A stretch of DNA of 64,000 bases from Dictyophora rubrovolvata (taxonomy: Eukaryota; Basidiomycota; Agaricomycetes; Phallales; Phallaceae). Shown piece after piece: positions 1 to 64,000 of this stretch. A program made the position numbers and the translations under genes. The notes below the pieces were generated by a model. It was not told the DNA's origin, did not search any database, and saw only the letters and a list, made by a program, of their open reading frames with translations. The stretch covers positions 1,426,001 through 1,490,000 of the forward strand of contig CP114124.1 of NCBI GenBank assembly GCA_029959195.1, given 5' to 3'. Within the stretch, counting starts at the first letter, position 1, and the number at the start of each line of letters is the position of its first letter.

Positions 1-1613
1 AGGCATTTTTCCAGCAACGTCCCACTAGCTCTAGACAGGCTCTACAAGTCATGGGTTCGCCCAGTAAACCTGCACCTCTGGTTGCGCTCTCTACTGCTCT
101 AAAAAAATTGGAAGTCAGTGCTCCTCTTCCACCCACCCGTCCCGCTGTAAACAGCGGTTCCACAGAATCAACAGACGCGCCCGCTCCTCAACCCGTACCA
201 GAAACGACGCAGGAGAATACGTCGGATGCTACCAAAAACAACTCCGTCACCACTGCAAGTCCGAAGATGACCCCAAAGGCCCATCTACCTATGCGGTTGC
301 CAAGTAATCCCGATATCAATGGAAGGTCAATTATGGCAGTTAGTAAATCCCCCACAGATGAGAAGAACCCGTCCGCCTTTACAAACCCATCAATCGAGTC
401 ATCAGAGGAGACCCAGGACGAGCTTCCTAATGGCAAATCTACCCCCAAACCCTCTGAAGTCGTCGACGTGGAGTCCTGGTTAGACAAAGGCACCGAGGAA
501 CAAAAGGAAAACAAGCCCCCGCTCGAATTTTTTGTTCCCTTGGCAGATGGGCCCAGTACGAAACCTCAAGCTCTAGCTCAGATTTCCCCTAGTCGACGAG
601 CTTCACAAGCATCAATCGCATTAACGCAGTCCCTTTCTGCTCCAAATAGACTTCCGATTTTTCCACAAGTTCGTTCTGTGTCTACCTCTCATCTTCAGCT
701 AAATGCGCGTTCCCCCGTGAAGACTCGAGGAAAAACCAAACCACAAGCTCCTGTAGCCGAACCGGCTAACCAGACAACTGGGAAACGCTCGAATGCTCGA
801 ATGCCTGGTTCGTTGGATGTCTTGAAGGATTGTGTCATTTTCGTGGATGTCAAAACTGAAGAAGGCGAAGATGCTGCACCACTGTTCGTTGATATGCTAC
901 GGGGATTAGGAGCGAGAGTAAGTTATAATAATGCACATACCACCGTCTTTCTTTGAAATCGTAGCAATTTCCCAGATACTGTCGAAACCCGGAAAGAGTT
1001 GTACTCACTTGGTCTTTAAGGCTGGGTTGCCATCTACGGTTGTCAAGTACAAGTGAGTAGCATTATGAATAAAGCATCTGTATGCCCGATTCTAACCACA
1101 CCTCGTCAAGGCTAATGCCTCAACCAAAGCCTTTGGTTGTAAGCATCGGTTGGGTAGTAGAATGCGTTGAAAAGAGATCTCATGTTGAAGAGACAAGGTT
1201 TTTGGTGAATTTGGACGATTTTGACATTACGGGAGGTTCTTTGGTAGGTCGAATGAATTTGCCTTTCTTTTTCATTGTGCGAAACTAAAGCGCGTTACAT
1301 CGTTCTACTATCGTAGCGTCGTCGATCTTTAACTATGCAACCGAAGCAAATACGAGCACTAATTTTAGGTCAGCTGGATCCTATTGATTCGGGCGATGGT
1401 GGCACGAATGGAGATGCGTCATTTACGTCTGAAGGTTCTTCGGCGGCCGGTACGTTCCCTGTTCAGTCTGTTAACGCTCTTCTAGATTGTCTGATCAAAT
1501 ATCCTCTTTGAATAGCTAACTTGAGTCCTCCTCAGCGATCCACTGCAATAGACAATCTGCCTCCCCTGGAAAGAGCAAGACAGAGAAGCCAGCGTTTCTT
1601 CCGGAAGAAATGA
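1..1613 (+). CDS. BRCT-domain protein, microcephalin (MCPH1)-like, 5' partial
   Basis: The reading frame is open to the left edge of the window, so the start lies outside. Exons: to 917, 976-1052, 1111-1243, 1317-1449 and 1516-1613; all four introns are GT-AG and keep frame. The first ~270 visible residues are Ser/Pro/Thr-rich and look disordered. A single BRCT domain follows, beginning near DCVIFVDVKTEEGEDAAPLF, with the glycine turn LRGLGARI, the core THLVFKAGLPSTVVKYK and the conserved tryptophan helix SIGWVVECVEKR. Downstream RRRSLTMQPKQ and the basic end ERARQRSQRFFRKK resemble the region that follows the first BRCT of microcephalin. BRCT domains bind phosphoproteins in DNA-damage and cell-cycle control. 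The family is secure; orthology to MCPH1 is inferred from the QPK and basic tail features. It is convergent with the next gene. Confidence 0.8.
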
Positions 1614-2170
1614 CGACATGCTACACGACCCCTTTGTTATTTTTTTTTTTTTTCACTATATCGCTGTGGATTCCGCTTTATATCATTTACTGGTCGGTTT
1701 TATCGGTCGGTCGGTTATATTATATCTCTTCTTATTAAAATGTTTACTAGCGCCTTTTGCTTTGTTATTTCAATCCTTGGAACGGTACCTACATAGCTAC
1801 ATCGTTATGAAAGTATAACAATATGACGTGTAAGAAATACAGAAAGTGCATTAAATATAGCTGTTTTGTGACACGACTGCCCGAGCTGTAAGAGCTGCTT
1901 CAATTCGCAGTTCCCGGTCGGAATTGTGAAACAGACCTCTTTTCCATACGAAGGCTGTAATCACATTTAAAGTTTGACTCAACCACGATGCCCTTAAAGT
2001 CACGGCATTCACCGGCGATCGCAATACAAAGATATGAATCCAAAGCTATGTATGTATTACCGATTCGAGGAATTACCTAAAAAAAAAGTACAAATACAAG
2101 AGAACAAAGAAAGCACGATAAACTGTAAAAAAAACACCCAGAATGAAACTCAAATTCAATTATAGCTTTT
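1614..2170. other. convergent intergenic stretch, nothing recognised
   Basis: This is the 3' side of both the BRCT gene and the zinc-cluster gene. It holds T- and A-homopolymer runs typical of 3' untranslated regions. I see no coding pattern, RNA gene or repeat. Confidence 0.6.
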
Positions 2171-5100
2171 TTAAAAAGATACTGTATTCATAGTCGTTTG
2201 CCACGTCTCCGAAATCAAACACAACCGTTTTAAAATATCCTGTTCTTCCTCGGATGACATGGCGACATCCGAGCCACCCATGGGCGAATACTGTGCGCCG
2301 AATACGTCGTTGAAGTATTGAGGTAATTGAGACGGTGACGGGAACTCTAAAGGCGACTGATAGCCTGACAATTCTCCGGACGTGTTGACGTACGCCAAGG
2401 GAGGCGTGCTTGCGTCGAAAGGACTCATGATCGACGTTTCTTGTGTGTCTGACGGTGGTGGGTAGGGTTGTCCCACTGAGAAATCGTTGACTGCTGGAGA
2501 ACGGGTCTGGGAAATGGAGTCGAGTAGGGCATTCGGATTATGAGAAATGAATTGGTTGTCCATAGCAGAGAGCATTGTCGCGGGATTGGGCATGGGGGAA
2601 TTGATAGGTACAGTAACGGAAACGGGAACATTCCGAGAACATTCACTAGGCATGGTACAAGGTTGTACCACACCGGTATCATTGTCATTAAGCCCAATCT
2701 TGACGTTCTCACGTCCCCTAGGAGATATAACGCGGCCCACACCTCCACCCAATACATTAATCTCATCCTGAACTGAAACTCCACTCGGAGCTGCGTTGGG
2801 AGTGTCTCTGCGAGCATGGTGTTGAGCAAAAGCCACATAAGCTTTCTGTTTCAGGCTTTCCAATTTCATCTAAAAAAAATGATGATCAATTACAAAACAA
2901 AGGAAGGAATGATGAAATTTGTCGGATACCTTTATCCTTCGACGACAAACATAATCGGGGGCCTTTTCCCATAACATAGCAGCCTTCTCTAATTCAAGGA
3001 AGGCAGACGCGGCTAATGAACAACCGGGACTACGTGCAACAATAGACCCCAGAATCTTTAGTGAAATAGGGTAAGATACGTAAGATGAATAGAAATAAAA
3101 GGAATACCACGGTGGCAATAAAAGCATTAGGCCTGCGATGATACCATGATGAACATAAATAATTAGGAAAATTTCGAAATTCTTACCAAAGAAACCAAAC
3201 TCTATACGATAAATCTAATTGTTTCAGAGAGCTCAATTTGTCAATGAATTTCATCGCACTGCGATAGCAAGCTAGCACGGAAGGACCAAACGGGCTTCTG
3301 AGCGGATCCTCCGGATGATCGCGTAAAGCCAATGCGAAACAACGACGGTGTAAGAAAAGCGAGGCTAAAATAAACATGATGAAACATAAAAAAAAAGAGC
3401 GTGTCTGAAAGGGTGGTGAGACGATTCGACTTACTAACTTCCCTCACGATGCCTACGAACGAACGCTGAATTTTCCGCCCGAAACCAACGTCCTCACTCT
3501 GTTCATTATCAACGGGGTCATGGAGTTCCATCTCAGGATAATCGCGAATTTTCTTATCGAGACGTAAGATACTGGCATATGTGACTGGTTTTATACCCAA
3601 GACTGTTTGGAGGACTTCAGAACTGCAATCCCGCATAAATCTTGCTGCCCAATGCCTCCCTGATAATTTTTAGAAATAAATAATGCATGGATAGATAAAA
3701 GTCGACATACTTGCTTCTCGTGTATCCGTAGGTTTTTCCAAGCTTGGGAAAAGCCATTGGAAGTTTGCAAAAGTCTGTGTAGGAGGCCGTCCTGATATGA
3801 AGTTGAGCACTGAATTAAATTTCATATACGAAAAATAGATTACCCAACATTAAGCTCTGAAGAGAGTCCAAATAAGTGAAATGCACCCCGAACGAAAAAT
3901 GTGAATCACGTACTTGCCACATTTCAGCGGATAGAACAGCGATTAAAGTATGTTGTCTATTTCTAATGTCTTCTTGGGCTATAAAAATTTTAAAATCAGT
4001 GTATGGCAGCAAATATAGAACTGACAAAAAAATATCTCACGAAATTTAAATTTAGCAGGATTATGCTCTGAATACGCATATATTAAGCATTAATCAACAG
4101 ATTTCACCAAAGCCATACGTACGAAGACCAAGCTAAATAACTTTTGTGAGCCTTCTTAAAAGTTGAAAATTTCAAAATGAACCGACTGTCAAAGCCAATT
4201 TAACGTTCAGACCCGATAAAACCCACAATTGCTCTATTTCGACCGTTCCACGAGCCATTGATCCAAAAACCAACATGAGATGCTTGTGAATAATGATTAA
4301 AGAGAAAATAAAATGTAGTGAGGAGTTCAGACGTACCATCGCTTGAAGGGCAGTCAAAGTGGGGGATTCTATTACCGCATCCAGGCAAAGAGAGGCTCGT
4401 GCTAGGAGATAGAAGCGCACGCCTGTATTGGGCTTAAGAGGTTTCGTGAAGTCCACCAGCTCCGCGATGGCAAATACCTATAACGAAATTAGTACCCGAA
4501 ATTTTTTTTAAATCTATCGACTTGCCATAAATATCAGTCCTAGCGCATGCCCGAGAGGTCTATTAACTAACTCTGTACGACGATATAGAGGAGAAAAGAT
4601 ATTTTGAATAAATTCTGTGCGAGTGAAAGGGGTGAAACTGAAGAAAGAAACATATGAACACTTTTGTTCTGCTATAATTAGCTCTGCCACATACTGCCAA
4701 GCGTAATGCTCCCAATAAGTCTCAAAAAGGGTCCACGCTTCGGGATATGTAGGTAGACAATTATCGCGAATCCAGAGACCCAATTGTGAGGTGTCCATGC
4801 CCGTGATTACAGAAGGATTGCTTTGGCGAAGGGGGAACATGTATGCTAATTGAGATACTTCGGTTGGTAACTTTGTGAGTTCCGCGAGCACATCCTCAGC
4901 ATCTCTTTCGGCAAGAAGCTCTGTCTCGTGGTCCTGATCTTCCTAAGGGACATGAGATTAATGGACTCGCGTGACACTACAAAATCAAAAAAAAAAAAAA
5001 CAATATTTGAATACCTTCCAAAGAAACTTTGGAAAGCGGTAATTAAATGAAAAGTAATTGTTGAAAGGAAATTTATCATACCGCGGCAAACGTGGCTGTC

Positions 5101-5790
5101 GGACCGAAATAACGGCTGCCTCTTGTGCTTAGAGCCAAAGTTCCCATTGATTCCGACAATCCTTCTTCTTTCAAAATTGTAGTAGGCAATTCTTCGACAT
5201 TCACAGAGGATTCATTGTCTTCAAGAGGAGTTGCGATACTTCTGAGTTCGTCGGTGAGAAGAGGATGTGGGTCAGAATAATGGAGCGTCTGTAGAACTTC
5301 GAGTGAATTCTCCAATTGGCGAACGCGTTGAACGAGAGAGTCCACTCTGGAGTGCTTGAGTGCGAATTCTTTTTAATAGAAATTCCTTTAAAAAGTTCAA
5401 GAAGTATTAATTACCAGTTGTTCGGTATTGGCCAGGACATAACTGGGTTTGAGGTTCGTCAGCGACTTGTTAACTTTACGAGAATGAATAGAATTGCGGG
5501 CTAACCGTGTGCCTTTTGGAGTAAGACGCCCATCAGGGCATATGGAGGGACACCTACATGTATAGTATATATATATATAAAATGAATTGAAAGCCAGGTG
5601 AGTCAATGAGCCACAAACCCTCTTCTAACACAACTGGAGCATGGTTTCTTCTTATCGCATTTCAACTAAAAATAATTGATCTACGAGGAAACAACAACAA
5701 GAAAAACAACAAAAGACGCACTTTCAATCGCTTGCATTCCGCACAAGCCTGGGACAGACGCAACGACTGCTCTGTGTAAGTTGGCGGCAT
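2171..5790 (-). CDS. Zn2Cys6 fungal transcription factor
   Basis: Starting at the ATG at 5790, the first exon gives MPPTYTEQSLRLSQACAECK and then RLK. Splicing joins this to LKCDKKKPCSSCVRRG and then CPSICPDGRLTPKGTR, which completes a six-cysteine binuclear zinc cluster (CxxC, KC, PCxxC, GCxxxC). The tail YVLANTEQL is followed by a leucine-rich dimerisation helix, VDSLVQRVRQLENSLEVLQ, encoded near 5285-5345. The central region, read through roughly eight further short-intron exons (about 2930-4970), contains the helical pattern usual for the fungal transcription-factor middle region, for example LGLWIRDNCLPTYPEAWTL and YRRTELVNRPLGHALGLIFM. The last exon (2171-2869) is a Ser/Pro/Asn-rich tail ending DILKRLCLISETWQ. 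It should be a nuclear DNA-binding regulator; the target genes cannot be told. Middle exon boundaries are approximate. It shares a 249-bp head-to-head promoter with the P-loop kinase gene. Confidence 0.85.
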
Positions 5791-6039
5791 AAAGATTGAA
5801 CAGTCAAACAAAGTCTGAGATTTCCGTCGAGCCTCGGCGGGAGGAAGGCATCTTGCCAGTGACGCGCGTGCATGACCTAATATATACGGTCTAAGAAGGC
5901 AAGACAAGGATGTCGCAAGCGCACGGCAGCTGGCACCGCGATCGGCTCCCGCTGTTTGCCGGACCAACTGAGTCATCCATTTCCTAAGCCTAAAGGGTGT
6001 CACGGGAACATATGAGAAGGGTCGTCGACGACAACGGCG

Positions 6040-7016
6040 ATGGCAACAATGTCCCAAGGAATTGGCCAGATTGTGCTCATCCTCGTCGGCCTAGTTGGAT
6101 CAGGCAAGGTTTCTCTTATCCCGGACTCTTCATAATGGCTTTTTTGGTTTCATCTCCCGTCGTAGTCAACATTTGCCGAAGCTTTGGAAAATCATTTTCC
6201 AATATTCCGTCGATGCAATCAAGACAATCTGGGCTCGAGGAAGAATGTCGAGGCCGCCGTAGTGACCGCTCTGAGTCAAGGTTATTCAGTCTGCGTTGAT
6301 CGAACCAACTTTGATGAAAGGCAAGTCTGGTGCCTCGACAATATTTTATTTAGACACACCCTGACTATGTATCCTCAACAGTCAACGCGCACATTTCATA
6401 GAAATCGCCCAGTCGTTTCCCGATACCCAGATATGGGGACTCGTCTGTACGTACGCGCACAGTGTATTGTATGCTATCTAGTTGAACTGATCATCAACAG
6501 TTGATATACCATATCAGGTGTGTATATGCATACAAACACTACATTTCACAGCCGCACATTTCAACTAACATTTCAAAAAAAAAAAAGACCTGTGCAGATC
6601 GCTTGCGAAAACGTAAGTAACGGCGATCTAAAGCAATAAGAGCTCCTTCAACGCATGCTAAACTTCTGGCAGGAACCGGGCACCCAACCATCACTTCTCC
6701 ACAACAAGGTCTCCAAGTCCTCCAACGTTTTGCAAGCGACTACCGACCTCCTGTTCTCGAAGAAGGCTTACATCGGATATATCATATGACTCCCCATCCA
6801 ACCGGCGAATACAGCAAAGAAGACATCGCCTCCATTCTGCATGAAATCTCTATATCATCTTTCTGTCAAGAAGAAGACTCCAATACTCCAACTTCTAAAC
6901 GACATTCGCTGCGGTTTTTTCGGACGAATGACTCTCACCCTGACGCTTATTCTGGGTGGAGTATTGGCAATACGTATTCTACGTCGTCGCGTCTCCCAAT
7001 AAATGAACTTCGCTAA
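6040..7016 (+). CDS. P-loop kinase, polynucleotide-kinase/AAA_33 type
   Basis: The start ATG at 6040 gives MATMSQGIGQIVLILVGLVG and then SGK. A GT-AG intron splits the Walker A box exactly after the lysine, and the next exon begins STFAEALENHFPIFRRCNQD. The nucleotide-kinase signature NLGSRKNVEAAV is followed by a Walker-B-like stretch, GYSVCVDRTNFDE. Later exons give QRAHFIEIAQSFPDTQIWGL, VFDIPYQ, TCADRLRKR and TGHPTITSPQQGLQVLQRFA. This is the layout of the PNKP kinase domain and of stand-alone AAA_33 kinases. The 3'-phosphatase domain of PNKP is absent, so a 5'-OH polynucleotide kinase role is possible but unproven. The second intron (6321-6381) appears to start with GC rather than GT. The C-terminus after FCQEED looks unstructured and its exact end is less certain. 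Confidence 0.75.
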
Positions 7017-7791
7017 AATAGCCACATCATGATTAACATTATTGGAAACGATAAAGCGTACATACATCATGCTTGTGTCGGATTTTCGAAGATCACCTGC
7101 GGTACCGAAAGTTTTATTATATTCAAACGTATAAGAGAAATTAAGATGTATTTGTAAATCAGCATACATAGCACCAGCCAGAAGGCGTAGCAACGAACAA
7201 GTCAGGATGAGGCCCGTTCCTCAAATATAAAGTTCCGATAGACATGGCACCATGCGATAGGACACCATAATTTTCCACCACAAAAGGAAAAAGTCGATAA
7301 GCTAGATACCAAAGAAGAAAAGACGGGTAGTATATCTTAGAGTGCATGATGGATGTAAATCAAAGACAAGAAAAGGGCAACTGGACAAAAAAAAAAAAAG
7401 ACAGTCGAGGATATAATTGTGATACGATTACAGTACAATATGAAGCATTTTCGGGTGGGGAAAGGATGAGTGATTTTGACCGAGCCACGTATGTACGGGA
7501 AATTAAGGTCGGGAAGATCTGGGGTCTCGGGATTCGAAGTTACGAAAGGGAAGAAAGAGCAGTATCAGAGACAGAAGTCGTCCGCAAAAGAAAGAAAGAA
7601 AAAGGGGGATACGAGATGCACATACATACAAAACGATGTCGACACATACATATACAAGTTGGCCGCAAACCGGTATTCATTCGAGGCTGACACATAAATA
7701 ACAATGCAAGAGAATCTGGTTTTCAAGAGTTAGATGGTGAATTGGGGAGGGGGAAATATGTTTCTTCGGAGACATAACATGCAGTAGTAAT
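7017..7791. other. convergent intergenic stretch
   Basis: This lies between the 3' ends of the kinase gene and the acidic-protein gene. There are A-runs (for example 7388-7400) and a purine-rich segment at 7540-7600. Open frames here lack coding character and conserved splice signals, and I assign none. Confidence 0.55.
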
Positions 7792-10573
7792 TTATAAACT
7801 CAAGGGCGGCACAACCGCGGGTAACGAAGAAAATGCAGAAAACGCCGCAGAAGCAGTAGACGTAGCAGCAGCTTCAGCATGAGCTCTCGCTTTAGCCATC
7901 TGTATTCGCTTTTTCTTCTCTTTCCGTTTCTGTTTATGAGACTTCGCACCACCACCACCACCATTACTTGCTGCAGTATGATTCGCAGACGTAGCATCTT
8001 GAAGAAATTCTTCCATAGAGACGGCCAACTTTTCGCCAGCACGAACGGGGAATATAACCGGAGAAACAGCGACGCTTCCGGGAGTCTGCGTGTCGGGAGG
8101 TTTATCGCGAAGCCACAAAGGCACACTCCCGGGACTTCTTCTATAAACGTGCCCTCCAGTCGAGCCATACGAAACTCCATCGCTTGGCGGTGCGATCACA
8201 GTCAACATGCCAACGTCCGCGGTACGACTTCGACGGAATGTACTGACAGGTACGCGATCCCATCTTGTCAAGCTGCGTAGGTGGGTATCGAGAGTGGTGA
8301 CAGAAGTGAAAGCCGAATCATCAGAGTCAAGGAACGAAGCATCCAGAACATCATCCAACCCGATTGACGTAGGCAGAGGAAGCTCCGGTGAAGACTGTAC
8401 AACCGGATCGTCTGTTTCCGCGGCAGTCGACGTCCGAGAGTCGCTTGGAAGAGAAGCTTGGCGTGTACGTTTCAATGGATGTGGAATGTCATTCTATAAA
8501 GTACAGTTTCAGGCCATCACCAAACGGAAAAACGGATACTAAAAGACTTACACCAACCATAATCCTCTTCCTTTCTCTTCCCCTTCCAGCCCGTCTAGTA
8601 CGAGGAAAAGGGGACAAAGGAGAAGGCACTGTTCCATCAATAATTACGCATCGTTGTGGATCACGAGACACAGCAACAAAGCTGCCCATGCGAGGCTGAC
8701 GACTTTGCTGCGACGACGCCGATGTACCTGGAACAGACGGAGCATCGACAGACACAGACCGACTCCGTTGTGATCTGGACGAAGAAAGCTCAGAGCATAT
8801 CCTACCAGCGAGAATATCAGCTGGTTTTGGAGAGTTTATTGGGGCAGGGGCAGGGAGCTTCGGGCGTTTAGACTGCACTATAGGACTCAATGTAGACAGC
8901 GGATCTATTGATGCAACGGGAGGCGTAGGGAACCGAATAGGCAATGGGACAACATGCGGCGTCTCCTGATCAAGAACGTCATCTGTCGTCTCGCCGTCAT
9001 CCGAAATTAACTCCTCCTCTTCGTCTTCTTGATCGTTCTCAGCGCTTGGAAGAGATCCTGTAGTATCCACCTCCATTGCTTCACGAATACTGCGCTGCCT
9101 CTGAGCAGCGCTGACTTCAAAATGGACGTCGAGCACTCCTTGTCCGTCTCTGAGACCATTAGTGAACACCAGCCGGCCATCCCAATCCTCCGTTACAACA
9201 AGCGGGCAACCTGCGTCCAATGAAGGTAATAACAAACCCGCCGCAATGGCTTCTCTCATAGAGATGGTGCTTAAATCTGAGTTGTCCGTTTCGTCACCCG
9301 AGTCCTCATCTTCTATGTCGGCATCGGAACCTAAACCAGACGAATCATCTGTTAAGGTAGCAAAAAACAATTCAGCATCGAAATCTTCATCATCGGATAT
9401 TCTCCATCCAGTGACCAGACCACGACCGTATTCTATGTCCGGATCGTCCTCTTCGTCAGCTTCACCCTCCTCGTCTTCTTCTTCGTCAATATCCATTTCA
9501 CTTCCACTCTCGGTAGTAGAATCTGTGCCAGAGTCATCAGGACCGACACTTCTTTTTCGGGGTCGAATTTCCCAATTACTATTTTTGAGGTGATCCCATT
9601 TACGTTTATCCATATGCCAAGAATCTTCTGTTTTGAAAAGCTCATATCTGACTTTGGCTCGCTCCACTTCCGAGATGACGAGCTCCTCTTCCTCCGGTTT
9701 AATGGACGAGTCTGAGTCGAAAGAATCCGCAATGCTAGTTGTGATATCATCATCGTTGTCTGAGGTGCCAGATATGGCGCTGACGAAGGTCGGCAATTGG
9801 ACACCACCCCCCGTGTTATCGGAATCCATTACCATAGTAGAAATATACGTGTCATGGTCTGAATAATGATCATCAGAATCATCAGAGACGGGTCGTTTGC
9901 CTTTACGCCGGGATGTCGGGGAGAGCCAGGCAGCAGCATCCTTATTTTTCTTTGAGCGCGGGGTGTAGCTTAATTTTTTCTTAAGAGCAGCAGATTGGCG
10001 GCGAGCTGATGGCTTCGTTTCAGAGACGGTGGACTTTTTCCTCGGTCTCTTGATATCCTTTTGTTTTGGGTGAGGAGGAGCAGGAGGAGGCTCGAGTTCC
10101 GATTCCGGAGTCAACGGGCTCGAGTCGCGGAGAATATGAGATGTCGACGCAGGTTCCATACCTGCTGGACCTTTAATCGTCGTCGATGGTTTCGGGGGAT
10201 GATGTACCAAAACGTAATTGCTCGAGGTCGCAGTGACTGTTCCATCGGCGGTCACGGAGCCTACGGTCGTCTGTTTTTGTTTGGAAAGTTTTGTACGCCC
10301 ACGTTTGGTGTTGGTGGTTGTTGAGGATGAGCCTTGAGAATTTGTGGGATTGTGGAATATGGCACGAGGGGGGAGTTTTATTTTGAGAGGTGCGAAGACC
10401 GGAGTAGCAGAAGGACCAGGTGGTATTCGAGTCTGTTGGGATGAGCTGGAGGCGACGGCCGAGTTGTTTTTGCAAGTACATTCGCTCTCGCAGACCGGAC
10501 AGATGTCGTCGTCGTCTTCGTTTTGTATGGATTTTGTGGAACTCATTACGGTATAGGAATGAGAAGACGGCAT
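7792..10573 (-). CDS. large acidic Ser-rich nuclear protein, unrecognised
   Basis: Two exons, 10573-8552 and 8493-7792, are joined by a clean GTAAGT...TAG intron and give about 907 residues. I do not recognise the family. Near the N-terminus there is a compact cysteine cluster, CPVCESECTCK (residues ~25-35), that could bind zinc. The middle holds several long Asp/Glu tracts, for example around EMDIDEEEDEEGEADEEDDP, alternating with Lys/Arg-rich Ser/Pro stretches such as RPRKKSTVSETKPSARRQ and RKRSVG. The C-terminus carries a Gly-run and a strong basic nuclear-localisation-like segment, KSHKQKRKEKKKR. Alternating acidic and basic disorder with nuclear signals suggests a chromatin or nucleolar protein, which is inference only. 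An internal ATG at 10546 (MSSTKSIQNEDDDD) could be the real start. Confidence 0.75.
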
Positions 10574-11540
10574 TGATGAAGATGAAGATTTTGGCAGAGC
10601 TACGAAAGAAAGAAAAAAATTAGTATTATTAGCAGACAGGAACAGAAAGAGAGGGATAAACGACAGGCATGAATAATTAGTCTGAGGTCAAGGCAACCAA
10701 GAAAAAAAAAGTGAAATAGGCGATGTATTATTACAGGGGTCATGTGGAGAAACTAGGAAAAAAAAATTTGAATAAAAATGAAAGTAATTAGACGCACAAT
10801 TTTGGATATTTTTTGGCATGATCTGCTAGCAGAAAAGTACATTTAGCAAGGGTTGGAGAGTGTGGTTGTTCCAGGCTGGAAGAGATGATGAACGTAATGA
10901 GGGAAGGAAAGGAAAACCTTGCACAGGCCCGCGAGTCGAAAATTCCTGCTTGCCCGTGTGAATTATCCCGGCTTAATGAGATCCGCAAAATTCCGCCCGC
11001 TCACAGACTTGCTTGAATATTTTTGCTTTGTGCTTAGCTCGGAATCGAATTTGATGAACAAACAAGTAAAACTACTATTTCGAAGACAGGATGAGCTTCT
11101 GCAAAACTCGCTGAAATGTTATGTGCACTGCCCGAAATTATTGAACAACCTCCAAACAGCCTCAACGGTTTCGCGTGGATACGTAATCAGCGTACTAGGG
11201 CCCGATGTCAGGCCCAGCTCTGATTTGATTTCTGGTATACAGTCGACCGCGCATCGAGGGGCCAGTTCTCAGGCATGTGGCAGGTTCTGACTTGTCTTCC
11301 GGGACCGTGTAAAGCGCACGGGATCGTCCTATATTTAAGACTAACACCTTATATTCCGGCCCCAAAAACCTCCAATATAATAACATGAAGAACACCCAGA
11401 TTTCTTTGCGGTGATTAATTACGTTGATCGACTTTTAACAGACTTCCATACACATACGTACATTCATACATACACGTTCTTATTGGATAAAATCAATTGC
11501 GACTTTCACATCAAACATTCATAAATGATACAATTTCCTT
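10574..11540. other. intergenic stretch, promoter side of the acidic-protein gene
   Basis: About 970 bp separate the acidic-protein start from the glutathione-transferase stop. A-rich runs lie at 10700-10770. No spliced coding signal, RNA gene or repeat was found. Confidence 0.5.
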
Positions 11541-12681
11541 TTAGGGAATAATTCTACCAGCGCGAGTGGCCTTGGCTGCTTCACTTTGTGCCTCATTACG
11601 CAGGTATCTTCCATAAATTTGTTCATAATGTACCAATTCAGAAGTTGTATTCTTGAATGCTTCCAATTCAAGAACGTGTTTGGCCCATGCTAGAGCATGT
11701 ATGCAAAATTTAAGCAACCCTAACATGTCACGGGAAAAAAGTATATAGGCTTACCTTGAAACCTTGCTGACGTCTCAGTTATGGAAAACCCGCGGTGTTG
11801 TTCAAGTATATAGAACCTTCCTACCCAAGGAATCAGAGTTAGATCTGCCAATGTAATGTCGGAACCGGCGAAAAAGGGACCATCGGAGCCAATGAAACGA
11901 CTAGCGAAGTCATCAAGACCTTTGTAAAGATCTTCAGGAGGAATCAACTTTTCCTTGAAACCATTCCTATTCCAAAATAAACTATACCTTGCAAGGCAGC
12001 TTGTTGACCGGGTTCATCCTGTGTTTGCAGGGTTCTCATGAACGGAGGAGCAATTCCTTTCGAGACGTGATCGATAGCAATTCTAATCTGAGAACGATCG
12101 TATGGATCCTTCGGAAGCAGGGGCTTCGTGTTTGGAAACGCTATACAAAAATATTCAAGCAAACGTTCGCGCACATCATAATCCATAAAGCTTACCATCT
12201 TCGAGGAATTCGTTGATTACGAGTGACTCGTGGATGGGACGTCCTTTATAAGCAAGCGCTGGTACAAGGCCTTTTGGAGATATTTTGAGAAACTCTTTAT
12301 CCTGTGAAATCAAACATAGTAATTAGAATTCAGAAGATATTAGTTAGGGACGGTGGCCAACCTTGTGATAGGGGTTCTCTTCCTTATATTCTGAAGAACA
12401 GGGGAGAGATATCACATTCTTGAATCTGTCATCTAACTTTAGCCGTTTTGACTCACGATAAGGAATCCCCTTAATCTCCAAAGCCATCCATGTCCTTTGG
12501 ACATAAGGGCAGAACCAGCCTGTCAGAAAACAACTTGTTGAACATTCTAATACCAACATAAAAGACTCTTAAACACACCTGCATAGAACACTACATCTTG
12601 CGCAGATTGATGTCGCTCCGCAGTCTCTAAAGCCTTTCCAGTAGCACTAGGATAAATATTTGCATCTGGAATTCTGGACAT
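11541..12681 (-). CDS. glutathione S-transferase, omega-like
   Basis: From the ATG at 12681 the first exon reads MSRIPDANIYPSATGKALET and ends DVVFYAG. The next exon gives WFCPYVQRTWMALEIKGIPY, the thioredoxin-like fold with the CPYVQR active site. A cysteine, not serine or tyrosine, is the likely catalytic residue, as in the omega and Ure2p-related classes. Further exons give FLKISPKGLVPALAYKGRPI with the conserved cis-proline and then HESLVINEFLEDAFPNTKPL. The all-helical C-terminal domain includes the N-capping box FFAGSDITLADLTLIPWVGR. Five or six exons yield about 260 residues. Such enzymes carry out glutathione-dependent thiol transfer and dehydroascorbate or glutathionyl-ketone reduction in the cytosol. 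The ending ARAGRIIP is usual for such proteins in fungi. I see no defects. Confidence 0.88.
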
Positions 12682-13051
12682 GATAGTAAGATTGTGAGAT
12701 GTGAATGTGGGAAACGAGGGTAGCAGGCAGGGCCGAAAGTTTCCGGAAATGACGCCATAAGGAGGCCTTCGGCTTGAACATCCACCGAACGGAAGAATTT
12801 GAAGAAGTAAAACATAAAATGTGGTCCAAGCTGAATGTGTTTGAACTGTTTCTGCTTCTTAAGCGGACGATTGATTCCGGAGGACGGCAGTCAAAACTGA
12901 CACGCCCCGATAGCATAGCAGGTAATTGAATAATTGGACAATTATAAACGCCCTGTGCCCCCAGTCCGACCCCACACGAAAAGGGGACACAGTATTGCGG
13001 ACAGCAGTTTGTTCCGTGACAGCGTTCCATTTCAGAATGTCCTCCGTAATA

Positions 13052-13058
13052 TATAAAA
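13052..13058 (+). promoter_or_regulatory. TATA box
   Basis: TATAAAA lies 78 bp upstream of an ATG at 13130. The interval is pyrimidine-rich, which is a common layout for strongly transcribed basidiomycete genes. No recognised gene follows, so this may drive the small candidate at 13130. Confidence 0.4.
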
Positions 13059-13129
13059 AGCAAAAGCTAGACTGGAAATGTCCCTCAAGCCTCTTTGCCC
13101 TTACAATTATCCCAGCTCCTTGCATCATA

Positions 13130-13306
13130 ATGGACGCCCTCAATATCGCTTTATCTTCTTGCGGTGACTCTCAAGCATCAGAATCGCCCACGGTCTTCAA
13201 GTGGATCACGGAAACAGTTCGAGTGCGTAAAACCCCCAGTTCCGTTCGACCGTGTCTCTGTTGGCGATGGGAAATACTCATCTGGCATAAATCAGACTCC
13301 TTGTGA
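13130..13306 (+). CDS. small open frame behind a TATA box, unrecognised
   Basis: The ATG at 13130 opens a 58-codon frame beginning MDALNIALSSCGDSQASESP. A second frame overlapping it (to 13400) continues with cysteine-containing coding-like text such as CVKPPVPFDRVSVGDGKY, so an unrecognised intron could join the two. I could not find a splice pair that does this cleanly. The MD start recalls basidiomycete pheromone precursors, but no C-terminal CaaX box follows in any frame I read. It has no signal peptide. It could be a small protein gene, a non-coding transcript or chance. Confidence 0.25.
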   Translation: MDALNIALSSCGDSQASESPTVFKWITETVRVRKTPSSVRPCLCWRWEILIWHKSDSL

Positions 13307-13880
13307 GGCTTTGAGACTTCACGAAGATAAGGACCCAAATCAAAGATCTTGTACCCTGAAGGCGAGCAACGACCATTTCCGCCAAGTGCGAATCGGCTAA
13401 TGGAGACTGTTTTTAGTTTTTACTTCCTGAGCCTATAGAGCGCGGAAGACCCATCGGGCAAACCCAGACAAAATATAGATGGAAATCACCTCACCCAGCA
13501 CATCGGTCCCCACAGTCGGCGGTAACGAACGACGAGCCCAATCCTCGAAGCTGAGCCTAGTCACAACGACTCATAATAATGTGAGCCATTCAAACAGCGC
13601 ATTGACATAACTTGACATTATACGGATTGCAGAATTCATGAACGATCTCATTACAATGATTTAAAAGAAGTGTTAATCGGATACCCTGTTAGATTTGACT
13701 GTATTGTTCTATCATCCGTTGTACAATATGTACAATAGGTCTTGTAGTCTCAATTCTAGAAATCAGCATACTATTTAATAACAAGTTAGACATATTCAAC
13801 GCAAAAAAAAGAGAGAGAGAGGTAAAAAAAAAAAGGGGGAAAGTCGCTCATCTACCGTTGTAGTAAAAAAAAAAAGCATC

Positions 13881-13908
13881 GCATCGAACATTTTTCTTAG
13901 TTCGATGC
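13881..13908. repeat. perfect 9-bp inverted repeat (hairpin)
   Basis: GCATCGAAC (13881-13889) and GTTCGATGC (13900-13908) pair perfectly around a 10-nt A/T-rich loop, just after an A-run. It lies in the non-coding interval 220 bp before the AATF start. It could be a transcript-end structure or a protein-binding palindrome. Confidence 0.5.
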
Positions 13909-14128
13909 TATTTATGTGTCATAGACGTTGTAATCATCGCAACTCTTCTGAAAAAAGAAAAGAAAAGGTAAGGAGGAGAGGACACTTACCAGTCGAAGTT
14001 GTGTTTACATGGCTTGTGTCGGTGGTGGTTGAAGAGAAAGAAAAAACTTTCGCTGACAAAGCTTAATAAGCAAAACTGTAAGTTTCGTTTAGGACTGTGC
14101 AGCCGTAGCGGTTTGCTGTTGAAAAACA

Positions 14129-16064
14129 TGGCGCGTTAGTCTTATTTATCCTATGTATCTTGCTTAAGAATCTTCAATTTTGGAATTTAGAACTTACCCT
14201 TGCACAACGGCTGGCTCAGATTGAGAGTACCTTGCCTGAAGGTTCGTGTAGCAACTTTGAACAACCCGAAAAACCTCGCATTAACGACATTTTCTCCCGC
14301 AAAGATTATGATCCGGAAGATCTCATTTTTAATGAAAAAAAGAACATAGGAGACGAAGAGGAAGAAGAGGAAGCTCGCGATGCCAACGCTGGCAGAGAGC
14401 ACTATGTCGAAGTTGGGTATGCGTACACCATTTCTCCTTCCGTCTCGTAACTCATAATAAACCTCTTTATAGATCCTCTGCACTGAGAAGAATCAATGAA
14501 GACTTGAATGATCCAAAATATGAAGGAGTGAAGATATCTCGTAGCGAACTGCTGGGTGAAGGTGACAACGACGTTAATGATCAAAGTGACGACCTTGAGG
14601 ATGTACTACCGTCAATTCGTGAAGGTTCTCCCTCGTCATCACCATCATCTGGAGAAGAAGAGGAAGAAGAACCGTTAAACCAGATACAACGAAAACGTTC
14701 TCGGTCAGTGTCCATTCCTGAAGACAAAGCTTCTGAAAGTTTGGACAAAACACTCCAACAAACACGGCTTGCCGATAAGCTAAAAGGCCAAGCCGTGTCA
14801 AGACAACTGGTAACGAATGGTCTTTAAAATCATCTCGTGGATACTTATTGAGCTATTGGCAGAGAATATGGGACGCATTAGTTGATTCTCGCATACGACT
14901 TCAAAAGACCGTCTTAGCTACAAATAAACTACCTCTAGTAAGGTTTGATCTTTTTTAACTTTTAACTTCATTCATTCATCTTTGTCAGCCTCAAACCGTT
15001 CCAGAATATTTAGATGCTCCAGAAGTTCGAACGTCGGTCCGAGAATACCTCGCACAGGCCTACTTGTTGTCCGAAGAGCTATTTCAATTACGGCGTGTAA
15101 GCACTTTCTTCTCTTCACCATTTATATCAACTTATAAAAATCGTAGGCTCTTTTGAAACATGCGGGTTCTGATCTACCTCCTCAAAAAAGACAACGCGTG
15201 AATTTGGATTTAGAAAACGACGTAGACTTTGAGACCTTGTTCAAAGAAAGTACTGAAGAAATGATGGACTTTGAAGCTCAGTGAGTTCATTACTTTCTGT
15301 CCTGTAAGCTTAAACCTGAACCTGAATGTTTTCTAGGATTCACGAATCTAATCTGTCCTCGCTGCAAAAATGGTCTGCTAAAGTACAGGCAGTCGCGCCT
15401 TCTGCTCTTCTGCCTTCGTCAAGGGATTCGTTCAAGATTGGTTCGACGCGCACGAAAAGTGCTGGCGAGCTAGTTGCGGAGGCGACGAGAGACCCCGAAA
15501 AACTCTTGAAGACCACACGGTGTCGCATCAGCCGCGTAGGGTCAGTCCAAAAAGAGGAAGTTGAAGAAGATGACGACGGAGACGAAGAAACGTTTGACGA
15601 TCGTGACTTTTACCGATCAATGCTGCGAGATGTAATTGAAAGCAAAGGAGATAAAGAAGGTTTGACGACCGCCTAGAGATATAAAACATTACAGAATTCT
15701 TATATACTCTTTTGCAGCCATTGCAGATTTATACGCAAATTCGAAGAAGCAGCGAAAAAAGAAGAATGTGGATACGAAAGCTAGTAAAGGTCGGAAGTTA
15801 CGGTAAGCAGCTCTTGTTCCTTTAGCTGGAAAGTCCGTCGTCTCATTGAAAGCTTTTCGTAGGTACGAGCCACATGAAAAAATGTTAAATTTTATGGTCC
15901 CTGTTCCTGTGCGAGGCGCATGGCACGAAGAACAAATCGATGAATTATTTGCAAGTCTACTTGGCAAAGGCTTTGAAGATAGCTCTAAGCCAAACGGTAA
16001 CGACGCGGATATGGTAATGATACCTGAGCAGCCCGCGTTGCAAGGATTTAGGATATTCGGATGA
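14129..16064 (+). CDS. BFR2: AATF/Bfr2 ribosome-biogenesis factor
   Basis: The first coding exon is only ATGGCGC (14129-14135). It splices over a 55-bp intron to give MAQLTLAQRLAQIES. The N-terminal half is acidic (DEEEEEEARDA, SGEEEEEEPLNQ). The conserved TRAUB-type core follows through short exons: IWDALVDSRIRLQKTVLATN, VREYLAQAYLLSEELFQLRR, and IHESNLSSLQKWSAKVQ. The C-terminus has the family's second block, DDRDFYRSMLRDVIE, then TKASKGRKLRYEPHEKMLNF, ending ALQGFRIFG. About eight exons give roughly 480 residues. In yeast Bfr2 acts in the small-subunit processome during early 18S rRNA maturation in the nucleolus; human AATF is part of the same assembly. All splice phases fit. It is convergent with the UPF0662 gene. 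Confidence 0.9.
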
Positions 16065-16357
16065 TCAGCGCGACAAAACATCCATCATTTGCACATCATT
16101 AGTTGTAATATTTCATAATCTAATTCTTGCCTGCTCGTCAATGTCAGATCGCTACCAATAATTTAGAGGATGTCGTAATGTGCTTGGACCTACGTGCCGG
16201 AATATTAAATGGGCTGGAATTTCAGCATCCGTAAGTACAGACAAAGGAGCAAATTTTGGGGTCATCTCAAAAAGTAGCTGGACAAGTATGAGAAATCCTG
16301 GTGAAGCAGAATTCGAGGGGGTTTGTCATATAACTTCACTTATCGGACTGGGAATCT

Positions 16358-18394
16358 TTAAATCATTTCCTCCTCTTCTACCTCTTCCTCCATCGATTCT
16401 TTCAGCTAATTGAAAGACGTTCAGACGTCGAGAAATAGGTTCACTAGGCAGACATACCATTTCGACAAGCTCATGGCATTCACTCAAATGAGCGATGACA
16501 ACTCCCTGTCCTTCCGGGATTGATCCATCGCTTCCGATGAACTTTCCGTCTTTCTGCATAGAATCAATTTGATGCAAGGCTAGTTGATACTGTGCCTACC
16601 GTTAACGGATGCTGTCGGAATTTAAATAAATAAATATACTTACCGGATAAAGATCTCGCGGACTGAACGGTCCACCATACTTAAGAACCTCGTTAAGACA
16701 TTTCTTAACAGTCGACAATTTATTTGCCTAATAAAGTTTCTACAAAAAAAAACTTACATTTACTATATAAATGGACTCACAATCGGCATAAGCTCTTCCG
16801 AAACCGGTTCGCTTGACGATAATAACCGATAGATCAAACCGTAACATCGACGCAGAAGGTATAATAAAACCTATGTGAAAGGGGCATAAGTTAACTCAGA
16901 CGGGGGCTCAAAATGATATTCAGCCCACATATTGCCCTGCTGGTCGGTTGCCCTCTGAATCAACAAACTTGCCATCCACTCGCATCTTGTCAATTTCTCT
17001 CAAGCTCAAAGAATAGTTCCACAAATCCGTTTCTCTGCAGATAACACAGTGAGAAACCAGGTTCTTCAAAAGAAAGTCGCTGTGAAGAAGTATGCATACC
17101 TAAGAGACCATCGATGGGTTAGGACGAGGTTTTCAAGTTCAGCCCGTATTTCCATTAATCTATCATATATGGGTTTGAGTGATGAAGCGACATTTTTACT
17201 GACTTCCCGAGCACGTATTTCCTGGGATATTTCAAAGCACTCTTCAAGCAGCGATGACAGAAGTGCTTGAGACGTGGGCACGGATGATCCACCTGGCCCA
17301 AGGAATTTACCATCAACTCGTTTACTAGATCACGGAATTTAGCGGGTTTATATTAAAATTTAAACGGAACGCTATGACTGACGCTTCAATTTTTCGCAGT
17401 TCTTCTTGCAATGGTTTCAATTCAGCCTTCACGGAACCTTCTTTAGCAGCTAACGCGACAAGGTGCCGCCGTAAAGTAATTAATTTCTCGTGAAGCTATT
17501 GAGAGAGAGATTACATCAGTAACATTATATTTGAATATGACGAAAGAACCCCCTACTGGAATCAATTCGACAGAGAGTTCCGATAACGAATCCTGCATAG
17601 ACCTGAGGATAGAATCTGCGGCAAAGCTCAATGAAACACGAAACAGACTACATAGACTGGACTGCTGAGCAACGAACCGCATTCATTCAGCTGCCGATCC
17701 AAAAGTTTCGTCATCGCTTCCGGATGAAGGCCACTCTCGGCATCTCTTCGCACAATTTCGCGCAATTCCTCAATTCGCCGTTGAAATGTGACGACGTCGG
17801 TTTCGCTATACACAGCGGATTCATTCATGTGGTCTAACAGTTGCTAACCAACAAAAAGAAGGGGTCAGGGTGCAGACTACGAGAGAGCATATAAACGGGT
17901 TAAAGCTCACCCTGATGGTCGATATTTGACAGTATGTCGCAGGACACTCCCTCGTCTTCCCTATTGTTAGAAAAAATAATGATAATAAAGTAAATACGTC
18001 GGATAATGTAGTATCGACCCTATTTTTATGGGGCTGCTGTTCATCTCGGACGTCGTTGAGACGGGTTACTTGAGAAGTGAATGAGTAACTGATCCTCTTC
18101 GATTTCGCGTTGCACACCTTGTTTCACAACAGCATGATAGAGAGAAAGAACGTCCTGGGCTTTCACATAGTTTCCCCTATCCTTTTTTAGGGCAGTCAGG
18201 CGATTTCGGATGCTAGGCAGCGATGCCGGAGTTACCAATGAGTTGTCATTCTAAGAAAGTAAATTGAAGTTCTCCAATGGCTTACTTTATCACCGCTTCA
18301 AGGATTGGCAGTTCTATTAATTGGGGTTTTTTTTTCACCGTGTCAAACAACAGTCCAGGACATTGGAACACGCACCTTCTTGAGGAACAGACAT
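16358..18394 (-). CDS. UPF0662/DUF2408 family protein (yeast YPL260W/Cub1-like)
   Basis: About ten short exons encode a helical protein. The repeated motif MRVDGKFVDSEGNRPAGQ, also present as DGKFIGSDGSIPEGQGV and a related DGKFLGPGGS form, is what I associate with the fungal UPF0662/DUF2408 family. Other recognisable pieces are RNRLTALKKDRGNYVKAQDV (N-terminal), IEELREIVRRDAESGLHPEA and YDRLMEIRAELENLVLTHRW. The last intron (GTATGT...TTAG) leads to an acidic tail, LKESMEEEVEEEEMI, stop at 16358. The start is less certain: ATG at 18394 gives MSVPQE and needs two further introns to reach NDNSLVTPASLPSIRN. Yeast Cub1 has been linked to DNA repair and proteasome function; the biochemical role is unknown. 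Head-to-head with tropomyosin, 106 bp apart. Confidence 0.65.
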
Positions 18395-18500
18395 CGAGTC
18401 AGCGAGCACGGCAAGATAATTCACAATAGTCACACTAGTCACATTCACATTCCCCCCTTAACTCTTCAAGCTTCAATCGTTTGTCGCAATCAAATACCCA

Positions 18501-19137
18501 ATGGAAGCTATCAAGAAGGTGTGTCTAGATTTCGAGTATACAGTTCTTGCGATAATTTGTCTAGAAACTCGAACATCTTCGCACCGAAGCCGATGCTCAC
18601 TTTGAGCGAGCTGAAGAGGCCGAGAAGAAAGTTAAGAAATTGGAACAAGAACTTTTGACCAAAGAGCAAGAGAACATGGCCCTTCAGCGTGCCAATGTCA
18701 AACTTGAGACCGATTTGAAGCAAGTCGAAGAGAAACTCGAAGAGTCCAAGCGGTCTCAAGAAGATGGCGAACACACGAGATCGACCAACGACAGTCTCCA
18801 GAGAAAGGTCCAACTATTAGACGATGAGCTTGCTACCGCAGACAGAAATTTGAAAGATACCGTGGAGAAGTAAGTCAACTAGTTTATTCTACTGATGGTG
18901 TTTTGATCGAGCTTTCTACCAAGGCTCCGGGAAGTCGACGTTAAGGCAGACAATTATGCGCGTCAGGTTCAAAGGCTTGAACAAGAACGCGATGCCTGGG
19001 AGAAGAAATTCGAAGTGAGCATTGTTTTTACGCGTAATAGAATTTCTTGCATATGTCAATTTTAGGAAGCGGAGGATAAGTATAAGACAGCACAGAAAGA
19101 GTTGGATGAGCTCGCAACACAAATGGATAACCTTTAA
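18501..19137 (+). CDS. tropomyosin, 161-residue form
   Basis: Exons 18501-18518, 18565-18869, 18924-19014 and 19066-19137 encode 161 residues, the same length as fission-yeast Cdc8 and budding-yeast Tpm2. The whole protein is one continuous heptad coiled coil without proline: MEAIKKKLEHLRTEADAHFE at the start and KELDELATQMDNL at the end. The central part matches Cdc8 closely, for example QRKVQLLDDELATADRNLKD followed by the exon junction at TVEK/LREVD. Tropomyosin dimers polymerise head to tail along formin-nucleated actin filaments and are needed for cables, polarised growth and the contractile ring. The Met-Glu start is a NatB acetylation substrate, the modification known to aid head-to-tail binding. 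A shorter tandem copy follows 438 bp downstream on the same strand. Confidence 0.95.
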
Positions 19138-19575
19138 TTATTATAATAGTACGTCTAACTGCGTACGCCTCGTCTACACAAAGGAAGTAGTCGTTGATTC
19201 TCTATAGGTTCTTTTGATTTGTATCATATGTTATTAAATTACGCCCTATTTGCTCCATTGTTTCATAAAATGTGTCTGGACAATTCGGTCGATCACACCA
19301 TGTTCCGCGAGTGCTGTTATTTATGCTTTGAACTAATCACTTACTACTCCCGAAGATTGATGTCGCGACGATTGTCCACGGGAAGCAATGGCAACAAGCT
19401 TTGTGTCTGAAGTTCAGACTTCAAAACCTTTTTGCTGATATATTTGTCCAGATTGGTTTGGGTGTATTTGCAGGTGCGATAATTGAAGCGCCTGTCTGGT
19501 TATTACCACCTCGTCACTATCGGTCACATCCATCGACCCCTCATTTTGATCTCCACAACACACAACCAGTGCTCA
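19138..19575. other. spacer between the tandem tropomyosin genes
   Basis: These 438 bp hold the 3' untranslated region of the first tropomyosin and the promoter of the second. Open frames here are short and lack coding character. I see no repeat that would mark a recent duplication breakpoint. Confidence 0.5.
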
Positions 19576-20102
19576 ATGGACGCAATCAGAAAGGTGGATC
19601 GCTTCATCGCATGTATTGATCAGCCCGATGAACTCGTATCTAGAAACTTTCAAATCTTCGTGACGAGGCCGATGCGTACTTAACGCGTGCTGAAGAGGCC
19701 GAAAAGAAAGTGAAGAGACTAGAGCAGGAACTCTTAGTTAAAGAACAAGAAGTCACTTCTCTTACGACAAGATCTGGATCATTGGACACTGAACTTGAAA
19801 CAACTGAAAAGAAGCTGAAAACGACAGAAGAAGAGTGAGTTCCAATTAGGTCAATACACTACCAAATGTTTGAATTCTGTCTCAGGCTTCGTCGTGCTGA
19901 TTTGAGCGTGGAGACCCTCACTCGACAGGTTCAGCGGGTTGAAAAGGAGCGCGATGACTGGGAAAAGAAATATGAGGTGAGCAGAAATGCGTCGTTAACT
20001 CACGATCGTGGCTGATTATTCCTGTTTCAGGATTTGGAAACCAAGTACAAGAAAGCCAAGACAGACCTTGACGAACTTGTTGGTTCACTAGAGGGTCTTT
20101 AA
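19576..20102 (+). CDS. short tropomyosin paralogue, 123 residues
   Basis: Exons 19576-19593, 19644-19834, 19886-19976 and 20031-20102 encode 123 residues. The start MDAIRKKLSNLRDEADAYLT matches the neighbouring 161-residue gene at 32 of the first 42 residues, and the end TDLDELVGSLEGL is equivalent. Exons 1, 3 and 4 have exactly the same lengths (18, 91 and 72 nt) and the same phases as in the neighbour. Exon 2 is 191 nt instead of 305, so 114 nt or 38 codons are absent in frame. The heptad pattern, lack of proline and splice sites are intact, so this looks like a functional gene rather than a relic. The missing length equals one actin-binding period, so the dimer should span one actin fewer. 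The first donor, GTGGAT, is weak. Confidence 0.9.
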
Positions 20103-20347
20103 CTGTACAGATGTCGCAAGATGTTTATTAATTCCGTTTCAATTCCATTTCATGAATGTCTATTAGGTTATCATTCACAAGTTATATTTCTGGATAAACT
20201 ACATGTGCGCCGATTTTATCTACTTGAACAGTCCCATAAACATTTGACTGAGCCTTCGTCGTGACGGCTCAGGTTTGGAAGTCGAATCTCTAAGAAATTA
20301 ATATAAACAAGCTGGATATCACTTATACATCACTTGTACATCACTAT

Positions 20348-21200
20348 TCACTTGGACTCATTGCTTTCTTCATCCTTCTCTTCTTGGAAGTTTAATGAGA
20401 TAGAGTTCACGCAATGACGTTCATTAGCTAGAATGGATTAGTTCGATCTCATTTCAGGTAAGTTGGATATAATGCTTACTTGGAGTTGCAAAACCTTCGC
20501 CCTGGAGAGTACAGACGGTTTAGTAAGACGTGCACGACTGAGCAAACGGAAAGAGACAACATACTTTGAAAACGTGACCAAGATGGCCACCACAAGCGGT
20601 GCAAGTTATCTCTGTTCGAACCATGCCAAACATTGTGTCCTCATGACGAGAAACAGCACCGGGGATAGCTGTGAAGAATGATAAGTACCTCCGGTGTTGG
20701 GGGGTATTTATATGCAGGAATAATCACCATCGAAGAAGGCCGGCCAACCACAACCTGATTTAAACTTGGTTTTGCTTTTGTACACTGTCAAATAGACATT
20801 GATCAGAAAACAACAATCAGATGAAGATGGCCGTGTGACGACGAACACGGGGTATCGCACGCGGCGCAGGTATATACACCCTCCTCGTAGAATTTGTCAT
20901 ATTGTCCGGTTCCCGCAGCCTCCGTGCCTTTCTGGCGGAGGATTCTGAACTGCAAAGAGAGAAGCAGATGAGCCCGATTGGAGTACGATTATAAAAATAA
21001 AGAATGTGCACCTGCTCTCTCGAAAGGACGGCTTGCCATTCCGAGTCGGATTTAGCTTTTGAGTTTGGTTCGACCATGACTGATGAAGTTGTTGAAAGAA
21101 AGCGAGATTGATGCAGTGAAAGAAGGCGAGAGGTTGGCTTTATACTCGAGACTGAGATGGCTGTGAGGGCTGCGCGCAAACGTGAAATGTGATGATTCAT
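20348..21200 (-). CDS. peptide-methionine (R)-S-oxide reductase (MsrB)
   Basis: The spliced product contains every MsrB landmark: [115 protein letters not shown]. Two CxxC pairs (CAAC and CTAC) bind structural zinc and the RHC cysteine is the catalytic one. The enzyme reduces the R epimer of methionine sulfoxide using thioredoxin. About five exons are needed; one donor is CCGT/GTTCGT. From the ATG at 21200 the protein starts with a basic, acid-free presequence ([20 protein letters not shown] through SRFLSTTSS), typical of mitochondrial import. A second in-frame ATG at 21077 ([14 protein letters not shown]) would give a cytosolic form. It shares a 205-bp divergent promoter with dihydroxyacetone kinase. 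Confidence 0.92.
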
Positions 21201-21405
21201 CAGCAAATCAGCAGAGGCACAACTCGTTCGATAAATCAATTATTGCGTCAGATTCTCACGTGACCCTAAATCAGTCCGATCACCATTCGGGTATTAGAAT
21301 TAACTTGAGGCACGGTGTGTGGCCGAGGGAGATTTTGTGTCTCAGAGCTTGCCTTTCTCAAGGAAATTACATGGCCTTGTGACCTTCTTTTTGCTCATAA
21401 CTACC

Positions 21406-23806
21406 ATGGTACTAAGTGAGTGCAAGGCTACCCGTGTTCCTATCGTTCCTTCCCAATACAGCTCTCAGACAAACATTTGATCAACGACTCGACAACTGTT
21501 GTTGTCGAAGCACTGCAAGGTAATGATGGTGCCATGGTTCCGAGTCCGGTTCCGGTGATGTTTATCAATTCTAGGCTTGGTATACCTGAACCCCCATCTT
21601 TCGCTGGATATCAAAAATAAAGGTATGTTCCGCAGCATCCGACTCATTTGGTAGCGATTTATTGTTGTTCGACAGTTGTATACCGATCCAAGACCAATAA
21701 GAATCAGGTTTCTCTTATTTGCGGTGGTGGAAGTGGCCACGAACCGAGCCATGCCGGATTTGTCGGTCAGTTGTTTTTTTTATTTCTGATCTGACATTTC
21801 TCCGTTTAATCAGTGGCATTACTAAACCTCCGATCTTTAGGTGAAGGGATTCTCACTGGTTAGTAAACGACTGAATTTTGCGCAGCAGCGCATTGACAGC
21901 CTCGTCACGATGATCTCAATTCGGACAGCCGCCGTCTGTGGGAATGTGTTTGCGTCTCCTAACGCCAGTCAAGTTACTAGGGCTATTGAACTCGTTGATG
22001 GCGATCAAGGGTATGTAATTAATGTAACATGGTTCCCATCTATCAATTTGATTTGGACATTCCGCAAAAACAGAACTTTGATAATCGTCAAGTAAGCATC
22101 AAGCAACGAAAACGCAACTGATCATTCCCGATTCCGTAAAAACCGATGATCATTTTTTTCTCTACAGAAACTACACCGGTGATATTCTCAACTTTGGATT
22201 GGCGAAAGAGGCTCACGCCGCCACCCATCCCGAAAAATCGAAAAAGGTCAAATTTTTGGTCGTCGGTGATGATGTCAGTGTTGGCAAAACCCAGGGTGGC
22301 ATGGTCGGTAGACGGTATGTACCTATGCCTATTCGGTGTTTATCCCCCTACATATTCATAACGTAGTGGTCTCGCCGGAACTGTTCTTGTCTACAAGATT
22401 GCCGGCGCCCTTTCCGCCAGGAATGCAGATATCGACCGCGTATACGATGTTGCGGCATGGACTGCTGAACGTCTCGGAACAGTCGGAATTGGTTTGGAGC
22501 ATTGTCATGTAAATACGGCTGAGTTTGAACTCGCATACTTTCGAGAGTCACCTAATTTGTTCTATAGATACCTGGTACTCTCCCGGCCCAATCTCACCTT
22601 TCGCCTGATGAAATTGAACTCGGAATGGGTATTCACAATGAGCCGGGTTATGCTCAAGTCTCCCCAGTTCCCAAATTGAAGGAGTTGATAAACGACCTCC
22701 TTACATTGGTTCTTTCGACCTCAGATACTGAACGATCCTTTCTTCCTTTCGGCTCTGGAAACGGACCGGATGAAGTGGTACTGATGGTGAACAATCTGGG
22801 AGGTGTGAGCAATCTAGAATTGAGTGTTATCACTCGTGAAGCTGTATCACAACTGGAGACGAAAGGCATTAAAATCAGGCGTGTGCTCGTTGGACCCTTC
22901 ATGGTAAATTTTTTTTTTTTTTCAGAATCCCCATTATGAATATAACATGCTCGATACCTTCTTGCCCAGACTTCCCTCAATATGCCCGGATTCTCGTTGA
23001 CGCTACTTTTACTCCCCCGACCTGGTGAAAAAGCCCCCGCCTTTACCGAAGAGTTATTATCTCTTTTAGATGACAAGACCGAAGCACCAGGCTGGTGTTG
23101 GTCTTCCGGTCTCGAGCCAGGTGCGATTAAAATGGCACCGGATGAGGAACCCGCTTCAATCATTTCCACAAGCACCGGGCGGAAGGTTGCAGCCGCTGAT
23201 CCCGTTGCCTTCGTCAACGCCATCAAACGAGCTGCTACAGCAATTATCGAGAACGAGCCGGAGCTGACCCGGTTGGACAGTATTACCGGTGATGGTGATG
23301 CCGGACTAACCCATAAATCTGGTGCTGAGCGTGTTTTGAGCGTAGCAAATTCTGGAGGTTTGGATGGGAAGGACGTTATTGGTTCTGTTGCGCAGATTGC
23401 CAAAGCTGCTAGTGATGCCATGGACGGGACAAGTGGTGCATTATACAGTATCTTTTTCTCTTCATTGGTGCAAAGCTTGCATCAGAGTACGGAAGGGAAG
23501 TCGGAGCTTACTCTTCAAATCTGGACAGAATCACTCTCGGAGGCATTGCAAAAACTTTATACGTATACTCGTGCTCGTCCACCGTCCCGTACGTTGGTTG
23601 ACCCAGTGGCAGCCTTCATTGAAGCTCTTCTGGGCGGAAGTTCTGTTTCAGACGCTGTCAATAAAGCTTCTGCTGCAGCTGATAACACGAAGAATTTGGA
23701 GGCTAGAGCAGGGCGTGCTGCATATGTCGGAAAGGACAAGGTCAAAGGCGTTCCCGACCCTGGAGCTATCGGTGTCAAGCTCGTTTTGCAGGCACTAATT
23801 GGTTGA
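21406..23806 (+). CDS. dihydroxyacetone (glycerone) kinase
   Basis: A 10-nt first exon (ATGGTACTAA) splices to give MVLNKHLINDSTTVVVEALQ. DhaK-type domain: VSLICGGGSGHEPSHAGFVG, EGILTAAVCGNVFASPNASQ, LIIVKNYTGDILNFGLAKEA and GDDVSVGKTQGGMVGRRGLA. GMGIHNEPG holds the histidine that forms the covalent hemiaminal with dihydroxyacetone. DhaL-type domain: LDSITGDGDAGLTHKSGAER with the Mg/ATP-binding aspartates, then SDAMDGTSGALYSIFFSSLV and GVPDPGAIGVKLVLQALIG. About nine exons give ~590 residues, full length for a single-chain ATP-dependent fungal Dak. The product, dihydroxyacetone phosphate, enters glycolysis, and the enzyme also detoxifies dihydroxyacetone. Two motif variants are noted: GDGDAG where GDGDCG is common, and MDGTSG where MGGTSG is common. 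Neither removes an aspartate ligand. Confidence 0.94.
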
Positions 23807-24394
23807 ATAGTATCTGGGGGAAATATGGCGGATGACAACTGGAAGTCTACCCTTACAACGAAATAACTTTATTGAATTGAAGAATCTTGTAGAGTTGGTA
23901 GAAAAAAGCAAAGCATTTTACAAAGAGCGCCAACATCAAGGCTACCAGCGAGAGAATCATTGAGCACTTTAAGCGCTGGGAGTCTATTCCCTGCACAATC
24001 TCTGTCCACGCTTGACTGTGGCACGTTTATTGCAATTCTGGGTATTTGATCGTCATTACTTCAACTAACTTGCAAGTAGCAATAGGGTGTTATTGGGAGT
24101 GGGCATGATGATAGATATGGGCAACAATTCGAGTCGAATATTGGGGGCTAACGTTGGACAGCGAACCGTTCCATTATTATTCTTACCATGCACTTCATGA
24201 ATCAATCAAAATCTTTAATTCTTGACTTTCTCAGTCGCCATCAGGATTTTTATGTTGACTTCGTGTCTTACCGCTGCACTTGAACTTTGCGGGACCTGCC
24301 ACCCCCTAGTCGACCCCCTTTAAGGCAGAACTCTTATTCCGCCATATACGATTCTCTTTGATCAGGACCGCCACCATCAATTACTCGTCCTGGA
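23807..24394. other. intergenic stretch, 3' end of Dak and promoter of the kinase gene
   Basis: No coding signal is seen. A CCCCCTTTAAGG segment near 24316 and an A/T-rich ATATACG near 24346 could be promoter elements for the kinase at 24395. Confidence 0.45.
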
Positions 24395-25635
24395 ATGGCC
24401 AAGGGACATTGTAAACACTCCGGAATCGTTTTAAGCGCAGATGAGAAGAAGCGGTATCCTCTTCTGGGTGCTTCATTAGGCTGGGCTTCAGTTTGCCTGG
24501 TATCTGGGCTCGGTCAAGGAGGAATTGGCTCCGTTTATCTTGCAGAAGAGTGCCCAGCGCACCGGAATACTCTTGCCAAGGTTGTGACAACCACAGCTAA
24601 ACTAACCGCTGTTAAAGTCGTCGACACTCGCAAGGCCGATCCTGCTTTTATCCCCTACCTCAAGAAAGAGTACACGTTGCACGCGGAAGCTTTACCCCAT
24701 CCGAATATCGTTCAAATCTACTCTTTTTATCAAACACCGGAGAACACCTTAACCTTTTTCGAATACATAAAGGACGGTGATTTCTTCGACTTGCTAGAAA
24801 AACACGGCGAAACTCTTTCGCGTAATAACGCACTGCTCAAAATCATATATCTGCAAGTACTCGATGCTGTGGCTCACATTCACAGTAAAGGGATCTATCA
24901 TTGTGATATTAAACCCGAAAACTTCCTCTGCAAACGGGAAGGAGACGTGATAAGAGTCTTATTAACCGACTTTGGCTGTAGCGTCGACAAGCCGATAATA
25001 TACAGCTACGAGGGACTTTATGACGGGACGAGTTTTTATTGGCCTCCAGGTAAAACATCTCTCTCCCTTCTCCTTCTTTTTAATCTTCAGTGTTACTTAA
25101 TTTGAGCATATATTTCTTAGAGTGCCTACCCGAGGAGATGTCAGCATGTACTCTTCCCGCTGCCACCGACATTTGGTCGTTAGGCGTTTTCCTCTACAAC
25201 ATGTGTTCTGGCGGTCTAATGCCCTGGTTTGAAGCTAGCTATAAGTATAACGCAGACTACCGTTCTTATGAAGATAACCCTGTGGTGTTCTTTAAAGGAT
25301 TTGAGCTATCTTCTGCCGTACAGGATTTCCTACAAACGACATGGGCTGAGAACCCATGGGAACGTGACAAGACCAGTGTGGTCTCTCTGCGGAAGAAAAT
25401 CGAAGCAATTGATATATTCACTACCTATGCTGACGCCGGGAGTGTTTTGCAAAGCAACCATAGACAACAACCTTTGCTTGATCTAAAAGCTTGGCAGCGT
25501 GGACGTTGCACCGACAGGACCCGGCAACGCGGGAAGAGGTACCACATCACTAAAGCACAATTCAAGCAGTGGGTTTCTGCTTGGAGATTTAAGAGCCTTC
25601 GCTACTCGCTTTTTCAGTTCCTGGAGTTGAACTGA
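24395..25635 (+). CDS. Ser/Thr protein kinase, Ran1/Ksp1-like in layout
   Basis: Two exons are joined at ...FYWPPG/ECLPEEM across a 69-bp intron. The kinase domain is complete: glycine loop GLGQGGIGSVYLAE, beta-3 lysine TAVKVVDTRK, alpha-C glutamate in LKKEYTLHAEA, catalytic loop YHCDIKPENFL, Mg-binding DFGCS, activation segment with the PPE triad (WPPECLPEEM), and the F-helix ATDIWSLGVFLYNMCSGG. The catalytic loop has HCD instead of HRD, so it belongs to the non-RD kinases and is probably not controlled by activation-loop phosphorylation. A basic C-terminal extension of about 80 residues (TDRTRQRGKRYHITKAQFKQ onward) has no recognisable domain. Similar stand-alone kinases are common in agaricomycetes. 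Substrates are unknown. Confidence 0.85.
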
Positions 25636-25913
25636 TTTGGGGTTCAAGCTCAACGGACTTTTTTATTGGACTCTTATCCTTATTGCTGTATTTATTACCA
25701 CAAAAATTGTGATATAGTGTACTTTTGAATCTTCGAGCCGCGAGCGGTCGACATATGGAGATGAGACTATGAGAGATCCTGAAGTTAATTTAGTTGGTAA
25801 TTAAACAATCAAAGAATTATGATTGTGTCTAGTACATGCAATACTACATGATCCGTCCGCCATAAAGAGGGGTGACGAGGGAATCTGGGGGGGAAAAGCC
25901 AAAAGGTGGTCAT

Positions 25914-26783
25914 TTATTGTCTGGCGCTTTGCCCACTTTTGGAGTCGCGGTTTTGCATTGCTCGTAGATCAGTCCAGACTTCCTCAGTAGCTACCGCCAA
26001 ACGGGTGCGTATGCTTCCGAAACTATCCAAAGCAGGCCGAACATCGAGAGAAAAAGCGGGAGTGCCGTCGGGTTCTGGAGGTGCGCCGTAGTAATCTATA
26101 ACGTAACGCACTTCTTCGTTACTTCGCGGTCGACGGATAATCCAATCGTGCCGGTCAAAGGGCGGTTCATCACTACGGAAGAGTAAGTTCGTTAAAGAAA
26201 ACGCACGTAAAAGATAAAGAAAAACGTGGCACTTGCTTGAATCTCGATGGCATTAAACGTCCGAGTAATAAGAAGAATCTTGCCTTTGGTGATAACTCTC
26301 CTGGTCGGCCCTGAAATCGAGCGAGTTCGATTTTGTCTTCTCTACAGAGAAAAATGAGTGTCACTAGTGGCAAAGAGATAAAAAAAAAGAAAATTATGCG
26401 AACGCGGGATTTGCTCTCTGTTCCCATCTGATGACCTCCCTCCACGCCGCCTCATTCAGCCAATTATGCACCTGCACCATCATATCCACGTCTTCCTCTG
26501 GGGTTCCCATTCCTTTACGTACAAGAGCATTGTGAAATTGCTGAGGCGAAGGATAATCCCAAGTCACACCCGAGTTGCTTTTAGGGATGGTAGATGACAT
26601 TCGTTCGGTTGACAAACTCGAAGAGCTTGAAGGTGAATTTGAAAGATCTTCTGGTATGTTGTTAAGCGGGTTCAAAGCGGAGCGTTGGATAGGACATTCG
26701 GTGGGCCGTTGAGAGTTGTAGTCTATTGGACATTTCGCTTGGTTTTGAGGCGGAGGTGAACTTTGCGATGTGGTTTGGCCCAT
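25914..26783 (-). CDS. CYC3: cytochrome c heme lyase (holocytochrome c synthase)
   Basis: Starting at ATG 26783, MGQTTSQSSPPPQNQAKCPI begins a Pro/Ser-rich leader with two Cys-Pro heme-binding motifs (KCPIDY, ECPIQ). The conserved core follows: VTWDYPSPQQFHNALVRKGM, PEEDVDMMVQVHNWLNEAAW and REVIRWEQ, with VHN containing the histidine known in human HCCS to ligate heme. Later exons give GRPGELSPKAR, PPFDRHDWIIRRP and EEVRYVIDYYGAPPEPDGTP, all diagnostic. Four exons give about 240 residues. The enzyme attaches heme covalently to the CxxCH of apocytochrome c in the mitochondrial intermembrane space. It is a full-length, apparently intact copy. I cannot tell from sequence whether it also serves cytochrome c1. 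Confidence 0.92.
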
Positions 26784-27174
26784 GATTTTTACTGTCACGC
26801 TCAGGCCGGTCACGCCGGTGCCGTCGTATTAACGCTACCTTTTCTTCATCATTTTTGGCAACTCACTAAAGCTCGTATGGACCTGTGTAACGGATATTTG
26901 CGGCGACTCGCCATTAGTACCAACAATGGACGAAATTAGTACGCCAAACTCTCATCCGAAATTCCCTGTCTGTGGTCACTAATTCATCACACCGACGTCA
27001 CTGGGCAAGCATAAGTGTACGGCTTTGAATCCGATTCGGGCTGGCGCAGTATTTCGAATATTTCAATTTAACAAGTTATGTGATGATATATGACAATTTA
27101 CAAGCAAACAAACAAAAACAAGGGAGAAACTTCACTTCATCCTAAGGGAGCCCGCTTGACGTTGACTCCCTGAC
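26784..27174. other. intergenic stretch between heme lyase and profilin
   Basis: This is the promoter side of the heme lyase and the 3' side of profilin. No coding, RNA or repeat signal was found. Confidence 0.5.
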
Positions 27175-27771
27175 TTAAAATCCTGCAGTTATTAAATAAT
27201 CAGCAAGTCCCTCCACGACTGCGGCTGCTTCCGCATGCTGAGTAGGTGCAGCGTATTCCGCTACGATAATAGCTTGTACACTCTTAACCAGTAAGCAGCC
27301 AGAAGTCTGAATAACAGATTGGTCCTCAAGAAATGATGATACCAGTGAGGAGACGTACACCTTGCTTTCCATAGATCGATCGAGAATCTGCCAATAGAGT
27401 GAAAAACTTCTTATTATTTAGACGAATACCATTCGCTTGAGTGGTGTCTGGATTTTTGTGGGCGGAAAGGATTGCTGCTTGCTCTTGTGCTGAAAGCTTA
27501 TGACGATTAATGACGAAACCCAAAATGAATGATTTTCGGAAGAGATGGCAGGATTGTTCATTTAACGAGTGTCTTTTGAAAGGAATGTGGTCATCGTTCA
27601 ATTCACCTTATAGTCTGCACTCTCTGCCCAAATACCTCCTTTCTGTCCTAAAATGGCTGCTCTGGCGATCTTTCCAGTTCCAACGAGATTATTATCGACA
27701 TACGCTAGGGAAGGAAGAGAATAAGATCGCGAAGAGTTTATTTACTCAGAGATCATACATTGCCAGGACAT
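27175..27771 (-). CDS. profilin
   Basis: A 13-nt first exon at 27759-27771 splices to give the classic start MSWQSYVDNNLVGTGKIARA. Later exons give AAILGQKGGIWAESADYK, LSAQEQAAILSAHKNP, then SRSIYGKQG, and the C-terminal helix AEAAAVVEGLADYLITAGF. The Trp of MSWQ, the Trp of GIWA and the C-terminal Tyr form the poly-proline binding face. The total is about 132 residues, the usual profilin size. Profilin binds monomeric actin, promotes nucleotide exchange and feeds formins through their proline-rich FH1 domains. The segment around SRSIYGKQGDQSVIQTSGC depends on my choice of donor GGT/GTACGT. The gene lies about 7 kb from the tropomyosin pair. Confidence 0.9.
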
Positions 27772-28448
27772 TTCCAAGAGTCAAAGAACTATGTGTTGAA
27801 CGAAAGAGATGTTGTGGATGTTATAGGAAGGTTTTCGGGTTTCAATGGCTGTTTAGGAGATAGCAAGATTATAGGGCTCTCGGCGATCTCCGGGATAAGG
27901 GAATTTCGGTCGTTGAAGTAAGCGCTCTAATCGCGTGCATGCTCTTCAACCCACCAACGAATAATTGCCAATGTTTTGGGGAGCTCGAGGAAATGCCCTT
28001 TTAGTTTTTCTGTTCATGTGATCATCAACTCTTGTCCTAAGTCTCCATCTAAGTTTCGATTATCAAGATCATTAAGACCTCTCGATGTTTCAGTGAGCGG
28101 AGATGCAATGACAGAAGCGGCTGTTTGAGTGCTAGGACAGAGACGAGAAATGTTCCCGCTCCGAACTCTTTCTTTTTATGTTTGCCTTCTTCGTTTCGAT
28201 CGTTGTATGTCGGACAAACGACGTTCAAGGTTTATGTATTGTTTCCCCTTTCCTTGTCCCCATATGTAAATATGTAGATACACGAGTCCTTTCGAACATT
28301 GTCTTCTCTTTACCAACGTCGTTGCTCGGCTAAGTTCTCATTTACGGCTGAATGATGAAAGTATCAGCTGAAATTTGCATGTAAATAGGTGTTGGAATCC
28401 CAGGCTCGACGATGTAGCGGACACAGACTTCACATTATTCGCGACGCT

Positions 28449-28781
28449 TTATGGGGGACGTGCAAGGCGTGCTTTGTTTACAGCAGCAAGATGCTCTGAA
28501 AATGAAGACTACCAGGTAAGAATGCTGAATGGTACAGTTTTTTTCACGGTGTTCCGACATCAGGGTAAATACGGCATGTCCATATAATAAATAGATATGA
28601 CATGGTACTCACGGCAAATCAATACGGAACCTGATTGATACCCGTTGTCTTTGGGACGCGCTTGTGGATCAGGCTCCTCCACAGTGTGTGCTATATTGGA
28701 AATTCGGTCAGCCAACGTGTTATATGGAGCCAAGGGTATTGGTTGTGGCTGAGATGTTGCAGGTGTGCAGACGATATAATA
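28449..28781 (-). CDS. candidate partial spliced gene, unrecognised
   Basis: On the minus strand an open 169-nt block (28781-28613) is bounded by an acceptor TTCACTAG and an excellent donor C/GTGAGT. It reads with coding flavour, for example APYNTLADRISNIAHTVEEP and DPQARPKDNGYQSGSVLIC. An acceptor TTTTCAG leads to a 47-nt exon (28495-28449) that continues in frame as HLAAVNKARLARPP and stops. The upstream exon with the start codon was not found; candidate ATGs near 28850 do not join in phase. I do not recognise the family. It may be a small gene, a 3' part of one, or a non-coding spliced transcript. Confidence 0.35.
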
Positions 28782-29159
28782 CTAGTGAAAGTATTTTTAG
28801 ATCCTCATAGCTAATGTTCTCATGGCTCATGTTATACTTCTGTTGTCCATATTTTAACGGGACGGGATAGGGAAATGCAAACGAATATGAATGAATGTAG
28901 ACTATCTAGTGTGATGATTATGGTGTGTAGAAGAGGATGGATGTCTTTAGCACTCGTTGCGCTCGACGTTGGTGCCGCTTCCTATATCAAATCCCTAGTC
29001 AATAATACCCATCAGCGCTCCAGCACTCCTCCGCCTCGTCATAAAACGTAGTAGCAATACAACTTGGAGACTAAATGCAGGAGGAAGAGCAAACTTTGAA
29101 GCTCCCTGACTACTTCATATCACGTCATGTATGACAGTGATCTTCACGAGTGGCTACAA

Positions 29160-29167
29160 TATAAAAG
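29160..29167 (+). promoter_or_regulatory. orphan TATA box
   Basis: TATAAAAG occurs in a non-coding region, and no recognisable plus-strand gene follows within 1 kb. It could be chance or mark an unannotated transcript. Confidence 0.25.
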
Positions 29168-29554
29168 GACAACGTCGTTTACGGCAAGTGAAGCGAAATA
29201 TAACATCGTAGGTTTTCCCTTGGATATCTATACATTATTATTAATCATGCTTTGAGATCTTAGTGTTCCTAATAATCCTCCTACCGTACCCAGCGATCAG
29301 TGGTATTTTACCCAATGCGAATGCAGAAATATTTCATTGCAGACGGCGTCGCACTCACGACCATCAATGGCATTTTTAACAAATCACGTCCAGTGAGAAC
29401 TCTCCCATATTTCATTGGTTCCTAGTTCTCATTTCATACAAACAATCACACAAGAATTAATATTCCAGCTAATAAGTGTAGAAGGTTGGCCCGGCAGCAT
29501 CGTACATCGTGCATCCCAAGCTTTTGTCCTTGCCGCTTGTCGGCCTTGTCCAAG

Positions 29555-30048
29555 TCATTTTGAGAATGTGCGGATGATTTTAGCGGATATGTGGAGAAAG
29601 AAGATTGATGCGATGAAGGAAAGTGAAAGAACGAGGACGATAAAGGGGTCACTAAATGAGCGTGAAATATTAGTTTTTGCTATGGAATAACAAGGGACTG
29701 AGGGTATAAAACTCACACTCTGAGACCTGGTGAATCATCCGTGTATAGTTTCAGCATTGTGTTGGATGATCCTCCTGCACCAGCTGCACGCGATGAGTTT
29801 GGTCGGTTTACAGCATTACCGGTTGCACGACGTCTTTACAAAAACAAAAAAATCAAGTAGAATCAAGTCGTGAGCCTGACGAGTGGGGGAAATATGTACC
29901 TAATTGCACCAGCTGGTTTGGCTACACTACTAGCACGTCCATTAACTTGCTGCGGTGCTGCGTCTGAGTCAGACTAAATTTGAGAACGAGCATAATTAAC
30001 GGTTTTTGTAGAGCATGTTTAAAGAGAACGTGTTGGTCTACTTACCAT
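29555..30048 (-). CDS. SBH1: Sec61 beta subunit (Sbh1-like)
   Basis: The spliced protein is 96 residues. The first coding exon is just the ATG (30048-30046), immediately followed by GTAAGT. Exon 2 begins SDSDAAPQQVNGRASSVAKP, then RRRATGNAVNRPNSSRAAGA and MLKLYTDDSPGLRV, and the last exon encodes DPFIVLVLSLSFIASIFFLH and ISAKIIRTFSK. This is the tail-anchored beta subunit of the Sec61 translocon: a cytosolic Gly/Ser-rich head, the conserved YTDDSPGLRVDP box and one C-terminal transmembrane helix. It assists co-translational protein translocation into the ER and contacts the exocyst and SRP receptor in yeast. It is head-to-head with a VAMP7-type SNARE, 158 bp between start codons. Confidence 0.92.
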
Positions 30049-30206
30049 GGTTTTTGAAGAGTTGAAATGATGAATATGTAAACGTGTGCACTATTTGCTG
30101 GCGGGAAGAAGTTTGCTTAGGTAAGGCGTAGCCGCGTCACAGCAATTTGTCACACCGTCGCAACGTCACTCACTTCTCTCTCCATTACCCAGCTTCGTTA
30201 TTCATC

Positions 30207-31115
30207 ATGTCGCTCATTCACGCCGTTGTTGCGCATACCCCAACTATACTTGCTGAGGCATCTAATGGGGATCATAACTTTTCTCAAGGTTTTAGCCATC
30301 TTGCGTTATTTGGTTACGCATCTGACGGTTGACTTTTACAATAACATAGCTGTGCACAAAATCTTGTCAAAGATTCCACCGAACAATTCCAAGTTAACTT
30401 GTGCGGTATTCATTTCAGCCAAATTTGCTTAAATACTAAATTTATGTCACAAGATGTTTGGGAACAATATCTTTTCCACTATGTTTCTGAAGGCGGCATA
30501 ACATACCTCGTCATGGCTAATGACTCGCTCGGGCGGTACGTCCAATATCAGCCCATCTCCTAGACGAATTTCAGTAACTTATGCTTACATGTAGCCGCGT
30601 GCCATTTTCATTCCTCCTAACCGTTCAACGCCAATTCACAGCCGAACACCCAACACCACCAGACTCGGATCACGCCCTCCAACAATCCTTCGGCCCAGTC
30701 CTTTCAAAACTTATGTCCGACTTCAACACCCAACAATCGTCAGGCTCTGGCGCTTCATCGTCCCAAAACGCTGACGCCATCCAACAAGCTCAAAATGAAT
30801 TAAGTCAGGTCAAAGATATTATGGTCCATAATGTCGAACAGATTTTGAGCCGTGGTGAAAGGATTGAGTTGCTCGTTGATAAGACGGATACGATGGCTGG
30901 TCAGAGTTTGGCGTTTAGACGGGGTGCCAAGAATGCTAGACGAAAGATGTTTTGGAAAAACCAGAAGATTATCGCGCTCTCCGGCGCCGTTGGCGTGGTT
31001 TGTATCCTATCTTATATCCATCTGCGCATTGTCCCTATACTCATATCAATTAAAACAGGTGTTCATATATTTGATTACCGCGCAATTTTGCGGCGCTGGA
31101 CTGAACCAATGCTGA
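30207..31115 (+). CDS. VAMP7-type longin R-SNARE
   Basis: From ATG 30207: MSLIHAVVAHTPTILAEASN starts a longin domain that continues as AVHKILSKIPPNNSKLTY, then VWEQYLFHYVSEGGITYLVM, ANDSLGRRVPFSFLLTVQRQ. The SNARE helix includes QAQNELSQVKDIMVHNVEQI and LSRGERIELLVDKTDTMAGQ with the zero-layer arginine. It ends with RRKMFWKNQK and a C-terminal membrane anchor encoded across the last intron (IIALSGAVGVVFIYLITAQF). About five exons give ~225 residues. Such SNAREs act in fusion with vacuole, endosome and plasma membrane, and the longin domain can fold back to inhibit. The donor T/GTGCGG in the longin region was chosen because it restores the family sequence TYVWEQYLF. Confidence 0.92.
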
Positions 31116-31685
31116 ATGTATATTATATTTATCCTCTCGAATTTCGTCATTCTCAATAACGCCTTCGTTTTTTCCCTTTTTTATTGTGCCCACAGCATGC
31201 TGTATTCATTTCATTCTTGTACTTTTTCGTTTTTAGGAGTGGATTATCGAAAATTATGAAGATACATTATATTAAACGAGGACATTTATTGTTAGCCCAA
31301 TAGAACTGGATCTTACTGGTAGAATTTAACGACCACGAAATGATCTTTTTTGCCAGAATACTCGACTGTCACGGGGCCTCCCTTCTCCACGATATTTTAT
31401 CACAACAATAGCGATTCACACCTCTTAAACAAGTTCATTTCTGACAATCCTCTCGTGTAGTATGTATAAAGTACTTCAATTAGCGCTGCATGCATAAAGA
31501 TACCCATCACAAACACCTTGGTGAATCTACACGGAATATACTAAGTAATGCAAAAGGAGAGGAACAATTTTACATTCGCATCACAATACAAATTTATCAG
31601 AACCTGGGCATACAATTTATTGTGATAAACACATTCAATCCAATATCGAATGACTCATTAAAAAAGGATAAATTATACCAGCAAA
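31116..31685. other. convergent intergenic stretch
   Basis: This holds the 3' flanks of the SNARE and the C2-domain genes. It is A/T-rich with no coding signal. Confidence 0.5.
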
Positions 31686-33010
31686 TCATCGCCAAGCCCC
31701 GGGTATGTCAGCTTCACCTCCACCTTCTTCTGCTGCCAGTCGTCGAGCTAGTTCTGCATCTTCTTCCTCCATTCGCAATCTCTCAATATCTAAACCCTCA
31801 CTTTCGGCTAGTTTCGCAGCGAATTCGGCATCGCTTTCTTCCAGCTGATGTCTGAACAACTCTTGAGGATCTTGGGGTCTAGGAGGTAATTGAGGCGGAA
31901 TTCGAGATTTCACGGGTATGGGCGAGGACTTCAGATGTGCCGGACGGAGAACTGAAGGAACGTGTTGGAGGGGTTTCGCCGGAGGCGATGAACCTGCTTT
32001 AGGTTGCGGTCCAACATCTAGGAAGGGTATATTCTTTAATGTCGGATCTTGGAATTTCGGTGGAGGGAGAGGTGTAGGGTTTGTAGCTAGGGACGCTGGT
32101 GAAGGAGATAGTGATATACTGAGTTGGAGAAAGGGAAGCGGTAGAGAGGGATTTTGGATAGCTTCATTTGATGAGACTGGGGGCGTCGGAACGTGTGAAG
32201 GGGGCTGAGGGGGGTGAGGAGATTGACGGCCTGGATGAATCTTAGGAACCTGCAAAGAAGGCGGAAGTTCTTGGGGCGAATGCGAGGTATGAGGATGGGG
32301 CGATGCAACCCGACCTGACGGTGTATCGGGTTGGCCGGGTGTAGTTAAATCTCCCGAACCAGTAATCGGGGCCTTCTGAGGAGATAGATATGGTGATGTT
32401 CGTTCTTTGGGAGGCGTGACGGGCGGTCTCGATAGTCTATCCTTCGGGAGTAGCTTTGACGGCCGTCGTACTAGTGGAGGAGGTTCCGCTGAATAATAAG
32501 TCATTTCCAAATATATCTCTCCTCTGAAGGATTTATCCAGTTCCAGGGTAACCCATTCTACGGAACGTCGATTGTTTGTAACCGATGTTCTAAAAGAATG
32601 TAAGATACGCACCATCGAACTCCCCTTTCCTTAATGTCTCGCTAATGTCAACTTCTGTTTCACCTATCAGTTCATCGTCTTTGTATTCCTTGGAGTATAC
32701 AGAAATCTTTAATTTGCGATTCAAGCCAGAAGGCTGATTATAGATGTCGATACGGAATTCATCATCCCAAACAGGATGTTGTCCTCCCTTGGGCTCGACT
32801 TTAGTCTGATGCTTCACACTCCCCAGCTGAACAACAGCATAGGGATCTTGCTTGTAGAACGTATGTGAATCTTTGAGATGTCGCTGAATTTACTTGGGTC
32901 AACGCTCTTACTTTGACAACGCGACAATGGTGCGACGAATTTTTCAATCAAAGACTCACGGCTTTTAACACTACAACAACCAGTGTACCCAGCTTCTTCT
33001 TAGTAGACAT
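31686..33010 (-). CDS. C2-domain protein with proline-rich tail, Inn1/Fic1-like
   Basis: From ATG 33010: MSTKKKLGTLVVVVLKA begins a C2 domain. It continues RHLKDSHTFYKQDPYAVVQL, VEPKGGQHPVWDDEFRIDIY, LKISVYSKEYKDDELIGETE and, after an intron placed at GEFD/EWVTLE, FRGEIYLEMTYYSAEPPPLV. The rest is Pro/Ser-rich with many PxxP motifs (KLLPKDRLSRPPVTPPKERT, PSHVPTPPVSS, PPQLPPRPQDPQELF). It ends in an acidic helix (LEESDAEFAAKLAESEGLDI) resembling a ubiquitin-binding or coiled tail. A single N-terminal C2 plus PxxP tail is the layout of budding-yeast Inn1 and fission-yeast Fic1, which link the cytokinetic ring to the membrane through SH3 proteins. Orthology is inferred from domain order. Confidence 0.75.
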
Positions 33011-33589
33011 GCTAGATCAAATGACCGGGCGATATCTAATCAGAGTCCGGGGTGTTTTCGGTTTCATGTGCCTTTTGGACGCTACTACGTAGGTAACGGT
33101 GATCCTGGGAATGTTTACGTACTCGAACTATGACGTGACGTCATTTGCCTCCGCAAAATGACCACGGGCAACGGGCCACCGGCAGTTGAATTTGAAGAGT
33201 ACACCTATGACCTCATTTTCCCTTCAGGATACGCTTATTTCTTATTTTTAATCAAGGCGTTCCCTTCAATTAAGCATAGATTTTACAAGATGTCTTCCAT
33301 CGGTTCTAGGACGACACCATTAATTTTAAATAATATACTACGGCTTGAGCTAGGAATATACAAACTGAGAGCTCCCTGAAAAGGGTAGCATATGGAATAC
33401 AAAAAGAAAAAAAAGAAAACGATTACAAGCAATGAGCAAAATGCAGTCGTGGATTTACACTAAAATCGTGGTTAGATGCTGTTGACAAATGCCGAGCAAG
33501 TCAACCAACTCACTTGTGAGATACGAAATTTTCAACAAGAGGAAAGAAAAAAGCGAACACATACTATATGAATTGCAGAAACATAATGA
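33011..33589. other. promoter of the C2 gene and 3' flank of the double cysteine-module gene
   Basis: Contains a perfect CRE-type palindrome at 33136. A 73-codon open frame at 33158-33379 (MTTGNGPPAVEFEEYTYDLI...) has no family resemblance and I do not call it. Confidence 0.45.
33136..33143. promoter_or_regulatory. CRE/ATF-type palindrome TGACGTCA
   Basis: This perfect 8-bp bZIP (ATF/CREB) site lies 126 bp upstream of the C2-gene start, directly after a further TGACG half-site. In fungi such sites bind Atf1/Sko1-type stress regulators. Use in vivo is inferred. Confidence 0.45.
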
Positions 33590-34892
33590 TTAATTTTGAC
33601 ATTCTCTTTTGCACGTAAAGTCCGGACAAAGTGCGCGATTTCCTCGTCCGGGGCAGGTTGTCCCTGACCTTCCTGTAGTAGTACAAATTTTGCAGTGTCG
33701 AGGTCGACGAGGAGGGTTCTCAATAGTGGTAACAGCGAATGGTGGGCATAAGTTTACAGTGGTGTCATCAGCATATTTGGAATAGATATTAAAGTCTTCA
33801 TGTGGGTTAGGGGCTTGCCCTGGCTGGAAATAGAAATTTTCTGCAGCATCACCATGTGGCACTGCATGTGTATCATAAACTCTGGAATACGGACACCTAT
33901 TTCTATCTCCCCGACCCGGGCACGCAAGGGCATTCAGGTCTTCGCCATACGTCAAGCAAACTGCGCATCGCCTAGGGCGGCGTCGTGATTTTGTCGTTTG
34001 CAAAGTCGATGGTAAACTTGTCATGGGAGATTCAGGAGAGGAGTAAGTCGATGCGGGTGATTCGTGAGATGGGGGGCTCAAAGTCGTTTGAGAGCCGGAC
34101 CACATGTAGGGCGAACATGATGAATATGAAAGCGCAGGGGAAGAGTACGGCATACCCGAGTTCGCCTCTGTAAATGAAGCGGACACGCCACCAGTAACAC
34201 TGGTATTTCGGGGTACATTCCAATAGTTCATTTCAAATTGAGAGTATGAACTTTCGAGGGTTGGAGAACACATTGGAGAACCGATGGGTGTATATGTTGA
34301 CATATGATCAACGGTAAGCTGTGGTTGCGTCATATTTGCGGCTGGATAAGAAAGAGCGGTCTGTTCAATAGCCTCGATCTCAGGATTGGTAAACTCAGAG
34401 TCTGTCTGGATATTAATGTTCTCGCCTGCGGACCATGGATTAGCAGGGGAGATGTGATATGATTCTTTACTAGTCAGTTGTAAGGGTAAAGGAGTGCATG
34501 CCACCCATGTGGATGAGACAGGAGTGCATGCGACATGAGAATATCTTCCTGGAGAAGTATTAGGAGTGATCGTTTTGTAAGATTGAGCGTGTGGGTCATG
34601 TTGAGTCGTCGAACTTGGAATTGAGGCTGGTAAGATATTTGCTAATCTGTCGTCGTTAGAGTCTGGTTTTGTAGTAGACTTTCGTGTGAGCCGAGTTGCA
34701 TGAGGGCGAGAGGAGCTCGTCGTTTGTTTTTTTGAGCTGTCCTCAACGGACTTGGGTTTGCGACCAGAACCCTTCCTGGACGGAAAAGCCTAGTTGAGAA
34801 ATCACATCGTTACAGTAATAACAAAACGGGATTTACCTGGCACCACCCGCCTTGTGGCCATCCTTGTTCTTGACACCCTTTGTCCTACCCAT
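33590..34892 (-). CDS. protein with AT-hook-like N-terminus and two related cysteine modules
   Basis: From ATG 34892: MGRTKGVKNKDGHKAGGAR splices to KGSGRKPKSVEDSSKKQTTS, a basic AT-hook-like start (GRKPK). A long Ser/Thr/Pro-rich middle follows, with a local repeat of VACTP. Near the C-terminus are two copies of a cysteine module. The first is RRPRRCAVCLTYG, a spacer, then ACPGRGDRNRCPY; the second is RRPRHCKICTTTG, a spacer, then TCPGRGNRALCP. Each has C-x2-C, then CPGRGxRxxCP, so four cysteines suited to one zinc. The protein ends CKRECQN. I do not recognise a named domain. Basic start, disordered middle and paired zinc modules suggest a nuclear DNA- or RNA-binding regulator, which is inference. 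Confidence 0.8.
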
Positions 34893-35142
34893 AAGGTTTC
34901 ATTCGTCGTACAAGACCAAGTACGAGCTGCAAGCTGCTTGGAGTGGGGAATGACGGCAGAGCGTGCGGAGATAGTTTGCTTATGGCTTATGTCAGGCACA
35001 CCGCTTTATGGGACTTGGGGTACGGCGCCCACAGGACACCACAACGCCATCGGTCTCCGCTTTCTTGCGTTCGGTCACACAGCAACAACAATTAACATCC
35101 AAATTCCGCTCGCTCCCGTCACTTTTTGAGCTTCGGCTCTCG

Positions 35143-37952
35143 ATGGTCGACGTCGTCCGCCCTCTCGACTTCCAGTCTCATTCGTTCGATCGTATGTCCG
35201 CTATAGTCTCCCATCAAAGTGCCTCATCGTCCAAGAGTTCCTTGAATTTGCCCCATGATGATGGTATGTTGCCATCTGTATCAGCTTTCATGTTTCCACG
35301 TTCAATTCAATTTCTTTTGAAGAAAATGAAACCATTACGGCCAAAAGAACCGCACAAGGCCCACAAAATAATACCCAACCTGAGTCTGTCTTAGAGCTCC
35401 TTTTCCTTTCATTTTCATTTGAATTCATGACTAATACCAGTAACGACCTTCACCTCCTCGCAATCAATGCTCAATTAACGGAGATATCTTTCAGTATTGC
35501 TGACATCCAAACCCGCATCTTCGGTTGGTTTTCCCATTCCTCCCGTTTCACCGCATCCTAATGCGTTAATTACGCCAGAAATTCAAGAGCTTCGACATCA
35601 GAGCGGCGTTTCATCTCAGAATGCAAATACTCACTCGTCCGAGGATTCACCTCGATCTTCAAACGAGTCCTCGAGGATAATTGACCAAGCACTCATTAAC
35701 TTGGATGAACGATTAGAATCTATATCCCGGAATATTCAGAGCATAGACGAAACTCTGGTCCCTTTATTGCGTTCAGCAGTGAAAACCCCTACCCAAAACA
35801 CGTCCCAGAACGTAGATGAAGCTTCGAAAATGACTCTACGTAAACATGCCGCTATTATACAGGAATGGGAATCAATCCAAAATGAGGCGGAGGTACTACG
35901 AGAGGAACTCAAGGAAGACAAATGGCTAACTGTCTTTCGGAGCGTGAGCGAGCAAGCTGATGGCATGATGAAATCCTTGGAGAAAGCCGTTTCTCAATGC
36001 CAGGTAATAATGCTGTCACCCTCTCGTTCTTTGTTCTGAATTCATAAATATAGGATTTTATCTGGCAAGTGAATAAGAGACGCACTACGGAGAATCTTCA
36101 AGCACCTGACCATCCTCCCATCAATCTCGAAACGTTTACGACTATCCTGAATTCTTTTGAGTCTAAGAAGAAGTGAGTGTAATTTTTTACACAAAACTCG
36201 TGGTCCTTAGCATGCCATAGATACTACATGCCGTCGGTTTCTAAAATTTTATCGGTCGTGGATAAGGGTGTTAACGACAGAGTAACGAAGAATGGGGAGT
36301 GCCTACGGCTTCATGCTGAAATGCGCCAGCGCTGGCACAATCTCAAAGAGCGTATAGGCCGAATTGACGCGGAAATGGGGAGTGTACGACGGCAAATAAT
36401 CGAGGGCAAGCTTGATCGTGCCGAAACGGAGTCCAGTATATCTCGCGGAACTTCAAGATCTAGCAGTGGATATCTGGACACTCCGTCACCTCCTCGCTCT
36501 CGTACTCAGTCGTCGACTTCGACAACTTTCTCTCGTTCTATTTCACCATTCCGGAAATTCGCCGCCCGGATAACAAATCAGACTCGGACACCATCCTCCA
36601 AACATGAGCGATTATCATCCACAGATCCGGTTCCTGCTCCCTCATTGCGCTCAAGGGCATCTACATTCTTTCGTAACGGCCACAAATCCACTCAAAGTAT
36701 CTCAGACTTACTATCACAAGCCTCTCAAACTCCATCGCCTCAGTCTCCGTATGAACGTCCAAAGAAGGCCAAATGGAATAGTTCCACAAAGATTGAGCCA
36801 GATTCGAACGCTACTATTAAACCAGTTCCTGTGAGACGCCCTTATGCTTCTCAAACATTTTCATCACCAGCCGCGACTTCCAGTGGGAGAAGAAGTGTAA
36901 CTCCAAGTTCGCAAGCATCTTCGCGGCCATGGTCTCCTTCTAATTCCACATGGTCGACGCCAAGTACTCATATGAGTCCCCCCAGCGTTAGTAGACCGTC
37001 GTCGCGAGCTACCTCCATAAATACCAAACTGAATCACACCATACCCCCTCGTCCTCGTCCCGCCTCCCCTAGTCAGATACCCACCCCTACTCCACATCTT
37101 CGGTCATCTAGTCGGCTGTCGGATTGGGACGATGATGATTTCGCAAACACCTCGCTCATGCAACGTGCACTTTCACCATCGGGTGGTGTACCTTATACCT
37201 CTCCGAATTCCGCTGAAATACCGGGACCGCGATCGCATACTCCTCGCGCGTCGGGAAAGTCACCTAGACCCAGCGTATCTCTTATACCAGTCCCGAAAGT
37301 TAGCATATCACGACCTGGTTCGGCAATGTCCAACCATTCCGGATTGTCATCTCCTGCTATTCGAGCTCAAACCCCAGAGTCGAGCATCCGTGCTCGTGCC
37401 CTTCAAGTCCCTTTTTATCAATCAGCTTCGGCAGGTCGATCACGGGCACTCCTTATGAAACTTCCTCCCTCCAGTTTCAGGGAAACATTCGGTGCGTCTA
37501 CGCCCACATCATCCATGCGTTCTCGTCCGTCCTCTCGTGGTGGCTTGTTTACACCTACTATGGAATCCAACTTAGTACCTGTTTACATTCCTGGTAACGC
37601 CAAAGATCCTTTAGATGTAGAGGTCGCTCGCGTTGTGAACTCTGTAGCCCATGGTTTCCTTGTTGAACGTGTGGATCCTCCTTTGCGCACTCCACCTAAG
37701 GTGGGAGAGGAAGTCAAAGCGCAATATGCATTTTCTAGCGCTTTGTCAAGGAAAGTACTTAACTGTAGACTAGTGGTAATTGGTCGTAATGGTCAGACGG
37801 GTGGTGAGACGAAGAAGGTAATGGTCAGAGTCGGAGGTGGTGAGTCGTAATCTTAAAAAACTGCTGTATTTTATGACAACTGACATGATGCTACAGGCTG
37901 GCAAGAACTGTCAATGTATCTTTTAAGTCGTGCGGCAGGTTCGCCTGCGTAA
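35143..37952 (+). CDS. Kar9-like microtubule plus-end protein with C-terminal GAS2 domain
   Basis: From ATG 35143: MVDVVRPLDFQSHSFDRMSA. Kar9-type helical core: ALINLDERLESISRNIQSID, RKHAAIIQEWESIQNEAEVL, DFIWQVNKRRTTENLQ, ESKKKYYMPSVSKILSVVDK and GVNDRVTKNGECLRLHAEMR. A long Ser/Pro/Arg-rich basic region follows, containing two SxIP-type EB1-binding motifs, SQIPTP and SLIPVP. The last ~80 residues, DVEVARVVNSVAHGFLVERV through LNCRLVVIGRNGQTGG and GGGWQELSMYLLSRAAGSPA, form a GAS2/GAR microtubule-binding domain. About five exons give ~880 residues. In yeast Kar9 links EB1 to myosin V to orient the spindle; the GAS2 end would add direct microtubule contact. The final donor is GGTG/GTGAGT. Confidence 0.88.
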
Positions 37953-38293
37953 ATGAATACCAGCGGACCTTTTTTTACATAAATTACATGGCACTCGAGC
38001 ACAAATTGCCGTTTATATTTTTTCTCTCGCTTTGTCAAGTATGTTTCGTCTCCATTGCATTTGTACCAAACAATCAGTATGACTCACTTTGCAAACATTT
38101 CAATTATTCTCCCACTTCATCCACGACTTCTGCGTTATTGATCTATAGTCATGTCTTACGATACTTCCTATGTTGCCCTAGGTCTTCTTCCTGCCTTTCA
38201 AAAAACAGTTGAGAGTTGCCCATACAGAAATATTCCCATATTATAGTTTACTTTTCAAATGTCATTAATGATACAAATTGCGTAGGGCTCGAG
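37953..38293. other. convergent intergenic stretch
   Basis: This holds the 3' flanks of the Kar9-like and TRAPPC12 genes. It is T-rich and nothing is recognised. Confidence 0.5.
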
Positions 38294-40058
38294 CTAAGCG
38301 GGAGGAAGTTTAAGAGCGGAAACCCTGAGACCGTCACCACTCCATTTCGCGACGTCAGTGAGTAAACCGCATTTTTTGACCCATGTATCGCTGGAGTGAA
38401 GTTCGTATAAAGAGGCTGGCAAAGAGTGAGAGAGCGAAAAGCAAGCCTTAAATAGATAGCCTACAAAGGTTGAACAACCATGGCTCAGCGGAAGTTACAG
38501 CTGACGGAGAAACTTTTAACATTTTTTCCATAATTCGAATTCCCTGAAAGCGATTGAGCCACAGTTGGACAACCGTGTTTGCTGATAGTAACTTTACCTC
38601 TTGAACCTTTCCAGTCCCGAACAAAGCAACCGCAAGGTTATTAGCTGCCTAAACAGGTGAATTAGCAAGACCGCTGCAACCAACAGATAATGCCTCTTGG
38701 ACATACTATCGCATTATCTGGTTCGACGTCCATGATACTCCTTAGTAATTGCACCGCATCTTCATATTTTCCATATGCTATTGCTTCAATCGCTCGGTTC
38801 ATCCTTTTGCTTGTTTCGTCCGCTTTGGGGTGTTCCTCGACAATTGCAAAGAATTCAGATGCCTTTTGGAGATTACCACAGTGCAAATATATTCTAGCAA
38901 TGGCAGAGAAAAGAGCTGGAGAAGCAGAAGGCTGCTCAGTCAGCGGAGTGAGGAGGCGTGCAGCTGAAAGAACGTCCTATAATCAGGAGTAAGCTCCGTG
39001 TTTGTGTTAAATGAACGGTCTGACATACCTTCATTTCAATCAGTTGCGAAGCTATAATTAAGGTTATACGAGTTCCCCGTTCAACCCACATGTTGTAACC
39101 GTTTTCGCTCCCCATCTTTGAACTTTCTCTCGCCCATCGTTTGCATTTATTAAGTAAAATCATTAAGGCATCGAGGTATCCAATATGATCATCTGACCAG
39201 TATCGTACACGAGCATTTATGACTTCCAATTCGAATGGTAATATTTCGTCGAACAAATGGTTTCGAGCCGTAAGCGGTTCAACCCCGTTCAACACAGTGA
39301 AAAGGCCAGTGCATTCAGCAGAGGTTTGATTGTATAGTCGCATTCGTGTTAGTGAGCTTAGACGGATATACCATAACTTGATTAAGTCTTGAGAAACTGG
39401 CAAATAAGCAAGGGTAAGATAATGAACTGACTTCAAGGATGAGCGACAATTCAGAAGGAGGGGTAGCTATAATACGGTCTCGTGCCATTTTGGCTAGGGA
39501 TCTCCAGCTGTTTGTCATCTACGGCTTCAGTTAAGAAAATGGTCGCACCCAGAACACGAGCCGTAACATACGACTAGAGTGTGGAAATCCCTGTCTCTGT
39601 AGGACCCTGAGAGATCTCTGGGGGGTCTTCGATCTGGATCAGATACGTATTTCGCAAGCAGTGTACTCAAAGGATCCGTCTGTGTGAATTGTTGAGATTA
39701 ACTACGGTATGTTTAAGATATACATACTACTCACATTAGGTACTGGTAAAAACAAGCCCGATACTACTAGCCCTGGAATATGCAGGTCAGGCCGTTCATC
39801 AGGCTCAGGTTTCGGTAGTGATTTATTTTCGTTAGCATAAGTAGCAGCCGTCGGTGTTCTGGACGCATCGTTTGAGGTCCTCGCGCTAGATGTTTCCGAA
39901 GACTGTAATGGTACGTCCATAACCGGACCTGAAAGTGTTATCTGACTAGAATATCCAAATGATTTACTGGGAAATTTCGGGGAATCATCTCTTAGAAACG
40001 GGTCCGGTAACTCTGGAACAATCAAAGGCTCGACGTTGGGAACGACGTCAGAACTCAT
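38294..40058 (-). CDS. TRAPP complex subunit TRAPPC12-like TPR protein
   Basis: From ATG 40058: MSSDVVPNVEPLIVPELPDP begins a variable, Ser-rich N-terminus. The conserved part starts TDPLSTLLAKYVSDPDRRPP and continues MTNSWRSLAKMARDRIIATP, LWYIRLSSLTRMRLYNQTSA, LFDEILPFELEVINARVRYW and HIGYLDALMILLNKCKRWAR. TPR-like helices follow (LQKASEFFAIVEEHPKADET, AYGKYEDAVQLLRSIMDVEP, AANNLAVALFGTGKVQE). The end is LTDVAKWSGDGLRVSALKLP, which I recall as the C-terminal signature of TRAPPC12. About ten exons give ~480 residues. TRAPP complexes are GEFs for Rab GTPases in ER-Golgi traffic and autophagy. An in-frame ATG at 40166 is possible but would leave only 23 bp to the divergent Tim44 start. Confidence 0.85.
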
Positions 40059-40189
40059 TTGAGCCTTAGGCGCCTGGACTTCACCAGTTGGTCTTTGGCG
40101 CCAGAAAATCAGGAGCACGTGATACGAATTTTCGATTTCTCCCAAAAAAAAGTCGGTCATCGACATTGTAGCTTTTGCTGTTCTTCATA

Positions 40190-41875
40190 ATGATTCCTCG
40201 AAATCTTCGACATATTCGGTTGCCACGATCTTCGATATCTCGAACACCACCTCCTGCAGTTCACTTTTACTTTACTCCTGTGGCTACCTCACTCTTCCAC
40301 ACTTCAGCACCGCGAAGGAATGAATTGCCCAAATCTCCTTTCCAGACCTTTGTGGACGTACTTAAAGAGGAGTTACGTAAAAATAGAGAGCTATTGGATA
40401 ACGTGAAACAATTACAGGGAGACGTCGACAAATTGCAGGACTCGGAAGCGTTGAAAAGGGCAAGAAATTTATATGAGAGGGCTCGAGTACGTCTTAAACG
40501 AACTTTACAGCTTTTTTTTTACCAGATTAAGTATATACCTTTCTCTTTTTAGCTAACCTCTTCTATTCAAGAAAATCCACGATTGAGAGCTGCTGCCGAA
40601 GAGTTGCGCAAGGGCGGAGTAAAAATTTCCGACGCCGTTTCAGAAGCTTTAAAATCTATGGAAGAGAGTGAACTAATGCGACACGTGAGGGATATTTTTG
40701 TCTATAATGGTAAATATGAATGAAAGCAAGTTTTATTAGATTTCAAGAGCTTCTGCTGCCGTTTCATCGGCGGTTGGAACAGCCACCGAGCCCATCCGAA
40801 GCACTGCTGCATACAAAGAACTCAAAGATACCGTTCTTGACGCTCTCGATGATAGCGGAACATCAAGACACGCTGGATTTGAGGAGAAGGAGACCCGACG
40901 TGCCCGAAGACAAGCGAGGCTGGCGAAAGCTGGAAAGAAGGGTGGATTAGCATCCCGTGCGAAAAAAGTAGAAGCCAACGCAAAGTATGTATGACTTCCA
41001 GTTCGAAAGTTTACTTCTTGCCCAACAGGACAAACTAGAGCCGGAGAGGCATTGGTTCTTCATAAGGATTCCGCTAAAGCCGAGCGTTGGGAGACGTTGA
41101 AGCAGACCAATCCCATTCTTCGCTCCTTCGTGTCGTTACAACGTGCATACGAGGAATCTGAAAATCCTGTTATTTCATCAGTTCGAGGCGTAACATCAAC
41201 AATTGCTTCCTGGTTTGATGAAAACGAGACTGCTCAGGTTATTCGACAGCTGAGACTGATGGACCCGACTTTTGATCTTGAGAGTTTCACGAGGGAGCTC
41301 AGAGAGTATATTGTACCGGAGTTGGTCGATGCTTATTTGAGTGCGGATCGAGAAGGCTTAAAAATGTGGTGCAGTGAAGCTGTAATACATTCTCGCGGTT
41401 CAAACAGACTTTTTTCTGACGCCAGACGCAGACATATAATGTCCTTTGGGCTACCATGGAGCAATATCTTAAACAGGGCTTAATCAGCGACAGTAAAGTC
41501 CTTGATATTCGGAATGTGGATGTACGTGGACTCCCTTTTTTTGCCTGTTTCAGCTTTTTTAAACTCGTGCTGTAAGATATCGTCAGGGAAAATTCTTGAA
41601 GATTCCGATCTACCCGTCTGGGTTGTCACATTCTCAACACAAGAAATGCTTGTTTTCCGAAATGCTCTCTCCAGAGAGGTTGTTATTGGAGCGGATAATA
41701 AAGTAGAACAGTGCAATTATGCCGCAGTGCTCACCCGGGTCGAAACTGAGTTAGATAATGACATTACGGGAGGATGGAAAGTAGTAGAGGTGAGTGTCGA
41801 AACTGCTTGTACTAGAACAAAACTTGAATTGACCCGGTGCAGATGGCTCGACGGTCGACTCCACAGTTTTTTTAG
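40190..41875 (+). CDS. TIM44: Tim44, mitochondrial import motor anchor
   Basis: From ATG 40190: MIPRNLRHIRLPRSSISRTP, an arginine-rich mitochondrial presequence, ends near FHTSAPRRNELPKSPFQTFV. The N-terminal helical domain follows with DVLKEELRKNRELLDNVKQL, LRKGGVKISDAVSEALKSME and a basic RRARRQARLAKAGKKGG segment. The C-terminal membrane-binding domain includes NPILRSFVSLQRAYEESENP, SSVRGVTSTIASWFDENETA and QVIRQLRLMDPTFDLESFTR. It continues ELVDAYLSADREGLKMWCSE, TMEQYLKQGLISDSKVLDIR and DLPVWVVTFSTQEMLVFRN. The last exon encodes MARRSTPQFF and stops at 41873. Tim44 recruits mitochondrial Hsp70 to the TIM23 channel on the matrix side. About eight exons. It is divergent from TRAPPC12, with 131 bp between the starts. 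Confidence 0.92.
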
Positions 41876-42337
41876 TTATGTGCCAAAAAGGTTCACTTTC
41901 TCAGCGTCACATACCACCATAGATCTATATCAATTTACCCCCCTACTCTGTATCTATTACTTACAATGCAATAATTCCCAATGAGCACAGGCCTTTAGCT
42001 CATATCATCGAATCGACTGTCAGCCGTGTTACAGTCTCTATAAGCGTCTAAGCGAACTTCAACTATAGTAAACCATGCGCGAACGCGAGACCGTTTTTGA
42101 CAGTTTCCTATCAAAAATGGCTTCCCAAAGCTATTCTTTCCTCCGATAAGTTTGAAAGCTTTCTCACAGGTATCCTTCCTTTGCACACACACATGATTGT
42201 GCGGCAGAAGATGGCTTGGAATGGCATAACAGCGCTGTAACGCTAACGCGAACTTCGGGCTCAGATGGCCCCCACGACTTTTCCAAAGAAGCAGACCTAA
42301 TCACGTCTTTACTATCTTCTTACCTTAAACCAGCATC
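41876..42337. other. intergenic stretch, promoter of the P450
   Basis: No coding or RNA signal is seen. T-rich Tim44 3' flank and a GC-richer region from 42190 precede the P450 start. Confidence 0.45.
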
Positions 42338-44778
42338 ATGACAACCCTCGGTACCGTGCTTTCCAGCACTTTGCGAATCGGACTGCAAGCGTTGGTGGGA
42401 GGTTTAGTCTCACTTTTAGGAATTGCGATTTATCAAGAATTTACCCGACCCCAAAATATGCCTCCTTATCCAGGGGGAAAGCAGCCATTACCGCTTTTGG
42501 GTCATATTCTTGACCTTCCCAAAGAAAAGAGCTGGATGACTTTCAGAAAATGGCACCAGATGTATGGGCCTATACTGACTATTTGGAACGGCAATACACC
42601 CACTATCTTGGTTGGCGACGCAAGTGTTAGTATTCTGAACGTTGTATGTCATGCTATCTTTGGAACGGGTTTAAACCTTGCTTGCAGATCGCCCTAGAAC
42701 TGCTTGAGCAGCGTTCAAGCAAATATAGTAGCCGACCAAGGTTCGTCGGTGCTCAGCTACATTGTTGCTTTCTTTGACTATAGTTGTACGATACTTGGTA
42801 GGTTCGTTGTGGCGGGTGACTTGATGACAGAATGTCAGTAGAAACTGCTCATGCATCATTAATATTGATTGTCGATGCTTAGGCAAGACTATCCTCTTTG
42901 CTACATATGGAGAGCGCTGGAGAAGATATCGAAAAGCCATACATTTAGGAACGTCTCAAAAAATTGTTGATAGTACGTTTTTAGCGACGTGTTTTTCCAG
43001 GGGTAAAAATCGAATTAATTGAATTCTGAAAGGCTATTTACCTATTTTTGAGAATGAAGGGAAGGTTTTGGCTCAGGAACTTTTAGACAATCCAGATAAT
43101 TGGTACCAGGGTATATTCAGGTGCGATGATTCATTCTGGCAGCAAATCAAAGCCCTTGTGTAATGTTGGTTTGGAAGATACACGGTCAGCTCTGTCGTAG
43201 CCATCACCTATGGTCGGAGGATAGTCGATATTAATAGAGATACAGCATATCAAAAACTTTCCGAAATTGTTGGCTTCCAGGTCAAGATGAATGTCCCTGG
43301 GGCACAATGTAAGTGCGGATTAAATCACCTCAACGAGTTCAATTACAAGTTGTTGGCTTTAGGGCACGAGACTTTTCCTATCCTTCGGTACCTCCCAACT
43401 TGGGCAAACGAAACAAAAAGAAAAGCACTTGAATTTCGGGAGATGAACCGAGTAAATTTTGCTTCGTTGATTAACGAAGTACAGACAAAAATGACAACAG
43501 ACAGCGTACCCAAATGGTTGGTAGTTGAGAACTACGTTCATTGGAAGCCATTTTATTTATCAAAAATTTCACATTGGATAGCTACGCGAAAATGATGCTC
43601 GAAAATAGGGCCGGCTTCAGCGATCTGGATGACATCGAGTTTAACCAACAACCTGGAAGTCTCTTCGCAGCTGGCGTCGATACAACTTCCTCGACACTCC
43701 AATCATTTGTCTTAGCGTTGGTTCTCCACCCGGAAGTCCAGGATAAGCTTCATAGAGAAATGGATGAAGTCGTGGGACAGGATAGAGCACCGACATGGAG
43801 TGATGAAAATAAACTACCGTACTTGACGGTCTGAATTATTTTCATTCTCCTTTTTTTCTCGAGCTGAATCAGCATATAGGCTGTTTTTAAGGAAACGGTC
43901 TGATCACAATATCTTTAAATTGTTTTCTCGCTGTCTGATGATATAGTTTTAAACAGCTACGTTGGCGGCCAGTTGCTGTGCTTGGAGGTACTCCACATGC
44001 AAATACAGAGGACGATGTATTTGTGTATCAAGGAAAATCATATTTTATTCCAAAGGGCACCACTATGTAAGTTCTCTTTACTAACAAGAATTCAGGAAGA
44101 CATCATGGTGATTACTGGTAAAAAAATATTACTAGACTCGCGAGTTTATGGGCTATAAATATGAATGAAGAAACTTATCCTAATCCGGACAGTTTTGACG
44201 TAAGGGGCCATCGGATACTTTTTATAGTATTCGATGCTGATTGAAGGTTTAGCCAGACAGATTTTATAATGGCCAAGAGTATCCTAGTCCTGGTAGTAAG
44301 GGGCACAGGTAAGGCTTCTTTGCTCCTTCAGTCTTCTCGAGTGATGGAACGTCGTCCGCAGTTCCTTTGGATGGGGTCGAAGGTAAAGCTTCAAAGTTAG
44401 GATATCACGGGTAATAGTAACACAGAGCCCTCGAATTAGAGTTTGTCCCGGAGCTTACTTTGCAGAACGTTGTGCGTTTCACTTCAAACTCTTCAAACTC
44501 TAGTGTGTTCTTAAGTAACCTTTTTCTTCTCAGCACTATACATCACAATGGCACGCCTTGCGTGGGGTTTCAAATTCGAAATGAAAAGGGGTGAATCTGG
44601 GAAAACGGTAAAACCTGATGCAAGTATGGAGACTGGCTACACCAGTGGGTTTAATTCCCGTCCCCATCCGTTCCCTTGTACCATCACACCACGATCTGGA
44701 ACCATCGAATCCGTTATTAGAAGAGAATTCGATGAGGCTCTTAATTTCCTGCATGTATATGAAAACTATAATGACTAG
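42338..44778 (+). CDS. cytochrome P450 monooxygenase
   Basis: From ATG 42338: MTTLGTVLSSTLRIGLQALV and the following VGGLVSLLGIAIY form an N-terminal membrane anchor. The proline hinge is PPYPGGKQPLPLLGHI. The spliced product carries the C-helix ATYGERWRRYRKAIHLGT (the WxxxR motif). The I-helix FAAGVDTTSSTLQSFVLALV contains AGVDTT. The K-helix ETLRWRP (ExxR) is restored only by the intron ending ...AAACAG before CTACGT. A PERF-like FDPDRFYNG and the heme loop HSSFGWGRRVCPGAYFAER with the cysteine thiolate follow. About fourteen small exons are needed and every one I checked joins in frame, so the gene looks intact. It resembles the large agaricomycete P450 families often used in xenobiotic or secondary metabolism; substrate unknown. 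No biosynthetic neighbours are present. Confidence 0.9.
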
Positions 44779-45336
44779 GTATGCACTTATCTCGGCGTCA
44801 ATATTACTAGTAAATGAGTTGTTCCGTTAAAAAGGGTCTTTGTAGTGTTCATTACCATACATATTCCTGTGCGCAATCGCTGCAAGAAGAATCATTTCAT
44901 ATGACATTTGTATAAGCCTTTGTTGTTGTTTTTGGTTATCAAGAACATGCAAGCCATTTCATACCACGCAAATTTAATAAATCACACTTGATTTATATTT
45001 ACCCGTAACCCGATTATCCACCGAAGGCTGAGAATATTTTCTTTTTCGACCACAAAATTGATTATTATAGAATCGGCAAAGAAGTTAGGTAGTTCACCGT
45101 AATCTGACAACTCGAAAGTGGCATGTTGACAAGCAGATTTAGAGGAAAATACCACAGATGTGATAATTCAGCAGCGCTCATTAAAAACAGCCACAGCGAT
45201 CTATCTGGGTTGAGGCTCTGGAGCACAGAAGAAGGCTGGATCGTTGTTCATTGAAGTGGAAGAAGAGATGTGACCGTACAAAGTTGGGTGGCTGACCTAA
45301 TCTCGTGACGCGCGTTACACGTCGCACACATGTTCG
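44779..45336. other. intergenic stretch
   Basis: A/T-rich, nothing recognised. It holds the P450 3' flank and the promoter of the PPR-like gene. Confidence 0.5.
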
Positions 45337-47427
45337 ATGGGATTTGGTCGTTGGCCGGTAGGAGGAATTCGAGCATGGATCCACCAACCCACTCGTAACT
45401 TTCATTGCTCACAAAGAATACGAACCGATGGTTCATCTATTTCCTTCACTTTCAATTCAACTCTATTCCCCCAATACCAGAATTCCCCCGACCCTCTTCA
45501 TTCTTCTTCCGTCGAAAAGTATGGTTTGGACACCGAGGATCCTAGTCTCAAAACCCGCGCTTTTCAACTAAAATGGGAAACATTACTTGATAGTTTATCC
45601 CGAGACCGTCCCAATCCTAAAAGTGTCTGGGAAGCTTATTGCGACCTCGGCTCTTTTGTCGGGTTCGAAAAAATACCATTACGAATACACCAACAAACCC
45701 TACGAAAAGCCGTTCCTCCAAAAGAGCGACTTGGTTCGATAATTGCAAAACGTTTACAGGCCTCGCGCAAATCTTCAGCTCCTCATCTTTACGAAGGCAG
45801 GCTGCAGACGATTATACGGAACATTTGCGAGTCCGGGTTTCAGCCAGCTTTGGACGATTACCATTTCATTCTTGCCCAGTTTGCTGCCGCTGCTTATCCC
45901 GATGGTTGTAGAGCGGTCTTCCACGAGCTTGTGCATCGTCAAAAACAGCAGCCTACGTATAAAACGTATGGTTTATGTTTGCAAGCCATTGCGCACCGTT
46001 TGACGTTACCGTGTCCGTATCGTTATCTGGACAGCTTTCACAAATACTCAAGTAGGATGTGCTTTGAACTTTTGGAGGACATGTCGATGAGAGGAATCCC
46101 TTTGACATCTGTCAATTTTGATCTTACGCACAGAATATTCAAAGCCACTCAGAATTGGACGCTATACGAGTACCTTCTTAAAGTAGGCTACGGAGTCGAC
46201 CTTGCAAATCCAGATTGTCTATCTCTGGAAGTCCAAAACCAAATATCATCTCCCACTTTACATACTCCTCCGTTATTATCTGGTACCATTGAAATGCCAA
46301 ATTTGTCCCGAGGGTTTAAAACGATGCCATTCAGTACCGCCGCTCTCAATACACTCATAGACGCGCTCGGAACACGGAAGGAAACGTCCCGAATGGTTGT
46401 TGCGTTTGAAGTGCTCACTAATCCTTTGCCCAAATCGACGTCGTCATCATCATCATCCTGGCCCGATGATGACGAAGAAGAATTCGTTATCTCTACAGAA
46501 CCATCATATCAGTACCCTTCTGCTTCGCCAAATACCACGACATTTGTATTCCTCATTCGGCATATGGCAAAAGCCAAAGAAGTTGTCTTTTCACGACATT
46601 ATCTTAAGCTGGCTTCGGAAATAGACCGTGCTGAGAGTGCCCGATTGCGAAATGAGCTGGTGTCGAGACCTCCGGGTGGGATTATCGCACCTCAGCTGGC
46701 TATTACCCGAGCGATGGTTTTGCCACTTTACGGGCTTGGCAATCGTATGAGACACCGGCCGACTTTACGATGGGCATACTGGATGACACGTCAGGCAATA
46801 AATGATAAACGGGAAGATTTGCATTTTTTTAGTGGCTGGCGAGACAAACACTACCGACCTCTGGAATTTTCCGACGACGACTCAGCGGGGGAAACAGGGT
46901 TGCCAGGTCATGATGACGTGAGTAATTCGACGACATCATTACCGGTGGTTGAAGATCAGGTGGCGATGTCGAGTGCCCAAAGGCATGAAATACTACCGTC
47001 GAATCTCCGTGTAGAGTTCGACAGCCCTGTAGCTGGGATAGAAAAAAGAGAAGGAGAGATTTCAGGGGCAAATTCTGATCTGCCTAAAAAGCCGTTTCAG
47101 ATCGATTTACACATTACTCTGCTGGAACGGGATATTCAGCAATTGGAGGGGTTGTGCGTGGGAACAAGAGAGGCTCTCAAACGTAGTACTCATAGGTTGA
47201 AGGAAAAGCTCGGTCGAAGGGTTTGGAGTAGTAAAGATATATTTTTAGCGAGTAGGGAACGGAGAGTTCACGTGGATAGGGGAGAGTGGATGAGTATTGT
47301 CGGATTTGGAACTAGCGGTCTAGGGAAGGGTATGGGAAATGCAAATTCTCAGACTGGACGTGATCTTCCAAGATGGATGGAAGAAGATGGCGAGGGGGAG
47401 TCGGGCGTACAAAACGCTATCACTTAG
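45337..47427 (+). CDS. mitochondrial PPR-like helical-repeat protein
   Basis: This is a single intronless frame of 696 residues, unlike most neighbours. The start MGFGRWPVGGIRAWIHQPTR followed by NFHCSQRIRTDGSS is basic and acid-poor, as in mitochondrial presequences. The body has paired helices of about 35 residues in pentatricopeptide style, for example GFQPALDDYHFILAQFAAAA plus YPDGCRAVFHELVHRQKQQP and MCFELLEDMSMRGIPLTSVN. Later it becomes acidic and Ser-rich (SSSSSSWPDDDEEEFVIS) before another helical part, HITLLERDIQQLEGLCVGTR. Such proteins usually bind one organellar mRNA to control its stability or translation. I cannot assign a yeast counterpart, and the repeats are degenerate. Confidence 0.75.
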   Translation: MGFGRWPVGGIRAWIHQPTRNFHCSQRIRTDGSSISFTFNSTLFPQYQNSPDPLHSSSVEKYGLDTEDPSLKTRAFQLKWETLLDSLSRDRPNPKSVWEAYCDLGSFVGFEKIPLRIHQQTLRKAVPPKERLGSIIAKRLQASRKSSAPHLYEGRLQTIIRNICESGFQPALDDYHFILAQFAAAAYPDGCRAVFHELVHRQKQQPTYKTYGLCLQAIAHRLTLPCPYRYLDSFHKYSSRMCFELLEDMSMRGIPLTSVNFDLTHRIFKATQNWTLYEYLLKVGYGVDLANPDCLSLEVQNQISSPTLHTPPLLSGTIEMPNLSRGFKTMPFSTAALNTLIDALGTRKETSRMVVAFEVLTNPLPKSTSSSSSSWPDDDEEEFVISTEPSYQYPSASPNTTTFVFLIRHMAKAKEVVFSRHYLKLASEIDRAESARLRNELVSRPPGGIIAPQLAITRAMVLPLYGLGNRMRHRPTLRWAYWMTRQAINDKREDLHFFSGWRDKHYRPLEFSDDDSAGETGLPGHDDVSNSTTSLPVVEDQVAMSSAQRHEILPSNLRVEFDSPVAGIEKREGEISGANSDLPKKPFQIDLHITLLERDIQQLEGLCVGTREALKRSTHRLKEKLGRRVWSSKDIFLASRERRVHVDRGEWMSIVGFGTSGLGKGMGNANSQTGRDLPRWMEEDGEGESGVQNAIT

Positions 47428-47830
47428 CTATGCCTATCCTATATCGATTATACTAATTGTATTGAAGAATTCTTTTCTCAATGATGGTGTAGCACAGGTG
47501 ATAATGATGAATACTGAAATGGGTGAGATGATGTGTTTATGTTATCGCTTTCAATCTGAGAAGACACATGGTTCAAATCAAACGAAACTGGTACCAAATT
47601 CCGAAGTCAGCGAATTGGACGAGTCGATATTGACAATCTACAAATTGTGATATCCGAGGAATATGGAAGGCTTCTAGAATATAGAAGCTAGTGAAAGCGA
47701 CTGCCGAGTCATAAGGCTATTTAAACGGCTTCTTTAAGTTTACCCAAAAGCAGTAAAATGACCTGTGAGCCCAGTCTCACGATGCGCCACTGTACCACCC
47801 AAAGGAAGCATCGGGTTACGATTAGTTGAT
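47428..47830. other. convergent intergenic stretch
   Basis: This holds the 3' flanks of the PPR-like and FolB genes. I found no coding signal. Confidence 0.5.
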
Positions 47831-48740
47831 TTAATTCTCAAAAAATGAGCGGGTTCGGGTGAGCCGTACAGAAGAACCTTCACCCTGGATAACAGCCGAA
47901 GGTTTGCGTGCCTGGACGGAGACTTGATGAAAGTCACTGGACACTTGAAAAAAAACACGTGCAATACTGGAAACAAGGGATTCAAGGGTGAAAAACTCTG
48001 ATGAGCATATGTGCTGCGAGGACCACGTGAGTACGGAACACGAAAAAGCAGGGAAATAAGCAGGGGAATAAAAAGGAAGGAAAATGATTGATCGTTACTA
48101 TTTAGACAGCTGGCGAATGAGGATTAGCGAAAACCAGGCTTACATGGGTAATATGTTGTAAGAGGACTTGATGGGGGGGAGGATCCAAAGGGTTTAGCCA
48201 GGCACGCGATTGAGGTGTAATGGGGAAGGATATAGAAACAATGACTTGCTGTTTGTGAATTCTCTCTGGAGGATTCACGCCAATGATCGCAAGTAATGCG
48301 AGATCGGATATCTGAAGAGTGCCAGTAAACTCTGATTCGTCTTGATCACGCTTACGAGAGAGGTCGAGAGAAAAAGCACAAGGTTGCAAGAGAAGTTTCG
48401 GAGCCTCGGCATGGATATGAAGAGAGTGTATTGCGGCGAATTCGGGGTGGTTGAAGATATGGGAAATGGCCGAGTTTGCCAGATGAAATAAAGATGAGAA
48501 AGATAATGATTGAAGATCAAAAAGGGTATTAGCAAGATGGCCGTAGTGGACTGTATCCCGAATGTCATCGGTTTCTGCGACTTTTGCTAATGGAATACAT
48601 GCATGAACTGTGAGTGAGACAGGCTGCGGACGGTCTCGAGACCAACAATCGGGTCCTATATTCACCAGAAGAGCAAGCGAGTGGAGTGAGATTTCATCGA
48701 CGCTGTCCATGGCACGACGAGAATGGAGTTGCGAGGCCAT
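47831..48740 (-). CDS. stand-alone double FolB (dihydroneopterin aldolase-type) protein
   Basis: From ATG 48740: MASQLHSRRAMDSVDEISLH. First FolB unit: LALLVNIGPDCWSRDRPQPV, DIRDTVHYGHLANTLFDLQS and LHIHAEAPKLLLQPCAFSLD. Second unit: ISDLALLAIIGVNPPERIHK, then QQVIVSISFPI, and after the intron HITH/HICSSEFFTLESLVS, FHQVSVQARKPSAVIQGEG, stop at 47831. FolB enzymes convert dihydroneopterin in folate synthesis. In yeast and many fungi two FolB units form the N-terminus of a trifunctional Fol1 protein followed by HPPK and DHPS domains. Here the reading frame ends right after the second FolB unit and no HPPK or DHPS sequence follows. It may supply the aldolase activity alone or be a paralogue. The start could also be MDSVDEIS 10 codons later. 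Confidence 0.82.
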
Positions 48741-48972
48741 CTCCGGAGGTTTTCGGAAATCAGTCACGCGGTCACGGAGGGGAATATGGACGAGGCGGGA
48801 GAATCATGTGCTCCAGCTGTGGGGCTGTCACTGGCTGTCAAAAGGCAACAAAGTGATCGAATTGATCCGGCGATTACTAACCGAGTCTGCACAAATGAAA
48901 AAAAAAAATCCATCCAAAAATGCAAATAATTATTATTGTTTTCGGGTTAAATTTAGACCGTCACGCAAGTAA

Positions 48973-49007
48973 CGCGTCTATAGAGCATATATACTCTATA
49001 GCACGCG
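48973..49007. repeat. imperfect palindrome with CTATAGAG arms
   Basis: CTATAGAG (48978-48985) is mirrored by CTCTATAG (48994-49001) around CATATATA. The symmetry extends outward as CGCGT and CACGCG with one extra base, giving arms of 13-14. The left side forms ACGCGT, an MCB-like element. It lies between divergent genes and could be a dimeric regulator site. Confidence 0.5.
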
Positions 49008-49325
49008 CTCGGCGGCAGTAGCGGGATTCTTTCCGAGTTCACTTCTGTCCTGAGGGAGAGAGTTCCCAAAGCACTCTTTAAGGTTATACTAATCATTTAC
49101 ATTTGAAATTTTATTTTTGGACTGGAAGTATTAGTATGGTCTTGATTTTGTTCCTAACTCCCCGCGTGGTTCTTCGTAATTTGCACCAGCCTCCGAGTCG
49201 AGATCAGTTTTCGTACCGAACTTGTGCCCCGGCACATATTGAAAGGATCTTAACCGATTCGATCATTTCCTGAAAAAAAAAAAAAACTGGTTGGTCACCT
49301 GAGCCTCACTCTTTTGAATTGGGCG

Positions 49326-49333
49326 TATAAATA
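49326..49333 (+). promoter_or_regulatory. TATA box of the hexose transporter
   Basis: TATAAATA lies 142 bp before the ATG at 49468 and is followed by a CT-rich tract and CTCGCTCC-type initiator sequence, the layout of strong fungal promoters. Confidence 0.55.
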
Positions 49334-49467
49334 TTAGCCCCCTTAATGCAACAACGGTTTTCCCTTCTTCTTCCTCCGTGTCTCGCTCCCGCGCTCGTTC
49401 GCTTCCTTCCACCATCTCGCCTCGATTTTCTTGCATTTCATTGCTCTTGAGGTTTCACTAGACAATC

Positions 49468-51509
49468 ATGCCGGGTCCAGTCGCTATGTCTGGTGGCATT
49501 GACGCCGTCGATGCCCCCAAGTCTTATTGGTCGGGTATTATGATGACCGTGAGTGCGAAAATCCTCTTGGCCTCGCATGTGTACTAATGCGTCGTCCTTG
49601 TGTAGGCTTTCGCTGCCTTTGGTGGTATTCTTTTTGGGTGCGGTCATATCGTTTTGATCTGTTTTTCCCTGTTTTTCTAATCTCTACGCTATATAGATAT
49701 GACACTGGAACGATTGCCGGAATTACCGCCATGAATGATTGGTGCATACATAGTTCCTTCCATACACTCCGCAATCCCCGTTGCTCATTGCTTCTGTTTC
49801 CGATTTTAGGCTCTGCTCTTTCGGTGTTCCCATCCTGAAGAACGGACAACCTGTGTTCCTGAACGGTGTTCAGCAGTGCACAATCAGCACTAGTAACCAA
49901 TCCCTGGTAGTCTCCATCCTTAGTGCCGGCACCTTTTTTGGTGCTTTACTCGCTGCTCCCGTTGCCGATATAATGGGTCGTCGTCTGGGCATCATCGTCT
50001 CTTGCCTAGTCTTCTCCATAGGTATCGCCTTACAGGTCCGTACATCATAAGTATCTGTATTTCCATTCCTCTCTTATGTGTAGCATGCATTCATCAGACT
50101 GCCTCCACTAAAATTCCTCTTTTTTCTGTCGGTCGTGTCTTTGCCGGTTTGGGTGTCGGTTTGGTTTCTTGCCTTATCCCCATGTACCAATCTGAATGGC
50201 AAGTTCCCCCGATTTCCCTCGCATATATGCATATGTCCTCATTTTCTTTTCTCACCACAGCGCACCAAAATGGATTCGTGGATCTGTAGTGGCTTTATAT
50301 CAATGGGCGATTACAATCGGTCTCTTGCTTGCCTCAGTTTTCAACAATGCCACACATAACAGAAACAATCATTCGTCGTACCGTATTCCCATATCTATCC
50401 AGTTCATTTGGGCTTTCATTCTAGCCGTCGGTATGTTCTTCTTACCGGAATCCCCCCGTTTCCTCATCAAGAAACGCGACGAAGACGGTGCCGCCAGAGC
50501 TCTTGGTCGTCTCTTTAGCGTTGAACCGACCCACCCATCTGTTCGGGCTCAGTTAGAGATTGTTAAACAAAACCTTCGCGAAGAAGAAGCTCTGGGTCAA
50601 TCCTCGTACTTGGATTGCTTCCGTGATGGAGGGAACAGCATTCGCTTCAGAACCCTCACTGCTATCTTCCTTCAAGCATGGCAACAATTGACCGGTATTA
50701 ACTTTATCTTTTACTTCGGTACCCGTTTCTTCCAGAGTGCTGGTCTCGAGAATGCCTTCGTAGACTCAATTGCCACCACCGTCGTCAACGTCGGTATGAC
50801 CATCCCCGGTATCTACTTGGTCGAACGTACCGGGCGGAGAAACTTGTTGCTTATTGGCGCTGCTGGTATGATCGTCTGTGAGTTTATCGTGGCTATCGTT
50901 GGCGTCACGACTCCTACGGGCGACCACGCTTCACAAAAGGTTCTCATTGCTTTCGTCTGCATTTACATTGTGAGTAATAGAAAAAAAAATGACCCGATGT
51001 GAATGAGATGCTAATATTTTTTATTTTCAGGCTTTCTTCGCTGCCACTTGGGGACCTATTGCCTGGGTCGTAACCGGTGAAATCTTCCCTCGTAAGTTGT
51101 TTTCATTACGTCAAAGTCCCTGACCTTGTCGATTTACGCTTTATAAATAGTCAACGTCCGTGCCAAGGCAATGTCACTCGCCACAGCGTCTAACTGGTTA
51201 TGGAACTGGGCTATCGCCTTTGCCACACCGTATCTCGTTAACCCTGGAAAGGGCAATGCCGATCTCAATGTCAAGGTCTTCTTTATCTGGGGTTCCACTT
51301 GCGTCGGATGTCTCATCTTCACATACTTCTGCATTCCAGAAACTAAAGGACTCTCTTTGGAGCAAATTGACGAACTTTACAAACGTTCTACACCTATGAC
51401 TTCTCAGAAGGTTCGCCTGGAGATTCTTGCTGAAGAGGAACGCAGACTTTCTGGCAGTGAGAAGAATGCGGACTTTGATTCTCACAGCGACACCAAGGCT
51501 GAGGCTTAA
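49468..51509 (+). CDS. monosaccharide (hexose) transporter, MFS sugar porter
   Basis: From ATG 49468: MPGPVAMSGGIDAVDAPKSY. Twelve membrane helices are expected. Sugar-porter signatures: AFAAFGGILFGYDTGTIAGI, the PVADIMGRRLGIIVSCLVFS loop (D-x-x-GRR), GRVFAGLGVGLVSCLIPMYQ followed by SE, WIRGSVVALYQWAITIGLLL, the mid-loop FFLPESPRFLIKKRDEDGAA, LQAWQQLTGINFIFYFGTRF, LVERTGRRNLLLIGAAGM, WVVTGEIFP and FCIPETKGLSLEQIDELYKR. About eight exons give ~530 residues; the cytosolic tail ends SDTKAEA. It should import glucose or related hexoses by proton symport or facilitated diffusion at the plasma membrane. Substrate and affinity class cannot be read from sequence. The strong TATA/CT-rich promoter suggests high or inducible expression. 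Confidence 0.93.
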
Positions 51510-51894
51510 GGTTTAACTTGAGGTATAGATATGATACTATATTCCAAGGACAGTTGTAGTATTTTTTTCTACCTGCATAAAAATCCTCTCCCCCATTAAC
51601 AATGTTATCTTTTGTTTTAATTTGTTCTTTTTCCTTGGATAAACTTCGTTCTCTTTTTGTAGTACGTAGTAGGGGCACGCATTTACGACTTTTATGGAGT
51701 GTTTTGTTACGTACATATTGATGTATTGATTAATGCTTTGTTCATGAATAAAAACATCCTGGAGTTGGGCGTTGATGATGCATTTGTATTATATATATGG
51801 TGGGACTGGAGAACTTGTCAATTACGCCAAGATAACATCCTCTGCCATTAAGGGTGTAATATCTTTATTAACTATGAAGTCTACACAATTTATC
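51510..51894. other. convergent intergenic stretch
   Basis: This holds the 3' flanks of the transporter and ZW10 genes. T-rich, nothing recognised. Confidence 0.5.
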
Positions 51895-54800
51895 CTAATA
51901 TTGAGCCTCAACGTTGGGATGCCCCTTCAAGAATTTCTGAATGGTACTTTCGCGCAAAGGTGTGTCTGAAAATAAGGCCCGTAAAAGTCTGACAAGCTCG
52001 TCAATCTCATAATCGATGAGATGCCCTTGGTCAAACATGTATGAAATATCCGCGATAGATCCTTTCTATTTGTTTGGTGAATGATTTTGACGAACGAGGA
52101 GAGATTGAATATATATACTACTTACTATTAACCAAGAGAAATATGAAAATTTGAACCATATAGGAACGTAGACTCCCACAACCGATTGCTTAACGAAAAG
52201 CCATTTTATTTTTAGGGTAAGAGAGGAATAAAGATATATGACTACTCACTTCACCAGAAGAGTATACAAATAAACCTTCTAATCTCTCCATCATCTCACA
52301 GAATTCACTAATGTATTCTGAATCTTTTTGTGGTATATCTTGCAGTGAAATTATTTCATCTATAAAACGATATAACGTATCCTCGACAATTCGTCCTGCC
52401 GAGATGAAATATTGACTCTTGGACAATATTTTCTGAATATAGTTTTTTTTTTTTTTTTTGAGTTGAGTAAATTGGAGAGAATGCACAAAGGACGTGCCGG
52501 TAAACTCACTTTCCATTTTCGAGCTGCATCTTCTAGTTCATCGAGAATTCTGAGTATGACGTCCTTGCATTTCTCATAAAGACTATCTTCGGAAACATTG
52601 ACGAATCCACCTGCTTCTGCCAAAAGAGCACGGATAGCTTCTTGAGTATTTGACTAAAAAGATATAATTAAAAGGCAAACACAATAAGTACCATAAATAT
52701 ATAAACAGTCCACGTACGATGGCGTCTTCAAAACAACACTCTCCTAGAGTCCGAGTCCTCTCTTGTGCTTCAAGCCATTTCTCATTTTTGAAATTATTAT
52801 TGTTATCCATCGGGAACTTGAAATTCGACATTTCATTACTCAAAAATAGACAGTCATTGGACCATTGCATGTAATTGGTGGGATCTTTTGATAGCAGTGG
52901 TGCTTGCGAGATTGGATAGAGCGCGCGATATAGGTCTATTATAGATGAAGTCGTGCTCAGAAGTAAATGGCCCAGTTTGTCTTTGTCGGGTTGTAGTCTA
53001 GTGGTGGAAAATGCGCTATTAAAATTGTTATTGTTACTTTTTTTTTTTTTTTTTAAGAAAAAGAAAACTTTATCAAGTCATACTTTGTTCGAAGCATTTC
53101 TTTCCCCTCTCTTAACGTTTCTCCAGCAATTTCTAGAATACGCCGAGCCTGTACAGTAACAAGATACGATTCTTTCACCGGCGGAGCATGATCTTGTTTA
53201 GTCGTCAAAGGTGGGAAGGAGGACTTAACTTTCCCGTTCTTCAAAGTCGACGAAGCCGATGCCTGTGTGAATTGAGTAGTGTCCTGTGGAGCTGGAGACG
53301 GTGCGGGCGAGCTTGCTCCACTGGCACTGTGTGTTTGACCTTTGCTTTTTGCAGAGAACTTTTCCAGACGTGTGGCCGTTTTGGCTGTTGGAGTTGGAAT
53401 AGTGATAGATGGCTTCAGCTTGCTCTCAACGACGGATACGGGAGGGTCATCTTCGGAGACTGCCCATGGATCATCGTCCCACGGATCAATATTTCCTTCC
53501 TCTTCTTCTGCTTCTTGTTGGTTGGAAGTTTTTACGCTTTGGTTGTCGACATCCGCTGGTGATTCTCCTTCAACAGTCTCTGTGTTTTCCGTCTCTAAGT
53601 TCTCGTGACCTTCAGCGGTCGACTCTGTCTCCGGTTCTTCCATTGTTTCATCATCCCCCCAACCCCAGTTATCCTCAGCAGAGATATCATCACCCTTCTC
53701 TTCCTCCTCTTCTTTCCTGTCATTGGAATTAGTCGGATGGTCCACTGAAGCTGTCTTAGCTTCGTCGCCCACGCCATTCACGTCAGTTTCATCATCGCCG
53801 AATCCCCAGTTATCTTCATCCGCAAACACCTCGTTGCCCTCTTTATTCTCCTTGGGGGGAGGAGCAGCAAGGGATGGAGATGGCACAGGGACGGATGTTG
53901 TAGAGGTTGACACAGGTGGAGGAGATCCTGTTCTCCGAACGATCATCTCGACTCTAAATGTAGCCTTGTCGTTGAAAGAAGTAATAACACCTCTGGTTTT
54001 TTCTAGGAACACTTCCCGCCGCTTCTTCTCATAGTGCGTTGCTATATCATCCCCCCATTCTTGAATTTGTTTTCTTTTATACCTTGAACTTGTATTGTGG
54101 GCGGTTATATACTCGCTTTCGAAATCTATGGCATCGTTTAACGTGGCTAAATAGGCAGGAACGGCGGGCAAGGATGAGGGAATGGAAGGTTGTAGGAGTT
54201 TAGTGAGAAGAGATGATCCTAACGCGGTGTAAAGGGATTCTGAAAAGTCGGATTGACTTTCTGGGAGATGAAGGAGTAAATGAGATCGCAGGAAATGGGT
54301 AAATGAGCGCAATGATTGAACAGGCGAGGCGGATTTTGGAGATGAAACGACTGAAAACGTGGCTGGGGAAGAATCAGCTTCTGATGAGGTAGATATTGCA
54401 TGCGAAGGTAGGAGAATTGGATCTACGATTTTTATTAACAAATCACGGCGGAAGCTTGCTAGCTTGCTTGCTAGGGAGTCCTGTGACAGTGAAGCCAGAA
54501 TGGCTGAAAGGAATATTTGGGTTGATTGGGGAGATACTTGTGAAAAAAATGTTTCGATATTAGAGAAAAAACAAGCTCATCTGATGGCTTGAGAACATAC
54601 CAACTGTCCATTGATGAATTTGGAGTTTCATGGGATCCGAGATTGATATACAACGGTCATAAGCGTCGCTCAACTGCTCTTGAACATGATCACGGAGGGT
54701 TCTAAAGCGTTTCTGGTACACAGCTAAGTCAAAATTACTAATAAATGGAGATGTAATAATGTGGATAATTACTTTGATGTCCAGCATGATGTTTGCGTTT

Positions 54801-55442
54801 TGAAGTGGAATGGAGGCAGCAAGAATGGAGGAATCCAGTTCGCGACATATCTTTGTCGACTCAGGCAATTCCCCGCGGTCCATATATGAACGTAGCTTTT
54901 GCAGTCCGAGACATAAGTGAAGGAGTTGTTCAAACGCGTGGTAAGTAACCTCTGTTTCGAGAGCTAGTCGTTCTCGGGTGGAATAGGAAGACAACGTTTG
55001 GCTAAGTTTGGGTAGGATTCCGGTCTATATTGTAAAACTGTATGGATCATGTTTGAAGTCTAACAATAAGGGATAAACGGCATACGGCTGGAGATTCAAC
55101 ACTTTCTTCGAGGTTGGTCACTGTGCTTGTTATTTCGTGCAGCCGTGTCTGTAAATCAATAGAGGATTGGTAGAGCCGTTCGAACTCGGGCAAATCTCGT
55201 TGAATTCTGCCTGCAATAGAATTCTAAGCAGAAGCCTAAAGGTGAGTGAATCAGATTCATGGGGCTAGTTGAAAGCGTACTTTGGTTTCGGTGATTGCGT
55301 CGTCCAATTCGGCGGCCCACGAGGCAACCAAGTTTGCATTGAGTTGTTGGAAAGATGTCTGGCCAAGCTTATTGAGAATTTGGGTCGCTTTGTCTCGCGA
55401 AAAACCACCTTTTGGAAGATGGTCCGGCAACTCGAATGCCAT
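51895..55442 (-). CDS. ZW10/Dsl1-type tethering and kinetochore protein
   Basis: From ATG 55442: MAFELPDHLPKGGFSRDKAT begins a long helical protein. Recognisable parts are FQQLNANLVASWAAELDDAI, ALETEVTYHAFEQLLHLCLG, ESTKICRELDSSILAASIPL and FRTLRDHVQEQLSDAYDRCI. Then comes AYLATLNDAIDFESEYITAH. A large acidic insert follows, with repeated tryptophan motifs (DEDNWGFGDDETDV, AEDNWGWGDDETME, DPWDDDPWAVSEDD). The C-terminal third matches ZW10: GGFVNVSEDSLYEKCKDVIL, SAGRIVEDTLYRFIDEIISL, GSIADISYMFDQGHLIDYEI and FLKGHPNVEAQY. About nine exons give near 900 residues. ZW10 proteins tether Golgi-to-ER vesicles in the Dsl1/NRZ complex and, in animals, serve the RZZ kinetochore complex. The acidic W-repeat insert may be the COPI-binding region, since yeast Dsl1 binds coatomer through acidic Trp motifs; this is inference. 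Confidence 0.82.
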
Positions 55443-55603
55443 GACGTTACTGTATAGAGTAGGTGCGGACTCACTGCTGCCAGTCTCAGGCTCAGGTTAT
55501 TATTAGCCGCCCAATATGTAGGTGACTATATATTTACGTGTACGGTGTACATATCACAATCTACTATATAGTAAATAATAGTATATGGGTATAGAGTACT
55601 CTT

Positions 55604-56154
55604 TCACTGGCGGTCTCCAAAAAGCTTCTTGCCTCGGTTGTTGACGTTCATGAAGGAAGGACGCGCATCCATTTCGTCGGCCGTTCTGTGCAAATGCAAA
55701 ACAAAACGTCAAGAGCGAATACAAAAAGCAAGAATGACAGTCAAAACTGCAATTTACCTTCCCTTCATTTCACTAGACCATGTTATTTCTTTAAGCGGCG
55801 GGGTGTTATACACGGCAGCCACGATTCCTAAACCCAAAGCTATGATGGCTTCCAGAACAATCTGTGCCCGACAGTAAGCAAGGACCCAACGCATTCAATT
55901 CGAACATACATCGCGAGGAAGTGGACGGTCTTGAGGACGTTCCAATGCTTTCAACTGCGAAAGATCTGTGCCAAGCCAAGTAAATGAGAATGCTACCTTT
56001 GCAGCAGAACAACCTGAACAGCCATACGTTCATATGTGGAAAACGCAACTAAGAAACGATGAATTAAGACATATCGAGTGACTAAATCACTGCACGCACT
56101 GTGAAATAACAATACGCTTGCCAAGATAAGCACTGGTTTGGCCACCGTGCCCAT
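55604..56154 (-). CDS. EMC5/MMGT-type ER membrane complex subunit
   Basis: From ATG 56154: MGTVAKPVLILASVLLFHIA gives the first membrane helix. The spliced text continues FSTYEHLSQLKALERPQDRP and LPRD, then IVLEAIIALGLGIVAAVYNT (second helix) and PPLKEITWSSEMKG. The tail is RTADEMDARPSFMNVNNRGK plus KLFGDRQ. About five small exons give ~118 residues, the size of Emc5/Kre27 and of vertebrate MMGT1. The family is a core subunit of the ER membrane protein complex, which inserts transmembrane helices; a magnesium-transport role has also been proposed. It is divergent from a sterol O-acyltransferase gene with 232 bp between starts. Confidence 0.88.
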
Positions 56155-56386
56155 ATGTATTACGGTTTTGAGCTTGGTCGCTGGTCGCCCGGCCGCTTGC
56201 TTGGTCAGTTTTCCGGCATAATCCGCACCGGAGCGGCAAGGGTATAACCGCACATGGACGAAGCCCGTATGACGTTTATATTCTCCCCAACCTTCTTTAT
56301 TCGTTTCGTTTTTCCTAATCTCGCAATCATTTTCGTTTTATTCGTTCGGTATTTCCGTCCTCACTTGGTATTCGCGGCCAGAAGCA

Positions 56387-58719
56387 ATGTCGAAGTAAGC
56401 CAGTCATGTTATTCCACCTGCTCATCGCCTGACGCTGACAAAAGATTTCAAACTAATCAGTGGCACTTCGGTTGATAAAAGCGATTTATCGGATTTGAAA
56501 CCAGTTTCAACCTCAATGCAACTCCGAGAACAAATTCTGCATGACCAGGGCGGAACTCTCGAGACTCAGGACGGCACTCTCTATGTTTCAAAACCCTATC
56601 GCTCAAAATATAGCAAGAAGATTAGAGCTGTCGTCGCTTTCGTTCCTCGCAGATCCTATTTCGACTTATCAAACGATGCATCTGCGGCGGATCAGTTTCG
56701 CGGATTTTTCACCTTATTTTGGATTTCAATGCTTATTCTCACCATTCGCAGTTCGTGATTCTCACATTACCCACCGCACACGACCATTAATTTTTAAACG
56801 TGTTCAGCATATGTTATTAGTTTTGAACAAACAGGGCAAGTCTTATCCCTCGGTTTCGCGACCATGATCTCCCAGGATGCAAAAACACTCGCGTTTAGTG
56901 ATGCAGTCTTAGTAGCAAGCACTGCCCTATTTTGTGTTCCCTATGCCAAAGCACTGCAGACAGGCTGGTTACGCTACAACACGTTTGGCCTCCTCATACA
57001 ACATCTATTTCAAACTACCCTCCTATTCACCGCGATCGTCTGGACTTTCAACAGGAGATGGCCCTGGGTCCAATCTGGGTTCCTGACACTCCACTCGCTA
57101 GTCATGATTATGAAAGTCCATTCCTACATCGCGCATAACGGACATCTATCCCTTATTTCACGTAGTTTGACTGACGTGGAGAAAACCATGCACAAACTTA
57201 CGGATGATATGGGAGGTTGGGACGAAGCCGTCAAACAGGCTAACGCCAACCGACCAAGTCGACAAGAACAGACAGAGCTGAATTCTTCAGAAGGTGGCTT
57301 GGGTACTCCTGCCTTAATACCAGGAGTCAACAAAATGTTCTACGACGGAGCTAATCCCGCTGCACTTCGTAAACGGTTAATAATCGCGACGGAATCTCTG
57401 CCCAAACAGGCAGGATCGATTGGCAGTCCGTTAACACCAACCTCGTCCGAGCCTCACCCTCTAGCATATCATCCTGATCGGAAAATATCAAGTTTAGCTC
57501 GCGACATTATGGAAATGAAAAGTGAATTAATTTCTTATGGACCCGCTAAAACCTGTTGGCCCGAAAATATATCATGGGCGAACTATATGGATTATTTGCT
57601 TGTTCCCTCCCTTGTTTACGATATTGAATTCCCTCGGACGGACCGGTATTTTTGACAGTATTATTATTCTCTGCAACAGTGTTTTTGACTCTGAATTTAG
57701 CATCCGTCCGCTTTATATCCTTGAGAAAACAGTAGCGACTTTCGGGACATTCGCTTTACTGTGAGTTTCACAAAATGTGCACTACTTTATTATGAATGCT
57801 AACTGGTTTTGTAGATATACCGGTAATTTTTTCTCATTCCAAAAGAACGTGATACCCAGGGATCTAACCCACAATCTTTAGTCACTGCCCATTCTATCTT
57901 GCCCCAAATTCCTACCCAAGAACAATCTCTCTTCAAGTCGATGTTAGATCTGTCTTTACCGTTCATGCTCTCTTATTTGCTATTATTTTACCTTATCTTC
58001 GGTAAATATTGTCCCCCGCCTGCATTATGAGTCTCCTCTGCTGACGCTTGCTTTAGAATGCATATGCAATGGCTTTGCTGAAATTTCTCGGTAAGCCTTT
58101 CTTTTCGGGGCAAAATCCGTTCTTCGTTGCTAAAACGCCGTTAATTCATATTAGATTCGCCGATCGTCAATTTTACGAAGATTGGGTACGTAACGTTAAC
58201 GTTGCCGAAACTACATAAAAACACTTCCTCTAACTTCTTTTCTTACTCATGCTCACATTAGTGGAATGCTACATCGTGGGATGAATTTTCTAGAAAATGG
58301 AATAAACCCGTGCACATGTTTCTCCTTCGTCATGTTTATGCTTCTGTCATATCTGCGCATCGCTTATCTCGCGGCTGGGCAACCTTTTGGACGTTCATGC
58401 TATCTGCTGCCGTCCACGAGCTTGTCATGATTATCGTAACGAAAAAATTTAGGTGAGAGTGTTCCAGACTTCAAACAATTGAATTATATCCTCATGTTTT
58501 TGGTAGGATGTACATCTTTATTCTTCAGGTATTGATAGTGGTTATTTCGCTATTGTTTAACCTGCTCATCTGGTTTATATATAGATGGCACAGCTCCCGC
58601 TCATCGCTTTAGGACGAATACCATCTATCAAGAAGAATAAGATTCTGGGTAATATCGTATTCTGGCTAGGCCTTTATGCAGGCTTTCCTTTGTTGTGTGT
58701 AGGGTACTGTACATATTAA
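56387..58719 (+). CDS. sterol O-acyltransferase (ACAT/Are2-type MBOAT)
   Basis: An 8-nt first exon (ATGTCGAA) splices to give MSNGTSVDKSDLSDLKPVST. Conserved blocks: AVVAFVPRRSYFDLSNDASA, DQFRGFFTLFWISMLILTIR, QVLSLGFATMISQDAKTLAF, SDAVLVASTALFCVPYAKAL, WANYMDYLLVPSLVYDIEFP, ECICNGFAEISRFADRQFYE followed by DWWN, WDEFSRKWNKPVHMFLLRHV and FWTFMLSAAVHELVMIIVTK. FYEDWWN and the SAAVHE histidine are the MBOAT ACAT signatures. About ten exons give ~560 residues. The enzyme esterifies sterols with fatty acyl-CoA in the ER, feeding lipid droplets. A hydrophilic insert with PLTPTSSEPHP lies between helices. The last exon ends LLCVGYCTY. Confidence 0.93.
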
Positions 58720-58983
58720 TGACAGAGCCGTTGGAAGCACCCCCCTCATTCATTTTTTTTACTAATCTCTTTATCATTTATATTTATACTTTTATATCGT
58801 AAACATCATTTTCTTTTAAAACAAAGCATAATTCTTTTGAGTGGATTATACAAATGATTGGATAAACTAACAAATACCTGGGTATTTGATAAAGCAACAA
58901 CAACAACAAGGCAACAAGCAACGGGGGGCTATTCACATTCAATCCTTGAATTCGGATTTTTTCCTAGTAAAGAAATATTCGCC

Positions 58984-61179
58984 CTAGGTCGGATCGACAT
59001 CCATGAAAGCCGACGCCGAAGGCCCTGCTTGAGGTTGACCTTGATTCTGCTCAATGACTAGTGGTGCTGTATCACGACGCCAATGGTTCAACAAGTCTTG
59101 ATGTGCCGTAGTATCCGCAGCTTGAAACATACTGGCGCGCGTGGCGGTCCATTCCGTGCACTCCATCGAGTTATTTGCGCCTGAAATGAGACCGACCAAG
59201 GACCGTAGCTGATCAATTTTAACCTCGTTTGTATTTGGATCGTCAAGTGCTTCTTTCAGTAAAGTATGTTTAAAAAGGCCGGAATAATATCGTCCTGCAA
59301 TAAACGTTACGTCTAAGATTAATTCATATCCAGACTTCAGAATAGGTCGGAATTTGAAGCCCGGTGGTGGTTCAGGTAATGAGTAGGGTGGCATATGTGC
59401 TAGACTTGGGGACCTTGCTTTTAGCACAAACGGGTCTGCGAGGGTTTGTTTTTCGGGATGGAAAGGTCTAACTATCCTCGGCGACCGTTGAGGGCTCTCA
59501 GGACCACGAGTGGGAGAAGAAAGGACGGCGACAGGAGGAGATGATGGTATTGTAGATGACTGTGGTGGAAGGACGGCGACAGGAGGGGATGATGGTATTG
59601 TAGATGACTGTGGTGGTTGTGATTGCGGTTGTGATTGCGGTTGAAATTGTGGTTGTGGTTGTGATTGCGGTTGTTCCTCTTCATAGTTCTCTTCTGCTAG
59701 CTCATAAAGGACACCTGCGACCTTGCATATCCTCGGTGAATCCCTCGTTTCTCCAGGAAGACTTAAAATACTATTTATGCGCATGAGAACACCTCGCCCG
59801 TCTGCTCGTGGCGAAGGAGGATAGATTAAGTCCGATCCACCAGCAAAGACTTGTGCTCTCGAAGGTTGTAGCCTGACGAGCTCGTCCATCCATATTCGTT
59901 CGGCGCCCCACCACAGACCTTGACATCTGTTTTCTTTCAATTCTACGACCTTCCTACCATCAGCGGCCTGAGTGGCTTGAGACGATGTCGAAGGCACCTC
60001 GCCCTGGAACGTATATTCCTGAACAGGTGTCCAAAATCGTACTAGATGCGCAGCTATTTGTATAGCAAGCGCGAAAGGTGTGGCGGCATCACGAAATTCT
60101 AATTGGTGCTCATTCACAAAGTTTGTCGTACCAAGCGGAGTGGGACAAAGGTCCGCAAGATTATTCTCGTCCGACAGTAACGCGGGATTTCCGGTCACTC
60201 GTAAACGGTCCACGAGGTCGGCGGAGGGTCCATAAGCTTGATACGGTAACAGTGAACTTTCAGGTAGTGTATCAGATCGGGGAAGTCCAAGTAGTCGTAC
60301 TCCGTAAGTATGGTGCTGCGTTACGGCCCATGGATCCTTTGCAGGATTTTTTGCCCCGACATCAACCTTCAAATTGAATTCAGTGATAAACGCAGGCCAG
60401 AACTCAATTTGTTCATGTTTATTCTCCCCTTCAATAACGGGATATAGAGCTGCCCAAATGAGTTCTCCACATCGAAACGTCCTAGTGCCTCTCAGATCGG
60501 CCACACGGTCGGTGCTAAGAGGCATACCAGCTTTCTTTTGCGGCCGCGCGACAGGTCTGAGTTTCGGCTTATTTGGATCGCCGTATGGGATCCTGACACT
60601 TCCGCCGGAAGACGTCAATCCCAAATCGCGGCTGATTTCGGTCTGTGACTTGCTTGAGCTGCAGTATTTACATTTACAGTTCGCGCGGGTAAGTGTTTCG
60701 TCTGTGAACAGCCAATATGCATGTCGAATGAATTCTGGGGCCGATCTAAATCTTCCCGCGGGAGATCCTTACATACATATTCAAGATACACTGACACATT
60801 TGGGGGAAAGAAGGAGAAACGTCGAGTTACTCACCGTAAAGGTAAGGATCTGTCCTTGGACCCGCTGATGGACCTTTATAATGGAGAAAGAAACGATATC
60901 CCTCTGGGAAATCCTGAATCGTATATTTCGCAAAGTCTGCGAGATTTGGTTTGTCAATGGAATTGACTGTAAACGTAGATGATCGGCCCAATTACCTTCG
61001 TACCCAAGTAATTTGGCTACTTCTCTTCCAACAGATGTTCGCCAACGAACCGACAGGGATTCATTGTAATCGATCGGTCTCATATAATTTACTTCACCAC
61101 CGATCGGCATGGGGTCTAGCTTGTCTGGCCATTTTGTCTGTGTTCCATCTGACCTTGGAAATTGCAAAGCTTTAGACAT
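58984..61179 (-). CDS. Clr2-like transcription-silencing protein
   Basis: From ATG 61179: MSKALQFPRSDGTQTKWPDK. Introns at GYE/DF and YG/SPAG restore DFPEGYRFFLHYKGPSAGPR, DPYLYGSPAGRFRSAPEFIR and HAYWLFTDETLTRANCKCKY followed by C. The pattern 'SDG..WP', 'P.GY', 'DPYLYG.P.GR.FRS..EF..H..WL' is what I associate with the N-terminal domain of fission-yeast Clr2. CKCKYC may bind zinc. The long last exon has a second conserved domain: RTFRCGELIWAALYP, EQIEFWPAFITEFNLKVDVG, LVRFWTPVQEYTFQGEVP and KENRCQGLWWGAERIWMDEL. A Gln/Pro-rich linker with duplicated units follows, then GYELILDVTFIAGRYYSGLF. Clr2 belongs to the SHREC histone-deacetylase/remodeller complex that silences heterochromatin. Its start lies 100 bp from the Hsk3 start on the other strand. 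Confidence 0.78.
59521..59616. repeat. two 48-bp tandem units inside the Clr2-like gene
   Basis: Units 59521-59568 and 59569-59616 differ at one base and encode a duplicated 16-residue Pro/Ser segment (PPQSSTIPSSPPVAVL). They abut a further 12-bp-based Gln/Pro/Ser repeat at 59617-59673. This is a coding minisatellite in the disordered linker. Confidence 0.9.
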
Positions 61180-61279
61180 GCAAGGAAGGAAGACAGCTCG
61201 AATGTGGATCGTGACATGTGGCCCGTCACAGTTACGGTATTCGTTTGTCCTCAGGTCCGCCTTCTCTGCTAATTTAGTA

Positions 61280-61558
61280 ATGAACGCCGACAATTTTGCT
61301 ACGGCTGGTCGAGCCAAGGCGAGGCATTATCAAAAACTTGCTTCAGAGATGAAGAAATTGGCCGAAGGATGCGACGAGACGCGTACGCTTTTCGAGAGGC
61401 TTCAATATGACCTGCAAGCAATGAACACGTTAGTTGGCTTGCACGGCGCGCAGTAAGCCTTTTTACTTTAATTTGAATGGACGAGTATCATTGAGGAGCC
61501 AAGGTTTATGGCGTTTACATCCATAGAAGATAGGAATGCAGAACAACAGCAAAAGTGA
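61280..61558 (+). CDS. HSK3: DASH complex subunit Hsk3-like
   Basis: Two exons (61280-61452 and 61504-61558) with a 51-bp intron encode 75 residues. The N-terminal helix reads ARHYQKLASEMKKLAEGCDE and TRTLFERLQYDLQAMNTLVG. Splicing at LHGA/QFMAF restores LVGLHGAQFMA, the box I associate with the Hsk3 family, and the end is SIEDRNAEQQQK. Hsk3 is a small coiled-coil subunit of the DASH/Dam1 ring, which couples kinetochores to spindle microtubules. Length, helical composition and the HGAQFMA box fit; no other domain is present. It is divergent from the Clr2-like gene across only 100 bp. Confidence 0.8.
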
Positions 61559-61717
61559 TCTAGCACCTTTTTTTCCCTTTCATCGATCGTCTTTAATACT
61601 TTTCAAACAGAGGTCGTAGCTCGTGAATTTTATGAATGCTGTACAATTAATGTTCGCGTTATATAAATCAAAATAAATGTGTTAGAATAAGAGAAAAGAG
61701 GTATCATTAGAAGGCCA

Positions 61718-63883
61718 TCAGAGTGAACTACTGCTAGATTCGTCAGCTCCATTTGTTGAGGACTTTGGGGGTTCTTCTGATTCCTTTGGTGGCGGCATGT
61801 TGGGATGATCTTCAATGTTCTCAACTTCTCGTCTGACAGCTTCCCATGCCTCTAAGTTCTAATACTAAGGTTAGAGGAACGGCCGAGGGAATAATTTTGC
61901 AATAGAGACTTACTTTCTTACACCAATCTCGGTGGCTTATAGCCAAATTCACGCACATTTCTCGTAAATCTGCTACTTTCTGTCTTTGAAACCGATCCAA
62001 ATCTGCTTGAATTGTTGTACTGGCATACTTTAAATCCTGTGAAGAAAGACGCAGTGCATCTTCAAGCTATATATATAGTTTAGTTAAACAGTTATGAATA
62101 AACACAGAGTTATATAGAATATGCACCTGAGCTACATTCTCTCGTATCTTGGTAATATTGTTCCTTCTGGCTGTCTCGGGATCAACGTCCATCATCCCAT
62201 GAAGCGAATGACTGAGCGCATTGAGTAACCCTATCCCAGTTCCACGCCTCCTTAGAGTAGATGTCGTTACCGATGATGAACCGACGTAGCTCTCATCGTC
62301 TCGTTCACGCTGAACACCTTGTGGACTCGTTGAGACCACTCCTTCGGCATTGCCCCCTTCACTCTGCTCCCTTCCCTCATCGGTCAAGACCGAACCTCGG
62401 GTGGGCGGTTGGCGTGTAAGAGCACTTTGTAGCCGTTGAGCCTCCCTCTCGCTCTTTTCCAGATCGACCAATTGCTCCTTCTTCGAAACAATGGAATCTT
62501 GTGTCATCTCGAATTGAACATGTTTTTGGTGTCGGTAGGCAAGAAGCTTTTTGATGATGGAAGCAAATTGGGTATATTCATTTAATGGTTCTGCCCACTT
62601 CTGTTCAAATTCTTGTGCCTATATTCAAGATAAATTATCATGGAAATTGACAGACATAAACTGACAGACCAAGCGGACGGTTGACATGTAAGTGGCATCA
62701 ATGGCTTGTCCAGTTTTCTCTACTGACGCCGCAAGACGGCCGCTTTCTGACAAACTGAACGCATTGAGGATAGCCCCTAGATCGGCATGATCCGTTGATA
62801 ATTCTATAAATCATGGTTAGCCAACTTACAAAAATAGCAGGGGATTGATGGGGATTACCTGACCACCGTTTTAAGGTTCTCCGTGATACTTTCTCCATGG
62901 GACCACTAAGATGACTTGCGAACTTGTTGGTGAAAGCTTCGGAATCGAGAAACCGTTGATCTGGATGTCTTAGAGGCTGAGCAGCTGGTGGATTAGGTAA
63001 AGCATTATATGCAGGATTGCTTGTGTCTGTAGGATTATACGCCGGCGCTTTGAGTATACTCTTAGGTAAAGTCGACAGTGGTGGTGAATGCAATACTTCA
63101 GACTGACAAAAATTTAAAAAGGTAATTCACAGAGTGGGTTTCCAATAAGACATACCCAAGGAACGTTTCCATCCAAAAACTTGTGGAATATAATTTCATG
63201 AGACAAAACAGGATGACGGGCAATCCCATTAAGAAATGTCTGAAGCATACGTTTGCGTCTGGAAATCATCGCAGCATCTTCCTTTGCCTTGGCTTGTTTA
63301 ACAGCATAATCGCCGATAGTCTGCTTTGAAGGTATTGGAGGTATTATGAACACAGGATAAAGTTTGACAAGGCCATTTCGCAATGATTCAAATTCAGAAT
63401 AACGACGTCGTGCTTCGTAATTCTAAATAATAGTCCATTCAGTTTGAAATGACCATATTTTGACAAAACTACGTACTCCAGTGACTATGACATAGGCAAT
63501 ATATGTCGTATTTGAATGTTCTGAAGTTTTGACGGCCTCCGTAATCTAAAAGCCAAAATTAAATACACAACGAGAAGCGTCCAAATCATGTCGGAACGTA
63601 CATGAATTTCGACGTCATCTCCCGAATGCAGATACAAGTCAATAGGGCTTCGATATCCATTGAGCTGATTGTAAGGTCGAGTCTCAGGAAATATGCTCTT
63701 GGATGGTACAGCAGGTGGCTCTGTCGGCGTCGATACTAAGTCTTCCAGAGGAGGCGGAGAAGGCGATGGCGGAAGCACGTCCGCCGGGACGGGAGGGTCG
63801 ACAACGGCGTTGTTAACATCGACGTCAAAAACGTCGTCTACGTTCGTCTCAAAGGGGTTCGTGTCTTCAGCGAAATCATCCAT
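61718..63883 (-). CDS. PX-BAR sorting nexin, Snx41/Atg20-like
   Basis: From ATG 63883: MDDFAEDTNPFETNVDDVFD contains an NPF motif, then an acidic, Pro-rich lead. PX domain: ITEAVKTSEHSNTTYIAYVI, RRRYSEFESLRNGLVKLYPV, FIIPPIPSKQTIGDYAVKQA, KAKEDAAMISRRKRMLQTFL, with the RRYSEF arginine and PPIP of PI3P-binding domains. BAR-type helices: LSGPMEKVSRRTLKRWS, LGAILNAFSLSESGRLAASV, FASIIKKLLAYRHQKHVQFE and LKYASTTIQADLDRFQRQKV, then AISHRDWCKKNLEAWEAVRR. The tail is acidic and Ser-rich (ADESSSSSL). About eight exons give ~620 residues. Such proteins pair with Snx4 on endosomes for retrieval of SNAREs and for selective autophagy. Upstream in the leader is a short reading frame (63945-63913). Confidence 0.86.
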
Positions 63884-63912
63884 TGAATGAGTAAATGTCG
63901 AGACTGAAACGC

Positions 63913-63945
63913 TTATGCTGCGTTCGAAGTCACGCGGAGCATCAT
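63913..63945 (-). promoter_or_regulatory. upstream open reading frame in the sorting-nexin leader
   Basis: Two adjacent ATGs start a 10-codon frame (MMLRVTSNAA) that stops 29 bases before the main ATG at 63883. If transcribed, it would tend to lower translation of the nexin. Whether the transcript includes it is unknown. Confidence 0.4.
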
Positions 63946-64000
63946 AATGTGACAATTACTACAAAGCTCTCACAGTGAAAGAGAGCAGAGAAGTATTTTG

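Follow-up and report, generated by a model that had tools for sequence, protein, structure and literature searches.

What does a tropomyosin gene encode when it is shorter than its neighbour by about one actin period? This question is raised by two adjacent genes of Dictyophora rubrovolvata, here called A and B, which lie in a window of 64,000 nucleotides (the whole stretch of DNA that was analysed; contig CP114124.1, positions 1,426,001 to 1,490,000). According to an excerpt of PMC3805550, 38 residues correspond to one actin period, and tropomyosins of 161 and 199 residues span four and five actins, respectively. The product of A has 161 residues and that of B has 123. At issue is whether B is a working tropomyosin that spans three actins or a duplicate that has begun to decay.

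Gene models

The sequence-only reading had described two intact tropomyosin genes on the same strand. This description was confirmed with regard to the exon coordinates, the exon lengths and phases, the product sizes of 161 and 123 aa, and the 438-bp gap between the genes (Table 1). Gene A spans positions 18501-19137 with introns of 46, 54, and 51 nt, and gene B spans positions 19576-20102 with introns of 50, 51, and 54 nt. The positions of the introns are homologous in the two gene models. The in-frame difference of 38 codons that had been placed in exon 2 was also found, as a net figure (305 versus 191 nt). An extra exon supplying these 38 codons in B is excluded, because the introns of B are too short to hold the 114 nt needed. 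Retention of intron 2 of B, which was checked as well, would bring an in-frame TGA directly after the junction-spanning codon.

The intergenic region presumably comprises the 3' end of A and the promoter of B. No RNA structure was found between the genes, the fold of positions 19139-19575 being no better than that of shuffled sequences (z -0.08). In the window, the Rfam scan at gathering thresholds and the tRNA search with the bacterial code both returned 0 matches.

Table 1. Coordinates of the exons of genes A and B and of the region between them (positions in the window).
Feature	Position	Strand	Description
Gene A exon 1	18501..18518	+	18 nt, encodes MEAIKK
Gene A exon 2	18565..18869	+	305 nt; includes the stammer (around residue 71) and the residues missing in B
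Gene A exon 3	18924..19014	+	91 nt
Gene A exon 4	19066..19137	+	72 nt including TAA stop; product 161 aa
A-B intergenic region	19138..19575	+	438 bp, from A stop to B start
Gene B exon 1	19576..19593	+	18 nt, encodes MDAIRK
Gene B exon 2	19644..19834	+	191 nt; 114 nt less than exon 2 of A
Gene B exon 3	19886..19976	+	91 nt
Gene B exon 4	20031..20102	+	72 nt including TAA stop; 123-aa product with unbroken heptads

Tropomyosin identity and length

Both proteins scored above the cut-off of the Pfam Tropomyosin family PF00261 (38.6 bits), A with 110.4 and B with 98.7 bits. The closest solved structure for both was Cdc8 of S. pombe (161 aa; PDB 8puz, 9ff9), with E-values of 5.3e-23 for A and 1.6e-17 for B, and animal tropomyosins came next among the solved structures with E-values of about 1e-5. 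Heptads run through the full length of both proteins, no proline is present in either of them, and the alignment shows that they resemble each other at both termini. By its sequence, B is a tropomyosin. It is outside the Cdc8-type length class, since two features of that class, a length of 161 residues with four periods and a central heptad stammer, are present in A and absent from B.

The genome consists of 28.2 Mb in 11 contigs. When it was searched with A, four matches were obtained at E ≤ 0.001, all of them in the two genes. The search with B returned nine matches at E ≤ 1, of which five were in the A and B genes and four were weak matches elsewhere (E-values 0.17, 0.28, 0.47, and 0.75). 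Neither query revealed a third tropomyosin locus in the 28.2 Mb. Relatives were sought with B alone as the query in viral contigs (43 pattern matches) and genome contigs (255), with no fungal collection among them, and none was confirmed. No natural tropomyosin of 123 residues or three actins was found in the open-licence literature, as judged by titles and abstract starts among the matches listed, and this silence is weak evidence of absence.

The sequence-only reading had proposed that a protein of 123 residues would span three actins, and the arithmetic of length agrees with it. If the path radius is taken as 38-40 Å and the rise per residue as 1.46-1.50 Å, 38.5-39.8 residues are needed per actin. 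Over nine combinations of these two values, a 123-aa protein on three actins would have ends that overlap by 3.7-7.5 residues, and a 161-aa protein on four actins ends that overlap by 2.0-7.0 residues. The length of B thus corresponds to a whole number of actin periods (three) and a short overlap. In the Fourier analysis, a signal near 19.6 residues reached p < 0.05 (uncorrected) in none of the four residue classes for A, and in one of four for both B and Cdc8. Self-similarity peaked at offsets of 42 for A and 35 for both B and Cdc8, with no peak at 38 in any of the three.

Position and register of the loss

The two genes had been said to differ by exactly one step of 38 residues. The net difference of 38 stood, and that it was lost as a single block is uncertain. 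When a single 38-residue gap is imposed, 70 of the 123 aligned positions carry the same residue in A and B and the alignment scores 297 (345 - 48), while the free alignment with ordinary gap costs preferred two gaps of 29 and 9 residues, with 72 identities and a score of 302. The heptad register would favour one gap over this division, since the loss of 29 residues alone would shift the heptad phase. Placements of the gap that scored within 10 of the best were found after residues 41 to 69 against A, and after residues 45-58 or 61 against Cdc8. The missing stretch that suits both alignments ranges from 46-83 to 62-99 at the extremes. Overall, the loss of B falls somewhere within residues 42-107 of A, and the stammer of A is inside the missing stretch in every placement. 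As the third period of Cdc8 is given as residues 85-119 in an excerpt of PMC4542287, the missing unit would be mostly period 2, which is the most likely one, or would straddle periods 2 and 3.

The register was assessed with a purpose-written, rough heptad scorer at break penalties of 2, 3, 4, and 6. B showed a single unbroken register, from Met1 at position a through Leu123 at position d, which was intact at all four penalties. In A the phase skipped once, near residue 71; this skip was the single break at three of the four penalties, and two extra breaks appeared at penalty 2. Cdc8 had one skip (78) at the highest penalty and two (68 and 78), with the same total shift, at lower penalties. 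The skip in A and Cdc8 is equivalent to the deletion of four residues, that is, a stammer, and both proteins carry one net stammer. Muscle tropomyosin served as a control; its first 153 residues were unbroken at penalties 3, 4, and 6 and had two breaks at penalty 2. The heptad analysis therefore reverses the earlier claim that the 38-residue change adds a stutter, since it is A that already has a stammer and B that has none. Excerpts of two papers touch on this feature: fungal tropomyosins are stated to carry a stammer (PMC3805550), and the heptad interruption of fungal tropomyosin is contrasted with the vertebrate forms (PMC11626781).

Deletion of 38 residues from A left no break at 74 of the 124 possible positions at penalty 4, at 72 positions at penalty 3, and at 108 at penalty 6. 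When the deletion length was varied from 30 to 46 at penalty 4, only lengths of 31 (67/131 positions) and 45 (81/117) left no break besides 38, and the other 14 lengths were never break-free. These three lengths restore the register of A because each equals 3 modulo 7, which is arithmetic and not separate evidence. In this range, 38 is the only register-restoring length near one actin period.

Sequence divergence of genes A and B

Comparison of A and B gave a pS of 0.77 (saturated) and a pN of 0.27, with matches at 8 of the 23 fourfold sites. In the Tajima test with Cdc8 as the outgroup (122 sites, four gap placements), 10-12 changes were unique to A and 10-13 to B (p 0.53-0.83), indicating that the rate of change of B is no higher than that of A. 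Bootstrapping of dN/dS resulted in an infinite dS in many replicates and is therefore not usable. The codon statistics did not distinguish among the six genes compared, namely A, B, and the four actin genes described below. Because the synonymous sites are saturated and the replacement sites are not, and because the rate of B does not exceed that of A, the sequences suggest that B is probably not decaying. Long drift of B would be unlike the observed pattern, whereas disuse that began very recently would still agree with it.

The surface of the proteins was compared at the 21 conserved Cdc8 sites named in an excerpt of PMC3805550, with the gap placed after residue 43. Twelve sites are identical in A and 11 in B, in which one site is deleted, and the charge class or the letter is kept at 17 of the 21 sites in A and at 14 in B. 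The sites identical in B are D16, E23, K30, Q41, E107, R110, E117, R121, D131, E138, and E153. B has Thr at 5 of the 21 sites, namely 82, 86, 93, 104, and 118, of which the first three depend on the position of the gap. Site 86 is printed both as E and as R in the excerpt of PMC3805550. It is R in Cdc8 and A; when it is read as R, the counts for A rise to 13 identical and 18 kept, and those for B are unchanged.

Actin, formin, and myosin genes of the same genome

Domain searches, carried out exon by exon so that the counts are lower bounds, found at least one locus for the formin FH2 domain (contig C1:915720-917189) and at least four for the myosin head (contig C6 at 482-484 kb and 1130-1133 kb, C1 at 2069-2071 kb, and C4 at 1168-1170 kb). 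The earlier idea that the two tropomyosins could be sorted by their affinity for formins is weakened by this result: with one FH2 locus found, sorting by different formins looks unlikely.

The actin search yielded 30 matches in the genome, and, unexpectedly, four actin genes could be modelled in frame along almost the entire protein, with 373, 372, 375, and 375 residues, no internal stop, and a stop codon next. The models follow an actin guide and their start codons are unplaced. Two of the genes form a tandem pair at C10:1360501-1364155 with models ending in KCF. The other two, at C5:2503547-2504836 and C5:2517223-2518524, point in opposite directions with about 12 kb between them, and their models end in KCL and KCM. 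The pairwise identity of the four actins is 75.5-94.4%. The gene at 1363 kb of C10 is close to known actins; at E ≤ 1e-110, no PDB match was obtained for its neighbour at 1361 kb, which shares 79% identity with it. Four further loci that were tested show 28-63% identity to the actin segments, a level expected of actin-related proteins. The motifs around D25, R28, R147, K326, and K328, which we take to be the tropomyosin contacts of actin, are kept in all four actins, the last two residues being R in the divergent one. According to an excerpt of PMC7536088, fungi possess a single actin or a very small number of them, and the number of actins is anticorrelated with the number of tropomyosins. 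Four actins, two tropomyosins, and one formin locus found are an odd set beside this anticorrelation. In fission yeast, the situation is reversed, with one tropomyosin, one actin, and two formins (excerpt of PMC3805550).

Probable origin and possible function of gene B

Our preferred and probable reading is that B is a functional Cdc8-type paralogue, which arose by an old tandem duplication and suffered a net loss of 38 residues of exon 2 including the stammer. The duplication would have given rise to both genes, A being the ordinary Cdc8-type fungal tropomyosin, and the segment lost from B would correspond to roughly one actin-binding period, most probably period 2, together with its stammer. 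As a consequence, B could form a regular homodimeric coiled coil, with the dimers joined head to tail along F-actin. A dimer of B would hold three actins instead of four, with weaker binding per dimer and faster exchange. Homodimers of A and of B are expected rather than A/B heterodimers, since an in-register heterodimer would need 38 residues to be looped out. Cables of A and B could thus produce filaments of unlike stability, with unlike access for myosin, cofilin, and fimbrin. Since a single formin locus was found, the two proteins might be sorted by the timing of expression, end-to-end compatibility, acetylation, or the actin making the filament. With regard to acetylation, both start with Met and an acidic residue, and are presumably substrates of NatB.

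Other explanations of the short gene have to be weighed against a functional paralogue. Improbable in our opinion is that B is a local decaying duplicate, in which a chance in-frame deletion left an unused frame that is open by chance. B does stray somewhat more than A from the conserved Cdc8 surface sites, and its first donor, GTGGAT, was seen in 0 of the 39 modelled actin-intron donors of the same genome. However, G at +5 is also missing in 7 of the 39, a number that is possibly too low as the intron model rewarded G at this position. Decay fits poorly with a gene whose frame is intact, whose six splice sites are retained, and in which 70 of the 123 residues are still those of A although the synonymous sites are saturated. 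It also fits poorly with a rate of change no higher than that of A and with a net loss whose length keeps both ends in one register. We also give little credence to the idea that B is a tropomyosin-like coiled coil without a cable of its own, which would cap or poison the cables of A or bind another partner. The resemblance of its ends to those of A might allow B to insert into A cables, and Thr occupies several of the conserved surface positions in B, but its length fits three actins, 11 of the 21 conserved sites are identical, and its score on PF00261 is 98.7 bits.

The reverse course of events is very improbable. In that case B would represent the ancestor, free of the stammer, and insertion of a stammer-bearing period would have produced the 161-residue fungal form. 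Like B, muscle tropomyosin has unbroken heptads over its first 153 residues, and the N-terminus of B, MDAIRKK, is near the animal MDAIKKK. On the other hand, the identity between A and B (70/123) exceeds that to Cdc8 (52-56/122 for A and 53-55/122 for B), the length and the stammer are common to A and Cdc8, and the 161-residue gene was present in all 27 fungal species surveyed, as stated in an excerpt of PMC3805550. Going beyond a functional paralogue that lost one period, B might represent a distinct and conserved class of three-actin, stammer-free tropomyosins, the shortest natural ones, paired with the divergent actin or actins. Filament identity would then be set by the combination of actin type and tropomyosin type and not by formins, a possibility that we regard as unlikely. 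If it were true, the fungal tropomyosins would form a length ladder of 123, 161, and 199 residues with 0, 1, and 2 stammers, where the two stammers of Tpm1 are predicted from 38 being equal to 3 modulo 7.

Comparison with known tropomyosins

Cdc8 is the best solved relative of both proteins. A is as long as Cdc8 and has its stammer close to the position of the one in Cdc8, whereas B lacks 38 residues and the stammer and shares 53-55 of 122 sites with Cdc8. Vertebrate muscle tropomyosin, with 284 aa and seven actin periods, is like B in the unbroken heptads of its first 153 residues and in a similar first heptad; the best E-value for B is 2.3e-5.

Among known systems, Tpm1 and Tpm2 of budding yeast come closest to A and B, and they too are separated by a one-period step. 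This parallel, drawn already by the sequence-only reading, is supported by excerpts of the literature: Tpm1 of S. cerevisiae has 199 aa and Tpm2 161 aa (PMC3805550; PMC9592052), and the difference is a 38-residue insertion of one actin period (PMC3805550). Like A and B, they are two tropomyosins of one fungus that are 38 residues apart. They span five and four actins, with the insertion after codon 35, in contrast to four and, as predicted, three actins by loss for A and B, which, unlike Tpm1 and Tpm2, are neighbouring genes. Fungal forms of 161 and 199 residues are described in the length-filtered survey of 29 sequences from 27 species in the excerpt of PMC3805550.

Two tropomyosins that are one period and one stammer apart and have similar ends come close to a ready-made natural experiment. 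The pair bears on the whole-number actin periods of tropomyosins and on the role of the fungal stammer. If B coats filaments, three actins would suffice for a natural cable and the stammer would be dispensable.

Neighbouring genes

By eye, positions 17000-18400 (-) of the window contain a divergently oriented multi-exon gene of coiled-coil character. Its possible start codon at 18394 is about 106 bp from the start of gene A, and the two genes may share a promoter. Two pieces of this candidate gene gave no Pfam match. Ten stretches of the window, comprising seven of the 15 long ORFs and three short ones, were compared with Pfam, and one matched KAR9 (a fungal protein) above the cut-off and one Zw10 below it, which agrees with a fungal origin of the DNA. 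Downstream of the pair, matches to SelR (methionine sulfoxide reductase) and Dak2 (dihydroxyacetone kinase) were observed at positions 20520-20723 (-) and 22946-23803 (+), respectively.
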